Made by a program: the position numbers and the translations under genes. The notes beneath the pieces are model-generated. The model saw only the letters and a program-made list of their open reading frames with translations. It was not told where the DNA came from and did no database searches. From Haliclona indistincta (lineage: Eukaryota; Porifera; Demospongiae; Haplosclerida; Chalinidae), in contig OZ024790.1 of assembly GCA_964017065.1 (NCBI GenBank), positions 925,218 to 989,217 on the forward strand: 64,000 bases of DNA, read 5' to 3'. Positions 1-64,000 of this stretch are shown here, piece after piece; position 1 is the first letter of the stretch; each line of letters starts with the position of its first letter.

Positions 1-1116
1 AGCTATTTTTATTTTCTTTGTTGAAAACAGTATATTGGGGATCTCTAAATTCTGTAAATAACTCAATTGCATTTTCTGTGGCTTCTTTATTTGGCCATTT
101 AGGTGAACCTGATTCACACAATTCTCCATCTACACATCGCGTTAATCTAACAGGAGAATCACTTTCTAATTGATGTTTCGGATTGCATATTGTATGGAAC
201 AATTGTGATTGTGACAGTGGATTATATAAACAAAGGAGTCTCCAGTTGCTGTATGTGCCACCAATTACATTACCGCTACTATCATGACTCCCTAGCTTAT
301 CATCATTGAATAGAATTTCTCGTTGAGACTCTTCTGTCCATTTCCAGAACCTGAGAGTAAATTTAGCATCACCAGTCATTATCTGCATTTCTCTCTCAAA
401 CCATAGAAGGTAATATCGATGCCAAGTAAGGAAAGCAGTGGAGCCATGAGCATAGTTGTAAGCTATACAACAAGAGATAATAATGAATTATTATAAATTA
501 TAATAGCTACAATACCTGATCTCGATTCATCTCTTAGCATTCCATTGTCAGTACGTGCTGCATAATGGTGCATCCACACCACCAGATTATACACTGATAT
601 ATCACTGTAGCTACTTACCATAGTGGGATCATCTCCAACTAGCACCATGTAGCGGCTGTTACTATACTTAGACTGATTAAGTCGCATGTTGTAGGTTACC
701 CAATCACCACTAGTCATGCTTTGTACAGACATACGCATTCGAATTGGTGACTTAGCACAACTGCCATTTTGTGATTCGTATCCGAATTTGCATCTTCCAC
801 AGTCAAAGTCACCAAAGTTATTTTTGCACACGCAGACTCCGTCAAAGAAATGAATAGGCCAATTGAAGCGCAGATCAGCATATGCTTCAAGCACTCCATT
901 TGAGATGTAATCAGTTTTGCAGACAGAGCTCACAAGCTTACACTCTCCTTGATTTGGTCCTCCACACTGCATGCCATTTTCAGCAATTGGACAGCATTGT
1001 TTAGACTGCAGCATATAATCGTTGACACACACTGCTGGGATCTGAGCTAATGCATCACGATGAAACAGCACAATAAATGCCCAAATGAGCAATCTGAACA
1101 GACTAGAGCTCAGCAT
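1..1116 (-). CDS. Tyrosinase-family copper oxidase, 5' part (two exons, runs off left edge)
   Basis: Type-3 copper oxidase of the tyrosinase/TYRP family, predicted secreted or luminal. Exon 1 is 1116-516 and exon 2 is 462-1, separated by a 53-bp GT-AG intron (515-463) in phase 1. Residues 1-25 form a signal peptide. Residues 26-125 are the Cys-rich N-terminal region typical of animal tyrosinases (CCP, CGG, and an EGF-like CVCKNNFGDFDCGRC block). The CuA site is visible: WMHHY near residue 183, then after splicing AHGSTAF (His 206) and FLTWHRYYLLWFE (His 215). About 354 residues are seen; the CuB half must lie left of the window. Known family members oxidise phenols and catechols in pigment synthesis, wound response or protein cross-linking; the substrate here is unknown. 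It is divergently arranged with the Kelch/Death gene. The ATG was chosen because it begins the signal peptide. Confidence 0.9.
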
Positions 1117-2301
1117 ATCACCTGCAAGTTAAAACAATGTTAGTTCAATGAGTCATCCAACTGTTTAACACAGATAGGCCGAGATTATACTGTGAAAAAC
1201 ATTTGTCTGTAATGCTTTTAACACATGTAAGCATGATTGCATTCATAGTAATGGTATAGGTGATGACCCTCCCTGTAGGTGTACCTATGAGATTACTATA
1301 TCAACTGTCAACAAGTCTGCGGATATGCACTATCAGATGTTTCTCATGGAAGACAATTGCAAACCACAAGCATGTACGTATGGTGTGGTATGCTCTAGCT
1401 GGTTCCATAGCCGGTTCACTTTTTAGTGATGAACCGCAAAGAGGCTGCTATTGTTTGTGATTATGCGTCAGCCGCAGTGTCAGAGGTGTATGGAGCATTA
1501 TTACTACTATAATAATTATTGGGCCTCCCTAGATGCTTGGCTGTCTTATTAACCATTATTTAAATTCTCTTTATACATAATAATTATAGCCTCACATTAT
1601 GAAAGATATTATTATTATGTTTATTTAAGAAATGAGTATAAAAAATTATAAGCTGGTTTATCTTTAGTTTATTAATTATGAAGCCTCAGCATCTATAAAC
1701 TTGTTAATTGTAATGCAATTGTAGCAAAAGTTTATTAAGAAAAAAGCACAAATTAAAGCTATGCAATCTGAGTCAAATAGTAAATTGCATCCTTAACTGA
1801 GCATGTCTCATTGAATAGTCCATTGTTGTTGCCCCCACGCTATGATGACGGCCACCTGCTATGATGGTGTGGCCAGCTGCTATTATGCAGACCTCAGTAC
1901 TTGTATGCATGATAGTGAAAAAGAAATACTTGTGGCTATATTGTCATAGCTTTTGGGAGTGACTCCATTGGTTCATATGAGAATAACAATTCCAGGAATT
2001 GTTATTTGAGTTGATAATAGTTATTATTCATGACATTATTGTCAAAGCAAGTTAACATCAATTTATGACAAATACAAATCAAAATCCATTGTTTGCTCTC
2101 CAAATGCAAGTTGCCAAGATGTATTTGGAAATGCAGTAGGCACATTATCACTCAGAATTGACAATAATTATAATAGCGCCAGAATCATCTATGCCATCTG
2201 TTCTCAAAACAATCTAATTCCAAGAAAATCCGCAAGGGGCCGCGACTCAGCCGGCCGGTTACAGCACATACGGTATAACAAACGCGCAGCATTGAACGCA
2301 G
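1117..2301. other. Divergent intergenic region, no gene seen
   Basis: A+T-rich spacer between the minus-strand tyrosinase and the plus-strand Kelch/Death gene, so it should hold both promoters. A splice-acceptor-like TTGCAG lies on the minus strand just upstream of the tyrosinase ATG, so a 5' UTR intron is possible. Open frames here are short and show no protein-like character. Confidence 0.5.
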
Positions 2302-4675
2302 ATGGCAGCAGACGAAGCATTAGCCGATACATTCAACGGTCCAGTGGGTCGATACTCACACGTTGCTGCATGCGTGGAGAATAAGTTATACATATGGGGA
2401 GGATGGAGGAAAGACACTCCTGGAATCCATCATGGTGATGAAAAAACCAAACTTACGTCTACAGTGGAGATTCTTGACTTAGCGGTAATTAAATGCGGTT
2501 GCTAGCATGTTTCAATTCAGCTGCTCTTTTTTCCTTATAAAGAAGCTACAGTGGAGTGTCCAGCATACTAAAGGTGATCCTCCACTGGGAGTGAGCTGGT
2601 GTGCCTACACTGTGGTGGGCAAGAAGATCATCATATATGGCGGATACTGTCAGCATGACTACTGCTATCACAACACACTACATGAGCTGGATACCTCGGT
2701 ACTCACATGGAGACAGTTAGCAGCTAGTGATGCTCCTGGAGCTCCTATGAAGAAGTGGGATTGTGGACTAGTAGCCTATGGTAACGACTCAGAAAAGCTA
2801 GCTGTCTTTGGAGGATATGGAACACTGAAAAAATCCCAAGAAGATGCAAGCTATATAAAAAACTCCACTTTGCCACCAGAAGCAAATTCTGGAACAACGA
2901 ATGAAATTCATTGCTACACATCAGGTGAGGGCATGAAAATAAAATCGATGAAGTTGAGGAAGACTTTCATATTTATTTTTATAGGAAAATGGTCCAGTCC
3001 TAAAGTATCTGGAGAAAGACCACCACCAATATTGGGATTCTCATACTTTAAAATTGCTAAGTATGAAGCGATGATGTTTGGAGGGTATGTTACAGGAGAC
3101 TCTACTGCCACGGGCAGAATGAACGACTTGTACAATCTGGATTTCACAAACACTGCAGTGAGTTTAGCTGTTTGCACTAACCAATGCATGTAGCTTAAGC
3201 ATTGTAATATACGTGGTGTTATTATAATTATTTTCGTGAATTTGCCTTTATTCAGTAAATTTCTTGTTTTTGGTCATTGCATGCCCTGTAGAAAAGTAGA
3301 GATATATTTTACGATTGAACAGTAATCGTGAAATTCATAAAATTGAGGACCACTATAATCCTTTTGTTTGCAGTATTTGCATGTACACATACTGCTGTAA
3401 TTAATTATTGACATGTTTCACATTACACTACCATAGAGTAAAATTTAATTCCATGCAAAGTCACATGTATGCGAGTTCATTTGTGACTTATGCTTGTGAA
3501 TAATAATAGTTATTAACACATGCATGTCTTAATTTATCCCAATTTTCACCTACGTATACTTGAACATTTCACGCCCTTGTGGCCATAAATGATGTGGTGT
3601 GTAGCTAATTTATGCATTCTACGATCATTATACAAAAATCTCTTGTAGCATGTTCACTGCACTCGAGTAACCAAACCAGAGAATGTTCCATGGCCTATTG
3701 TGAGAAGCCATCACTCATCATGTGTGTTAGCAAGTCCACACACTGGAAAATACAAGAAGACACACATCCTCACTGTTGGTGGAGAGGAAAACAATTGGGA
3801 AGGTGTGGAGAAAAAATTTGGCAAAACACTTGATGATAATTATTTGGATTGGAGAATGCTGTCAAGGAAAGATTAACTGGAAACAAGTATGTATTGCTTA
3901 ATGGCAGCATTTTGAATACTAACGTTCATTCTGCAGGTTCACATACCTGAAGATAGACTGGTTAGAATCAAGTGACAGCGTCATTCAGCTACTGTCTGCA
4001 AAGTAAGTGATTTCATTGCCATTGTGGTGGTGCAAGGTGGAGTAGAAGTACTGGTCAGAGATGAACGAATTGCCCAACAAATGGATATGCTTGCAGACAC
4101 TAGCATACTTGAGTTTGGTTAGTAGTCTACATGCATTGTAAGATCAAAGTATTTTGAAATTATACAGAATTGCATCATATTGGAGGCAATGAAGTGTGGG
4201 TATTGACCAGAGCTCTTGACCTCAGTTATTACAAAAAGGTGAGTGCACAAAGTTATGTAATAAGAAACCAGTGATAACTGTGTGACCATTGCAGATCATG
4301 TCCCAACGCAACCGCGGTCTATTTTTCCGCACTACTTCAGTATCGTCCCCTCCATCTTGTCCACTTAATATAAGAATGCTACTGTACTGTCAGAAAGGAG
4401 ACAAGATGATTAGAATCATTGATGAGCTTGCACCTAATTGGAGGAAAATAGGGCTTTTGTTAAATTTTTCTCCACCTGATCTTGACAACATCAATGAGCA
4501 TCATAAAGGTTCTCCTGAATCTTGCTGTGAAAAGATGCTTAACAACTGGCTAGCTGGGCGAAATGATGAACGAGATAAGCGTCCCAAGAACTGGGATACT
4601 CTATTGGAGGTGATCAAGGCTGCTAGCTGGGGAACACTGGCTAGTAACATTAAGGAAATTATTTTTGATGAATAG
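2302..4675 (+). CDS. Kelch-repeat protein with C-terminal Death domain (7 exons, two apparent lesions)
   Basis: Exons inferred from frame and GT-AG sites: 2302-2484, 2543-2924, 2985-3157, 3649-3886, 3937-4117, 4168-4238, 4295-4675. Exons 1-5 encode Kelch blades: GRYSHVAAC...LYIWGGW, GVSWCAYTVVGKKIIIYGGY, KLAVFGGYG, MMFGGY, and RSHHSSCVLAS...ILTVGG. The last exon encodes a Death domain (IIDELAPNWRKIG to the stop, about 85 residues). Kelch propellers bind partners and Death domains recruit apoptotic or innate-immune adaptors, so an intracellular signalling role is inferred. Two problems are visible: exon 4 must shift frame near 3835-3845 to reach the expected blade end WIGECCQGKINW, and exon 5 has an in-frame TGA at 3973-3975 between VRIK and QRHSATVCK. 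It is therefore a recent pseudogene, a damaged allele, or carries sequence errors. Family call is firm; functionality is not. Confidence 0.78.
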
Positions 4676-5155
4676 CTGTATGCATGGACGCCTTTATCTT
4701 TTTTCGTAATTGTTTACTTAATTAACTTAGTATAACTGGGTGCTATGCAAGTTAGCTGTAGTTATAGCTATTTTAGTGCCCTGCTTTATTATTAAAAAAA
4801 AATTCATTTTAAGAAAATACAAGTGTGTGTGTAAAATAGCGCCCAATGATAAACTAGCCAGTCTGCACAGAAAAATAACTGCACCGATGAGCTAGCTAGT
4901 AACGTATGCAATAAAAAGAGCTTGAGATATTTTTTACTGAATCACTAGAACGGAAAAATAAAGTATTGGCCTTAAGGTGAAACTTGAGAAAAATGTATAT
5001 CGACAAGCATGAAAGTGTACATAAAATAGATAACAATAACTTAAGCTTGATAAATGTGTTGAAAAAGGCGACTCGGATTTTTAGCGCTATAAAGACAAAC
5101 AACACTTGAACTGCTGACTGTATACGGCATAGTTAAAATTAATATTCATTGCATT
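4676..5155. other. Spacer between Kelch/Death gene and sulfatase array
   Basis: About 480 bp of A+T-rich DNA with no recognisable gene. It carries the 3' flank of the Kelch/Death gene and the upstream region of the first sulfatase. Confidence 0.5.
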
Positions 5156-5170
5156 ATTAGCCCCACCCAA
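5156..5170 (+). promoter_or_regulatory. Conserved upstream box of sulfatase 1
   Basis: ATTAGCCCCACCCAA, 12 bp before the ATG. The same box precedes all four sulfatase copies although the surrounding intergenic DNA differs, so it is likely a core promoter or initiator-proximal element. Confidence 0.55.
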
Positions 5171-5182
5171 GCGTTTGCAGCA

Positions 5183-6655
5183 ATGAGCAAATCAACTGTA
5201 CTCATTTTCGCGGCTCTGCTGGGCCTCGCGGCCACTCAGCCAACAGAAAGCAAGCCCAACATAGTGTTTACACTCGTGGATGACTGGGGATTCGCTGAAG
5301 CTGGTTTTAGAAACCCCGCGGTAAAGACACCAACTTTTGATATGCTAGCTACAACTGGTCTGGTGCTCAACCGCCACTACGTGTTCAAGTACTGCTCTCC
5401 ATCACGTGTCTCCTTCTTGACTGGTCGCTGGCCCCACCATGCCCACCAGTACAACATTCACCCAAACTTTAAGATCGGCGCTAACATCAACATGACTATG
5501 CTTCCTGCCAAGCTAAAGAAGGCTGGATACGCCACTCACATTGTAGGCAAATGGCACGAGGGCTTCTACCAGCGCAAATACCTGCCAGTGAATCGCGGGT
5601 TTGACACATCGTCTGGATTCCTGTCGGGTTCTGAAGGTCATTTCACGCAACAGCGAGAGTGCGCAGTGGATTACTGGAAGAACGACGCAGTTGATACACG
5701 CAATGGAACGTACGATGCCTACACGTACAAAGACGATCTCAATGATATTTTTGATCAACACGATGCATCAAAGCCGCTCTTCCTGTATCTACCACTCCAC
5801 AATATACACGGACCAATCGAGGCACCTGAAGAATGGCTGAACCTATACGCAGAGAACTCGACATGCAAGCAACGTCGCACCATCCAGGCCATGGTGAGTG
5901 TGGCTGATAATGTCACTGGTCACGTGGTGGATCTACTGAAGAAGAAAGGAATGTGGGACAACACTATATTCGTAGTATCAGCTGATAATGGCGGAGCAGC
6001 TTGCCAGAGTAGCAATCACCCATTAAAAGGATCAAAAGGGACATTCTTTGAAGGAGGAGTACGGGCCATTGCATTTACTAATGGTGGCCTACTACCGAAG
6101 GAGGTCAGAGGTACGACCACTGAAGGGTTCATCCATATTGCTGACTGGTACCCAACCTTCTGCAAGATGGCTGGAGTTGACTCGGATGATTCTGGTCCAG
6201 GCAAGTTCCCAGTGGATGGTGCAGATGTGTGGCCAATCATATCAGGTCAAACCACACAAACTACTCATTCAGAAATAGTGCTGGGATACAACTACACAGG
6301 CAAGGGAGCCATCATAGTAGGCGACTACAAGCTCATCTATGGTGCTCAAGGAGAAGGTTGTGACAGCGTAATGTGGTCTCCATTGAACTACCCATGCAGT
6401 GATGGTCCTAAAGGACCAAACTGTGATCCTTACTGCCTGTACAATATAGTACAGGATCCTGAGGAGAGGAATGAACTGTCTAAAACTGAACCAGATATGC
6501 TGAAGAAGTTGTTAGATCGATACAACAGCTACTCGAAGGAGCCTCGCAGCATGCAAGACCAGGGATACCACTCTGATGGAGAGGTGCCAGTTGAGGAAGA
6601 TGCCTGTGAATACATGAAGAAGAATGGAGGATACTGGCGACCATGGATCGAGTAG
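5183..6655 (+). CDS. Secreted arylsulfatase (ARSB/I/J-like), copy 1 of 4
   Basis: 490 residues, single exon. A signal peptide covers about residues 1-19. The sulfatase core follows: metal ligands LVDDWG (Asp33-Asp34), the formylglycine signature CSPSR with Cys71 and Arg75, GKWH (Lys123, His125), LHNIHGP (His209), ADNGG (Asp268-Asn269) and GSKGTFFEGGVR (Lys285). All residues known to bind Ca2+ and sulfate in the family are present, so an active enzyme is expected once Cys71 is converted to formylglycine by the cell's formylglycine-generating enzyme. Best matched by memory to arylsulfatase B/I/J, which remove sulfate from glycosaminoglycans; the actual substrate is unknown. GKWHEG replaces the usual GKWHLG in all four copies. 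The lack of introns next to intron-containing genes suggests an ancestral retrocopy or intron loss before tandem duplication. Confidence 0.93.
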   Translation: MSKSTVLIFAALLGLAATQPTESKPNIVFTLVDDWGFAEAGFRNPAVKTPTFDMLATTGLVLNRHYVFKYCSPSRVSFLTGRWPHHAHQYNIHPNFKIGANINMTMLPAKLKKAGYATHIVGKWHEGFYQRKYLPVNRGFDTSSGFLSGSEGHFTQQRECAVDYWKNDAVDTRNGTYDAYTYKDDLNDIFDQHDASKPLFLYLPLHNIHGPIEAPEEWLNLYAENSTCKQRRTIQAMVSVADNVTGHVVDLLKKKGMWDNTIFVVSADNGGAACQSSNHPLKGSKGTFFEGGVRAIAFTNGGLLPKEVRGTTTEGFIHIADWYPTFCKMAGVDSDDSGPGKFPVDGADVWPIISGQTTQTTHSEIVLGYNYTGKGAIIVGDYKLIYGAQGEGCDSVMWSPLNYPCSDGPKGPNCDPYCLYNIVQDPEERNELSKTEPDMLKKLLDRYNSYSKEPRSMQDQGYHSDGEVPVEEDACEYMKKNGGYWRPWIE

Positions 6656-6787
6656 AAATAACAGTAGTGCTAAATATGCTGTTATGCTGCGCCAGCTCAG
6701 ATATAGGTATTGGTGTAAACATGCAAAGTAGTAATGGAAACAAAAATAATAATACTATTCATTATTATCACACAAATAAAAAAAATT

Positions 6788-6802
6788 ATTAGCCCCGCCC
6801 AA
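6788..6802 (+). promoter_or_regulatory. Conserved upstream box of sulfatase 2
   Basis: ATTAGCCCCGCCCAA, 16 bp before the chosen ATG at 6819. It differs from the other three boxes at one base (G for A). An AATAAA lies at 6775-6780, only a few bases upstream, so the 3' end of copy 1 and the promoter of copy 2 nearly touch. Confidence 0.55.
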
Positions 6803-6818
6803 ATTGTTTGTTGTAGCA

Positions 6819-8285
6819 ATGTTGGCTGTCCTCTTGCAAATGGCTCTACTGGGCCTCGTGGCTGCTCAGCCAGTTAGCAACAAGCCGAACATAGTGTTTA
6901 CACTCGTGGATGACTGGGGATTTGCTGAAGCTGGTTTCAGAAACCCCGCAGTAAAGACACCAACCTTTGATATGCTAGCTACAACTGGTCTGGTGCTCAA
7001 CCGCCACTACGTGTTCAAATATTGCTCTCCATCACGTGTCTCCTTCCTGACTGGTCGCTGGCCCCACCATGCGCATCAGTACAACATTCACCCAAACTTT
7101 AAGATCGGCGCTAACATCAACATGACTATGCTTCCTGCCAAACTAAAGAAGGCAGGATACGCCACTCACATTGTAGGCAAATGGCACGAGGGCTTCTACC
7201 AGCGCAAATACCTGCCAGTGAATCGCGGGTTTGACACATCGTCTGGATTCTTGTCGGGAGAAGAACGTCATTTCACCCAGGAGAGAGAGTGCGCAGTGGA
7301 TTACTGGAAGAACGACGCAGTTGACACGCGCAATGGAACGTACGATGCCTACACGTACAAAGACGATCTCAGTGATATTTTTGATAAACACGATGCATCA
7401 AAGCCACTCTTCCTGTATCTACCACTCCACAATATACACGCACCAATCGAGGCGCCTGAAGAATGGCTGAACCTATACGCAGAAAACTCAACATGCAAGA
7501 AACGTCGCACCATCCAGGCCATGGTGAGTGTGGCTGATAATGTCACTGGTCACGTGGTGGATCTACTGAAGAAGAAAGGAATGTGGGACAATACTATATT
7601 CGTAGTATCAGCTGATAATGGCGGAGGTCCCTGTCAAAGCAGTAATTTCCCGCTGAAAGGATCAAAGATGACATTCTTTGAAGGAGGAGTACGATCCATT
7701 GCATTTACTAATGGCGGTCTACTACCGAAGGAGGTTAGAGGTACGACCACTGAAGGGTTCATCCATATTGCTGACTGGTACCCAACCTTCTGCAAGATGG
7801 CTGGAGTTGACTCGGATGATTCCGGGCCAGGCAAGTTCCCAGTGGATGGTGCAGATGTGTGGCCAATCATATCAGGTCAAACCACACAAACTACTCATTC
7901 AGAAATAGTGCTGGGATACAACTACACAGGCAAGGGAGCCATCATAGTAGGCGACTACAAGCTCATCTATGGCGCTCAAGGAGACACATGTGACCATCTC
8001 ATGTGGTCTCCATTGAACTATCCATGCAGTGATGGTCCTAAAGGACCTGATTGTGATCCTTACTGTCTGTACAATATAGTACAGGATCCTGAGGAGAGGA
8101 ATGAACTGTCTAAAACTGAACCAGATATGCTGAAGAAGTTGCTAGATCGATACAACAGCTACTCGAAGGAGCCTCGCAGCATGCAAGACCAGGGATACCA
8201 CTCTGATGGAGAGGTGCCAGTTGAGGAAGATGCCTGTGAATACATGAAGAAGAATGGAGGATACTGGCGACCATGGATTGAGTAG
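6819..8285 (+). CDS. Secreted arylsulfatase (ARSB/I/J-like), copy 2 of 4
   Basis: 488 residues from the ATG at 6819, chosen because it matches the start of copy 3 (MLAV..LQ.ALLGL); the upstream in-frame TTG at 6804 is not a likely start. All catalytic motifs of copy 1 are kept (CSPSR Cys69, GKWHEG, ADNGG, GSKMTFFEGGVR). Differences from copy 1 concentrate in three places: the loop after GFLSG (EERHFTQERE), the loop after ADNGG (GPCQSSNFPL) and GDTCDHLMW near residue 393. HNIHAP replaces HNIHGP. The stop of copy 1 is only 163 bp upstream. A diversified paralogue with related substrate range is the simplest reading. Confidence 0.93.
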   Translation: MLAVLLQMALLGLVAAQPVSNKPNIVFTLVDDWGFAEAGFRNPAVKTPTFDMLATTGLVLNRHYVFKYCSPSRVSFLTGRWPHHAHQYNIHPNFKIGANINMTMLPAKLKKAGYATHIVGKWHEGFYQRKYLPVNRGFDTSSGFLSGEERHFTQERECAVDYWKNDAVDTRNGTYDAYTYKDDLSDIFDKHDASKPLFLYLPLHNIHAPIEAPEEWLNLYAENSTCKKRRTIQAMVSVADNVTGHVVDLLKKKGMWDNTIFVVSADNGGGPCQSSNFPLKGSKMTFFEGGVRSIAFTNGGLLPKEVRGTTTEGFIHIADWYPTFCKMAGVDSDDSGPGKFPVDGADVWPIISGQTTQTTHSEIVLGYNYTGKGAIIVGDYKLIYGAQGDTCDHLMWSPLNYPCSDGPKGPDCDPYCLYNIVQDPEERNELSKTEPDMLKKLLDRYNSYSKEPRSMQDQGYHSDGEVPVEEDACEYMKKNGGYWRPWIE

Positions 8286-8430
8286 AAATAGCAGTAGTGC
8301 TAAATATGCTGTTATGCTGCGCCAGCTCAGAAGATTATTGGTGTACATGTAAACATGCAAAGTAGTAGTGGAAGCAAATTTAATTATAATAATAATTATT
8401 ATTCATAACAATAATTGTTATCACTTAATA

Positions 8431-8445
8431 ATTAGCCCCACCCAA
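8431..8445 (+). promoter_or_regulatory. Conserved upstream box of sulfatase 3
   Basis: ATTAGCCCCACCCAA, 16 bp before the ATG, identical to the boxes of copies 1 and 4. Confidence 0.55.
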
Positions 8446-8461
8446 ACTGTTAGTTGTAACA

Positions 8462-9928
8462 ATGTTGGCTGTCTTCTTGCAATTGGCTCTACTGGGCCTC
8501 ACTGTTGCTCAGCCAGTTAGCAACAAGCCGAACATAGTGTTTACACTCGTGGATGACTGGGGATTCGCTGAAGCTGGTTTTAGAAACCCCGCGGTAAAGA
8601 CACCAACCTTTGATATGCTAGCTACAACTGGTCTGGTACTCAACCGCCACTACGTGTTCAAGTACTGTTCTCCATCACGCATCTCCTTCCTGACTGGTCG
8701 CTGGCCCCACCATGCGCACCAGTACAACATTAAACCCAACTTTAAGATCGGTGCTAACATCAACATGACTATGCTTCCTGCCAAGCTGAGGACGGCAGGG
8801 TACGCTACCCACATTGTAGGCAAATGGCACGAAGGATTCTACGAGCGCAAGTACCTGCCAGTGAATCGCGGGTTTGACACATCGTCTGGATTCCTGTCAG
8901 GAGCTGAAGGTCATTTCACTCAGCAGCGAGAGTGCGCAGTGGATTACTGGAAGAACGACGCAGTTGATACACGCAATGGAACGTACGATGCCTACACGTA
9001 CAAAGACGATCTCAGTGATATTTTTGATAAACACGATGCATCAAAGCCGCTCTTCCTGTATCTACCACTGCACAATATACACGGACCCATCGAGGCACCT
9101 GAAGAATGGCTGAACCTATACGCAGAGAACTCGACATGCAAGCAACGTCGCACCATCCAGGCCATGGTGAGTGTGGCTGATAACGTCACTGGTCACGTGG
9201 TGGATCTACTGAAGAAGAAAGGAATGTGGGACAACACTATATTCGTAGTATCAGCTGATAATGGCGGAGCAGCTTGCCAGAGTAGTAATAACCCGTTAAA
9301 AGGATCAAAAGGGACATTCTTTGAAGGAGGAGTACGATCCATTGCATTTGCTAATGGTGGTCTACTACCAAAAGAGGTTAGAGGTACGACCACTGAAGGG
9401 TTCATCCATATTGCTGACTGGTACCCAACCTTCTGCAAGATGGCCGGAGTTGACTCGGATGATTCTGGTCCAGGCAAGTTCCCAGTGGATGGTGCAGATG
9501 TGTGGCCAATCATATCAGGTCAAACCACACAAACTACTCATTCAGAAATAGTGCTGGGATACAACTACACAGGCAAGGGAGCCATCATAGTAGGCGACTA
9601 CAAGCTCATCTATGGTGCTCAAGAGGACAAATGTGACCATCTCATGTGGTCTCCATTGAACTACCCATGCAGTGATGGTCCTAAAGGACCTGATTGTGAT
9701 CCTTACTGTCTGTACAATATAGTACAGGATCCTGAGGAGAGGAATGAACTGTCTAAAACTGAACCAGATATGCTGAAAAAGTTGCTAGATCGATACAACA
9801 GCTACTCGAAGGAGCCTCGAAACATGCAAGATATGGGGTACCACACTGATGGAGAGGTGCCAGTAGAGAAGGATGCCTGTGATTACATGAAGAAGAATGG
9901 AGGATACTGGCGACCATGGATCGAGTAG
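8462..9928 (+). CDS. Secreted arylsulfatase (ARSB/I/J-like), copy 3 of 4
   Basis: 488 residues, single exon, signal peptide about residues 1-17. Catalytic residues as in copy 1, with formylglycine Cys69 in CSPSR. The variable loops resemble copy 1 in one place (EGHFTQQRE and AACQSSNNPLKGSKG) but copies 2 and 4 in another (CDHLMW), a mosaic pattern expected from gene conversion. Private changes include INKPNF-type sequence near residue 90 (NIKPNF) and, near the C-terminus, EPRNMQDMGYHTDGE and CDYMKK. It lies 176 bp after copy 2. Confidence 0.93.
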   Translation: MLAVFLQLALLGLTVAQPVSNKPNIVFTLVDDWGFAEAGFRNPAVKTPTFDMLATTGLVLNRHYVFKYCSPSRISFLTGRWPHHAHQYNIKPNFKIGANINMTMLPAKLRTAGYATHIVGKWHEGFYERKYLPVNRGFDTSSGFLSGAEGHFTQQRECAVDYWKNDAVDTRNGTYDAYTYKDDLSDIFDKHDASKPLFLYLPLHNIHGPIEAPEEWLNLYAENSTCKQRRTIQAMVSVADNVTGHVVDLLKKKGMWDNTIFVVSADNGGAACQSSNNPLKGSKGTFFEGGVRSIAFANGGLLPKEVRGTTTEGFIHIADWYPTFCKMAGVDSDDSGPGKFPVDGADVWPIISGQTTQTTHSEIVLGYNYTGKGAIIVGDYKLIYGAQEDKCDHLMWSPLNYPCSDGPKGPDCDPYCLYNIVQDPEERNELSKTEPDMLKKLLDRYNSYSKEPRNMQDMGYHTDGEVPVEKDACDYMKKNGGYWRPWIE

Positions 9929-10035
9929 AATAACTAAACATAGCTGCTGACTGTGCTGTGTTATGTTGTGTTTTATGAGATTTGTCTGTGACACTAAGAA
10001 GCAGTTAGGTTTAATATTATTCATAGTTCATATTA

Positions 10036-10050
10036 ATTAGCCCCACCCAA
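10036..10050 (+). promoter_or_regulatory. Conserved upstream box of sulfatase 4
   Basis: ATTAGCCCCACCCAA, 14 bp before the ATG. The intergenic stretch that holds it is only 136 bp long. Confidence 0.55.
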
Positions 10051-10064
10051 AGGTTGCAGCAGAA

Positions 10065-11540
10065 ATGAACGTGGTGTTGGCTGTCTTCTTGCAGTTGGCT
10101 CTACTAGGCCTCGTGGCTGCTCAGCCAGTGAGCAACAAGCCCAACATAGTGTTTACACTCGTGGATGACTGGGGATTCGCTGAAGCTGGTTTTAGAAACC
10201 CCGCGGTAAAGACACCCAACTTCGATATGCTAGCTACAACTGGTCTGGTGCTCAACCGCCACTACGTGTTCAAGTATTGCTCTCCATCACGTGTCTCCTT
10301 CCTGACTGGTCGCTGGCCCCACCATGCGCATCAGTACAACATTCACCCAAACTGCAAAGTCGGTGCTAACATCAACATGACTATGCTTCCTGCCAAGCTG
10401 AGGACGGTAGGATACGCCACTCACATGGTCGGGAAATGGCACGAGGGCTTCTACGAACCGAAATACTTGCCGTTCAACCGCGGGTTCGACACATCGTCTG
10501 GATTTCTTAACGGCGCCGAGGCTCATTTCACCCAGGAGAGGGATTGCGCAGTGGATTACTGGAAGAACGACGCAGTTGATACACGCAATGGAACGTACGA
10601 TGCCTACACGTACAAAGACGATCTCAGTGATATTTTTGATAAACACGATGCATCAAAGCCACTCTTCTTGTATCTACCACTCCACAATATACACGGACCA
10701 ATCGAGGCACCTGAAGAATGGTTGAACCTATACGCAGAGAACTCGACATGCAAGCAACGTCGCACCATCCAGGCCATGGTGAGTGTGGCTGATAATGTCA
10801 CTGGTCACGTGGTAGAGCTACTGAAGAAGAAAGGAATGTGGGACAACACTATATTCGTAGTATCAGCTGATAATGGCGGAGCTCCCTGTGAAAGCAGCAA
10901 TTACCCGCTGAAAGGATCGAAGATGACATTCTTTGAAGGAGGAGTACGATCCATTGCATTTACTAATGGTGGCCTACTACCGAAGGAGGTCAGAGGTACG
11001 ACCACTGAAGGGTTCATCCATATTGCTGACTGGTACCCAACCTTCTGCAAGATGGCCGGAGTTGACTCGGATGATTCCGGGCCAGGCAAGTTCCCAGTGG
11101 ATGGTGCAGATGTGTGGCCAATCATATCAGGTCAAACCACACAAACTACTCATTCAGAAATAGTGCTGGGATACAACTACACAGGCAAGGGAGCCATCAT
11201 AGTAGGCGACTACAAGCTCATCTATGGCGCTCAAGGAGACACATGTGATCATCTCATGTGGTCTCCATTGAACTACCCATGCAGTGATGGTCCTAAAGGA
11301 CCTGATTGTGATCCTTACTGTCTGTACAATATAGTACAGGATCCTGAGGAGAGGAATGAACTGTCTAAAACTGAACCAGATATGCTGAAAAAGTTGCTAG
11401 ATCGATACAACAGCTACTCGAAGGAGCCTCGCAGCATGCAAGACCAGGGATACCACTCTGATGGTGAGATACCAGTAGAGAAGGATGCCTGTGAATACAT
11501 GAAGAAGCATGGAGGATACTGGCGACCATGGATAGAGTAG
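10065..11540 (+). CDS. Secreted arylsulfatase (ARSB/I/J-like), copy 4 of 4
   Basis: 491 residues with a slightly longer signal peptide (MNVVLAVFLQLALLGL). All catalytic positions are conserved (Cys72 in CSPSR, GKWHEG, ADNGG, Lys in GSKMTF). It is the most divergent copy in its N-terminal half: NCKVGANIN gives an extra cysteine, followed by THMVGKWHEG, FYEPKYLPFNRG and a reworked loop FLNGAEAHFTQERDC. The C-terminal third is almost identical to the other copies, which suggests recent conversion there. It ends the array; downstream DNA to 11915 has no gene. Confidence 0.93.
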   Translation: MNVVLAVFLQLALLGLVAAQPVSNKPNIVFTLVDDWGFAEAGFRNPAVKTPNFDMLATTGLVLNRHYVFKYCSPSRVSFLTGRWPHHAHQYNIHPNCKVGANINMTMLPAKLRTVGYATHMVGKWHEGFYEPKYLPFNRGFDTSSGFLNGAEAHFTQERDCAVDYWKNDAVDTRNGTYDAYTYKDDLSDIFDKHDASKPLFLYLPLHNIHGPIEAPEEWLNLYAENSTCKQRRTIQAMVSVADNVTGHVVELLKKKGMWDNTIFVVSADNGGAPCESSNYPLKGSKMTFFEGGVRSIAFTNGGLLPKEVRGTTTEGFIHIADWYPTFCKMAGVDSDDSGPGKFPVDGADVWPIISGQTTQTTHSEIVLGYNYTGKGAIIVGDYKLIYGAQGDTCDHLMWSPLNYPCSDGPKGPDCDPYCLYNIVQDPEERNELSKTEPDMLKKLLDRYNSYSKEPRSMQDQGYHSDGEIPVEKDACEYMKKHGGYWRPWIE

Positions 11541-11915
11541 AAAAAGCTACAGCTAGCTCAAAGCTGCTGAATGTGCTAAACTATTATGTGATGACTGCTT
11601 ATAGAGTAGAGAGACACTGTATATGAGTGCTGCTGATCAGTCAGTGTGATACAGCTACATTGTAATGTCAGGAAAAAATAATTTTAACTTAATTAATTAT
11701 AAGTCCTGGACAAAAACGTGAGATGCCGCATAACACACTGTGACGCTATTCTGATAGAAACTTATATTCAGCTTGCCATCAAGCTCATGTGTACGATTAC
11801 ACAAAATTAACACTCAATAGATAATGCCTAAAGTAGCTAATGCTTGTGAAATCCTGACTTGTATACTAAAAGAGTTAAAATGCCATAATCATAAATAGTT
11901 ATTGTCAAGCTGACA
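11541..11915. other. Spacer after the sulfatase array, no gene seen
   Basis: Convergent 3' flank of sulfatase 4 (plus) and the metallophosphoesterase exon (minus). I see no gene or clear repeat. Confidence 0.5.
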
Positions 11916-12261
11916 CTATGTGTTGGTATGCATTCGGGTGCTGGTGATAAGAGTGATTCTTGTTATCTCGGGTCTGTAATGTCTGAATGGGATGTGGTAA
12001 CTGGAGGTACCAGCGCTGACGTACACATATACGCCATCTTGTGGGTTGTATAAACCGGCAAAGAATGGGTTATACAAGTATACTGGTAGCATGAACGGCA
12101 GGACCTGCCCAGCGTGAGTGTGACCGGAGAGGACCAGTCTCACGTCGTCCCACAGTATGGCTTCAGCGGCTGCCTTGGGCTGATGGGCTAGTATTATGGT
12201 GGGCACTCCCTTGTAGCGCCCTGTGAGAGCACGATGCAGGTCCATGCTGTGAGCACCGTAT
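11916..12261 (-). CDS. TMPPE-like metallophosphoesterase, last exon (C-terminal part)
   Basis: About 114 residues from a splice acceptor (CTTGTTTCTCAG, exon begins at 12261, codon phase 2) to the stop at 11916. It encodes the C-terminal part of a calcineurin-like phosphoesterase: YGAHSMDLHRAL, TIILAHQP, LVLSGHTHAGQ (the GHTH metal-binding motif), NPFFAGLY and VYVSAGTSSYHIPFRHYRPEIT. The combination fits the family of transmembrane proteins with a metallophosphoesterase domain. The N-terminal membrane part and the first metal motif of such a protein are at 55835-56419 on the same strand, and the two pieces do not overlap. Upstream of this exon is a 200-bp run of N that could hide the central exon. 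Confidence 0.8.
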
Positions 12262-12298
12262 CTGAGAAACAAGAGAATAGAACAATATTAAACAGCAT

Positions 12299-12498
12299 NN
12301 NNNNNNNNNNNNNNNNNNNNNNNNNNNNNNNNNNNNNNNNNNNNNNNNNNNNNNNNNNNNNNNNNNNNNNNNNNNNNNNNNNNNNNNNNNNNNNNNNNNN
12401 NNNNNNNNNNNNNNNNNNNNNNNNNNNNNNNNNNNNNNNNNNNNNNNNNNNNNNNNNNNNNNNNNNNNNNNNNNNNNNNNNNNNNNNNNNNNNNNNNN
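12299..12498. other. Assembly gap (200 N)
   Basis: An exact run of 200 N. It lies just upstream of the metallophosphoesterase exon and marks a contig join, so linkage across it is less certain than elsewhere. Confidence 0.99.
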
Positions 12499-12796
12499 AA
12501 TGGATAAAGGTGTTTGCAGTACTGACTTGCAATCCCGCCCTATTCGTCTATCAGTCACTAGGACTGGTGGCCGATAATAGATTGCTTTTGCCGAACATCA
12601 ATGTTTTCGGCTACCCACTTTCTTCGTCTCCACAGCAGACAAAGAAGCAGTTACGAGCTGCATATTTGCAATGCAGGCAGAGGAAGTGTGTGTCTATACG
12701 TAGGTCAAGTTTGATCTGTGTAGCGTATTTGCAAGTGTACGAACGAGTGGCCGATAATAGATGGTGGCCGAATATTGGTGGCTTACTCTACAGGGC
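12499..12796. mobile_element. Right half of a GTGGCCGATAATAG-type TA element
   Basis: The right end (GTGGCCGATAATAG, then TGGTGGC and TTACTCTA at about 12750-12796) matches the termini of the large palindromic element at 51366-52494, which ends GTGGCCGATTATAC...CATTACTC followed by TA. The left half is missing or inside the gap. Confidence 0.5.
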
Positions 12797-12839
12797 TAAA
12801 AGGTTAATTTCATAGCATTGCTAAAATAGACTATGTCCA

Positions 12840-12894
12840 AAGTGCGTCCAAAAAAAATAATTCGCCCGGTCCGGTCCGCATTTGAGCCCGTACC
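12840..12894. mobile_element. Solo right end of a GGTACGGGCTCAAAT element
   Basis: GGTCCGGTCCGCATTTGAGC followed by CCGTACC matches the right terminus of the complete element at 40038-41556. No left end is visible between here and the gap. Confidence 0.5.
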
Positions 12895-13350
12895 ACCGGT
12901 AGCTCGCAGCTGTACGGTCTTCTAAGCTTCTAGCGCTAGCTAAATCTAAGACCACAATGTCTGGGAAAGAAGATCAGCACGAGCCCTTAGCCAACAATAA
13001 ATCAGACGCTGCCGGTAAGACCGATTGATCAGCTGCTGCTATTATAAATTATTATAAAAACTGGAATAAAAGTGCTGAGTACACGTAGATGCACTGGTTA
13101 CAGCCTATTGTCGATTGAAAATGTCTCATAAGGGAGAGAAGGCAACATCTTGTCAAGATTGCTTTGAGGGAGGTGTCTGGATCCGTGAGTACTTGCCGCC
13201 TAACTCTTGGTCATTGTGGTCGGGGAGTACCTACTAGTTATGAAGCAATTGGGCTAGAGCTTGACGTTCCACAGTGTGTCAGTAGTGATCTCCAAAGTGT
13301 TACTGTTTCTCACTCTGAAAACTGTGTGACAGGGTATGTGATTACTCAGA
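12895..13350 (+). repeat. Duplicated gene fragment, copy alpha
   Basis: Inverted-orientation duplicate of material at 17590-17891 plus 22438-22572 (copy beta). The first part reads as an exon beginning ATG at 12957 (MSGKEDQHEPLANNKSDAA) with a GTAAGA donor after 13014. The second part (about 13104-13345) encodes in one frame REVSGSVSTCRLTLGHCGRG and more, in which both copies carry the same TGA near 13117. No domain recognised. This copy is compact and serves as the unoccupied reference for four insertions found in copy beta. Confidence 0.6.
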
Positions 13351-13579
13351 ACAGGTGTGGGAGGAATGAATGAAAAAAATTTACAAGTCATAGTGTTAGT
13401 GTCGACTCTGTTATGGAACTTTTTCCGATAAGCATGTGCCCATAGCTGCATGTGAGAAAGAAAGTTTAAAATTAATTAATAACTTTGACCGAGACTTTAT
13501 AGTGCTGCACGTGTAAAATATGCAGTTATACATTCAACGTTTATTAACTGCTAGAAACCAAGCATAATAACTTCTTTAA
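13351..13579. other. No feature seen
   Basis: Short A+T-rich stretch between the alpha duplicate and a TTAA element. Confidence 0.4.
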
Positions 13580-14178
13580 CTCTTTAGGGACTGAATTATT
13601 TTGACGAAAATTCGACTTGCTCTATACTGACAGTTTGTCTTGCATTTTCTACAACATGCAGTACGTTAGCTGTTCCGAACTAGCACTGTTGTTTCCTGGT
13701 ATGTCAAAGTTTACAACCATGTACTAAACTCTGAGTTGGCCACTCCCACTTCGGAACTGAAGCCGCTTAAGTACTGCGACCTCGTCATTTTTCAGCCAAT
13801 TTTGGTCTTCGTTTAGCCCTTGTGACTGATACAAAAACCTGGTGGTGTCCAGGTGAGCAAACAGCATAGTTTAGACCATATTCCATGCCCAAGTATGCAT
13901 TTCCGGGCATCCTGAAGCCTTTAAAATGCCAAAAGTGGCGAGGGGCTCTGCCCCTTCGAACCCCAGGTTAACGGGGGGACACCCCCAATTAAAATTCCCC
14001 CTGTGCTGTACGTTTTAGTGGGGAGGGCGCGCCGAAAAACAGGTGGTTTTTTCAGGTAAAGTCATCTTTTGCAAATAAACTTGACTTGACCTTTCTAGAG
14101 CACTTTTTGCACTTTTTATGACGTCTAGAGTAGGTGGAGTCAATTACGGCGGCTAAAGCCGCTATAGGCCTTAAAGGG
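13580..14178. mobile_element. piggyBac-type MITE (TTAA target)
   Basis: 599 bp flanked by TTAA at 13576-13579 and 14179-14182. The ends are inverted: CTCTTTAGGGAC on the left and, reversed, CCCTTTAAGGCC on the right. TTAA duplication and CCCTTT ends fit the piggyBac superfamily. No transposase is encoded. Confidence 0.6.
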
Positions 14179-14472
14179 TTAATCAATGATACAAACCATA
14201 GTAGCTACATGACGGTGTGCCTATGCAATTTACATAACATTCTTACTTGATGACATGACATCCATTCAGAATTCATGTACACTTGAAGCTTTTTGTTTAC
14301 AACATACCAGGGTTGACTCTCAATGCCTCGCCATTTCTCATCCAACTAGAATGAACACAACAATATTATTATTGTGATACATAGTAATAATTATAATGTC
14401 AAAAAGAGTGGTACAATATGCACCTGTAATTGCATATGCAAAGTCTTTTTAGTATCTCAGAACAGACTCCTT

Positions 14473-15134
14473 ACAAGTAAAGTAAAAAAGCTTTAATAAA
14501 AAAACTGAAAAGTGTAGGGATGACTCTTAAAAAAGGAAAGGAACAAGATGGGATGATGCTTGCAAAAGTAAAGGAACAAGATGGGATGATGCTTGCAAAT
14601 GTAAAAGTCCCAAGTATCCCTACATCAGCGGCTTGCTGCTACGACATGCAACTGCACTCTTAGTCATGCATGACAAATGCGGAATCCTCTTTACAATCGT
14701 CATCTACTTCATCGGACTGCGTCCTCCAAGCACACATACCTCTATAGCTAGTTGTTTACAACTGTCAACTACTTCATCGGACTGCGTCCTCCAAACACAC
14801 ATACCTCTAGTTGTTTACAACTGTCAACTACTTCATCGGACTGCGTCCTCCAAACACACATACCTCTAGTTGTTTACAACTGTCAACTACTTCATCGGAC
14901 TGCGTCCTCCAAACACTGATACCTCTAGTTATTTACAACCGTCAATTACTTCATCGGACTGCGTCCTCCTTCAAGCCGCTGATGTACGGATACTTGGGAC
15001 TTTTACATTTGCAAGCATCATCCCATCTTGTTCCTTTACTTTTGCAAGCATCATCCCATCTTGTTCCTTTCCTTTTTTAAGAGTCATCCCTACACTTTTC
15101 AGTTTTTTTATTAAAGCTTTTTTACTTTACTTGT
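14473..15134. mobile_element. Hairpin element with 160-bp arms and a central minisatellite
   Basis: The left arm (about 14473-14635) and right arm (about 14974-15134) are near-perfect inverted repeats starting ACAAGTAAAGTAAAAAAGCT. Each arm itself holds a direct repeat (GGAACAAGATGGGATGATGC twice). The centre is a tandem repeat of 59-bp units. No long duplication of the flanks was found. Confidence 0.75.
14700..14970. repeat. 59-bp minisatellite (about 4.5 units)
   Basis: Units carry CATCGGACTGCGTCCTCC, with starts of ACTGCG at about 14716, 14781, 14840, 14899 and 14958, so the period settles to 59 bp. It is the loop of the hairpin element. Confidence 0.85.
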
Positions 15135-15890
15135 TCCTGTTTCTTTTTTGATCACTATCAGTTTGAACTTATTAGTTGTAGTCTATGTTAGAATGTTAAT
15201 GACAACTCTGTGAGCAGCAGATACAATAGTCTAGCAGATGTGAACATGCATAGGGTCTAGAGAGTATAAAGGAGTGTGGTTTAAAATAATGTTTATTACC
15301 AATCACAAGAATAATCATTCAATGAAAGGTTTAAAATAGTTAAAGAGGTTGACAATGCAGACAGCAAAATAGTAAGTCCAGGTATGATTTGACAACATGA
15401 TACTTGTTAGTACTGTAATGGAAGAAGAGACTAACACTGCAGCTGACAACTCATGATGCTGCAAGCCTACATGTAAATAGCAGGAGCACGCCTAGTAGAA
15501 TCTTGTATCACACTCACAGAGGCTTCTAGTCGTTTATAACCTACGCTGCGTTGTGTAGGAACCTTACTGTGCGTAGAATCGTGCTGCTGATAAGCCAGAC
15601 TGCTACTGAGTTCACGTCTGGGTATGTCAGTTTTAACCCGCCATCTGAAGCTTTAAAGAACAGATCAGTGTTACTTAGGGCATAGTACTGCTCTAGACAA
15701 TTTCATACCCATGGATTGCGCGCTGAAGCGTCCAGAGCAGAGACAAAACGCAGTATCGATCGAGGTCACGAGCTGCAAAACTGATGTGGGCGGAGTTAAT
15801 GAAAAGGTGCGACAAGAGGGTTAATTATTTAATGGATTCTTAAGCCCAAAACGGCCCAAAAACCATGTTTTTCAAGAATTACTCGCTTCT
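15135..15890. other. No feature seen
   Basis: Unique-looking A+T-rich DNA without a convincing coding frame or repeat. Confidence 0.4.
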
Positions 15891-16660
15891 GGTAGTGTTC
15901 TAACAAGTAAGTGCACTATTCCAGATATATACACATGCGATCGTGCAGGTTTGGTAGTGATTCGTTCACTCAGGACAGCGCTAGGCTCGTTCAAAGAAGA
16001 AGAAGAAGAAGAAGGAGGAGGAGGAGGAGGAGGAGGAGGAGGAGGGGGAGGGGAGGGGAGGGGAGGGGGAGGGGGAGGGAGAGGGAGAGGGAGAGGGAGA
16101 GGGAGAGGGAGAGGGAGAGGGAGAGGGAGAGGGAGAGGGAGAAGGAGAAGGAGAAGAAGAAGAAGAAGAAGAAGAAGAATTCGCGTGGGTGGCGATTTTA
16201 GTTTACCACTTTAGAAACGTCTGTCAGCTTCGCCAAAGGTATTTCCATGCTCAGAACAATCGTCTGATCAATCCTAGATGTCTGTAATCTCGAGAAACGC
16301 TAAAACAGCGAAGATCTGCAACGCCTCTCTGAGAGTCGCCATCTTGATTTTTGTCGTCGAGCAAGCAGTCCCGGCGACTTTCATAGACTTCCTACAAGCG
16401 CTTACACTTCAGATTCACTTAGAGATAGTTAAAATGCAGTAGAAATGCATAACAATAGAGATACGTGCGAAAACTCATTTTCACACATAGGTAGCCGCCA
16501 TCTTAATTCGAGGTCATCCCTACATATCATTGCCGATCGGCAATGATAATTAGAATGTGAAACTTCATTAGCACCTTTGTTGACCCAACGTTCCCATGCT
16601 TGTGCTCTCTGTAAGTCGCAGAGCAATCGGAAACAGGACGGAAATAGACTCCCAATAGCA
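15891..16660. repeat. Dispersed repeat R1, copy 1
   Basis: Matches 39090-39610 over most of its length (from AAGTAAGTGCACTATTCCAG to the palindrome ATCATTGCCGATCGGCAATG at about 16528). This copy differs by a hugely expanded purine tract. Confidence 0.7.
15994..16180 (+). repeat. Polypurine tract of GAA/GGA/GAGGGA repeats
   Basis: About 185 bases of only G and A on the plus strand, arranged as a symmetric gradient: GAA triplets, GGA triplets, GGGGA blocks, GAGGGA hexamers, then GAAGGA and GAA again. The equivalent position in the second R1 copy (about 39190) has only a short mixed A-rich stretch, so the tract expanded after duplication. Arg/Gly/Glu-rich open frames here are low-complexity artefacts. 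Confidence 0.95.
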
Positions 16661-16714
16661 CCTATAGCTCGACACTACTTTCATCTGTCATAATGAACTA
16701 TGGAGACCAATTGC

Positions 16715-16925
16715 TACCGTATATAGCGGGTAATTTTGGAGGGTCAAAATTTTGGCGAATGACCCAGATTTGCGTTTTGGCGAATTTAATTTTGGTACCC
16801 AGCGCCTGGCTCACGTATTACTGCAATACAAAAAGCAGATTTTGGCGAATTTTATTTTGGCGAATGCTGACGATTCGCCAAATTCGCCAAACTTTCCTCC
16901 CGCCAAAATTACCCGCTATACGGTA
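16715..16925. mobile_element. MITE with TACCGTATATAGCGGGTAAT ends
   Basis: Terminal inverted repeats TACCGTATATAGCGGGTAAT and, reversed, TACCGTATAGCGGGTAATTT flank 211 bp that contain several direct and inverted copies of TTTTGGCGAAT. No coding capacity. Confidence 0.75.
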
Positions 16926-17068
16926 TTCCACTCTTTTACAATCCGTAGATCCTCTGAGACAAGTATAGCTTCAACCCTTCCACTCCCAATAGATGTTTTC
17001 ATAGTGTCAAAGAAGCAAGAGAAGCCATATTTGGTAGTACGATAGATGTTGTCTATCATAGTAATCAC

Positions 17069-17580
17069 TAGTCTCATCCCCAGACCACTCTCCCTTCTGC
17101 TATGCTTGGGAGGGTCTGGTTAAATGAAGGCAAATTCCTGGTTCAATGACGTAATTGTCACGCGCGAAATCATGTGCACAACAATTAGCTACCTGGTCTT
17201 CCATCAAGCTTCAATAGACACACAACTATAACTATGCTAGATTTACTGTTATGAAGCAAGTTGAAGATACTTGGTAGGATCTTCAACAGCGCCTGTAGGA
17301 AGAGAAACAAACCTGCTACGAAATTGACCACGACTTCTTGCTACTCAGCCGACAAACATGAATATCCAAGCTGTTCAGCGCTCTTCGATATCGATTCCAT
17401 GATAGCATTCCTTGGGTAAGCCATGACCAATGTCGCATGCAGGTCATGTGAATTTTGGGAAATACTGCAATCTGATTGGTATTTCACAATTCGAAACATC
17501 ACGGAACCAGGAATTTGCCTTCATTTAACCAGACCCTCTCCCAAGCATAGCGGAAGGGGTGTGGTCTGGGGACGAGAATA
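17069..17580. mobile_element. RecQ-type TIR element E1 (9-bp target duplication)
   Basis: 512 bp with inverted ends TAGTCTCATCCCCAGACC and TATTCTCGTCCCCAGACC, each followed by a short hairpin ending GGGTCTGGTTAAATGAAGGC. Direct flanks AGTAATCAC (17060-17068) and AGTAATCAA (17581-17589) are an 8-of-9 target duplication. It lies inside the beta duplicate; the alpha copy lacks it (GTGATTACT near 13340). The interior, on the minus strand, is a decayed RecQ helicase fragment. Confidence 0.8.
17170..17400 (-). pseudogene. Decayed RecQ-like helicase N-terminus inside E1
   Basis: Reading leftward from 17400: SAEQLGYSCLSAE, stop, QEVVVNFVAG, then in a shifted frame VSLPTGA (remains of the Walker A loop), then LPSIFNLLHNSKSSIVIVV, the strand before motif Ia. 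Order and spacing follow RecQ motifs 0, I and Ia. At least one stop and one frameshift are present, so it is not functional. Recognition is by comparison with the similar fragments in E2 and E3 and with RecQ family motifs. Confidence 0.65.
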
Positions 17581-17589
17581 AGTAATCAA

Positions 17590-17891
17590 AATACCCTGTC
17601 AAACAGTTTTCAGAGTGAGAAACAGTAACACTTTGGAGATCACTACTGACACACTGTGGAACATCAAGCTCTAGCCCAATTGCTTCATAACTAGTAGGTA
17701 CTCCCCGACCACAATGACCATGAGTTAGGCGGCAAGTACTCACGGATCCAGACACCTCTCTCAAAGCAATCTTGACAAGATGTTGCCTTCTCTCCCTTGT
17801 GAGACATTTTCAATCGACAATATTCTGTACTCCTCTTTCTTTCCAGGCAACCAGTGCATCTACCCAGCAGTTGTATTCCTATTTAGATTAT
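17590..17891 (-). repeat. Duplicated gene fragment, copy beta (second part)
   Basis: Inverted copy of about 13090-13345 (REVSGSVSTCRLTHGHCGRG in one frame). It is separated from the first part of copy beta (22438-22572) by two inserted elements, and is bordered on the left by E1. Confidence 0.6.
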
Positions 17892-17946
17892 TGGGGCGAG
17901 CCTGAGCGAGCCCCACATTGATGGTGACAATGCTCCGAGCCCCCGG

Positions 17947-17998
17947 GGGACCTATCTATCTATCTATCAATCAATCTATCTATCTATCTATCTATCAC
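17947..17998. repeat. (CTAT)n microsatellite
   Basis: About 50 bp of CTAT units with two AA interruptions, just inside the left end of element A. A shorter CTAT run sits at the same place in element B (about 21785-21810). Confidence 0.9.
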
Positions 17999-18359
17999 GG
18001 GGTGCGTTTGTCGCCTCGATGTTCCCGAGAAGTCACGCGTACGCATTGACCGCGCCCCATGATGTAATCCTCACGTGGCGCGATTCAAAACAAGACAGCG
18101 CATTGGAGACGCCTGGATCGACTTCTACAAGTACAAGGTAGGGTCCGCAATGAAAAAAACGACTGTCATGAATCTAGCAGGCACCTGTCTCAGTTTGTCT
18201 AGTCCATTGACCCGAACATAAAACGCACAAAGAGAAAGACGCGAATGCCTTCGTCTTCGCAGCAAAAAAAAAATAAATAATTTTGCGTGGGCGGGGCAGC
18301 AAAAATTTTAATTAAAATTAATTTTTGATTTCTTTTCGACTCTCGTTCGCGTGCAAATA

Positions 18360-20240
18360 TGGTTTTCTTTTAGTTTCGCCACGTAGCTTTCTATTTGTGC
18401 AGCAATTCTCTCTCGCCATGCCATCATAAGTTTGCTATTCTGATTTTGTGCAAGCTATCTGAACTGAGGTGAGGAGTTTTTACCGTCCGATATTGTGATG
18501 TTTACAACTGCAGCGACCCTATATCGAGGAAATTGTAGCTTAGGTGCCAATACATCTTCACAGTAAATTGTATAAAGATTGGATGCTTCCTTCCATCTGG
18601 GCCAAAAAAAGTACACCTAGTTTTCATTATTTTTCGCACAACTCCATATATGGACTAGATTTTGTTGCAAAAAATTGGATAATAACTGAGTCAAAAAATC
18701 ACAGAGCTTGACTAAATAATGTACAGCCATAAGAAAATCACATTAAGATTACATCGTTTTCTTTCTGTTCTGTTCTTACACACTTGTTACTAGCATCTTC
18801 TTGTCAAGCTGGGCAGCATCAAAGACTGATTTTCTCTCTGGGTAGGATCACCATAACTCATCAACTGTGACATTGGAAGGTGTGTTTTTTTACTTTATTG
18901 TCAACAAAATTAAAAGCAATGTCTGGACGAAACATTTTGCTTTGGAGAGAAGGATCAATTGCATCGTAGACTTTTCCAATTGCTATTTTGTTCTTATTCC
19001 TTGCTTTTGGACATTTTTTAGGTAACCATGTAGTTCAATGTAAAAGTTCATTGTGGGTGGCCTGCAACTCCATCGTAAGTAAGTTGCATTTGGATTCTGT
19101 GATTGTTGGATACTGTAGAGATCAGTTCTTCACTAAGACCATATTGGTGTAAATAGTCCGGAAATTGATACTGGGCTGCAGCTACATACATGCTGATATC
19201 AGTAAATTCATCATTTAAAATGTTAATGTATTATAGTAATCATTTTGTTTCTTGGCAGTGTATGAGTGTGCAAAAGCCTGATTTGTTGTGGAGCATACAT
19301 TATGTATAATAATATTATTATAGTATAGCTATTATTGTCACAATTACATATGTGGTGCATAAATGCATCACATCACTGTGGTTTACATGTATCTTATTGT
19401 GCAATGTTTATTGTGTATAGTACCTGTTTGGTTTCTAATTTTAGGCATCCATGTCCTGTTGCAGTATGTGCGTGCTACAAGGATTTCACTGAAACTGCTG
19501 GAATTGATTGATCGGTGTTGCTGTTCAGCTGCCGATAGAAGATCAATGAGTTCACCATTATGTAGGCAGCTGGTGATGGTGACCTATATAGCAGCAAATT
19601 GTTTTTATGCATAATAAAATTATCACTAAAATGTACTTCTACTGATTGGACCAGGATTTAGTTGGATATCACCAGATAGAAATGTTAGAAGTAGTATCAT
19701 GGAAACAAGTAGTAGAAGATGAGGAATACCACTTTGCATTTTCTGTGAAGATGTCTTGCAAGAACTTTTCAATCTGATACGTACAATCTGCATAAACAGC
19801 CCAATTCGCACTCTCCACTCAATCAGAGAGATCATGAGCATGCAATCGTAATTGCACACAAAATCACGACAACCTATGCAACCTATTGTAAAAAAACAAT
19901 TTCTTTGTAAGTATTATTATTTTTGCTATTGCGGCAATTTATTGATATTATTGGTATACTATTTTTGGCCCAGATGGAAGGAAGCATCTAAACTTTTAAA
20001 AATTTAGTGTGAAGATGTATTGGTACCTAAGCTACAATTCCCTCCATATAGGGTTGCTGCAGTTGTAAACACCACAATATAGGGGGATAAAAACACTCAC
20101 TTCGGTTCACACAACTTGCACAAACCCTACTAGCAGAACTTTTGTAAGGCGCTACAAGAGCTGAAAGTTGCACACAAGCGAGATGCGTGGCTGTACTGGA
20201 AGAAAAGCTTCTTCGCGCGATGACGAGATTCAAAACGAAA
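18360..20240. repeat. Inner inverted repeat of element A
   Basis: About 18480-18610 (TGTTTACAACTGCAG ... CCATCTGGGCC) is inverted at about 19965-20070, and weaker similarity extends outward to 18360 and 20240. Enclosed in the outer pair, it gives the element a nested foldback shape. Confidence 0.65.
19626..19859 (-). CDS. 2A-like leader of a non-LTR retrotransposon (fragment)
   Basis: 77 residues on the minus strand with a hydrophobic stretch (PHLLLLVSMILLLTF) directly followed by LSGDIQLNPGP (19647-19679). The motif matches the 2A consensus D-[VI]-E-x-N-P-G-P except Gln for Glu. N-terminal leaders with 2A-like motifs are known from CR1/L2-type non-LTR retrotransposons and some sponge and echinoderm proteins. 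The frame ends seven residues after the final Pro, so only the leader remains. It is inside element A. Whether it is still expressed, or captured, is unknown. Confidence 0.6.
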   Translation of the reverse strand: MCNYDCMLMISLIEWRVRIGLFMQIVRIRLKSSCKTSSQKMQSGIPHLLLLVSMILLLTFLSGDIQLNPGPISRSTF

Positions 20241-20262
20241 CAAAAAAAATATGTTAATGAAC

Positions 20263-21255
20263 AGATTTCACGAAACCCTCGGCGTGTTGCATATTGTAGA
20301 GTTAGCTCCTTAGTTATGGTTTGCAGACGGAGCTTTGCAGCAGTATGCTTGCTATTGAAACTGCACTGCTAACCAGAAGACAGCAAAGTGCTGACCACAA
20401 CCGAGACAAGGTGTGTCAAGTGGGCGTGACCGTGAACACGAGTAGCTTGGTAGCCATTGCTCTTGGCTTTGATAGGCTTTTTCTTGAGATGTCTACGCAC
20501 CCCCAGAGCTGTCCTAAGGTTTAGATGGAATCTACAAGTACCTAGGTAGCCAACTATGGGCGCTTTTGTTGTCAGAGAGGTCAAAGACGGCCGTCAAGGT
20601 GAGCCAGCCATAACTCGAGAACGAAAGCACTTTAGCAAAATCCACGAGTCAGATTGCAAGCCATTGTCGTGCTAAGCCTGTTCATACCCTTACCGAGTTT
20701 CAGAAGTGAGCGATGGTCTCTGTAGCTCGATGGACAGAATGAACGAACGAACGAATGAACAGATTTCACGAAACCCTCGGCGTGTTACACATTGTAGAGT
20801 TAACTCCTTAGTTATGGTTTGCAGAAGGAGCTATGCAGCTAAAGCCAACCTGCTTGCTGCACTGCTAACCAGAAGACAGCAAAGTGCTGACCACAACCGA
20901 GACAAGGTGTGTCAAGTGGGCGTGACCGTGAACACTGAGTAAGGTAGCCATTGCTCTTGGCTTTGATAGGCTTTTTCTTGAGATGTCTACGCACCCCCAG
21001 AGCTGTCCTGCTGTTTAGATGGAATCTACAAGTACCTAGGTAGTCAACTACGGGCGCTTTTGTCGTCAGAGAGGTCAAAGACGGCCGTCAAGGTGAGCCA
21101 GCCATAACTCGAGAAAGAAAGCACTTTAGAAAAATCCACGAGTCACATTGCAAGCCATTGTTATGCTAAGCCTGTTCATACCTTTACCGAGTTTCAGAAG
21201 TGAGCGATGGTCTCTGCAGCTCATTGGACAGACAGAATGAATGACAAACTGAGTA
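20263..21255. repeat. 498-bp tandem duplication
   Basis: Two head-to-tail copies starting AGATTTCACGAAACCCTCGG at 20263 and 20761. A short deletion (ACGAG near the CGTGAACAC site) and a few substitutions separate them. No gene recognised. Confidence 0.9.
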
Positions 21256-21335
21256 CCGTAACCCTAGCGCATGCGCCGAGGGTTAATGACAAACGAAGTA
21301 CCGTAACCCTCGCGCATGCGCCGAGGGTTAATTAG
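21240..21335. repeat. Short tandem palindrome (GCGCATGCGC)
   Basis: Two copies of ATGACAAAC...GTACCGTAACCCTMGCGC with the palindromic centre GCGCATGCGC and flanking GAGGGTTAAT, about 50 bp apart. Confidence 0.7.
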
Positions 21336-21723
21336 AATTATTGCGGACCCGCCCACGCAATATTAATTTGTTTATTTTTTGCTGCGAAGACGAAAGCGTT
21401 TGCGTCTTTCTCTTAGCGCGTTTCATGTTCGGGTGAATGCACCAAACGAACTGATATGAGTATCTGCTTGATTTATGGAAGTCGGTTTTTTTCATTGCGG
21501 ACCCTATACAAGGTAAGACCGTAAGAGTACTGCCAGGAAGCGACAACGAGCAGCAGAGTCACCTGATCACAGAGCTCTACGACTGCAGCGACAACGGGAA
21601 TACAAGAGCAGAGGGCTTACTGTTGTGCATATGTAGAAAAATGGATTGTTCTTGAATATATTATTGTGCAGGACATAAATCAGCTCAGGCTCGCCCCCAG
21701 TATTTTACAAATGTACTAGTTAT

Positions 21724-22433
21724 TGGGGCGAGCCTGAGCGAGCCCCACATTGATTGGCACAATGGCCCACGCGGCGGGGAATGTATCTATCTATCTATGT
21801 ATCTATCTGTCACGGGGTAGCGTTTGTCCTTTTCAATCCATATGGCGAGGCCCATACTGTAGTATTGTATGCGAGGCCCACGAGGGCAGCAATTGCAAGG
21901 CCCCGGGAGTGCACGTTCTTTCATAACTACTTGACGTTCTTTCATAACTCGACTGCAAAATGGACGACTCGACGATTCGCCTTCCCATCTCACTTTTCCA
22001 TGAATTATGATGCACCCGGCGCCCTCATCAGCGATACTGTGACTGACGCTGCAGCAAGAACCAGGGCAGGGCTTTGGCGCGGGAGAGGAAGCGCAGACTG
22101 CGTGAACTTGAAGAGAGACGCCACTGCTACTCGGGCCATATAATCCCGCGCTGTATTACTCTCCATTACAAATAATTGAGCAAACAGACTTTCACACCTT
22201 CGTGAAAGGGCTAACAAAAGACTGTCTACAGAAACTGAAGAACATAGGTTATAGTTATTGACTCAATGCTAAGACATGTGCTAAGAGATTTATTTATGTG
22301 CTCAATGCTAAGAGATTTATTTATGTGCGAGGCAAATACATGCTGTAAGTATACCTACTTATATGTTACACACTAACAAGGCTAAATTATATCAATGCTC
22401 AGGCTCGCCCCTGCCATTCCATGAATGTACTAG
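21724..22433. mobile_element. Element B, short relative of A (TTAT flanks)
   Basis: 710 bp with the same ends as A (TGGGGCGAGCCTGAGC ... CTCAGGCTCGCCCC, tail GTACTAG) and TTAT at 21720-21723 and 22434-22437. The two elements share the TTAT between them, so they inserted next to each other or one into the other's target. No coding content recognised. Confidence 0.6.
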
Positions 22434-22437
22434 TTAT

Positions 22438-22572
22438 AATTTATAATGGCAGCAGCTGATCAATCGGTCTTACCGGCAGCGTCTGATTCATTGTTGGCTA
22501 ATGGCTCGTGCTGATCTTCTTTCCCAGACATTGTGGTCTTATAAGATCTAGCTAGCGCTAGAAGACTGTACA
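22438..22572 (-). repeat. Duplicated gene fragment, copy beta (first exon)
   Basis: Inverted copy of 12905-13050, including ATG at about 22531-22533 (MSGKEDQHEPLANNESDAA) and the GTAAGACC donor. One Lys-to-Glu change distinguishes it from alpha. Confidence 0.6.
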
Positions 22573-24659
22573 GCTGCGAGCCAGGGGGGTACGACAAGCT
22601 AATTTAATATGACGTATTGCTGACATACGACACGCCCACTAACAAATGGAATGTATGCAGGATAGTTTAAACAGTTTGCCATCGCGCTATAGTACATGAT
22701 ATTGAGCTCAGGTTTGCATTATTTACACTCCAGATCAAGGCAAGTAATATTCCAGAACAATCTACTGAAAATAGCTGAAACAAGTTTCTACTGTTACCGT
22801 GGCAGTGATTGGACAACATTTGTGCGTATTGCAGCCAGGGTTTGTGCGCCACAGTCGCAATTTCTTTACATTATTAACCGAATGATGCTCAAGAATGATA
22901 GCGATGCTGTTTTGATCACGTTGGTGCTTTCTTGGGTGAATAGTTTTGCCAACCAATTCTCCATCTTCATTTCTCTATACTGCAAAAACTAAAAGAGGTA
23001 AGGGTGGGGTAAGGTAGCTTAAACGAAAGCTCTTGGGTAGTAGTATCCATTCCGCAACACACTTACCGTTGAAATTGTCCTCTAAAGACGAAGCTGACCA
23101 GGAAAGTCGCAATGTATTTTGATTTACCCTACGAGCAGTAACGTCAGCATTACATCAGAATAAACACTACAAGAAAAGGATGGTTACCCGTGGTTTTCCA
23201 CTGTTCAGTATAACTAGGTCACCCTGGGGAATTCTGCACACAGTATAACTTGTACAGTATAACCACGGTGCAACTACCGAATAACTTACTACGTTGGTTA
23301 TCCTGGTTATACTGCGCTGCGGTGGACCTGCATAACCATACTGGTTAAAAATAGCGCTACTACGATCGTTAGCTGTTATCTATAAGGCTATGATGAGCAG
23401 CATTATTACGAGCTGTACGTTATTTTGTGTAGTACAGAAGTAGTTGGAAGGTATGTTGCATAAATATAGCATCTGTAAGAATCTGGTCATGCACATTCAC
23501 TCTATCACTAGTGGTATTTCAGTTTTTTATCACTAAATCCCTAAGGCCTGTGCATGGTTTCATAATGAAAAGTGACTCAAACTTAAGTGCGTGTCCTTCA
23601 GTACCTATACTCTAGCTATGCATATCACCAGGATTCCTATTGCTCTTGTTATTGAAACTCTGTTCTATGGTTCATGCCTTAGTTCATCATTCAGTGTAGA
23701 TTTTCTTCCATTAGCACGTCATTTTTTGTCAACTAACTACCACAATAATATTTAACACTGTTTACACACCTGTAACTGCTAGAATTGTTATACTGGATTA
23801 ACTAGTGTTTTTACTTTTTCTAGATCATACATGTCCTTGATTGAGGTGCAGCAATTTTTTAAGGCATTAACAACAACAAACTGATTGCAGTGTATTGTTG
23901 ACTGATTCTATGCAATGTTGACTGAAGGGACAAACTTTGAAACATTGTTTACCTAAGTCACTACGGACAGTCAATGAATGTGTTCCATTGATACATGTAC
24001 ATTATGTTGTTGATTCTCTTCACATGTGAAGTTGATTTTTAAATTGAGGCTATTTTAGCTGTAATAATCAAGCATGCACATCTAGATGCGTTGTGACAGG
24101 TGCTAGATTCAAGCTTAGCTGCGTAAAATAAGTTATTATACCATGGAATCAACTAGAAGTTAATTACCCGCCAAACATTCCGCGCGAATTTATCCCATTG
24201 GTCAGCTGATTGGCGCCAAAACGTACTCGTCCGCCATCTTGCACGCAATGTGGTGAGGGATTTCAGCAGAGCTTGCTCAGTTGGTTACCGTTATGTAGGC
24301 AAGAGAATAAGTGACTGATGTGTGAATCTAGTGTAACTATTGCTGTTTTACAGATGCCGTGTCAAATGGAACTGATGCTAAGCTTAAACGTTTCCACAAA
24401 ATACTCTAGTGAGTTCATGATCCCTAGTACTGTAGTATATAAACTAGCAAGGTTTAAATTGGTATATATAGGTTGTGTGCATTGTTCTTCATAATAATCG
24501 CGACTGTTTACATGAGGTGACTAGGAGATGCTTCATTCAAGTTTCTGTGTCCAAGTTCAGCTCTGAAAACAATATTGTTCATGGTGTGTATTTCCCAGTG
24601 TGCTACAGGTTCGTCATTATCAGTGTGTGTATCAATGCTTCTTTGTTATAAAGTATAGG

Positions 24660-24965
24660 AGTTCCTGATGTGGAATGCAGGTTCGCCACGTCAAGTGTGT
24701 ATTTGTGTGTCACTGATTCCCTGTTATACAGCTTATGCTAGCTGCTCTTTACATAGAGTGTGAAGGTTCGTCATAATGTATTCCTTGTGTCATTGTTTCT
24801 CAGATATACAGGCTGTTCTTTACATGGAGTGTGAAGGTTCGTCATAATGTATTCTGTGTTTCATTGTTTCTCTGATATGCAGGCTGTTCTTTTACATGGA
24901 CGGGAGTGTGAAGGTTTTTCATGTTGTATTCTGTGTTTCATTGTTTCTCTATTTTCTCTACACAG
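24660..24965. repeat. Degenerate 75-85-bp tandem repeat in element L
   Basis: About four units containing AGGTTCGTCATAATGTATTC, TGTGTTTCATTGTTTCTC and CAGGCTGTTCTTTACATGGA. Spacing varies by small indels. Confidence 0.75.
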
Positions 24966-25219
24966 GAGTTTGTTCTACAGAGGATTGATTGCCCTGGCAT
25001 AGCAGCAATGAGGTGAAGTGATACTTGTCTAGCATACAGCAAACATGATCTATTTTGTATGCAGGTTCATATTGCAACAGTCTGATCACATCAAGAAGAA
25101 CAGTTACAGGACTATGATTTTGTATTCTTTAGAAACTTCAAAGATTATTTATTTTAAACTTACATGTATTTACTTGAAGAACGAGAAAGGAAAAGGAATG
25201 CAAGCGTGAACTGTAGTAG

Positions 25220-25500
25220 TATACGGGTGTGCAATACGGGGCTGCTCGTTGGTTGCACTGTAGTTGCGCGATGGTTACACTGTTGTTGCACTGGTTATAT
25301 CGATTGTTATCCTGGCACAGTTATCCGCTGCTGTTGTTATCCCGTGGTTATCCTGTAGTTACACGCAAGTTGCACTGGCCAGTATAACCACCGCCTAACC
25401 ATAGAAACATAATTATCCTGAAGTTAGCCTGCCAGTATAACCACGGTATAACTCGGTTAGCGACGCCAGTACAACCACAGGGTAACTGTGTTGCACGGTG
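25220..25500. repeat. Irregular GTTATCC/GTTGCACTG short repeats
   Basis: Loose array of GGTTATCCTG, GTTGCACTGG and CCACGGTATAAC words, similar to 23190-23350 in the same element. Variation is too high to give a period. Confidence 0.5.
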
Positions 25501-25515
25501 GGAATACTGTGGTTA

Positions 25516-25805
25516 CAGTAGCGTAACTACCGTGAGGCAGAGGAGGCGCTTGCCTCCTCGCTTTTGCCCTACCAAAATTTTTATGACCGTATATATCTTG
25601 CCTAGTACAGCTGTCTTGCCTAACACAGATGTCTCTATCTTGCTCTCCACTCCATCCAGGATACGTACCACGAACGCGCCATGCAATGGCGCTGCTACGA
25701 GGCAGTAAAATGACGTAATTCAATTAATATTAATTAGTTATTTGCAAAAATCGCGCGCGCTTACGCGCGCGCCCCCTCGGTTACAAATTTCTAGTTACGC
25801 CCCTG
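25516..25805. mobile_element. CAGTRGCGTAACTA MITE, copy 1
   Basis: 290 bp with ends CAGTAGCGTAACTA and, reversed, CAGGGGCGTAACTAG. Nearly the same sequence is at 50252-50542. It is inserted in element L. The minus-strand open frame (RSSAIAWRVRGTYPGWSG) occurs in both copies but has no homology I recognise. Confidence 0.75.
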
Positions 25806-25889
25806 CGGTTATAACTGTCAGGATTACCATCTTTTTACGTAGTGAAATTAGCTTGTCGTACCCCCCTGGCTGCGAGCTACCAGAGATCA

Positions 25890-26755
25890 GATTTTGCGGG
25901 TCGCGCGGGAAATATTTATTCAAAAGTAGGTGTGGTTAACTGTATTATGAATATTAAGTAGGCGGCATTCCTCCTGTACCTAACCGGAACCTTCTCTCAA
26001 TGGCGTAATACAAAATGTTGTACAAAATTAAATGGAGGATTTCAAAATTTCAAAACCGTTTTTCTAAACAGATAGCACAAGGTTTCACTAGTTCGACGGG
26101 GATTCTTGTACTAGGCTATAAACAGCTTCGCCTGGTGCATATTTTATTTCCAGTAGATTAATTTGGGCGTTCCATTTTTAGTAGGTGAAATTACAGATAA
26201 TTAGCACATAATACGGTCAGGTCTAGAAACAGTTATTTCGTAACTGTATTGCTTCAGTGATCAAGTAGTAGGTTGTTTGCAAACTCCTTATGTCTTCTAG
26301 CAGTGTAGAGTAGTTGATTCAAACGCTATGGGGCGTCTGGAAGCTGTAAGGTGTGTTCCATGGATTGTTTCTTCGTCCACCATTGCTTGCAATATACGTT
26401 TTTCCGGTATGCGATGTTGACCGTCTGCCTGTGGTAACACCGTAACAGATGATGTTTTAGGGCACCAATGAAGTTTAATAGCTTCTCGAAGAGCCATAGT
26501 AAACAATTTGTAGATTTGTGGTTCGATTTCGTGCGTAAACAGCATATGTCCGGAAAATGTATTACAAGTTTCTGGTAATGTGCAATTCTTGAGAAACTGA
26601 TAATTTTAGCATAGTACAGTGGGGGTAAAGTGGATTTGTGAATACATCATACCATAAGCATGTAGTGGTTAAGACTAACCACGGAGACATACAGACTACT
26701 CTAGTTAAAATAACTTGTGTACTCATCGCTTATTAGTTTACCAGTATAGGGCTAT
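25890..26755. other. No convincing feature
   Basis: Contains an 82-codon minus-strand frame (26545-26297; LFTHEIEPQIYKLFTMALRE) of unknown nature without splice or homology support. It could be an exon or chance. The 3' side holds the upstream region of the receptor gene at 26760. Confidence 0.3.
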
Positions 26756-26759
26756 AATA

Positions 26760-27431
26760 ATGATGCTGTTCATTGTCCTGCTAGCATTGCTGGATCCTGC
26801 TGTTGGTCAAGGTATGTATCAGATACTCATCAGTCATGTAGTTTGCTCTATATAATAGTAACACCTTTTGAAGTTTTTATGGATGAATTGAGACCATTCA
26901 ATGGAGTACCAACTGATCCTAAATGTAGTGGAGGTCCCCCTACTTTTAACAGACTTATATTAGCATGCGGTGTGCCAGCTGGACGTCTGACAGATGGTGT
27001 ACTGGGAGAAAGTTCACCTGCCAACTTCAATCAATTCTCAGCATGGAACAGAAACACTAATAATTTAAAGCCACAAGTATTCTTTCTATTTCATGAAACA
27101 TTTCCTGCCTCTACCTTCTACATCAGACAGATAGACTTGTACTACTACAAGAGTGCTGCACTACGAGTTGGACTACCTGATGTCAGAATAGATATTGCTG
27201 GTAGTTTTTCAGTACATCAGCCTGAGAGTGGCTATCATCCTGTTCCCTACACCATAGTCAGTATTCAGAGTATTTCAGATCAAACAGTGAAGATATCACT
27301 TGTTGAAACACTTAGACAAAGATCTAATGGACTTTCTAACAACGTGATAGTTAGATTGAGCTTTGATTTCTCCTCCTCTGACACATTGGACTGGTTACTG
27401 CTCAGTGAAGTCAGGATGTTCAATGATACTG
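26760..27431 (+). CDS. Receptor-like gene: leader and ectodomain exons
   Basis: Exon 1 (26760-26811) encodes a signal peptide MMLFIVLLALLDPAVGQ; a 47-bp intron (GTATGT...ATAG) follows; exon 2 (26859-27431) starts and ends in phase 1. Exon 2 encodes about 190 residues with conserved-looking cysteines (KCSG, LACGVP) and a beta-rich half (FYIRQIDLYYYKSAALRVGLP, IVVRLSFDFSSSDTLDWLLLSEVRMFNDTG). The last part resembles a galactose-binding or discoidin-like fold in layout, but that is a guess. The next phase-compatible exons on this strand are the Ig exon at 47930 and the transmembrane exon at 49018, 20 kb away, so this is probably the 5' end of one receptor gene. Confidence 0.65.
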
Positions 27432-28433
27432 GTGAGTATAGTGGCATGATGTAGCACTCATGATGACATGATGTAGCACATCAGTGGCTGGTGTGGTTGA
27501 CCTACTTGTTGACTGCTGACACCTGACGTGCATTCAGCTTGTGTACAGCCACTGATGTAGGGATCTATGGTCTGTTAGCAAGTCAATTGTGTTACCATTC
27601 TATGCTTGTTCCTTGTTAGTTTACATTGTGAACCAGTGGTAGATTTCACAACCCTACATCCTTTTGATTTCGATAGAAATCTTTTTAATTTTCTTGTTTG
27701 TCATGGACGTACTGAGCCGTCTTTGTTCCGCCATTGGTTTAGTTTCTTGTTGTTGATGGCTTTTCTTTACTTTAAACTTGTAGCAAAAAATAATTGTTAT
27801 GCTATACTATCAGCTCGCCTACGCATGTATGCATGCAGTGCATACGAGCCCAGCCCACACTAGTTTGTTGACCTGTACTGTACGGCGGTTATAATTTATA
27901 TCTGGTAAGCGCAGAATGGTGATCCTATAGCTTGCCGTTCTTCGAAGACTCCATACAGATATGTGTTCTCTGTGAACCATACGGTGCGGAGATACTCAAG
28001 CTAGTGCTTGGTCACGTGCGCTAACCACTGCTTGGTCACGTGCGTATTGCGCAATCACATTAATGGCGTCTAACACTTAGCTGACGCGATTCCGCGATTC
28101 TGCGATTTCTCGATCACGATCGAGAAATCGCGGAATTTATATCGCCGTTTCGCTAAAAACTAAGTTCAAAAGGCACATGCCAGGAGAATGTCACGACTGT
28201 TTGTGGGTATTTTAGTCCCGGCACTGCTCGCGTAAAGGTGCTAGGCGAGTGGGAGAAAGAAGAAAGAAGAAGACAAAGATGACGAAACTCGATTTTCACC
28301 GTTTCCAGGTTCGTCACTTTAGTAACAATTTCGAGCAATCTCCTTGCTACTGTAATACCACGTTCACACTGCACGTTGGAACCGGGCCGAACCGTGCCAC
28401 ACTTTATGATCAAAGTTCCGACACAACTGAACC

Positions 28434-29010
28434 TAGCCTCGTCTCCAGGCCCCGCCTCCCAAAGCTGAGGAGAGGGCCTGGTACGCACTGTGTGCGCATG
28501 CGTCTATTATTCATGGAACTTTAATTGCGATGACGTCGTTAGATGGTAATTATTTATGTGACGTATTTGCCTACGGGCGATATTATTGCAGCTTTCACTC
28601 CCTTTTGCCGTAAGCCATCCACCTGGTCAACCACAAGAGACACCAACTGAGAGACAACTACTACTAAGCTGTCAGTACGACTGTACTTATGGTCGAAAAC
28701 GAATGATAAAACTTGATAGCACAATATCCAGTAGGTAGCCACACGAAAACGTCATGGCCTTCATATACATGGCTCACGCTGGCTAACTGTTCTGGCTTTG
28801 GTGTCATCCGATGCACTGGAGTGCATACAACATAGTAGCCTCGAAACCTGCTCCACTAACTTCAGCCATGATCTGTGACGTAAAGTGTAGCGATCATGAA
28901 CGGAAAATATCCGGTGATTTCTGGAATTCCGTGAATTCCGGCGCATGCGTACACAGTGTGTACCAGGCCCTCTCCTCAGCTTTGGGAGGCGGGGCCTGGG
29001 GACGAGGCTA
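28434..29010. mobile_element. RecQ-type TIR element E2 (9-bp target duplication)
   Basis: 577 bp, inverted ends TAGCCTCGTCTCCAGGCC and TAGCCTCGTCCCCAGGCC, each continuing into a hairpin that closes with GAGAGGGCCTGGTA. Perfect duplication AACTGAACC at 28425-28433 and 29011-29019. The empty site is seen in the other MITE F copy (ACAACCGATCCGTGCTGG near 63514). The interior carries a RecQ helicase fragment on the minus strand. Confidence 0.9.
28560..28810 (-). pseudogene. Decayed RecQ-like helicase N-terminus inside E2
   Basis: Reading leftward: TPKPEQLASVSHVYEGHDVF, then VWLPTGY where the Walker A loop loses its GKS, then after a frameshift CYQVLSFVFDH and SLVVVVSQLVSLVVDQVDGL, then RQKGVKAAIIS. 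This is the RecQ motif 0 / I / Ia order (family pattern: LKPEQ, LPTGxGKS, VVVSPLxSLMxDQV). Loss of GKS and frameshifts show it is dead. Aligns with E1 and E3 fragments. Confidence 0.75.
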
Positions 29011-29443
29011 AACTGAACCGTGCTGGAAGCGGCCCACCTATGGTTGGTGTGCCGCGGTGGTGCAGTTCAGTTCAGTTGAGCCTCAGTTCAGTTGCGTTCA
29101 TACTGTCAGAGATTTGCAACCGGGCCGGCTCGGTTCTGTTCTATTCTAGCGCGTAGTGTGAACGCGGTATTAGATGGGGCAACGCCAGAGAGCAGATCTA
29201 AGTGTCTTTTGACGTATAAAATTCATCGCCAGGCGAAATATCAGCGTTTGAACGCTAATACATTGTATGTAGCCGCCATCTTTTTTTCTCGTTCAACCCT
29301 ACATAGGGAGGCACTACCGTGCGTCCCTAATACCAGAAAAAAATGACACCGACAACAATTTTCCGGACTTTCCTCCGTATAGTAACAGCGACAATTTGTA
29401 TTACGGGAATTTAGGTCAAACAAACAACCAGGCACCTGCAGTC

Positions 29444-29999
29444 TAGTCTGGGGTCCCGCCCCTTTCGCAACGAGGAAAGGGTCTGGTAAAAACCGTACAA
29501 TAAAGTTGTGCAGCGGAAGCGCAATGTATTACATAATGATCAGCCGCAACGCTCTGTGTACGTTCTCACTTGGCTCTCCATCAACGCGTTCAAAAGAGAT
29601 ACAACAATTATAATACTCTTTTAGCTTCCCTCGTAGCTTGTCGAACGTAGAGCCGTGAAGCAGAGCGCGCGTCTTCCCAAATCCCGTAGGAAGCGATCCG
29701 AAGACATCCTGCCCACCAACAAAGGCTAACACTACCTCTTCTTGTTCGGGTTTTAAACGGTCGTACCCAAGCTCTTTGGCTGTCTGTCTGGCGGCCGATA
29801 GTATTGCCTCCCTGTCCCACCTTGGCTTGCTCATTCTTCTGTCTGCGGTCATACGCCCACGTGAAACACGAACATTACGTAACTAATGATATGCACTGTA
29901 ATCTGATTGGGCGCACTCTACAAGGTGCCGTGCACAACTTTCATGTACGGTTTTTACCAGACCCTTTCCTCGTTGCGAAAGGGGCGGGACTCCAGACTA
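29444..29999. mobile_element. RecQ-type TIR element E3 (9-bp target duplication)
   Basis: 556 bp, inverted ends TAGTCTGGGGTCCCGCCCCT and TAGTCTGGAGTCCCGCCCCT, about 57 bp long and closing with GGAAAGGGTCTGGTA. Perfect duplication CCTGCAGTC at 29435-29443 and 30000-30008. Interior codes a RecQ N-terminal fragment on the minus strand. Confidence 0.9.
29529..29852 (-). CDS. RecQ-like helicase N-terminal fragment inside E3 (best preserved)
   Basis: 107-residue open frame. ILSAARQTAKELGYDRLKPE then QEEVVLAFVGGQDVFGSLPT and GFGKT give motif 0 (the Gln-containing LKPEQ) and an intact Walker A (SLPTGFGKT). After GKT comes TFDKLRGKLKEYYNC, matching the FDKLRG segment found after motif I in these helicases, and then unrelated sequence to the stop. 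Motifs Ia-VI, the Zn-binding domain and HRDC are absent, so at most an ATP-binding stub could be made. The start lies about 150 bp inside the right end of E3, as in E1. Confidence 0.7.
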   Translation of the reverse strand: MTADRRMSKPRWDREAILSAARQTAKELGYDRLKPEQEEVVLAFVGGQDVFGSLPTGFGKTRALLHGSTFDKLRGKLKEYYNCCISFERVDGEPSENVHRALRLIIM

Positions 30000-30008
30000 C
30001 CTGCAGTC

Positions 30009-30371
30009 AACACACAAATAAAACACTTTTTCGAACTGGATACGTTTACTAGAAGGTCTTAGCTAACCCACCATGCCTCTAAGGAAGCGCCACTATGAGC
30101 GCAAATTTGTCCCTCAGACAACGAGCTATTCGCGGGGCAGCGCCATTGCTGCAATACAATAGTTGATAGTTTTCAAAATTTCGTACGGCTAGACAAATTT
30201 TAAGAGTTTTTCGAACCAGATTGTTGTTCACAGCTATAATTAGACTCACCTGATGCTTGTTTCAGCTCCGGTAGACGTGCGCATATTTGTCCCCCAGAGA
30301 CAAAATTTGGTGAATTTTGTACTCAGATTTATTGATAATTTGAAAAGTAAAATTAAGGTCATCACTATTAA
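30009..30371. other. No feature seen
   Basis: Spacer between E3 and the repeat array; includes two short GCGCCA/TTTGTCCC repeats. Confidence 0.4.
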
Positions 30372-33065
30372 TTATGCCTCGGTGGGCGGAGCCACGAGGC
30401 ATACAGTATTGTAGTCGTGTTGTCATTATGCCGAGGGCGGAGCTAACGAGGTATACTGTAATCGTGCTGTCTGTCAGTCAGTCATTATGCCTCGGTGGGC
30501 GGAGCCACGGGGCATATTGTAATCGTGCTGTCTGTCACTCTGTCTGTTACACCATTTTTGCGGTGCACGCTGGAAGGTAAGCTCTGAAACTTGCAATGCA
30601 GGTAGAACTCGCCTATTATCTCGGTTGTGAACTAGCGAAATTTCGATGCAAAGCTTTGCTCTAGAGTTAGCTTTTGCTGACGATCAGGACTTCTCAGAAA
30701 ACAAAACTACCCACAGCAGACTGCCTAGCTTGTAGGTTAGATTTATACTGCAGGATGGCAGCGCAGGTCCGTAGAAACTGCGCGAGGAAGATAACTCTAC
30801 TGCCATTGTAGGCACGCCCAGTTAATTACACAATGTGGTCAGCACTGTTTGGCCTTTGATTGCATAACTATAAAATTGCTGTATGCTGGCAGCTGAATGA
30901 ATTCAACTGACTCTGTTATAGCATTATAGCTGTTGTGTTTTTGAAGCAAGTCCAGTATTGCTGTTCAGTATGCATGTAATTTCACCGAGGCATCAGCACC
31001 TATGGTGCTATTTTTATGCCTCGGTGGGCGGAGCCACGAGGCATACTGTAACCGCGTTGTCTGTCTGTCGTTCTGTCTGTCTGTCTGTTACACCATTTTT
31101 GCGGCGCACGCTCTGAAACTTGCAGTGCAGGTAGAACTCGATATTATCTCGGTTGTGAACTAGCGAAAGTTCCATGCAAAGCTTTGTTCTAGAGTTATGG
31201 CGCGGTTTGCTTACTTTGTTTACCGTTGCTGGCTATCTGGACTTCTCCAAAGGCAAAGCTGTCCACAGTTGACTGGCTGGAAGCTGATAGGTTAGACTTT
31301 ACTACAAGATAGCAGCGCAGGTCCAGAGAAATCGTGTAAGCAAGCTATGGAAGCTATCTCGCTCGTGGTACGCGTGTGCTGTAATGAACATTGTAGACAC
31401 GCCCAGTTGAATTGTGGTCAGCACTGCATGATTGGCTTCTGATTGCATAACTATAGCACTGCATTGTGATTGCTGTACAGAAATCCTGTATGCAAGCATC
31501 TGCAGTTGCTGTATGTGTTGTGGAATGGTGGATAGTTGTGTTTGTGGATATAATGTCATTCCACCGAGGCATCAGCACCTTAGGTGCTTCATTATGCCTC
31601 GGTGGGCGGAGCCACGAGGCATACTGTAATCGTGCTGTCTGTCATTATGCCTCGGTGGGCGGAGCCACGAGGCATACTGTAATCGCGTTGTCTGTCATTC
31701 TGTCATTCTGTCTGTCTGTTACACTATTTTTGCGGCGCACGCTGAACGGTGAGCTCTGAAACTTGCAATGCAGGTATAACTCGACATTATCTCGGTTGTG
31801 TATTAGCGAAAGTTCGATGCAAAGCTTTGTTCTAGAGTTATGGCGTGGTTTGCTCAACTAGATGGCTTTGCTGACGATCAGGACTTCTCAGAAAACAAAA
31901 CTACTCACAGTAGACTGCTTAGTAGCTTGTAGGTTAAATTTATACTACATGATGGCAGCGCAAGTCCGTAGAAACAGCGCGAGGAAGCTACTTGTAACCA
32001 TAACCCGGCAGGCTACAGCCATTCAATGCATAGGCACGCCCAGTTAATTGAAATAATATTAATAATTACTCAGCACTTCTGATTGCATAACTACAAGTTT
32101 GCTATATTGCTTCTGCTATATTCGAATGCTGGCAGCTGAATATGAATCTTACTCTGTTATAGCATTACATGCTCAAATTTTAACATCCACCGAGGCATAA
32201 CCCGCACCAATGGTGCATTTTTCTGTCTGTTACACCATTTTTGCGGCGCACGCTGGAAGGTAAGCTCTGAAACTTGCAATGCAGGTAGAACTCGATATTA
32301 TCTCGGTTGTGAAAAAGCGAAATTTCGATGCAAAGCTTTGTTCTAGAGTTAGCTTTTGCTGACGATCAGGACTTCTCAGAAAACAAAACTCCCCACAGCA
32401 GACTGCCTAGTAGCTTGTAGGTTAGATTTATACTGCAGGATGGCAGCGCAGGTACGTAGAAACTGCGCGAGGAAGCTAACTCTACTGGCCATTGTAGGCA
32501 CGCCCAGTTAATTACACAATGTGGTCAGCACTGTTTGGCTTCTGATTGCATAACTATACTAGAGTTCTAATGAACACATACCCGTGCGCTGAGCTAGGAG
32601 CTAAACACGACTACTCCTGCATTACAGCAACACGCACGTTATTTAATGGCTCTGACGTACTGTAAATGTGAGACTGAGTGAGGACATCGACATTGATAGG
32701 AGGTTGGGTGACACACCCACAATACCGTAAGTATACTCTGACAAGAACACGTAGCTTTAGATAGCCATGGATTAGCCGCTCGAACAAGGCTTACCAGCTC
32801 AGAAAACGTCTTCATAGGACTATAAATTCAGTGAAGAAGCTGTAGAGAGTGTTTTCGTGGAGAATTTCGAGCGGTGAGACGTAAAAAAGCGTGTATTTTT
32901 GATGACACACACACACATATATACTATACCGACGGACACAAACGGTCGTCTACAATCGCTGGACTGGAACAGTGGAATGGAACGGTGGAATGGAATGACC
33001 TTTCAAAAATTTTACTTAAAATGTACCAAAATTTTAACACTAAACCCAAGACCCTAAAACCTTTG

Positions 33066-33280
33066 CCTAACAGCGCCCAGTATGGACCTAACAGCGCCCA
33101 GTATTCGCCTAACAGCGCCCAGTATGGACCTAACAGCGCCCAGTATTCGCCTAACAGCGCCCAGTATTCGCCTAACAGCGCCCAGTATGGACCTAACGGC
33201 GCTCATTACTATTCTGGCGAATACTATACGCCGTTAGGCGAATACTTGGGCGCTGTATAGGTCCATACTGGGCGCTGTTA
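33066..33280. repeat. 21-bp minisatellite CCTAACAGCGCCCAGTATKSR
   Basis: About seven units alternating two endings (GGA and TCG), then a short inverted stretch. Translates as repeating [14 protein letters not shown]. Five inverted units are at 34703-34815 and a remnant at 42640-42680. Confidence 0.9.
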
Positions 33281-33941
33281 GTAGCGATGCCAGATACTAA
33301 TGCAAACAATAAAAGACTTACAGCGAAGAGTCTTTTCTTTCATAAGAAACAAATGTGCTCATACTTTGAGATACAAGCCCAGCGCTTTTTAGCAATCTTT
33401 GTTCTGTGTTATTAGACCGAGTAGTTCTCGAGATATTGAACGTCGAAAGTTTGCTTCTAATTACTCGTAATACAAATTAATATTGAAAATCAGTGTGCTA
33501 ATTGTTTGTAAAGCTTGCATTGGCATTGGAGGCACGCGGCACCGAGGTATTCTTTTCAATTTCTCTACAACGAACGCTTCAAACAGCAAGGTTAGTTGGT
33601 TTTAGGGTTATTTTGTCATGCTGATTTCGATTCTGGCATTCTTTTTGTGGTACTTGCTTGTTGAACTCAAATAAAATTGTGTTTAGGCTGATCTGTTGAA
33701 GGTACAAGAAGATAACAGCCAAATATTAATTTAGCATGTAGAACTATACATACTACCAGTTTAGAACTAGTGTTATTTTTAACGGAAAAATGCGGAAACG
33801 CAATATTCAAATTTGTTGTTTTTTTTTACACATGTATATGGTAGGAGCCGAAATGGCAACAGCTAGTAGTGCAGAAAGATACGCTGGGATCACTGCAAGA
33901 AGCTGGGTCTCTCTATCAACCAGTTTTATTCCGCAAGCCAA

Positions 33942-34307
33942 GTGATGAAGATAACGAACATTAAGAAGGGTGCAGTGTATGAGCTCTGCCAGGTACGAAA
34001 GTCTAGGGGTACTCCTTGGAGAGACTTCTATGAGTTGATGAGAGCAGTGTGTGATGAATCGTTTACAGTCTCATTTGAAAGTTTTAAAGTTATGGTTGGT
34101 AGGCTAGAAAAGAGGAGAAGTTTACTATTGCGAAACAAGAAAAGAGAATATATTGAGGTTTTATTAGGAGAGCCGTTTTGTGGCAGGCATACCATTCCAG
34201 AGCCTGTTACTGACTCGGAAGACAGTGTGCTAGCAAAGGAAAGAGCAAAGACTGAAGAGTTAACTGCTAACTCCAGCATCTCTTTAGTGGCTCAAACGAC
34301 TAATTAA
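33942..34307 (+). CDS. Unrecognised open frame in the composite insertion
   Basis: 121 codons. The product is basic and helical-looking (KVMVGRLEKRRSLLLRNKKR, then GEPFCGRHTIPEPVTDSEDS). Preceding in-frame DNA has an additional ATG region at about 33851, and splice sites could join the two, but I cannot show it. Could be a captured host exon or an element gene. Not recognised. Confidence 0.35.
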   Translation: MMKITNIKKGAVYELCQVRKSRGTPWRDFYELMRAVCDESFTVSFESFKVMVGRLEKRRSLLLRNKKREYIEVLLGEPFCGRHTIPEPVTDSEDSVLAKERAKTEELTANSSISLVAQTTN

Positions 34308-37300
34308 TGACAGAGGATCAAAAGACGTGATTTTAAGATTGCTGAGTCCACAGCCCAGATCAATGAAATGGACAGAGAAAGAGAATCTTGGGATAAATGC
34401 ATCACCAAACTTGCCATCTATAATATTTTATATTGTAATGAATGTGTTTTCTTGAACTCAAACCACTAATTAATGACATCACTAGTCATGTATAAACATT
34501 ACATAACAAGGTGCCACAGTTTGTACAGTGAAGTGGTGCACAAACTATTGGCTGTTTGCCTTATTTTAAAATTTAATATCTCAGGATTGGTTGCAGCTAA
34601 CGACTTACTTTTTGGTGAATGATATAAAACAACAATTGTAGAATTTTTGGAAAATTTTAAGTACCTATTTAAATGCAAAAAAAAAATTCCTGGCATCGCT
34701 ACTGTTAGGCGAATACTGGGCGCTGTTAGGTCCATACTGGGCGCTGTTAGGCGAATACTGGGCGCTGTTAGGTGAATACTGGGCGCTGTTAGGTCCATAC
34801 TGGGCGCTGTTAGGCGAAGGTTTTAGGGTCTTGGGTTTAGTGTGTTAAAATTTTGGTACATTTTAAGTAAAATTTTTGAAAGGTCATTCCATTCCACCGT
34901 TCCATTCCACTGTTCCAGTCCAGCGATTGTAGACGACCGACACAAACGCATAACCCTGGCGCATACTGCGCACGGGTAAAAATTGCTGTATCCTGGCAGT
35001 TGAATGAATTCAACTGACTCTGTTATAGCAATATAGCTGCTGTGTTTTAGAAGCAAGTCCAGTATTGCTGTTCAGTATGCATGTGCGTTCACCGAGGCAT
35101 CAGCACCTATGGTGCTATTTTTATGCCGAGGGCGGAGCTAACGAGGTATACTGTAATCGTGCTGTCTGTCAGTCAGTCAGTCAGTCATTATGCCGAGGGC
35201 GGAGCTAACGAGGTATACTGTAATCGTGCTGTCTGTCAGTCAGTCAGTCATTATGCCTCGGTGGGCGGAGCCACGAGGCATACGGTAATCGGCTGTCTGT
35301 CATTATGCCGAGGGCGGAGATAATTATGCCGAGGGCGGAGCTAACGAGGTATACTGTAATCGTGCTGTCTGTCAGTCAGTCATTCTGTCTGTTGCCAGCA
35401 AATCTCGTCGCTCACAGAAAAGTAAGCGCTGAAACAAGCAACACGAGCAGAACTCGATATTTACTCGGATCTGCATGTATAGAAATTTGGTTCTAAAGCT
35501 TCGTTCGCGAGTTATGGCGTGATTTGCTTACTTTGTTTACCGTTGGTGGCGATCTGGACTTCTCCAAAGGCAAAGCTGTCCACAGTTGACTGCCTAGAAG
35601 CTGATAGGGTAGAATTTTACTACAGGATAGCAGCGCAGGTCCAGAGAAATCGTGTAAGCAAGCTATGGAAGCTATCTCGCTCGTGGTATGCGTGTGCTGT
35701 AATTAACATTGTAGACACGCCCAGTGGAATTGTGGTCAGCACTGCATGATTGGCTTCTGATTGCATAACTAAAGTGACTGCTGTACAGAAATCCTGTATA
35801 TGCATGCATCTGCAGTTGCTGTGTTTGTGGAATGGTGGATAGTTGTGTTTATGGATATAGCGGCTAGACTACAGCACCTATGGTGCTATTTTTCTGTCTG
35901 TTGCCAGCATTTCTCGTCGCTCACTGAAAACTAAGCGCTGAAACAAGCAACACAAGCAGAACTCGATATTTACTCGGATCTGCATGTGTAGAAATTTGGT
36001 TCTAAAGCTTCGTTCGCGAGTTATGCATTTCTCGTCGCTCACTAAAAACTAAGCGCTGAAACAAGCAACACTGTCCACAGTTGACTGCCTACAAGCTGAT
36101 AGGTTAGAATTTACTACAGGATAGCAGCGCAGGTCCAGAGAAATCGTGTAAGCAAGCTATGGAAACTATCTCGCTCGTGGAATGCGTTGCTGTGCTGAAC
36201 GCTGTAGACACGCCCAGTTTATTTGTGGTTAGCACTGATTGGCTTCTGATGCTTTACTGAAGCACTGCATTGTGATTGCTGTACAGAATTCCTGTATACA
36301 TGCATCTGCAGTTGCTGTGTTTGTGGAATGGTGGATAGTGTCATTCCACCGAGGCATCTGCACCTTAGGTGCTATTTTTCTGTCTGTTACGCCATTTCTG
36401 CGACGCACGCAAAAAGGTAAGCTCTGAAACTTGCAATGCAGGTATAATTCGATAATATCTCGGTTTTCATCGTTTGAAACTTGTATACGAAGCTTCGTTC
36501 TCGAGTTATCAATATGGCGTGATTTGCTTACTTCCAAAGGCAAAGCTGTCCACAGTTGACTGCCTAGAAGCTTATAGGTTAGAATTTTATTACAGGATAG
36601 CAGCGCAGGTCCAGAGAAATTGTGTAAGCAAGCTATGGAAGCTATCTCGCTCGTGTGCTGAACACTGTAGACACGCCCAGTTGAAGTGTGGTTAGCACTG
36701 ATTGGCTTCTGATTGCATAACTAAAGCACTGCATTGTACAGAAATCCTGTATACATGCATCTGCAGTTGCTGTGTTTGTGGAATGGTGGATCAGTTGTGT
36801 TTGTGAATATAGTGTCGTTTCACCGAGGCATCTGCACCTTAGGTGCTATTTTTCTGTCTGTTGCAAGCATTTCTCGTCGCTCACAGAAAACTAAGCGCTG
36901 AAACAAGCAACACAAGCAGAACTCGATATTTACTCGGATCTGCATGTATAGAAATTTGGTTCTAAAGCTTCATTCGCGAGTTATGGCGTGATTTGCTTAC
37001 TTTGTTTACCGTTGCTGGCGATCTGGACTTCTCCAAAGGCAAAGCTGTCCACAGTTGACTGCCTAGAAGTTGATAGGTAAAAATTTACTACATGATAGCA
37101 GCGCAGGTCCAGAGAAATCGTGTAAGCAAGCTATGGAAGCTATCTCGCTCGTGGTATGCGTGTGCTGTAATGAACATTGTAGACACGCCCAGTGGAATTG
37201 TGGTCAGCACTGCATGATTGGCTTCTGATTGCATAACTAAAGCACTGCATTGTGACTGCTGTACAGAAATCCTGTATGCATGCATCTGCAGTTGCTGTGT

Positions 37301-39089
37301 TTGTGGAATGGTGGATAGTTGTGTTTGTGGATATAATGTCAATCCACCGAGGCATCAGCACCTATGGTGCTATTTTTCTGTCTGTTGCAAGCATTGCTCG
37401 TCGCTCACAGAAAACTAAGCGCTGAAACAAGTAACACAAGCAGAACTCGATATTTACTCGGATCTGCATGATTAGAAATTTGGTTCTAAAGCTTCGTTCG
37501 CGAGTTATGGCGTGATTTGCTTACTTTGTTTACCGTTGCTGGCGATCTGGACTTCTCCAAAGGCAAAGCTGTCCACAGTTGACTGCCTAGAAGCTGATAG
37601 GTTAGAATTTTACTACAGGATAGCAGCGCAGGTCCAGAGAAATCGTGTAAGCAAGCTATGGAAGCTATCTCGCTCGTGGTATGCGTGTGCTGTAATACAC
37701 TGCATTGTGACTGCGGTACAGAAATCCTGTATGCATGCATCTGCAGTTGCTGTGTTTGTGGAATGGTGGATAGTTGTGTTTGTGGATATAATGTCAATCC
37801 ACCGAGGCATCAGCACCTATGGTGCTATTTTTCTGTCTGTTGCAAGCATTTCTCGTCGCTCACAGAAAACTAAGCGCTGAAACAAGCAACACAAGCAGAA
37901 CTCGATATTTACTCGGATCTGCATGTATAGAAATTTGGTTCTAAAGCTTCGTTCGCGAGTTATGGCGTGATTTGCTTACTTTGTTTACCGTTGCTGGCGA
38001 TCTGGACTTCTCCAAAGGCAAAGCTGTCCACATTTGACTGCCTAGAAGCTGATAGGTTAGAATTTTACTACAGGATAGCAGCGCAGGTCCAGAGAAATCG
38101 TGTAAGCAAGCTATGGAAGCTATCTCGCTCGTGGTATGCGTGTGCTGTAATGAGCATTGTAGACACGCCCAGTAGAATTGTGGTCAGCACTGCATGGTTG
38201 GCTTCTGATTGCATAACTAAAGCCTGCATTGTGACTGCTGTACAGAAATCCTGTATGCATGCATCTGCAGTTGCTGTGTTTGTGGAATGGTGGATAGTTG
38301 TGTTTGTGGATATAATATCAATCCACCGAGGCATCAGCACCTATGGTGCTATTTTTCCGTCTGTTACTTCAGTTTTGCGGCGCACGCTGAACGATGAGCC
38401 CTGAAACTAGCAATGCAAGTAGAACTCGATATTATATCGGTTTTGAGCATTTGAAACTTGTATACGAAGCTTCGTTCTCGAGTTATGGCGTGATTTGCTT
38501 ACTTTGTTTGCCGTTGCTGGCGATCTGGACTTCTCCAAAGGCAAAGCTGTCCACAGTTGACTGCCTAGAAGCTGATAGGTTAGAATTTTACTACAGGATA
38601 GCAGCGCAGGTCTAGAGAAATCGTGTAAGCAAGCTATGGAAGCTATCTAGCTCGTGGTATACGTGTGCTGTGCTAAACAATGTAGACACGCCCAGTTGAA
38701 TTGTGGTTAGCACTGATTGGCTTAACTAAGCATTGTGATTGCTGTACAGAAATCCTGCATACATGCATCTGCAGTTGCTGTGTTTGTGGAATGGTGGATA
38801 GTTACTGTACAGGAATTGTGCTATAGCTTGTATAATAGGTGGAGTTTACTGTAGCTAGTCCTGCATGGAATTCCACCGAGGCATCAGCACCTTTGGTGCC
38901 TAGTTTTTTCAGTTTTATCGTAGCTATACTGCTTCAACGACCTAGCACTGTACTCTTAGCTATCTTCTTGTGTTTTCTGGATGTGTAGATGACTGTTAAG
39001 ACGTCATGGAGTGGAAACTGTAGAGAAGTCTGCACATGACCGAAAAATGTATTGCATTTCTGGCAATGACTCGATTTTGGTAGTGTTTG

Positions 39090-39610
39090 AAGCCTATATA
39101 TAGGAAGTAAGTGCACTATTCCAGATATATACACATGAGATAGTGCAGGTTTGGTATCGATTCGTTTATTCAGGACAGCGCTAGGCTTGTTGAAAGAAGA
39201 AAAAAGAACAAGAAAATTAGTATGAACAATTCGCGTGGGCGGCGATTTCAGTTGACCACTTTAGAAACGTCTGCCAGCTTCACCAAAGATATTCCATGCT
39301 CAGAACAATCGTCTGATCAATCCTAAATGTCTGGAATCTGGTGAAACGCTAAAACAGTGAAGATCTGCAACGGCTCTCTTAGAGTCACCATCTTGATTTT
39401 CGTCGTCAAGCAAGCAATTCTGGTGACTTTCATAGACTTCTTACAAGCGCTTACACTTTAGATTCACTTAGAAATAGTTAAAATGCAGTAGAAATGTATA
39501 ACAATAGAGATATGTGTGAAAACTCATTTTCACTCATGAGTAGCCGCCATCATAATTCGCCGTCATCCTACATATCATTGCCGATCGGCAATGATAATTT
39601 TTAGAGTCTA
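39090..39610. repeat. Dispersed repeat R1, copy 2
   Basis: Second copy of 15891-16660, ending with the same perfect palindrome ATCATTGCCGATCGGCAATG. The purine tract is short here. Confidence 0.75.
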
Positions 39611-39707
39611 CTCATTTGAAATACAGTAATTTGATTGGTCAACAGCGTGCCACTCTAATTCCTGTAGCCTGGAGTCACGGTAGCGAAGCTCTAAGTGTAC
39701 CTGTCAC

Positions 39708-39850
39708 GGAATTTTTGGTCCGGGGAAATTTTGGTCCGGCGGACCAAAAATGGTCCGCCCAGACTAATTTTTCCTCGAAAAATCGGTCCGACTCTGAAAT
39801 ATTTGGTCCGGGTGCGGACCAAAATTACCGGTTAAAAATGTCCGCCCCGA
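39708..39850. mobile_element. GGTCCGGCGGACC palindromic MITE remnant, copy 1
   Basis: Made of repeated and inverted GGTCCG / CGGACCAAAAATT words. A related piece is at 41813-41922. Confidence 0.5.
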
Positions 39851-40037
39851 CGAGTGCAACTACTGCTGCTAACTTTGGCTGACAGTGGTTCGACCAATCA
39901 GAAGACGTTGTCGTCGGTAATAGTAGCTACAGAGTAACGTGATCAACGAGAACAATTCTGGCCATGCGCTCATTGGCAGCACATGTATCTTCGCACGCGC
40001 ACTCGGTCGCTAGCGTGGTAAGATAGCCGATTCACCA

Positions 40038-41556
40038 GGTACAGGCTCAAATGCGGACCGGACCGGACCGCGCGGACCATCTCACGTGATCATTGGCCGT
40101 TCGACAACCTGCTGAGCTGAGCCGGTCGTATTGCAGAGCGGACGACACGTCACGTGATGGCAGTTCGTGATCTGCTGCTTGAATGCTTCCATAGTTTTGC
40201 TGTTTGCATGCTTCTGTGTTTCTGCTGCTTGCATGCTACCATGGTACTGTTCTGATGCTTCCATAGACCATAGATCTACTGCATGCATACATGCTGTCGT
40301 AATTATGCATCTGCTAATTGCATGCTAGCATACATGCTAATTCACCGAGGCATCTGCACCATTGGTGCTTTATTTTTATTTTTATTTCCACTGACTTTAC
40401 TGTTTACATTTCTTTGGTTATCTGTCTTTGTTCCTTTTGCCCGGTGTGTCCTGTTTTTCACTGGTTGGCCTTTGTATTAGCTTTCGCTAGTTGGTCACAC
40501 CTGCCTTTGGCAAAGATTAAAAAAAAGAAAAAATGCCAAACTGAGCTAATGATACAAGTAAGCATAAGTCAAATAAGTAACACAGGAGTCCAGACACTTA
40601 ATTCAGCAGATCTCAACATCTGTTCCCCAAGTGTAGTTTTTCTTCATTCTGTCAACATGTTTCACTACAATAGATGGGTGGCACAATGGAATGAAAGGTC
40701 TGGGGTTCTTCTCAATAACATCCACGATCAATGAATGCTCTTACAGATTGGTGATCTTCTTCTGTTCCTACATTGTACTAAGATGAAAGAGAAACTTCAA
40801 AACAGGCAGTTGCCATCACCAATAATAGCATGCCTGCAACGTGAATGGTCATGCAGAAAGTTGTCCACTGCACATGAGCTTAGAGTGTGTGTGTGGACTG
40901 CAACAGATAGTGAGCTCAGTGTAGCTACTGCACTGTTAAGATCAGAGATGATCTTTGGCACATGAGCAGCCCGAGACTGCATCTGTAAGTGCATGTGCAT
41001 TCGAAAATGAATAAGTTGAACTGCATGTGCAATTATTTAATATTTATACCTGCTGTAATTGACCAGTACACTTTCTCTTATTGCACCCTTTCTTGTTTCT
41101 ACCAGGACGACCGAATCTTCTCATGGCCTTGCTATTACTACACATCCATGGGTGTAAGCAGCCCTGGCACTGCAAGCACCTCCCAAATTTAATGTAATTA
41201 TAAGTTGCTCCATGAATGCAGATGCAGGTTTATTTATGCTGCTTACCAGTACTGTTGCTTTGTGCTGTAACGCTGTTACTTAGTGTTGCTATACTGCTGC
41301 CTTGTGTTGCAACAGCGCTGCCACAGTACCTGGCTTGTTGAATATCTAACTTCAGAAGCTGACATCAATGATTGTTAACAGTTAGTGCATGTACACTTAT
41401 TGAAATTGTGGTGTCATCATGATCCTCAGCACACAGTAGCTTGAAAATTGCAGCACGGCAAGGCGCGCTATGCGCAAACTTTGCCGCGCGCCTCTGGCCA
41501 ATGATCACGTGAGCTGGTCCGCGCGGTCCGGTCCGGTCCGTATTTGAGCCCGTACC
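40038..41556. mobile_element. Element K (1.5 kb, 9-bp target duplication)
   Basis: About 60-bp inverted ends beginning GGTACAGGCTCAAATGCGG on the left and, reversed, GGTACGGGCTCAAATACGG on the right, both running through CGGACCGGACC to TCACGTGATCATTGGCC. Perfect GATTCACCA duplication at 40029-40037 and 41557-41565. The right duplication overlaps the ATG of the frame at 41565, so K landed at a translation start. Inside is an R2-type end (about 40343) and unrecognised DNA; no transposase. Confidence 0.85.
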
Positions 41557-41564
41557 GATTCACC

Positions 41565-41812
41565 ATGGAACAAGCAAAGACAGGGACTGCCAGGAAATCA
41601 AATGCAGGTGACGACGAGGAGGATGATCATCTTGTTGAACTCGCCTTTCAGTGTGTCACCAATCAGGGGTATCCTGAGGGATACAGCGGTGGTACAAAGA
41701 GGACAATAAGACGGAAGGCAAAGTTGTTGGAGGATAACTTTTATACAAGCATAAATGCAACACGCATTACAGCAGAATGTCTTGATCGCCATGGTCAGAC
41801 CATTTTTTCCAG
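41565..41812 (+). pseudogene. Fragment of an integrase-like gene, cut by two elements
   Basis: From ATG at 41565: an acidic start (MEQAKTGTARKSNAGDDEED) then LVELAFQCVTNQGYPEGYSG followed by TKRTIRRKAKLLED. The YPEG...KR.IRRKA pattern resembles the region before the zinc-binding and integrase domains in GIN1/KRBA2-like, Ty3-derived integrases; that is from memory and moderate at best. It stops where a GGTCC MITE begins (about 41813), and K sits at its 5' edge. Confidence 0.35.
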
Positions 41813-41922
41813 AGGCGGACCAATTTTACCGGTAATTTTGGTCCGCCGGACCAAAATTTCCACGGTAAAATTGGTCCGCCCGGACCGATTTCACCCGGAC
41901 CAAAATTCCAGGGACATACCCT
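41813..41922. mobile_element. GGTCCGCCGGACC palindromic MITE remnant, copy 2
   Basis: Inverted GGACCAATTTTACCGG / CGGTAAAATTGGTCC arms around a GGTCCGCCGGACC centre. Interrupts the integrase-like fragment. Confidence 0.55.
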
Positions 41923-42387
41923 CAGGCTTTCAGACATAAGCAAAGAATGGAGTGTGCGTTTGCTGTAATGGGCTCAGTCTACGTGCGTTTCTTACCACTT
42001 CAAAGTCGAATTATTCCAGAGATGTTCATTAAAAGTACGGAATGCTAATTGATCAGAGCTGAACACTGATGTTCGAGCCTTCGAGGTATAGTATTCGAAT
42101 TCCTTGGTGTTACTCGTTCGCTGGTCACTCGCCATATTGCCACAAGCTCCACCCTAGTCTGGCGCTCCTCCCTTGCCATGCCACTAGCTCGAGCTCGGCG
42201 ACCGTCGATCGCTCTGGTCGATCTTTTCTCGGCAACGCTTGCTGGCTATAGGCCAGTAGTACTGCCGTTCTTTCTTCATCGAACTAGAAGCTTTGTTTAT
42301 GTTAAATCAGCTAGTTCGCCGCACAGACAGAGCAGTCAGCATCGTGCGCTAGTCAGACATGTTGACTTGCAAATGTGTTTACAAAAC
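41923..42387. other. No feature seen
   Basis: Spacer with short open frames lacking support. Confidence 0.35.
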
Positions 42388-42406
42388 AGGTACTGCAGTT
42401 TGCAAG

Positions 42407-42753
42407 GGATCAACCGTAATATTCGCCATCTCGTTAATTATTCATGAAAATGGGCTAGAACGCCGGGAACGACGATCCTTAGTGTTAGAACGCCGGGAAC
42501 GACTATCCTTAGTGTTAGAACGCCGGGAACGACGATCCTTAGTGTTAGAACGCCGGGAACGACGATCCTTAGTGTTAGAACGCCGGGAACGACGATCCTT
42601 AGTGTTAGAACACCGGGAACGACGATCCTTAGTGTTAACGCCCGTTGGCGAATACTGGGCGCCGTTAGGCGAAGGTTTTTAGGGTCTTGGGTTTAGGCAT
42701 CCCCGCCCATTTTCATGAATAATTAACGAGGTGGCGAATATTACGGTTGATCC
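42407..42753. mobile_element. Element J (9-bp target duplication) with 30-bp minisatellite
   Basis: Inverted ends GGATCAACCGTAATATTCGC, about 50 bp long, with perfect GTTTGCAAG duplication at 42398-42406 and 42754-42762. The inside is a tandem repeat followed by the CGAATACTGGGCGCCGTTAG / CCCAAGACCC remnant shared with the composite insertion at 33 kb. Confidence 0.85.
42453..42640. repeat. 30-bp minisatellite, six units
   Basis: Units TAGAACGCCGGGAACGACGA plus TCCTTAGTGT, with two single-base variants. Gives an ERRERRSLVL peptide repeat that is not evidence of a gene. Confidence 0.95.
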
Positions 42754-43249
42754 GTTTGCAAGTTGGTTGTCATAGTCAGTGGTTCATGCTTGATAGTGTG
42801 GTTAGCATGGTTGATATGGTGTGGTTAGCCTTAGCCATACATGGCTTCTCTGTATTACGCAATCGTTATCACGTGAGTCTGATAGCATAATATTTTGCTC
42901 TAATTCTTGTGCGTTATCACAAAGCAAGCTGTTTACTGTGGTGCAGTGGCTTTGCAAGATTGCTTCCAACAGAAGCAGCTTGTTAATAGCGATGGAATTA
43001 GAATAAGAGCGAATGCTCTCAGACTCACGTGATTATGATTGCGTAATACAGAGAAGCCATTATTTATACGGCTAAGGCTAACCACACTATGTCAACCGTG
43101 CTAACCACACTATCAAGCATGAACCATTGACTATGACAACCAACTTGCAAACTGCAGTAACCTAGTAGACTCTAAATAAGTTAGACAAATCGTCCAATCG
43201 GATCCACGCGGTTTAGAAACGGGATGGACTAAGTTCAGTCATAGATAAC

Positions 43250-43330
43250 CCGTGGCTAACAGCGCAAACCCGTGGATAACAGCGCTAACCTGTGGCTAAC
43301 AGCGCTAACCCGTGGCTAAGTAACAGCGCT
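43250..43330. repeat. 20-bp repeat of CCCGTGGCTAACAGCGCTAA
   Basis: Four imperfect units with A/T and C/T variants. Confidence 0.85.
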
Positions 43331-43348
43331 ACTGACCCGTGCAAAACA

Positions 43349-44399
43349 TGGACATCTTATTTGATCTGCTTGTGTCACGTGGTCTTCCCTTGCCTGTGGT
43401 TCGTTTGCTAAGTTCTTGGTACTCTACGCAAAATTTATGAGGTGGAGAAATGCTCTCTCTTCTCCTTTCACAGTATCCAATGGAGTTCGCCAGGGTGGTG
43501 TTTTGTCACCTGTATTGTTTTCTATTTATCTAGATGAGCTGCTTTTAAAGCTTGAGTCTACTGGAGTTGGTTGTTTTTGGAATAGCCATTATGCAGGCGC
43601 CCTTGCATACGCAGATGATATAGTGCTTTTGGCACCTTCTGCCTCTGCATTACGCACCCTTCTTGCTACTTGTGAATCACATGGTAGTTGTCTTGGTCTA
43701 CATTTCAATCCTCTCAAGACTCAGCTTATTAATTTTCGTTTGGGTGTATCTGATTTTGACAATATTAATTCTAATTTCCTCTTCTGTGACTCGCCTCTCC
43801 AATTTTCTAATACCGTCGTGCACTTGGGTAACAAGCTAAAGTATAATCTCTGTGACGATGAAGATATTCTGCTAAAATCTCGTTATTTATCCAGGGCTGC
43901 TAATAGCTTATTTTCTACTTTTCCAAATATCGGACCGATTCCTATGACATATCTGTTTTCATCATATTGTCTAGCTCTGTATGGTTGCGAACTTTGGAAT
44001 ATTTCTTCTCCTGGTCTAAGGAGTTTAGAGGTTGTATTAAACAACTGTCTGCGGCGTATCTGGAGATTACCTCGTAGAACGCATACCGGTATCCTGCATC
44101 GATGTGCTAGAGTCCAAAGTATTTATAACTTGGTTTCTTCAAGATCGCTTAAATTTATCAAAAATGCAAAAAACAACTCAAACACTTTGGTCAAACTGAT
44201 CTTTAACGAAGATTTGGCTTATACTTTCTCTGGACACAATATTTTCTGTGGTCGAACTTATTTAAAAGAATATTCCACTGATGACGAGAGATGTGCTATA
44301 GTATTAAGAGATTTCCTGCTGTCATCAAGCACTGTTAACATTTGTCAGGGAAGCTCTTCTATTGACTTAATGCTAAGGACAATTGCTACTGATTAACAT
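43349..44399 (+). pseudogene. Non-LTR retrotransposon reverse transcriptase, 5'-truncated
   Basis: From about 43349 (MDILFDLLVSRGLPLPVVRL) the frame stops near 43427; a one-base shift restores MRWRNALSSPFTVSNGVRQG and continues to the stop at 44394-44396. Visible RT motifs: GVRQGGVLSPVLFSIYLDEL (motif B region), LAYADDIVLLAP (catalytic YADD, about residue 68 of the second frame), and CLGLHFNPLKTQLINF. The C-terminal CLRRIWRLPRRTHTGILHR stretch is typical of CR1/L2/jockey-like ORF2 tails. The N-terminal endonuclease is absent. A (AAT)n run 45 bp after the stop fits the element's 3' end. Truncation plus frameshift make it inactive. Confidence 0.85.
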
Positions 44400-44443
44400 T
44401 AATTTTAAATCTACATGTACACCTTATGTGGTGTGTTTTTCAA

Positions 44444-44470
44444 TAATAATAATAATAATAATAATAATAA
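44444..44470. repeat. (AAT)n tail of the retrotransposon
   Basis: Nine AAT units directly downstream of the RT frame, as expected for the 3' terminus of CR1/L2-type elements. Confidence 0.75.
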
Positions 44471-44474
44471 GAGC

Positions 44475-45090
44475 GCTAGCTTCTGCCTAACAGTTTTTAT
44501 TAGTGAAAAAAAAGAACCAAAAGTAGGAGCATATCGAGCCGGTTCACCGGCGAGGGAGCATGTAACTCCGTACTTGTTAGTGTATACGGCGAAATCCAAA
44601 CATGGTTGACAAGTTTAAAATAGTAGTTTCCTTTTATGGAATTAAACTAATGATTAACCCCAGAGAAACTGGGCTTCCGAGTCGTGATCCAACGTACTGT
44701 ATGTACTGTAAACATGAAACGTTCATGTGACGGCAAGGCTAGGCGCTCGAAGAGTCCCCCAAGAGAAGACGCACTGTGGAAAGCAATTTATATTATTTTT
44801 ATACTGCCACTTACTCCGACATCTTTTCATTGCCGAAGTAGTCGTTCATCGACTTTACGCCGCCGCTCACAACGCGACAGCTTGTCTGCTATACCTACAA
44901 CTTTGCTGCTGTCTAGTTGTCAGTCTAACGAAGGTATTTGCTTTACTGTAGACTGCGTTCCTTTACTGTGTAATACAGTTTCATGTGCATGACCGTATAA
45001 GGATATTATTAAAAATAGGATGAGCAGCCATGTTTTGATTTCGCCGTATACAGAGTTGCATGCTCCTTTGCACATGTCGTCTCGATGGGC
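44475..45090. other. No gene seen
   Basis: Short open frames only (for example 44684-44992), without splice or domain support. Confidence 0.35.
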
Positions 45091-45168
45091 TCCTGTACTT
45101 ACCCAGGGATCGAACCATAGCACACCACATTGCTATGCACACCACCTACCCATTGAGCCACGGAGACC
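45090..45168 (-). repeat. tRNA-derived SINE head
   Basis: On the minus strand an A box TGGCTCAATGGG (45160-45149) is followed 32 bp later by a perfect B box GGTTCGATCC (45116-45107), the layout of an RNA polymerase III promoter in a tRNA. The acceptor stem does not pair (GTCTCCG against GTAAGTA), so it is a tRNA-derived SINE or pseudogene rather than a working tRNA. Confidence 0.6.
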
Positions 45169-45199
45169 TGATGCTTGCTTTACTTTGGAACCAGGCTTT

Positions 45200-45950
45200 A
45201 TAGTAACACTCTATTATAATACACATGCGCGGGCATCTCATGTGCTTCCTGCCCGTGACGTAACACATTCGCACTTCAGATTGGGTGAACTTAGTCCATC
45301 CCGTTTAAAAACCCTAGGCCCACTGGAATAGTGTCCTCGCTACGCTCGGACACCATAGCAACGAGCCTCGTGTTTCTAATCGCGTAGATCCTCGGACTCG
45401 CTGTCTAACTATTATTTAAAAGAAAATAAAAAGATTTCTAACGAAATCAAAAGGATGTAGGAATAAAGAAATCTGCTACTGGTCCACAATGTAAACCAAC
45501 AAGGAACTAGCATGGAATGGTAACACGATTCACTTGCTAACAGACCATAGATCCCTGGCTGTACATAAGATTTTGATCATAGTTGACAACCGTCCCGGAA
45601 AAATGGCTATTGTCCTGACGGTGTCCTGGAAAGACAATTGTCCCGGATTGTGCCGGAATTTTAGCACTTGGCTCATTAATGCTATAAGCGCTTCCTCTTC
45701 TGCTCTTGCCTCTGCTAGTCGTGTCACTCGGTCTGCTTCACGCGGTGTTCCACAGACTTCCTCAAACTAGTACATGTATAATATAGAGTAAACTAATTAA
45801 TAGGCATGTTTATTAAAATTAATGGGAGTGGTCGATTAATTTGTAGGTGTGGTTTGAATATTAATTAGTGTCCGGGACAAAATTTTTCTGGAGTTGGCAA
45901 CTATGCAATATTTTGTCACATCGATTCAATGCATGTCAGGTGTCAGTCAA
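45200..45950. other. No gene seen
   Basis: Includes a small GC-rich palindromic stretch (GTCCTCGCTACGCTCGGAC at 45334-45352). A 78-codon frame at 45534-45770 has no support. Confidence 0.35.
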
Positions 45951-45959
45951 CAGCAACTA

Positions 45960-47900
45960 GCTGAACTGCTATAGTCAGCCACAGCAGCCACTGATGTAGG
46001 GATGTATGGTCTGTTAGCAAGTCAGTTGTGTTACCATTCCATGCTAGTTCCTTGTTGGTTTAAATTGTGGACCAGTAGCAGATTGCTTTATCCCTACAGT
46101 GTTCCACACGAAGAGAGTAAAAAAATAGTTTTTGCACATTATTTTTGCTTCATATCTCAGTAAGTAATGATCCTACTGGCATGTTGCATGTATCATAATG
46201 ATCCCCTTTCCTTACTGAACACCCTGATTCATATAGCTTCAAGTCACGTGACATGGGCGTGGCAAAACATGGCGGGATATCGGACCCTCTGGAAGGACAA
46301 GGTTTAGGAGAGAACTTTTGAATTACTGGTAGTTAAGATTTCTTAACGCTGCATTAAAACCCTCACCCAGGGCGCCTACCTGTGGGCTGAGTGTTTTGCT
46401 TTAAGTTTCACTAGTTCGGCGTCAGGAAGCAGATAATAGCGTCCTCGACCGACCAAAAGCTTTAGGACGGGAAATCCGATTCTCTGGGAGTTAAGGTCCA
46501 AGATTAGGAAATTGCATTGCCAATATATATATTCATCTTTACTTTAGAACTTGCGCAGAGTCTGTAGAAATACGCACATCGACAAACGCGACTGTTCTGT
46601 GCTGGAGAGCTGTTTTCTGACCGCCATCTTGCTAGTTTAATGGATTTTTGTGATGTCACGCATAATATTTTATTATCATGCGATGAGTCATAACTAATAC
46701 AAATACATTGAATCAGTTGAATAGTTATGACTCATCACTGACTAATAACCAACGTGCCATTAACTAGCAAGATGGCGGTCAGAAAACAGCTCTCTAGCAG
46801 AGAACAGTCGTGTTTGTCAATGTGCGTATTTCTACAGACCCTGCGCAAGTTCTAAAGTAAAGATGAATGTATTGGCAATGCAATTTCCTAATCTTGGACC
46901 TTAACTCCCAGAGAATCGGATTTCCCGTCCTAAAGCTTTTGGTCGGTCGAGGACGCTATTATCTGCTTCCTGACGCCGACCTAGTGAAAGTTAAGGAAAA
47001 ACACTCAGCCCACAGGTAGGCGCCCTGGGTGATGGTTTTAATGCAGCGTTAAGAAATCTTAACTACCAGTAATTCAAAAGTTCTCTCCTAAACCTTGTCC
47101 TTCCAGTGGGTCCGATATCCCGTCATATTGTACCACGCCCATGCCACGTGACTTGAAGCCATATGAATCAGGGTGTTCAGTAAGGATAGAGGATCATTAT
47201 GATACATGCAACATGCCAGTAGGATGATTAGTTACTGAGATATGAAGCAAAATTAGCAAAAACTAGTTTTTTACTTTCTACATGTGGAACACTGTACATC
47301 CTTTTGATTTCATTAGAAATCTTTTTATTTCTTGTTTGTGTCCTTTTTCTTTTTCAGTGAGTTTCAAATTTTTGGTGCAGTTCAAATTCATTTATCTCTT
47401 TGTTTCCACCATTAGTTTGGTTTGCTGTTGCTGATAATTTCTTTTTAACTTGTAGCTCATAATTATTCCTTAATACTGAAACCACATTTGTGACAACTGT
47501 TCGTGATCGTGAACTCGACAAATGTATATCGTCGTTTCGCAAAAAAACTAAGTTCAAAAGGCACCTGCCAGGAGAATTTCACGACTGCTCGTGGGTGTTT
47601 TGGTCTCGGCACTGCTCGCGTAAAGCCAGGCGCTAGGCACGTTGAAGAAAGAAGAAGAAAACGAAGATCAGTGACGTAACTGGATTTTCATTGTTTCACT
47701 TTAGTAACACTTTCGAGCAATCTCCTTGCTACTGTAAGATGGGGCAACGCCAGAGAGCAGATATAAGTGTCTTTGGACGTATAAAATTCATCACCCGGCG
47801 AAATATCAGCGTTTGAACGCTAATACATTGTATGCAGCCGCCATTTTGTTTTCTTGCTCATCCCTACATAGGGAGTCACTACCGTGCCTCCCTAATAACT
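45960..47900. repeat. Dispersed repeat H, copy 2 (interrupted by palindrome P)
   Basis: Second copy of 27540-29340. It is uninterrupted where copy 1 carries F, but is itself split at 46096/47295 by palindrome P, for which copy 1 (CCCTACATCCTTTTG near 27650) is the empty site. Confidence 0.75.
46097..47294. mobile_element. Palindrome P, foldback element with TA target
   Basis: 1198 bp whose two halves are nearly perfect inverted repeats, with a small spacer around 46700. Ends CAGTGTTCCACA and its complement, flanked by TA (46095-46096, 47295-47296). TA duplication and CAGT ends fit Tc1/mariner-type mobilisation. No transposase. Confidence 0.9.
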
Positions 47901-47929
47901 ATTCATAAGTTGACAACACATTTATGTAG

Positions 47930-48205
47930 GTCAAGTCTTTCCTAGTGATCCAGTCACAATCACTAATGGTAGTGATGCAACCCTCTCATGTAATTTCAGA
48001 GGCTACCTACCACGTAACCCTACCTTCAGCTGGGAGAACAGTCAAGGAATGATGATTAGTGATGATAGCAAGTTCACTATTCTGTCATCAGTAGATCAGA
48101 CTATACTGATCATTCGATCAGTGATACCAACTGATAGTGGTAGCTACACATGCAGAATGAGAGGAGACAATAACACTGAACTGAGTGGAGTAGTGAGCAT
48201 TACTA
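47930..48205 (+). CDS. Immunoglobulin-domain exon of receptor-like gene
   Basis: One 1-1 phase exon between TTTATGTAG and GTAAGT. It encodes a full Ig domain: GSDATLSCNFRG (first Cys), FSWENSQ (Trp), SKFTILSSVDQTILIIRSV, and TDSGSYTCRM (the D-x-G-x-Y-x-C motif), ending SGVVSIT. Extracellular recognition role inferred. Same strand and phase as the leader/ectodomain exons at 26.8 kb and the transmembrane exon at 49.0 kb. Confidence 0.85.
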
Positions 48206-48224
48206 GTAAGTTAAAATGATTTTC

Positions 48225-48990
48225 ATTGTGCCTCGATGACGGAGCCACGGGCCATACTGTAGTCATATCTGTGTATGTTTGTGTGTGTGTGTCTGTCTGT
48301 CGGCAGAATTTCTCGTCGCTCGCTGAAAACTAAGCGCCGAAACGTGCAACACAAGCTAGCTCTGTTCGTGAGGTACTGCGTCACCTGGTTCGATTTTGTT
48401 GCACGCACTGAACGTTAGGTTCTGAAACTAGCAATGCAAGGAAAACACCGTGACGGCCTTATCTCACTTTCTATCATGTGAAAACTTTATACGAAGCTTA
48501 TAGTTCGTGAGTTATGGTGCAATTTGCTCACTCACGATTGATCATGGCCATTGCTGTGATCTGGAGTTCTTCAAAGGCAAAGTTATCCACAGTTGACCAC
48601 CTAGAAGCTGATAGGTTAGAATTTCACTACTGTAACAGGATAGCAGCGCTGGTCGAGACTGAGAAATTTTACAAGCAAGCTATATGGAAGCTATTTCGCT
48701 CGTGTTCAGTATGCATGGACTGTACTGAACATTGTAGACACGCCAAGTTGAATCGTGGTCAGCACTGATTGGCTTCTGATTGCATAACTATTGCTTTGTG
48801 ATTGCTGCACAGAAAGTCGAGAAAGGCATATATAATAGCTGCAGTTTACTGTGTATGTTTGCTGTACAGAAATCATGTATACATGCATCTGCAGCCGTTG
48901 CCATGTTTGTAGAAATGATGGTGGATAGTTGTGTTTGTGGATATTTGTGTATGTTTATAACTGCATTGAGGCTTCAGCACCTTGGTGCTT
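48225..48990 (+). repeat. R2 element copy within the receptor intron
   Basis: Diverged R2 unit from GCCTCGATGACGGAGCCACG to TTGAGGCTTCAGCACCTTGG, lying in the 812-bp intron between the Ig and transmembrane exons. Confidence 0.7.
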
Positions 48991-49017
48991 TCATTCTTAC
49001 TTTGTTTGATTACTCAG

Positions 49018-49628
49018 TAGCAGTACCCACTTCCAACACTACTCCAGCTTCATCTAACATCACAGCAATATCTATGAGTGTTATTGGTCTTCTCCTTGTA
49101 ATATCGATACTATTAGGTGGAGTCAGTATTGTACTGTGTTTGCTGTACAAGCGTAGGACTCAAAATACCACACGAACTGTTTTAGCTGAAACAGCAAATG
49201 CATCAGTAGAAAATCAACTTGATCCGATTTATGAGGATATTGATGATATTTTTGGAATGGATCATTTGGTTGCTACTTCAAATTTGGCATATGGAGTCAC
49301 TGGAATAGACAGCTTTTCTCAAGTGCCTGTCACTGAAAATGTAGCATATGGGGTCACTGGTGTTAGTGATGGCTTTTTAGATGTGTCTGCCACTGGGAAT
49401 GTAGCAGTTGAAATTAGTGCAGAGTTGATGGCTGTTCTGAAGAGCCTGCAACTGAGAGATGCACCATATGAAGCCAATGGAGTAGACGGTTCTTCTGATG
49501 TGATTGCTGCTGCTAATGTAGATTATGACATAACTGGAGTTCATGGCTCTTCTGAAATGTCTGCCACTGGAAATATAGTTACTGAAGTTGATAGCACTTC
49601 CGATGTGAACGAGAAGTCAATCACTTAA
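49018..49628 (+). CDS. Receptor-like gene: transmembrane and cytoplasmic exon
   Basis: Begins after TACTCAG in phase 1, which matches the Ig exon. A Ser/Thr-rich stalk (VAVPTSNTTPASSNIT) leads to one membrane helix (MSVIGLLLVISILLGGVSIV then LCLLY), a basic stop-transfer (KRRTQ) and a tail of about 165 residues ending at 49626-49628. The tail has an acidic LDPIYEDIDDIFGMD block and four imperfect repeats around AYGVTGI/VDGSSDV/VHGSSEMSATGN, with several Tyr residues (PIYEDI, NLAYGV, NVAYGV, NVDYDI) that could be phosphorylated. Single-pass type I receptor is inferred; ligand unknown. Confidence 0.8.
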
Positions 49629-50087
49629 CCACTCAACCACTAGAATGATGATGAACACAATGATGCATGCACACCATCATCAACTCATTAACAAGTAAAA
49701 TCAGTGTATTACAACTTGAACTTAACGACTTCATAATAGTTTATTTTTATACAGCTCTGATATCTCACTAGCTGCATGTGTGATTTACTTATGCATTATT
49801 TGTACAATATCTTTGCTCTGTTACTAATTAATATTCACGGCGCTGCGCGTTCCTATGGTCAGTGTTTCTGGAAAAATGAAGCACCATAATGCAGATGCCT
49901 CGGTGGAATTGCATGCATACTGCACACTGGACATGCTTTGACCGTCAACACACAGCAACTACATACAGCTACTCCATCAGCAGATGATGATTGTAACAGA
50001 TTTATGGTCATACAAGCTGGCAAAAATAACAGAAGCCAATAGTATGCTACCACAGTGTAATAGTTAGCTGGGCGTGCACACTGAAGC

Positions 50088-50594
50088 CAGTGGCGGATCC
50101 AGGGGGGAATCGGGGGCCAATTCCCCCCCTTCGCGAGCACGTTCAATTAATTCATAGACTATTTTTATTGATTGCCACGCCTCTCGATCGTTAACACGCG
50201 CACGAGCTCATACATATACATGACGAGCAGCTAGCTGGGGACTACTAGTAGCAGTGGCGTAACTACCGTGAGGCAGAGGAGGCGCTTGCCTCCTCGATTT
50301 TTCCCAACCAAAATTTTTATGAACGTATATATCTTGCCTGGTACAGCTGTCTTGCCTGACACAGATGTCTCTATCTTGCTCTCCACTCCATCCAGGATAC
50401 GTACCGCGAACGCGCCATGCTATGGCGCTGCTACGAGGCAGCAAAATGACGTGATTCAATGAATATTAATTAGTTATTTGAAAAAAAAATCGCGCGCTTA
50501 CACGCGCGCCTTCTCGCTTACAAGTTTCTAGTCACGCCCCTGTTAATTTGCTAAAATTATTGGCCCCCTTTTTCAAATCCTGTATCCGCCCCTG
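50088..50594. mobile_element. CAGTGGCGGATCCAGG MITE (GAAGC flanks), split
   Basis: Ends CAGTGGCGGATCCAGGGGG and, reversed, CAGGGGCGGATACAGG; flanking GAAGC at 50083-50087 and 50595-50599. The MITE at 50252-50542 is inserted inside. Confidence 0.75.
50252..50542. mobile_element. CAGTGGCGTAACTA MITE, copy 2
   Basis: Nearly the same as 25516-25805; third level of nesting here (R2, then the GATCC MITE, then this). Confidence 0.8.
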
Positions 50595-50799
50595 GAAGCA
50601 GCCATGCTTGTAGCAGCTAGCTTTTCGGTTTTGCTGAATTTTGTTCGGACCCGCCACGCTATCCTGTAGTCCAGATCAAACCTACAATCTGCTAGCCAAT
50701 AAACCATGCAACGGTAAACAAAGTAAGCAAATCACGCCATAACTCACTAACAAAGCTTTAATTCAAAAATCTAAGACCATCAATGCAAGTTCGAGCTAT

Positions 50800-51066
50800 T
50801 AACGTGTTCTGTCTATACAGTACGTATCGATTATAGCGTGACCGCGAGTAACGATTTATCTGCTATAGCAATGAAATCACTAATAATCAAAAGCAAAACG
50901 TTACCTTTCCTTACAAATTGTATCGGGTATAGCGATCTCGGCTATAGCGATAAACCTATTATAACGATAGGAAGACGCGAGGCAAAACGTACAAAACTGT
51001 TTAAAAGATGATCGCTTATAGCGATTTCTGACCACGCCCATGTAGACGTTTCTATTATTGCAGTGC
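50800..51066. repeat. TATAGCGAT short repeats
   Basis: Dispersed TATAGCGATT / TATAGCGATA words at about 50830-51030. No gene. Confidence 0.4.
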
Positions 51067-51074
51067 GCGCGTGC

Positions 51075-52674
51075 TAGGCTTGCGCCGATTATGCTTTTAA
51101 ATTTGCCTATTATGCTTTTTAGCAATGCTTTAATTTTCCCCCTATTATGCTTCAATTTTTCCCTATTATGCTACGTAATGCCAGGTGTCTAATTGATTAT
51201 AATAACACTGTTCAGACACTGTGGGCGCTCTCAGCCTGTCTAGTATCGATACCGAAGTGCTGGAAGTGCCTGTTCCTTCACTCACCGAAACTGCCACTTC
51301 ACCGTCGGCCAAGTAGCCAAGTTCGTCGTCATCGCTAATGTCTGCAGAGTCTAATAGATCATTTAGAGTAATGAACCAATAATCGGTCACCACGTATAAT
51401 CGGCCACTTCGTGACAGCCAGGTAGAGGAGGAGGCGAAACCAGCTATACACTGGTGTATGACTCTGTTGTAGGCCTGTATGCAACCAAAGATTCGAAGGG
51501 CTCAGTTCTTGTTTACGCGAGACACAGCCAAGAAGATGAGAGTGGCCGGAAAATGCAAATATCGGTCGAAAGTGTCAGTTTTCGGACAACTAGCCCGTAC
51601 TCTGCTGCTTCAAAGAACAAGAGCACAACTTCTACATAAATAGCAAGAGTTACCTTCGTTCAATAATCACAGCCAACATCTACGGCCCAGCTCAACTCAA
51701 AGCTAGTCTACAAGCAGTATGAAACTGGGCGGTGCCAATGATCAATAATCGGCATTTATTTTCAATATTTTAATACAATAATCATCTTTTACAAAGTTTG
51801 CACGTTGTTCAAGACTTCCACGTGTTAAAATACAATCGTCTGCTGTCAACAGGTACATTTGGTTGTAAAACTAATAATTCTAATTTTATCACGCCTGTTT
51901 TCACATGTCACGGACATATACATGCTTGGACAACTTTTATTATGGCCATGACGCCTGAATACAGGCCTGATAAAATATAGAATTAGTTTTACAAGTAAAC
52001 GTTATACCTGTTGACAGCAGACGATTGTATTTTAACACGTAGAAGTCTTGAACAACGTGCAAACTTTGTAAAAGATGAATATTGTATTAAAATATTGAAA
52101 ATAAATGCCGATTATTGATCATTGGCACCGCCCAGTTTCATACTGCTTGTAGACTAGCTTTGAGTTGAGCTGGGCCGTAGATGTTGGCTGTGATTATTGA
52201 ACGAAGGTAACACTTGGTATTTATGTAGAAGTTGTGCTCTTATTCTTTGAAGCAGCAGAGTACGGGCTAGTTGTCCGAAAACTGACACTTTCGACCGATA
52301 TTTGCATTTTCCAGCCACTCTCATCTTCTTGGCTGTGTCTCGCGTAAACAAGAACTGAGCGCTTCGAATCTTTGGTTGCATACAGGCCTACAACAGTGTC
52401 ATACACCAGTGTATAGCTGGCTTCGCCTCCTCTTCTACCTGGCTGTAACGAAGTGGCCGATTATACGTGGTGACCGATTATTGGTTCATTACTCTATTTA
52501 TGACTAGATCTACACTCGTGTTCGAGCTTGCCGCCATTTTAGCACACGCCTACCACCACGCCCACTGAATGACGTCATTTGGAGGAAATTGTACCTATTA
52601 TGCTAGCATTATGCTCAATGCTTTATCATGCCGAAAATGCCAAAAATTATGCTAGCATAATCGGCTCAAGCCTA
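51075..52674. mobile_element. hAT-like MITE (8-bp target duplication), split by P2
   Basis: Ends TAGGCTTGCGCCGATTATGC and, reversed, TAGGCTTGAGCCGATTATGC, flanked by GCGCGTGC at 51067-51074 and 52675-52682. Eight-base duplication fits hAT. The palindrome P2 sits within it. Confidence 0.75.
51366..52494. mobile_element. Palindrome P2 (1.1 kb foldback, TA flanks)
   Basis: Arms of about 480-500 bp are near-perfect inverted repeats around 51930. Ends GAGTAATGAACCAATAATCG. TA flanks (TTTA before, TATT after). The same end sequence occurs at 12750-12796. Both arms give the same YDSVVGLYATKDSK frame, which is thus not evidence of a gene. Confidence 0.85.
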
Positions 52675-52814
52675 GCGCGTGCGTGCATGCAGCCTGAGCC
52701 ATGACATTCTTAGGCGCTTAATTGGCAGAACTTTCCGCCATAGCTAGGTGCTGAGCTGCAGTATCAGAGCTAGTTCAAATAGCTGCAGTGCCCGCGCGCG
52801 CGTAAGTTACGTAA

Positions 52815-52926
52815 TCATTGCTTGGATCGTTTGTTGGTGGAGCCGCTCATGCTGATGATATCAGGACCATCGCCACCTCCACAAGTCAAATCTCTTCTCA
52901 AGTCAGCATCATCAATGATTTCACCT
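52815..52926 (-). CDS. Candidate 3'-terminal exon (minus-strand gene)
   Basis: After TTGCAACAG the frame EIIDDADLRRDLTCGGGDGP then DIISMSGSTNKRSKQ runs to a TGA at 52817-52815. Acidic then basic C-terminus, no domain recognised. Likely belongs with the exon at 53134-53416. Confidence 0.4.
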
Positions 52927-53133
52927 GTTGCAATTCTATGTATAAGTATTGATAGAGATGCTAGGTGACACTAATACTAAACTACCATATCTCTACACCA
53001 GACATAATTGAACAAAGCTTCTTTGTAGTGCAATCACCACAGCCTGTTTACACAGCTTACTCCAGTAAAGTGATACACATTGTGGTGAAAAAACAATTAT
53101 GTGAGCTCACTTTCTTATCTTGTCCTGCCCTCA

Positions 53134-53519
53134 GGCATTGACTGTCTTCACCTACACAATGGTATCGAATTATTGCAATCTTTCTTCCAATCTTCCAAAG
53201 ATTGCAGCAACAAACCTGAGCTAACAGCAAGCTGACCAGTGGTGATAGCAGTCTCTTCACAAGGACTGACCACACGAGATGCAGCATTGCTGATGTGAGT
53301 GTGAGTTCTTGTCTGCTGCTGATGAGCACTAGTATGGTACTGATGATAGCTGCAGTGACCTACTGGTTGGTCAGCTACCTGCACATGATCACTGGAGCAG
53401 CTGGTTGTCTCCCCTGCTGCAAAAATAATCAAATAAAGAATTTAGTAAACAATACTGAATGTAAACAATTACTGTCTTCTGCAAAGAATTAATGTAATCA
53501 TGACAATGAAGGACTTACC
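53134..53519 (-). CDS. Candidate exons with His/Gln-rich segment (minus-strand gene)
   Basis: An exon ending ...QCNSMSEL at about 53519 (donor GTAAGTCC) and, after a 103-bp intron, an exon starting at 53416 in phase 1: AGETTSCSSDHVQVADQPVG then HCSYHQYHTSAHQQQTRTHT. The composition and the phase-1 AGE start recall the plus-strand His-rich exons at 59319 and 63701 (GGEV..., GSVM...). The 3' end of the exon is uncertain (GTGAAG near 53152 is a possible donor). Confidence 0.4.
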
Positions 53520-54271
53520 CAATTCTGACATACTGTTGCACTGAAGTAGAAGTGGAGATTCTTGCATAAGTTTGACCGTTTTGTACGATGGCAAGTACTA
53601 CAAATACCGAGAAATGATCATGTTCTCAGCAATGGAGCCGTATCTCTGTTATGATGACAATAACAATGCTCACAAGTTTCAAGCTAGGCAACGTCAGGAA
53701 CTCTTCTCTCGTCAGTATGTTTCGAGCAATGTGAGTACGCATGTGTACTCGATTATCTTGTTTGTACACGATGTGTGTATGGGGGGTTGTACAACAAATA
53801 ATTATGTTTGAGATCTTAAGAATTTATTAAATTCCCAGCTTATCATTGATTCTGATGTCAGGTATACTGCATGACGACCTGATGGTTGAATTCTGTTGAA
53901 TTATATAGTGTGACGTACGATGGTCCGTAATCAGTCATTTGTTTAAATCACGATCCGTGAAATTGTTTGATCAGTCATCAATTGTATCTCGAAAAAATAA
54001 TCATACTGTATAAAAACAGTGATTCTATTGGATATATGATTAATTAGAATACGCTAGAGTTGATTTTGTTGTTAATTTCATTAATTAAGGGTATAAACAA
54101 GAACCTGGTTAATCACACAGTTTCTACAAACTATGTACTACAACATGCATTAGATAAACACACAGTCTCTAGGTAAGCATACGTCATACGCAACAACAAA
54201 TTGCGTACTAATACACATTCTATTAGCAACAAACAGTCTGTACATAAAGACTATTAGTCATAAACTGTGTA
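53520..54271. other. No confirmed feature
   Basis: A 79-codon plus frame (53572-53811; VLYDGKYYKYREMIMFSAME) has plausible protein composition but no recognised domain. The rest is A+T-rich. Confidence 0.3.
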
Positions 54272-54398
54272 CAGTGGAGCCCCTCTAAGGCAGACACCAA
54301 CAAAAATTGTCCGTTATAGAGAGGGGTTATTATACATTACAATTATTTGGGATTCAGTTATAGAGGGATGAGGGTGTCCTCTAAGAGGGGTTCCACTG
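54272..54398. mobile_element. Tc1/mariner-type MITE
   Basis: 127 bp, ends CAGTGGAGCCCCTCTAAG and, reversed, CAGTGGAACCCCTCTTAG, flanked by TA at 54270-54271 and 54399-54400. Confidence 0.85.
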
Positions 54399-54400
54399 TA

Positions 54401-55834
54401 CTACTATAATCCCATGATGTGTCTGAATCTCTAAATTTAATTGTGTGTCTAAACCATCATGCACATTTATCATAGTTTTAGTATAAACTGGTATGACCTA
54501 CATTTTTGAAGACACGTTTGACTTAACAGTACACCATCTCATAATATTATTACATATTACACTATCAATTGGTCGTATCCAGGTACTCCATGACACGATG
54601 CAGACCTATTTGAACCTCTTTAGTAGGTCAGTTTTATGTGATAGGAAGCATCTCTAGACATGCCCAAACACTATTGTTGAGCTGTTGCATGGTTACACAC
54701 AGGAAGTAACCTTTTGCTTTAAATGATGGTGAAGTATGCTATGGCTGGGTGATGATACTAAAAAAAATCGATTACTTGTCATCTGTTTCTCCTGGTTCTC
54801 AAGTTGGTTTTTGCTGGTTATGATGCTAGACTGTAATCATAGCCACCTGGAACAGGCCTGAGTACTAGTTTATGTGTCTTCTATGTGAGCATGCAGGTGA
54901 CAAGCCTTTCATAATCCTTTTTTAAGGCACAACAAGGTGCAGAAGTTATAAAAGTGATGAAAATATGAACCTGTCTTGATGCACTACTTTGATTTCTACT
55001 TGCTGAATGGAATTCCATTTGCATACTCGTGACTGTATAAGTTATGATACTGTCGGCAGGTGCACATTTTGTACAATACCAAACTTATATGACTGAATCA
55101 CGATTTTTCAGCTAACCCATAGCTCACAAGACTTCCTACATAGTTGTAGTGGTTGCTATGGAGATACTACTCCTCAATATCGCCATGGCTACGAATGTGA
55201 TGTGCATAAATGCGCATTGTTAAATTTTATACAGTGAGTAGTCACAGTTTGTTAATATGTAGTTCATGCATATGCCTGCAGGTGCTCGTGTGCTTGGCTT
55301 TACAGTTTGTAAACTTAGAACCATAATTGTTTGCTCAAGCCCTAGACAATTTCACCGATAAAGGAATAATACTGAATGCAAATTTAATAGAAATCGATTT
55401 CCTGCTCATTGATGTTGTGCAGTTACTGTTCCTCTTTGCTTCTAGTGCTGGTCTGCGTCTAGTGCATGCTGGTCTAATTTTTGTTTTCATAGCCTTAGGC
55501 ATCTCTACAATCCTCTTTTTTCTCCTCCAGCTCGCTGCCTCTATTTAGCACCACCTGCTGTCCATTCAACTGAACATGTTTATTTTTTGCTAAAGAATTG
55601 TTCTCATTCAGTGTAGATTTTAAATGCATGTACATACCTTCAAATTTGCATGTATTACGAAACTTGGCATGCTTCTAAACACCTGGTGGGATCAACACAT
55701 ATCTACGTCACGTAACCAGAAGATGCTGCTCCCATGACACCCAAAACACTCTAACAACACTGATGAATTGTACAAATGGATATAGATCACATAAGCATGA
55801 TCGCATGCCCACTACTGTGTAACATAGTGTCAAC
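54401..55834. other. No gene confirmed
   Basis: 1.4 kb of A+T-rich DNA. A 73-codon plus frame at 55327-55548 is strongly hydrophobic (DFLLIDVVQLLFLFASSAGL) with two possible membrane segments but no homology or splice context. Confidence 0.35.
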
Positions 55835-56419
55835 TGTTATCAGTACCAGGTCAGGATGCTGCTGATTCACTTGGTCCACGATAGACGCCATTCTCTGTCG
55901 TCCTATGAAGGGTCCCAGGTGGATATCACTCAGCTGGATGATAGTGGTATCATTCAGACGTGAGCTCAGTCCCTTGATAGGTACAGTAACATGCTGTAGC
56001 TTGAGCAGGCTAGCTCCTATACTGCCAAACACTATCAAGCATAATCCAGCAACCACTGCTAGTATGAGTTTAACTCCTGTCCATCGACCCGTGCTGTCGC
56101 ATACACGTGATAGAAGAAAGTCAAGAATGTCGGCAATGAAGAAGGAGAATGCAGACAGTACGAGAACTCCGAGACAGAAGCTGCTGGTTAGTGAGAGCCA
56201 GTGGGGCTCCCTGCCCACTACCAGGAGACCAACAATGATGCTAGTGGTCCCTAGGAATAGGATCAGAAACATTGCTATTGTGAGAGGCAGCTTGAGTGCC
56301 TCGGCTACACCGCTACGACTGTAGTCAGGCGTGGCCTGCCTAATCAGTACGCCATTTCTTTTGGGGTCACGTGCACATTCAGCAAACAGCTGGAGTGGGC
56401 GGGGCTCGTCAAAGAGCAA
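55835..56419 (-). CDS. TMPPE-like metallophosphoesterase, N-terminal part
   Basis: About 195 residues ending at a GT donor (55834). Three membrane helices (LTIAMFLILFLGTTSIIVGL, LGVLVLSAFSFFIADILDFL, LILAVVAGLCLIVFGSIGAS) precede the start of a calcineurin-like phosphoesterase domain: IIQLSDIHLGPFIGRQRM with metal-binding Asp and His, then VNQQHPDLVLIT immediately before the expected GD. The next codons after the donor do not give GD, which supports the splice. The N-terminus is uncertain: the frame opens after a TGA at about 56437 with no ATG before residue 50, so an upstream exon or a downstream start is needed. The C-terminal part at 11916-12261 continues the same protein type; about 80 residues between them are missing. 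Confidence 0.75.
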
Positions 56420-56890
56420 AAATTCAAGCGGAAATCAACTACAACTGCAGTAACGAGATGGAGACAGACTCTACTATGCATGATGATACTTGATATTTCA
56501 GAAATTAGCTCGTATGTCATAACATACGAAAGATTGTGATTTGTATTGACAAATCATGCGTTATGCTATTATAACACCTAAAAAGTATCATAATTATTTT
56601 ATTATAATTAATTTTTATTATTCAGATAATTATATAATGCATGTAAGATGACTATGATAGGTTTGGTGAGGGCAATCCATGGCTGTTGGGCAGGAAGGAG
56701 AGCTGTACAAGGAATGCAGGCTGGAGCTCAGGAACGACTGCCTCGAGTGCTCTGTGAAGAGAGTAAAAATCATTGTATGATACAATGAGTCATCAACAGT
56801 GGTAATAGTGGATATCACGATAGAAACTTCACGATACTGTAGACCCTCGTCAATCTGAACACTTTGGTACTACCCGCCAACAGGAAAACT
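56420..56890. other. No gene seen
   Basis: A+T-rich; may hold a first exon or promoter of the metallophosphoesterase gene. Confidence 0.35.
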
Positions 56891-56891
56891 G

Positions 56892-57270
56892 TTCAAATGA
56901 AGCACCAAAGGTGCAGATGCCTCGGTGGAATGCCACCATTGCAGCTATTATACCTTTCTATACAGCAATATCACAATGCAGTATAATAGTTATGCAATGA
57001 GAAGCTTAACCACTAATTTAACTGGGCGTGTCTAAAATGCTCAGCACGGCACAGCACACGATAGCGTCCATAGCTTGCTTACACACAATTTCACAATAAT
57101 TCTTAGCTATCCTGTAGTGAAATTCTAACCTATCAGCTTCTAGGCTGTAAACTGTGGATATTTATGTCTACGGAGAACTCCAGATCGCAAGCAACAGCCA
57201 TCGATTGCGAGGTAAGCAAATCACGCCATAACTCACGAACAGAGCCTTATAACCAAAAATCAATTTTTAA
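56892..57270 (-). repeat. R2 element, inverted copy
   Basis: From AGCACCAAAGGTGCAGATGC to TCACGCCATAACTCACGAAC, the same order as the R2 units but reversed. Confidence 0.8.
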
Positions 57271-57351
57271 GTTACTACTACCTGGTGTTGTTGCTACTTA
57301 TGCTGCTGACATTGGTAGCTATTGTTTGTGATTCTTTCTGTGTGTTACAAG

Positions 57352-57462
57352 CTGAGAGAGAGTGAGAAACACGTCAACATTCAAGCCATAGCTGAAGAGC
57401 ACTATGAGAGATACTTTGACCGGGAAGAAGAGTACATGAGAGAAATTGCTTACATGTACTGA
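57352..57462 (+). CDS. Candidate C-terminal exon, Tyr/Glu-rich
   Basis: After TGTTACAAG: ESEKHVNIQAIAEEHYERYF then DREEEYMREIAYMY and TGA at 57460-57462. It looks like a short helical cytoplasmic tail with five Tyr. Directly upstream, another frame reads TYAADIGSYCL, an Ig-like D-x-G-x-Y-x-C trace, so this could be the end of a degraded receptor gene. Confidence 0.35.
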   Translation: MRESEKHVNIQAIAEEHYERYFDREEEYMREIAYMY

Positions 57463-57730
57463 ATCGATATCTGTGGAAAGGGCGCAAGTGCCCAAAAAAT
57501 TTTTAACGTGGTACAGTGTTGACCACGTGGTAGAAAAATAGTGGTAGGGCAAGCCCTACCGGAAGGTACAGAGCACTATTGCGTTCGCTTTATATACCGC
57601 TTAAGCTTCCATATGCTAGTGGGTTCCATTGTGGTCTTTACTATAGCATGTGTGATACTAAAAATAGCACAAGCGATACTAAAAACAGTACAATGCAGTG
57701 GGATATGCCCACGAGGTGTGATACAAACAC

Positions 57731-57863
57731 GTTAAACAACGGTCCGAGGGCAGTATGGAATATCCACTCGTGCAATCCAATTAGACCCCTCGGGCTGCGC
57801 CCTCGGGCTCTAATTGGATTGCCCTCGTGTATATTCCATACTGCCCTCGGACCGTTGTTTAAC
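57731..57863. mobile_element. 133-bp hairpin MITE
   Basis: Almost perfect stem: GTTAAACAACGGTCCGAGGG on the left and its complement on the right, with the loop around CCTCGGGCTGCGCCCTCGGG. Confidence 0.85.
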
Positions 57864-59318
57864 TAGTACATGTCTGTAGCATTATTGTGATATTGGCATA
57901 AGTTATCTGTGAGAGTGTTAGTAATAGAACCACCATAGCTAGTCCTGATTTCGTGGTCGGAGTTTATAAACTGAAAACGTAGTTTTTGCTCCCATGCACT
58001 GTAATGTTTTTAAGTTATGTAATAGTATACTATAAAACACTTTAGTGCTTTAGTACACACAACGGGATATAATAATATAGTGCTAATATCACAATAATTT
58101 TATTGGGAAATTTACCAATGTGTTTAATAATAAGAATTATTTATAGTAAAAAAGGATTTTGTGCTTCTACCACTGCATGTGTAGCCAGTGTAGGCAGTAA
58201 CACTGCAGCAGTTTGTGAAGTTGTTGCATAACAATGTCGTACAAACAAACATGTGAATGAATAGGTGAATACACACAACTATAGATATCAATAATTCGAT
58301 GGTCAGCATTTACATAAATTCATTGTTATCATTGCTACAACTATAGTTTGTATAGTAATAGTAATAGTGATAAGGTAAAAATCATTCTTTGATGTTACGT
58401 AACACACTAGCTCGCTCTCCCACATGACATACGTACATGATGATGTAGCAGAGCAATCATGTGTGATGTAGCAGCAAAAATACCGTATTTGGACAAAACA
58501 CATCATACGGTATATACCAGTCCAAGTATAGAATATTAATTCATGACTTCCACAACCATTACATCTTCCATTAATGGATAGTTGATAAAAAGTTTGCTAT
58601 ATAAGAAATCTATGTAGTCACAAATCATTCATAGAACTGCTGACTAGCACATCTGGAGCCAAGTATTTTTCAACAGAATGTGAGTAACTATAATCATTAT
58701 AAAATATCGTGTTATTGCATAATTAATTATGTTACTTGTTATCCATGTGCACGGTTTAGCCTAAAATGAATCGATGTGTTAGCTAACTAATAATGTATAA
58801 CTTATGTATAATAGCAAGAGGTTGCATATGCAAAGTTAATGATCTACATTGCATTATGTGTTATGTATCATAGACTGGTTCTTAGCTACTGAGATCATTA
58901 TGTCTCAGTAGCTTGAAGCCCTATAAGTCAGACATAAAACTTATGAATCTAGCTATGAAATCTACAAACTGTCAGTCGCAAACATAATTACTTTACCATA
59001 ACCAGTAAATTTATAACTCATTCTTTTTTGTTTGTGTTTTCTTTGTTTTTTTTTCTCTGTTTGTTTGATTTGTTTAATTTATTATTATTTCTTTATCAAG
59101 TATTGTTTGCTTCTGTTTATGCATTTCCTTCTTTACATCTTAGTGTATGAGTAATTTAAGATATTATTAATGTTAATTAGTATAAACTAACTAATAAAAA
59201 TAAAAAAAGTAAATTTATAGCTTTATGGCTCTTTCAAAATTAATAATGGAAGTTGGTTCATAATTTTATGTTATGTCAATTTACAGATAATTTATTCACA
59301 AAATTTGACTCTCTATAG
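57864..59318. other. No gene confirmed
   Basis: Very A+T-rich 1.45 kb upstream of the His-rich exons; probably introns of that gene. No repeat identified. Confidence 0.4.
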
Positions 59319-59742
59319 ATAATGGAGGTGAAGTATCGGTACAGGAGGATCAACAATACGCTAATGGGACCAGTGAACTAGTAGTGACCACACCCACTAC
59401 ACTAGCTACCAGACACACCCACCATCATCACACTGAACAAGTACGTCACAACACACAAGATAAAATTAATAATTCATGTCTGTTTATAGTGTAGTGAAGC
59501 ATATCCACAGAGGAGTGAGCTAGTGGTTGGGACTAGTACTAGACACTACCATCAACGCCATCATGACAAGAGACAAGTATGTTACTATAATGATCTCAAC
59601 ACAATGATCATGATAGCACAACAATGCATACATATAATTTATTATAATAACTAATAAACATGTCACTATCTCTCTGTAGTGTACTGAAGCACACATTTGG
59701 AGAAGTGTTTTCATAGCAGCAGGAAGTGCTGTGATCAAGTGA
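59319..59742 (+). CDS. His-rich SELVV-repeat exons, 3' end of a gene (copy 1)
   Basis: Three small exons with good splice sites: 59319-59440 (phase 1 start), 59490-59576 and 59680-59742 (stop TGA). They encode NGGEVSVQEDQQYANGTSEL then VVTTPTTLATRHTHHHHTEQ; CSEAYPQRSELVVGTSTRHY then HQRHHDKRQ; and CTEAHIWRSVFIAAGSAVIK. Exons 2 and 3 begin with the same C-[ST]-E-A motif and exons 1 and 2 share SELVV followed by a T/S-rich stretch and RHxH, so the tail grew by exon duplication. The copy at 63701 is nearly the same. Function unknown; probably a cytoplasmic or extracellular tail. Confidence 0.6.
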
Positions 59743-60009
59743 CTCTACTACTGAACTATCAATACTGTCTGTTTAAGTTCAAACCACGTGTTTTAAAGCA
59801 CCTTATCAAACCATGCACCCGTTGTTAATAGTGTATCTGTATGTTCTGTCCAAATAATTATTATACTTCAGCTTTTGACATTGTTATGGAATAACTTCAC
59901 AAACTTCTACACATGCACTGGTAGAAGATAGATCCACTTCTTACTTTAACTGTATTAAACACATTGGCAAATTGCATAGATTACATAGATTACTAGGAGT
60001 TACGAATAC
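59743..60009. other. No feature seen
   Basis: 3' flank of the His-rich gene. Confidence 0.35.
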
Positions 60010-60545
60010 GCATGAATGCCTCGCGCTGAGTTTATTAAGTAGTTATAATTGACCAGCTAGTGGGCTCGACAGCAGACGGCCGGCAGGTACAGATACAGGC
60101 TTACAGCGAGCTAGCTTCCTGTTTTTGGCCTCGTGGACTCGTGTGAGACGACCTAAGAGTCAATGCCGGTTCCGTGTATTGTTAGTAGTACTGCTGATGG
60201 CGTGCCTTGCTTCTTTTGTGGCGTTAGACTCAGGCCGCTGCTCTCTGTTTTCTCTTCCCGAGCTGAGCTAGCCACTTGGCTCTGTCAGGAGTAGACTCTG
60301 GGATCTAATCCGCCATGGTCTCAGCCCACCGTTAAGTTCTTATCTCATATTGACGCAACCGGGTCCAGCGATCCCGTGACCCCGCAGTATATTACGTAGT
60401 ATGAGCCCTCGCCGTAACCCTGATTAGCATTCCTAAGCGTGACATCTAATATTACATACATACATACATATTAACATTACTGAGAAAACGCACGATGCCC
60501 CAGTCCCCCGCACACCGTCGCGATTATTTGCCTCGCGCTAAGGCG
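60010..60545. repeat. Unclassified GC-richer block with (ACAT)n
   Basis: Base composition differs sharply from its A+T-rich surroundings. Both edges carry GCCTCGCGCT (about 60027 and 60529). An ACAT run is at 60454-60472. It may be a solo LTR or retroposon; I found no coding frame or definite ends. Confidence 0.35.
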
Positions 60546-60548
60546 CTC

Positions 60549-61083
60549 GGCAATTATATACTACCAAGAGTTCATTAAGTAAGAGTATGCAGCCTTCGAT
60601 ATACCCAGTTGGACGGCGTTGGACATTTTCTACGTCACAAGTTTACCTATACACGCGATGATTGTCATTACTGCTGTTGTGAATATCATTACACAACGGT
60701 GAATATCATTAGCATAGCAGCCCTAATGCTTTCTGCTGTATAAAATTGTGCTGTAGAAAATGTCCAACCCCGTCCAACGGGGTATATTGACGGCTGCATA
60801 CTCTTACTTAATGAACTCTTGATACTACGTAACCGTAACGTAGTCCCTAGATACAGGCTTGACAGCAATGAATTACACACATTATGAAGACCTATAAATC
60901 CAATGACGGAGACATTAAAATCAATGAAAAATTGCTTTGAGTAGAATGATACCAGTGGCAACAGAAGACCCATAAGAGTACAAGGCTTGTTTCTGTGTGT
61001 GTGGGTGCCGTGGTCAAGCTGTAGATGGCAATTTTCATTGATTTTAATGGCTACTACGTTACGTAGTATATAATTTATTATCA
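60549..61083. mobile_element. MITE with AATTATATACTAC ends, hosting another MITE
   Basis: Left AATTATATACTAC and right GTAGTATATAATT are complementary; inside, ACTACGTAACCGTAACGTAG and CTACTACGTTACGTAG are also inverted. Split at 60564/60822 by the inner element. Confidence 0.6.
60565..60821. mobile_element. Inner MITE with CAAGAGTTCATTAAGTAAG ends (7-bp flanks)
   Basis: 257 bp, inverted ends CAAGAGTTCATTAAGTAAGA of about 60 bp; ATACTAC on both sides (60558-60564 and 60822-60828). Confidence 0.75.
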
Positions 61084-61210
61084 TCCGTATAATATAAACA
61101 ATAAAACAATCCAGTGGTCCACCCTAGTGGAAGGGTTTCTCAGCTTTATACACCAAGCTATGGATGGTGCCAGTGAATTCATTATACATAATTATTGTTT
61201 ACGTATTATT

Positions 61211-62829
61211 GTCTGCTAGTGAGTCTGTCTGCTAGTGAGTCTGTCTGCTAGTGAGTCTGTCTGCTAGTGAGTCTGTCTGCTAGTGAGTCTGTCTGCTAGT
61301 GAGTCTGTCTGCTAGTGAGTCAGTCTGCTAGTGAGTCAGTCTGCTAGTGAGTCTGTCTGCTAGTGAGTCTGTCTGCTAGTGAGTCTGTCTGCTAGTGAGT
61401 CTGTCTGCTAGTGAGTCTGTCTGCTAGTGAGTCTGTCTGCTAGTGAGTCTGTCTGCTAGTGAGTCTGTCTGCTAGTGAGTCTGTCGGCTAGTGAGTCTGT
61501 CTGCTAGTGAGTCTGTCTGCTATAGTGAGTCTGTCTGCTAGTGAGTCTGTCTGCTAGTGAGTCAGTCTGCTAGTGAGTCTGTCTGCTAGTGAGTCTGTCT
61601 GCTAGTGAGTCTGTCTGCTAGTGAGTCTGTCTGCTAGTGAGTCTGTCTGCTAGTGAGTCTGTCTGCTAGTGAGTCTGTCTGCTAGTGAGTCTGTCTGCTA
61701 GTGAGTCAGTCTGCTAGTGAGTCTGTCTGCTAGTGAGTCTGTCTGCTAGTGAGTCTGTCTGCTAGTGAGTCTGTCTGCTAGTGAGTCTGTCTGCTAGTGA
61801 GTCTGTCTGCTAGTGAGTCTGTCTGCTAGTGAGTCTGTCTGCTAGTGAGTCTGTCTGCTAGTGAGTCTGTCTGCTAGTGAGTCTGTCTGCTAGTGAGTCT
61901 GTCTGCTAGTGAGTCAGTCTGCTAGTGAGTCTGTCTGCTAGTGAGTCTGTCTGCTAGTGAGTCTGTCTGCTAGTGAGTCTGTCTGCTAGTGAGTCTGTCT
62001 GCTAGTGAGTCTGTCTGCTAGTGAGTCTGTCTGCTAGTGAGTCTGTCTGCTAGTGAGTCTGTCTGCTAGTGAGTCTGTCTGCTAGTGAGTCAGTCTGCTA
62101 GTGAGTCTGTCTGCTAGTGAGTCAGTCTGCTAGTGAGTCTGTCTGCTAGTGAGTCTGTCTGCTAGTGAGTCTGTCTGCTAGTGAGTCTCTCTGCTAGTGA
62201 GTCTGTCTGCTAGTGTGTCAGTCTGCTAGTGAGTCTGTCTGCTAGTGAGTCAGTCTGCTAGTGAGTCAGTCTGCTAGTGAGTCTGTCTGCTAGTGAGTCA
62301 GTCTGCTAGTAAGTCTGTCTGCTAGTGTGTCAGTCTGCTAGTGAGTCTGTCTGCTAGTAAGTCTGTCTGTTAGTGTATCAGTCTGCTAGTGTGTCAGTCT
62401 GCTAGTGAGTCTGTCTGCTAGTAAGTCTGTCTGCTAGTGTGTCAGTCTGCTAGTAAGTCTGTCTGCTAGTGAGTCTGTTTGCTAGTGAGTCTGTCTGCTA
62501 GTGTGTCAGTCTGCTAGTGAGTCTGTCTGCTAGTGAGTCAGTCTGCTAGTGAGTCAGTCTGCTAGTGAGTCTGTCTGCTAGTAAGTCTGTCTGCTAGTGA
62601 GTCTGTCTGCTAGTGAGTCTGCCTGCTAGTGAGTCTGTCTGCTAGTAAGTCTGTCTGCTAGTAAGTCTGTCTGCTAGTGTGTCAGTCTGCTAGTGAGTCT
62701 GTCTGCTAGTGAGTCTGTCTGCTAGTGTGTCAGTCTGCTAGTAAGTCTGTCTGCTAGTAAGTCTGTCTGCTAGTAAGTCAGTCTGCTAGTAAGTCTGTCT
62801 GCTAGTGAGTCAGTCTGCTAGTGAGTCCC
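61211..62829. repeat. 16-bp satellite, about 101 units
   Basis: Units of CTGCTAGTGAGTCTGT. The left two thirds are almost uniform (an occasional GAGTCAGT, one GGCTAG, and a 2-bp insertion near 61523). From about 62190 onward variants (GTGTCAGT, AAGTCTGT, TTAGTG) become frequent. Confidence 0.98.
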
Positions 62830-63438
62830 ATGCAGGCTGTCTGCTTTGGAAATTAATCGTTCTACACTAAAAAGTGTGTGAGCTGTATCTGACACTATAA
62901 CTATAATTATTATTTTAACTTTCACATTAAATTTTAGGTTTTAAAATAAAATGAACAGTGTTAAAATAATTATTAATGTTTGTAAGCCAACTGTTCTATT
63001 TATAGCCAAAATTAATTTTTATTACTTTGAAAAAGCACATGCACTTGTGCAACATTTTCATTCTAGATTATAGTATAGTTATAGCCTTTAGCCTCATTTA
63101 TATAATTATTTCCAAATGTGGCAACTGATGATTGCATGACCATGTGCAGTTGTCAGTTGTTGCATTCTAAGTAGAATATTCATTTAACTGTCACACTATA
63201 GACACAATGAATACTCTAAAATTAGGTTAGGATTCAAACAAGCATGACATTTTTAGTATGATCATACTAGGAACAATGTCATATTTACACAGCTTACTTG
63301 TGAGTGGGTCATGTTAGCCCTGTTATGATGTGAATATTCATATACTGTTAACAATAATTATTCATACATTGTTAATGATATTCATATAAAGTAATGATAT
63401 TCATACATGTATTGCTCAAAAGCAGTATAGTAGACCAC
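62830..63438. other. No gene seen
   Basis: A+T-rich 600 bp between the satellite and MITE F; several ATTCATA words near 63330-63410. Confidence 0.4.
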
Positions 63439-63440
63439 TA

Positions 63441-63675
63441 ATACCCCGTTCACACAGCACGTTGGAACCGGGCCGAACCGAACCGTGCCACACTTTATTA
63501 TCAAAGTTCCGACACAACCGATCCGTGCTGGAAGCGGCCCACCTATGGTTGGTGTGCCGCGATGGTGCAGTTCAGTTCAGTTGTAGCTCAGTTCAGTTGC
63601 GTTCATACTTTCAGAGATTTGTAACCGGGCCGGCCCGGTTCGGTTCTGTTCTAGCGCGTAGTATGAACGCGGTAT
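63441..63675. mobile_element. MITE F, copy 2 (uninterrupted)
   Basis: 235 bp, ends ATACCCCGTTCACAC and, reversed, ATACCGCGTTCATAC. It lacks the E2 insertion of copy 1, giving the pre-insertion sequence. It lies directly upstream of the next His-rich exon. Confidence 0.85.
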
Positions 63676-63700
63676 AATACACCAATGTTTCAGACTGCAG

Positions 63701-63988
63701 GCTCAGTTATGGAGTACCACTACAGTAGACCAGAGGAGGCTCAGCAATACAGTGCAGGGACCAGTGAACTAGTAGTGACCACACCCACTACACTAGCTAC
63801 CAGACACACCCACCATCATCACATTGAACAAGTAAGAGTACAGAAAACGATTGTAATTATTCAGCGAGTTTGCTAAAAGCACGATAAATACAATCTACAG
63901 TATATTCATTACACATTGTCAACTCTTTCCTACTACAGTGCACTGAAGCATACCCATGGAGGAGTGAGCTAGTGGTAGGTACACTGTG
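63701..63988 (+). CDS. His-rich SELVV-repeat exons, copy 2 (partial)
   Basis: Exon 63701-63831 (after ACTGCAG, phase 1): GSVMEYHYSRPEEAQQYSAG then TSELVVTTPTTLATRHTHHH, nearly identical in its second half to exon 59319-59440. Next exon from 63939 (after TACTACAG): CTEAYPWRSELVV, followed either by a GTAGGT donor at 63975 or by an in-frame TGA at about 63990. The 5' part and the true end are outside or uncertain. Confidence 0.55.
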
Positions 63989-64000
63989 ACAAATATTGAT

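What the first reader, a model, noticed from the sequence alone, without database searches (positions are those of the whole stretch)
28434..29010. A family of TIR transposons that carry RecQ-like helicase N-termini
Three separate elements (E1 17069-17580, E2 28434-29010, E3 29444-29999) share: length 510-580 bp; ends of the form TAGNCTSRTCYCCAGRCC; a subterminal hairpin closing in AGGGYCTGGT; 9-bp target duplications; and, on the same strand relative to the ends, an N-terminal RecQ helicase fragment (LKPEQ, LPTGxGKT, VVVVSxLVSL). Their sequences differ from each other throughout, so they are distinct subfamilies and not recent copies. The constant feature suggests deletion derivatives of a larger element whose own protein starts with a RecQ-like helicase next to one end. 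The alternative is repeated capture, as in Pack-MULEs. I know of no named animal transposon class defined by a RecQ-family helicase with 9-bp duplications.
Basis: partly seen in the sequence, partly recalled or inferred. Interest (0 to 1): 0.88.

Follow-up and report, generated by a model that had tools for sequence, protein, structure and literature searches.

The report
Shrunken helicase-bearing jumping genes (AcademH-like)
Three short stretches of DNA in this window are likely shrunken copies of a jumping-gene group, probably the already named AcademH, whose full-length copies elsewhere in the same genome carry a RecQ-type helicase gene facing a gene for a predicted transposase.

Summary
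In detail: E1, E2 and E3 have inverted ends, target duplications (8 of 9, 9 of 9 and 9 of 9 bases) and decayed RecQ N-terminal pieces on the same strand. Long elements exist in the same genome: four copies of 5.1-5.4 kb with matching ends and an exact 9- or 10-bp duplication carry a RecQ-like helicase gene facing a Pfam DUF6589 gene. E3 and E1 align to both ends of two of them, as internal-deletion derivatives would; E2 matches only in translation. The element helicases form a clade apart from three host RecQ genes, so repeated capture is unlikely. The DUF6589 model's best fold matches are transposases, with a conserved D/D/E triad. The founding AcademH paper was not held, so the transposases could not be compared. 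Verdict: real, well explained, probably a new member of a known kind.

The parts
17060..17068 (.). E1 left target duplication AGTAATCAC (8 of 9 match the right copy)
17069..17580 (-). E1, 512-bp element; strand given is that of the RecQ piece
17209..17430 (-). E1 decayed RecQ N-terminal piece (82 aa, 56% to the L066 element)
17581..17589 (.). E1 right target duplication AGTAATCAA
28425..28433 (.). E2 left target duplication AACTGAACC
28434..28502 (+). E2 left inverted arm
28434..29010 (-). E2, 577-bp element; strand given is that of the RecQ piece
28578..28807 (-). E2 decayed RecQ N-terminal pieces in two frames
28942..29010 (-). E2 right inverted arm
29011..29019 (.). E2 right target duplication AACTGAACC
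29435..29443 (.). E3 left target duplication CCTGCAGTC
29444..29512 (+). E3 left inverted arm
29444..29999 (-). E3, 556-bp element; strand given is that of the RecQ piece
29595..29834 (-). E3 RecQ N-terminal piece (81 aa, 59% to the L065 element)
29931..29999 (-). E3 right inverted arm
30000..30008 (.). E3 right target duplication CCTGCAGTC

Best explanation
E1, E2 and E3 are likely non-autonomous deletion derivatives of DNA transposons that probably belong to the named AcademH lineage, and whose 5.1-5.4 kb copies in the same genome carry, between inverted ends and 9- or 10-bp target duplications, a RecQ-like helicase gene facing a gene for a predicted DDE transposase (Pfam DUF6589). Shown: the ends, the duplications, the gene content and facing order of four long copies, and the alignment of E1 and E3 to both ends of a long copy. 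Predicted: the DUF6589 protein, in at least two copies preceded by a zf-AD-type zinc finger, would bind and cut the inverted ends and insert the element with a staggered cut that repair turns into the duplication. Inferred: the RecQ protein would unwind DNA at the ends or the target, or help the replication that fills the gaps; short copies such as E1-E3 would be moved in trans by the proteins of a long copy.
Confidence: 0.8

Rival explanations
1. The DUF6589/RecQ elements are a separate, unnamed superfamily that merely resembles AcademH in having a helicase and 9-10 bp duplications.
For: No paper in the library holds 'DUF6589', and the closest solved folds are hAT and P transposases; [quoted passage not shown]).
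Against: A helicase plus 9 or 10 bp duplications, in animals, is what is stated for AcademH (and the title of the cited paper).
Confidence: 0.13
2. Unrelated short transposons repeatedly captured pieces of host RecQ genes, as Pack-MULEs do.
For: Three window elements with dissimilar interiors each hold a RecQ piece.
Against: The helicases of the long copies form one clade apart from the three host RecQ genes found; the pieces of E1 and E3 sit next to an end as in a long copy that they match at both ends.
Confidence: 0.02
3. The elements are a lineage of Kolobok, as KolobokH also carries RecQ.
For: KolobokH encodes RecQ, and one red-algal Kolobok has it on the complementary strand.
Against: Kolobok is stated to make TTAA 4-bp duplications and KolobokH to be found only in fungi; here the duplications are 8-10 bp of mixed sequence.
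Confidence: 0.03

Closest known systems
AcademH lineage of Academ (Kojima 2020, doi 10.1186/s13100-020-00211-1; title in reference lists and citing passages seen, paper not held)
   Same: Helicase-encoding DNA transposon of animals and fungi with 9 or 10 bp duplications (passage in PMC10045372); RecQ helicase reported in Academ (passage in PMC3627910).
   Different: Nothing tested differs; the transposase was not compared, and facing gene order, the DUF6589 label and helicase-only short copies could not be checked against the paper.
KolobokH (PMC9587614, passages and section 10 read)
   Same: DNA transposon with a DDE transposase and a RecQ helicase.
   Different: Kolobok makes TTAA 4-bp duplications; [quoted passage not shown]
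hAT (Hermes) and P element transposases
   Same: Best fold matches of the DUF6589 model, with a helical insertion before the last acidic residue.
   Different: Only 6-8% identity in those rows; hAT usually makes 8-bp duplications (PMC12730594 passage); no RecQ gene in either (recalled).

Membership tests
AcademH | Encodes a helicase (RecQ type) | tested here: met
   RecQ-like genes in the long copies: DEAD and Helicase_C in L044 and L065, Helicase_C in L066 (its first exon was not scanned), RecQ_Zn_bind above cut-off in L044 and just below in L066; L070 by tree only
AcademH | 9 or 10 bp target duplications | tested here: met
   20 of 28 exact 9 or 10 bp, 5 more with one mismatch, 2 exact 8, 1 none
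AcademH | Academ-type DDD/E transposase by sequence | not testable with these tools
   No Academ sequence at hand; founding paper not held
AcademH | A transposase of DDE/RNase H-like fold | tested here: inconclusive
AcademX | 3 or 4 bp target duplications | tested here: not met
   8-10 bp in 27 of 28, allowing one mismatch
Kolobok / KolobokH | TTAA 4-bp target duplications | tested here: not met
   8-10 bp mixed sequences in 27 of 28
hAT or P superfamily | Transposase fold | tested here: inconclusive
Pack-MULE-like capture | Captured piece closest to a host gene | tested here: not met
   Element helicases form a clade apart from three host RecQ genes

The most novel reading that the evidence does not exclude
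DUF6589 plus RecQ is an unnamed animal transposon superfamily in which the helicase is a working half of the transposition machine: its 1.9 kb copies keep an open helicase core and zinc-binding part while losing the transposase, so the helicase itself would be what makes those copies spread.
Probability: 0.1. Interest if true: 0.7.

Novelty: new member of a known kind. Interest (0 to 1): 0.38.

Why it matters
It gives a likely identity, transposase, to a Pfam family of unknown function (DUF6589) and ties it to RecQ in one mobile unit. Fifteen loci, the reference one included, share 3.9-kb stretches of one long element at 99.8-100% identity (three of the fifteen lack about 970 bp), which suggests recent movement. 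If the AcademH filing holds, it gives that lineage a structural model and a genome where activity could be studied. It also warns that RecQ-like gene counts in such genomes may be inflated by transposons.

Tried and rejected
Capture of host RecQ pieces: rejected on the tree. KolobokH: rejected on duplication length. A conserved subterminal hairpin: of 10 ends folded as single-stranded DNA, E1, E2 and L044 beat shuffles (z -2.3 to -2.8), E3 and six others did not. dN/dS between subfamilies: synonymous sites saturated, no usable ratio. The correlation of RecQ and DUF6589 identities over 10 pairs of 5 elements (r 0.94) hangs largely on one close pair and is not used. Viral contigs: 4 pattern hits, none a relative. 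PDB sequence search with the DUF6589 profile: one match only, E 0.25. Searches by family accession (TIGR00614, PF20231) did not complete. A first guess that the 5.7 kb TAGTCTCGTCCCCAGACC pair in L044 was the full element was wrong: its flanks do not match, and the full element is nested inside it. Short elements: 15 of 19 tested hold a RecQ piece and 0 of 19 a transposase piece, but several were fetched because they hold RecQ, so this is no unbiased count. No tool names the organism; animal origin is inferred from a Death-domain match in the window and from DUF6589 proteins named as Hydractinia (with zf-AD) and Mytilus. The fold test compared only the 1000 chains that Foldseek ranked highest.

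Full report
What is in the window. E1 (17069-17580), E2 (28434-29010) and E3 (29444-29999) are 512, 577 and 556 bp long. E2 and E3 have 69-bp inverted arms at 96% and exact 9-base duplications; E1 has 8 of 9. In each, a decayed RecQ N-terminal piece lies on the - strand. No element has the quoted LKPEQ, LPTGxGKT and VVVVSxLVSL motifs in one open frame.

The long elements. A protein search of the window's own genome (144 Mb, unnamed) with the E3 piece gave 108 matches. Reading out from some of them gave elements of 1.9-2.1 kb with identical 75-base ends and 8-9 bp duplications (L039-L042); in L039 and L042, where frames were listed, the only frames of 120 aa or more inside the element are helicase. 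Reading between pairs of ends and around DUF6589 matches gave four complete elements of 5110, 5126, 5164 and 5370 bp with exact duplications TGTCACACA, GTGTCTGGG, CCCAATGTGT and ATTTCAGAT. One was found by its ends; three were fetched because of helicase or DUF6589 matches. All four have the same plan. From one end runs a RecQ-like gene: DEAD and Helicase_C in L044 and L065, Helicase_C in L066, whose first exon was not scanned; L070's helicase was placed by tree only and has one stop in frame. From the other end, on the opposite strand, runs a DUF6589 gene: Pfam matches in L044, L065 and L066, and 61% identity to L044's protein in L070. An upstream zinc-finger-like exon scores above the zf-AD cut-off in L044, just below in L070, weakly in L065 and not at all in L068. 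L039 matches the 5370-bp element at 98% over its helicase-side 1.66 kb and 99% over the other 270 bp, so it is an internal deletion; its helicase frame keeps the core and the zinc-binding cysteines but ends sooner than that of the long copy.

E1-E3 as derivatives. E3 aligns with both ends of the 5110-bp element (76% over the helicase-side 442 columns, 90% over the other 105) and E1 with both ends of the 5370-bp element (65% over 459, 81% over 106); E2 matches the 5126- and 5164-bp elements only in translation. A genome search with E2 scored 40 of 171 candidates, 86-100% identical.

How tight the link is. With all 108 helicase rows and 68 of 105 DUF6589 rows, 19 of 66 merged DUF6589 places have a RecQ match within 8 kb, 17 of the 19 pairs facing; random placement gave a mean of 0.82 and at most 4. 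With 48 of 71 rows, 17 of 108 and one match seen in L070, 43 of 66 have a facing RecQ within 3 kb. In the 20 loci centred on DUF6589 (L045-L064) RecQ is found in all 20, L061 with only 24 residues. Fifteen of these loci, the reference one included, share one element at 99.8-100% over the aligned stretches; three of the fifteen lack about 970 bp.

Helicase origin. On a maximum-likelihood tree of 29 proteins, five element helicases and nine public proteins lie on one side of a 100/100 branch, and three host RecQ genes with twelve other RecQ proteins on the other.

Comparison with the known. A passage in PMC10045372 says that AcademH generates 9 or 10 bp TSDs and AcademX 3 or 4 bp, and links this to the helicase and nuclease they encode. 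A passage in PMC3627910 mentions RecQ helicase in Academ. The founding paper's title names animals and fungi; the paper was not held. KolobokH shares RecQ but not the duplication. Ten library searches were made; the one for DUF6589 found no paper.

Results that do not fit neatly. Two 3.6-3.7 kb pairs of exact E2-type ends hold neither gene and have inverted rather than direct flanks. One 4.3 kb element holds facing remnants of both genes and an extra gene with a RAG1_imp_bd match above its cut-off. Three duplications are exactly 10 bp and two 8 bp.

Verdict. Not found in the passages seen are the assignment of DUF6589 as the likely transposase, the facing gene order in four complete copies, and helicase-only derivatives; the founding paper may hold some of these.

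Noticed in passing
window 5093-11540: Four tandem, very similar open frames of about 500 aa on the + strand; the two scanned match Pfam Sulfatase strongly.
   Followed up: partly
window 43365-44396: Reverse transcriptase (RVT_1) open frame, likely a retrotransposon remnant.
   Followed up: no
window 51364-52496 and 46140-47255: Long near-perfect inverted repeats (492-nt arms at 98%, 389-nt arms at 95%).
   Followed up: no
window 4286-4675 and 2489-3193: Death-domain and Kelch-type matches about 1 kb apart, suggesting an animal genome.
   Followed up: no
window 12163-12815: The open-frame listing shows runs of X, so a stretch here reads N.
   Followed up: no
L039-L042: 1.9-2.1 kb elements with identical 75-base ends and 8-9 bp duplications that hold helicase frames and no transposase frame where listed (L039, L042).
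   Followed up: partly
L043 2838-4299: Gene with a RAG1_imp_bd match (E 7e-06, 26.2 bits against a cut-off of 23.3) inside a 4.3 kb element with a 9-bp duplication; possibly another nested transposon.
   Followed up: partly
L075, L076: 3.6-3.7 kb sequences with the same 18-base ends but inverted flanks and no helicase or DUF6589 match.
   Followed up: partly
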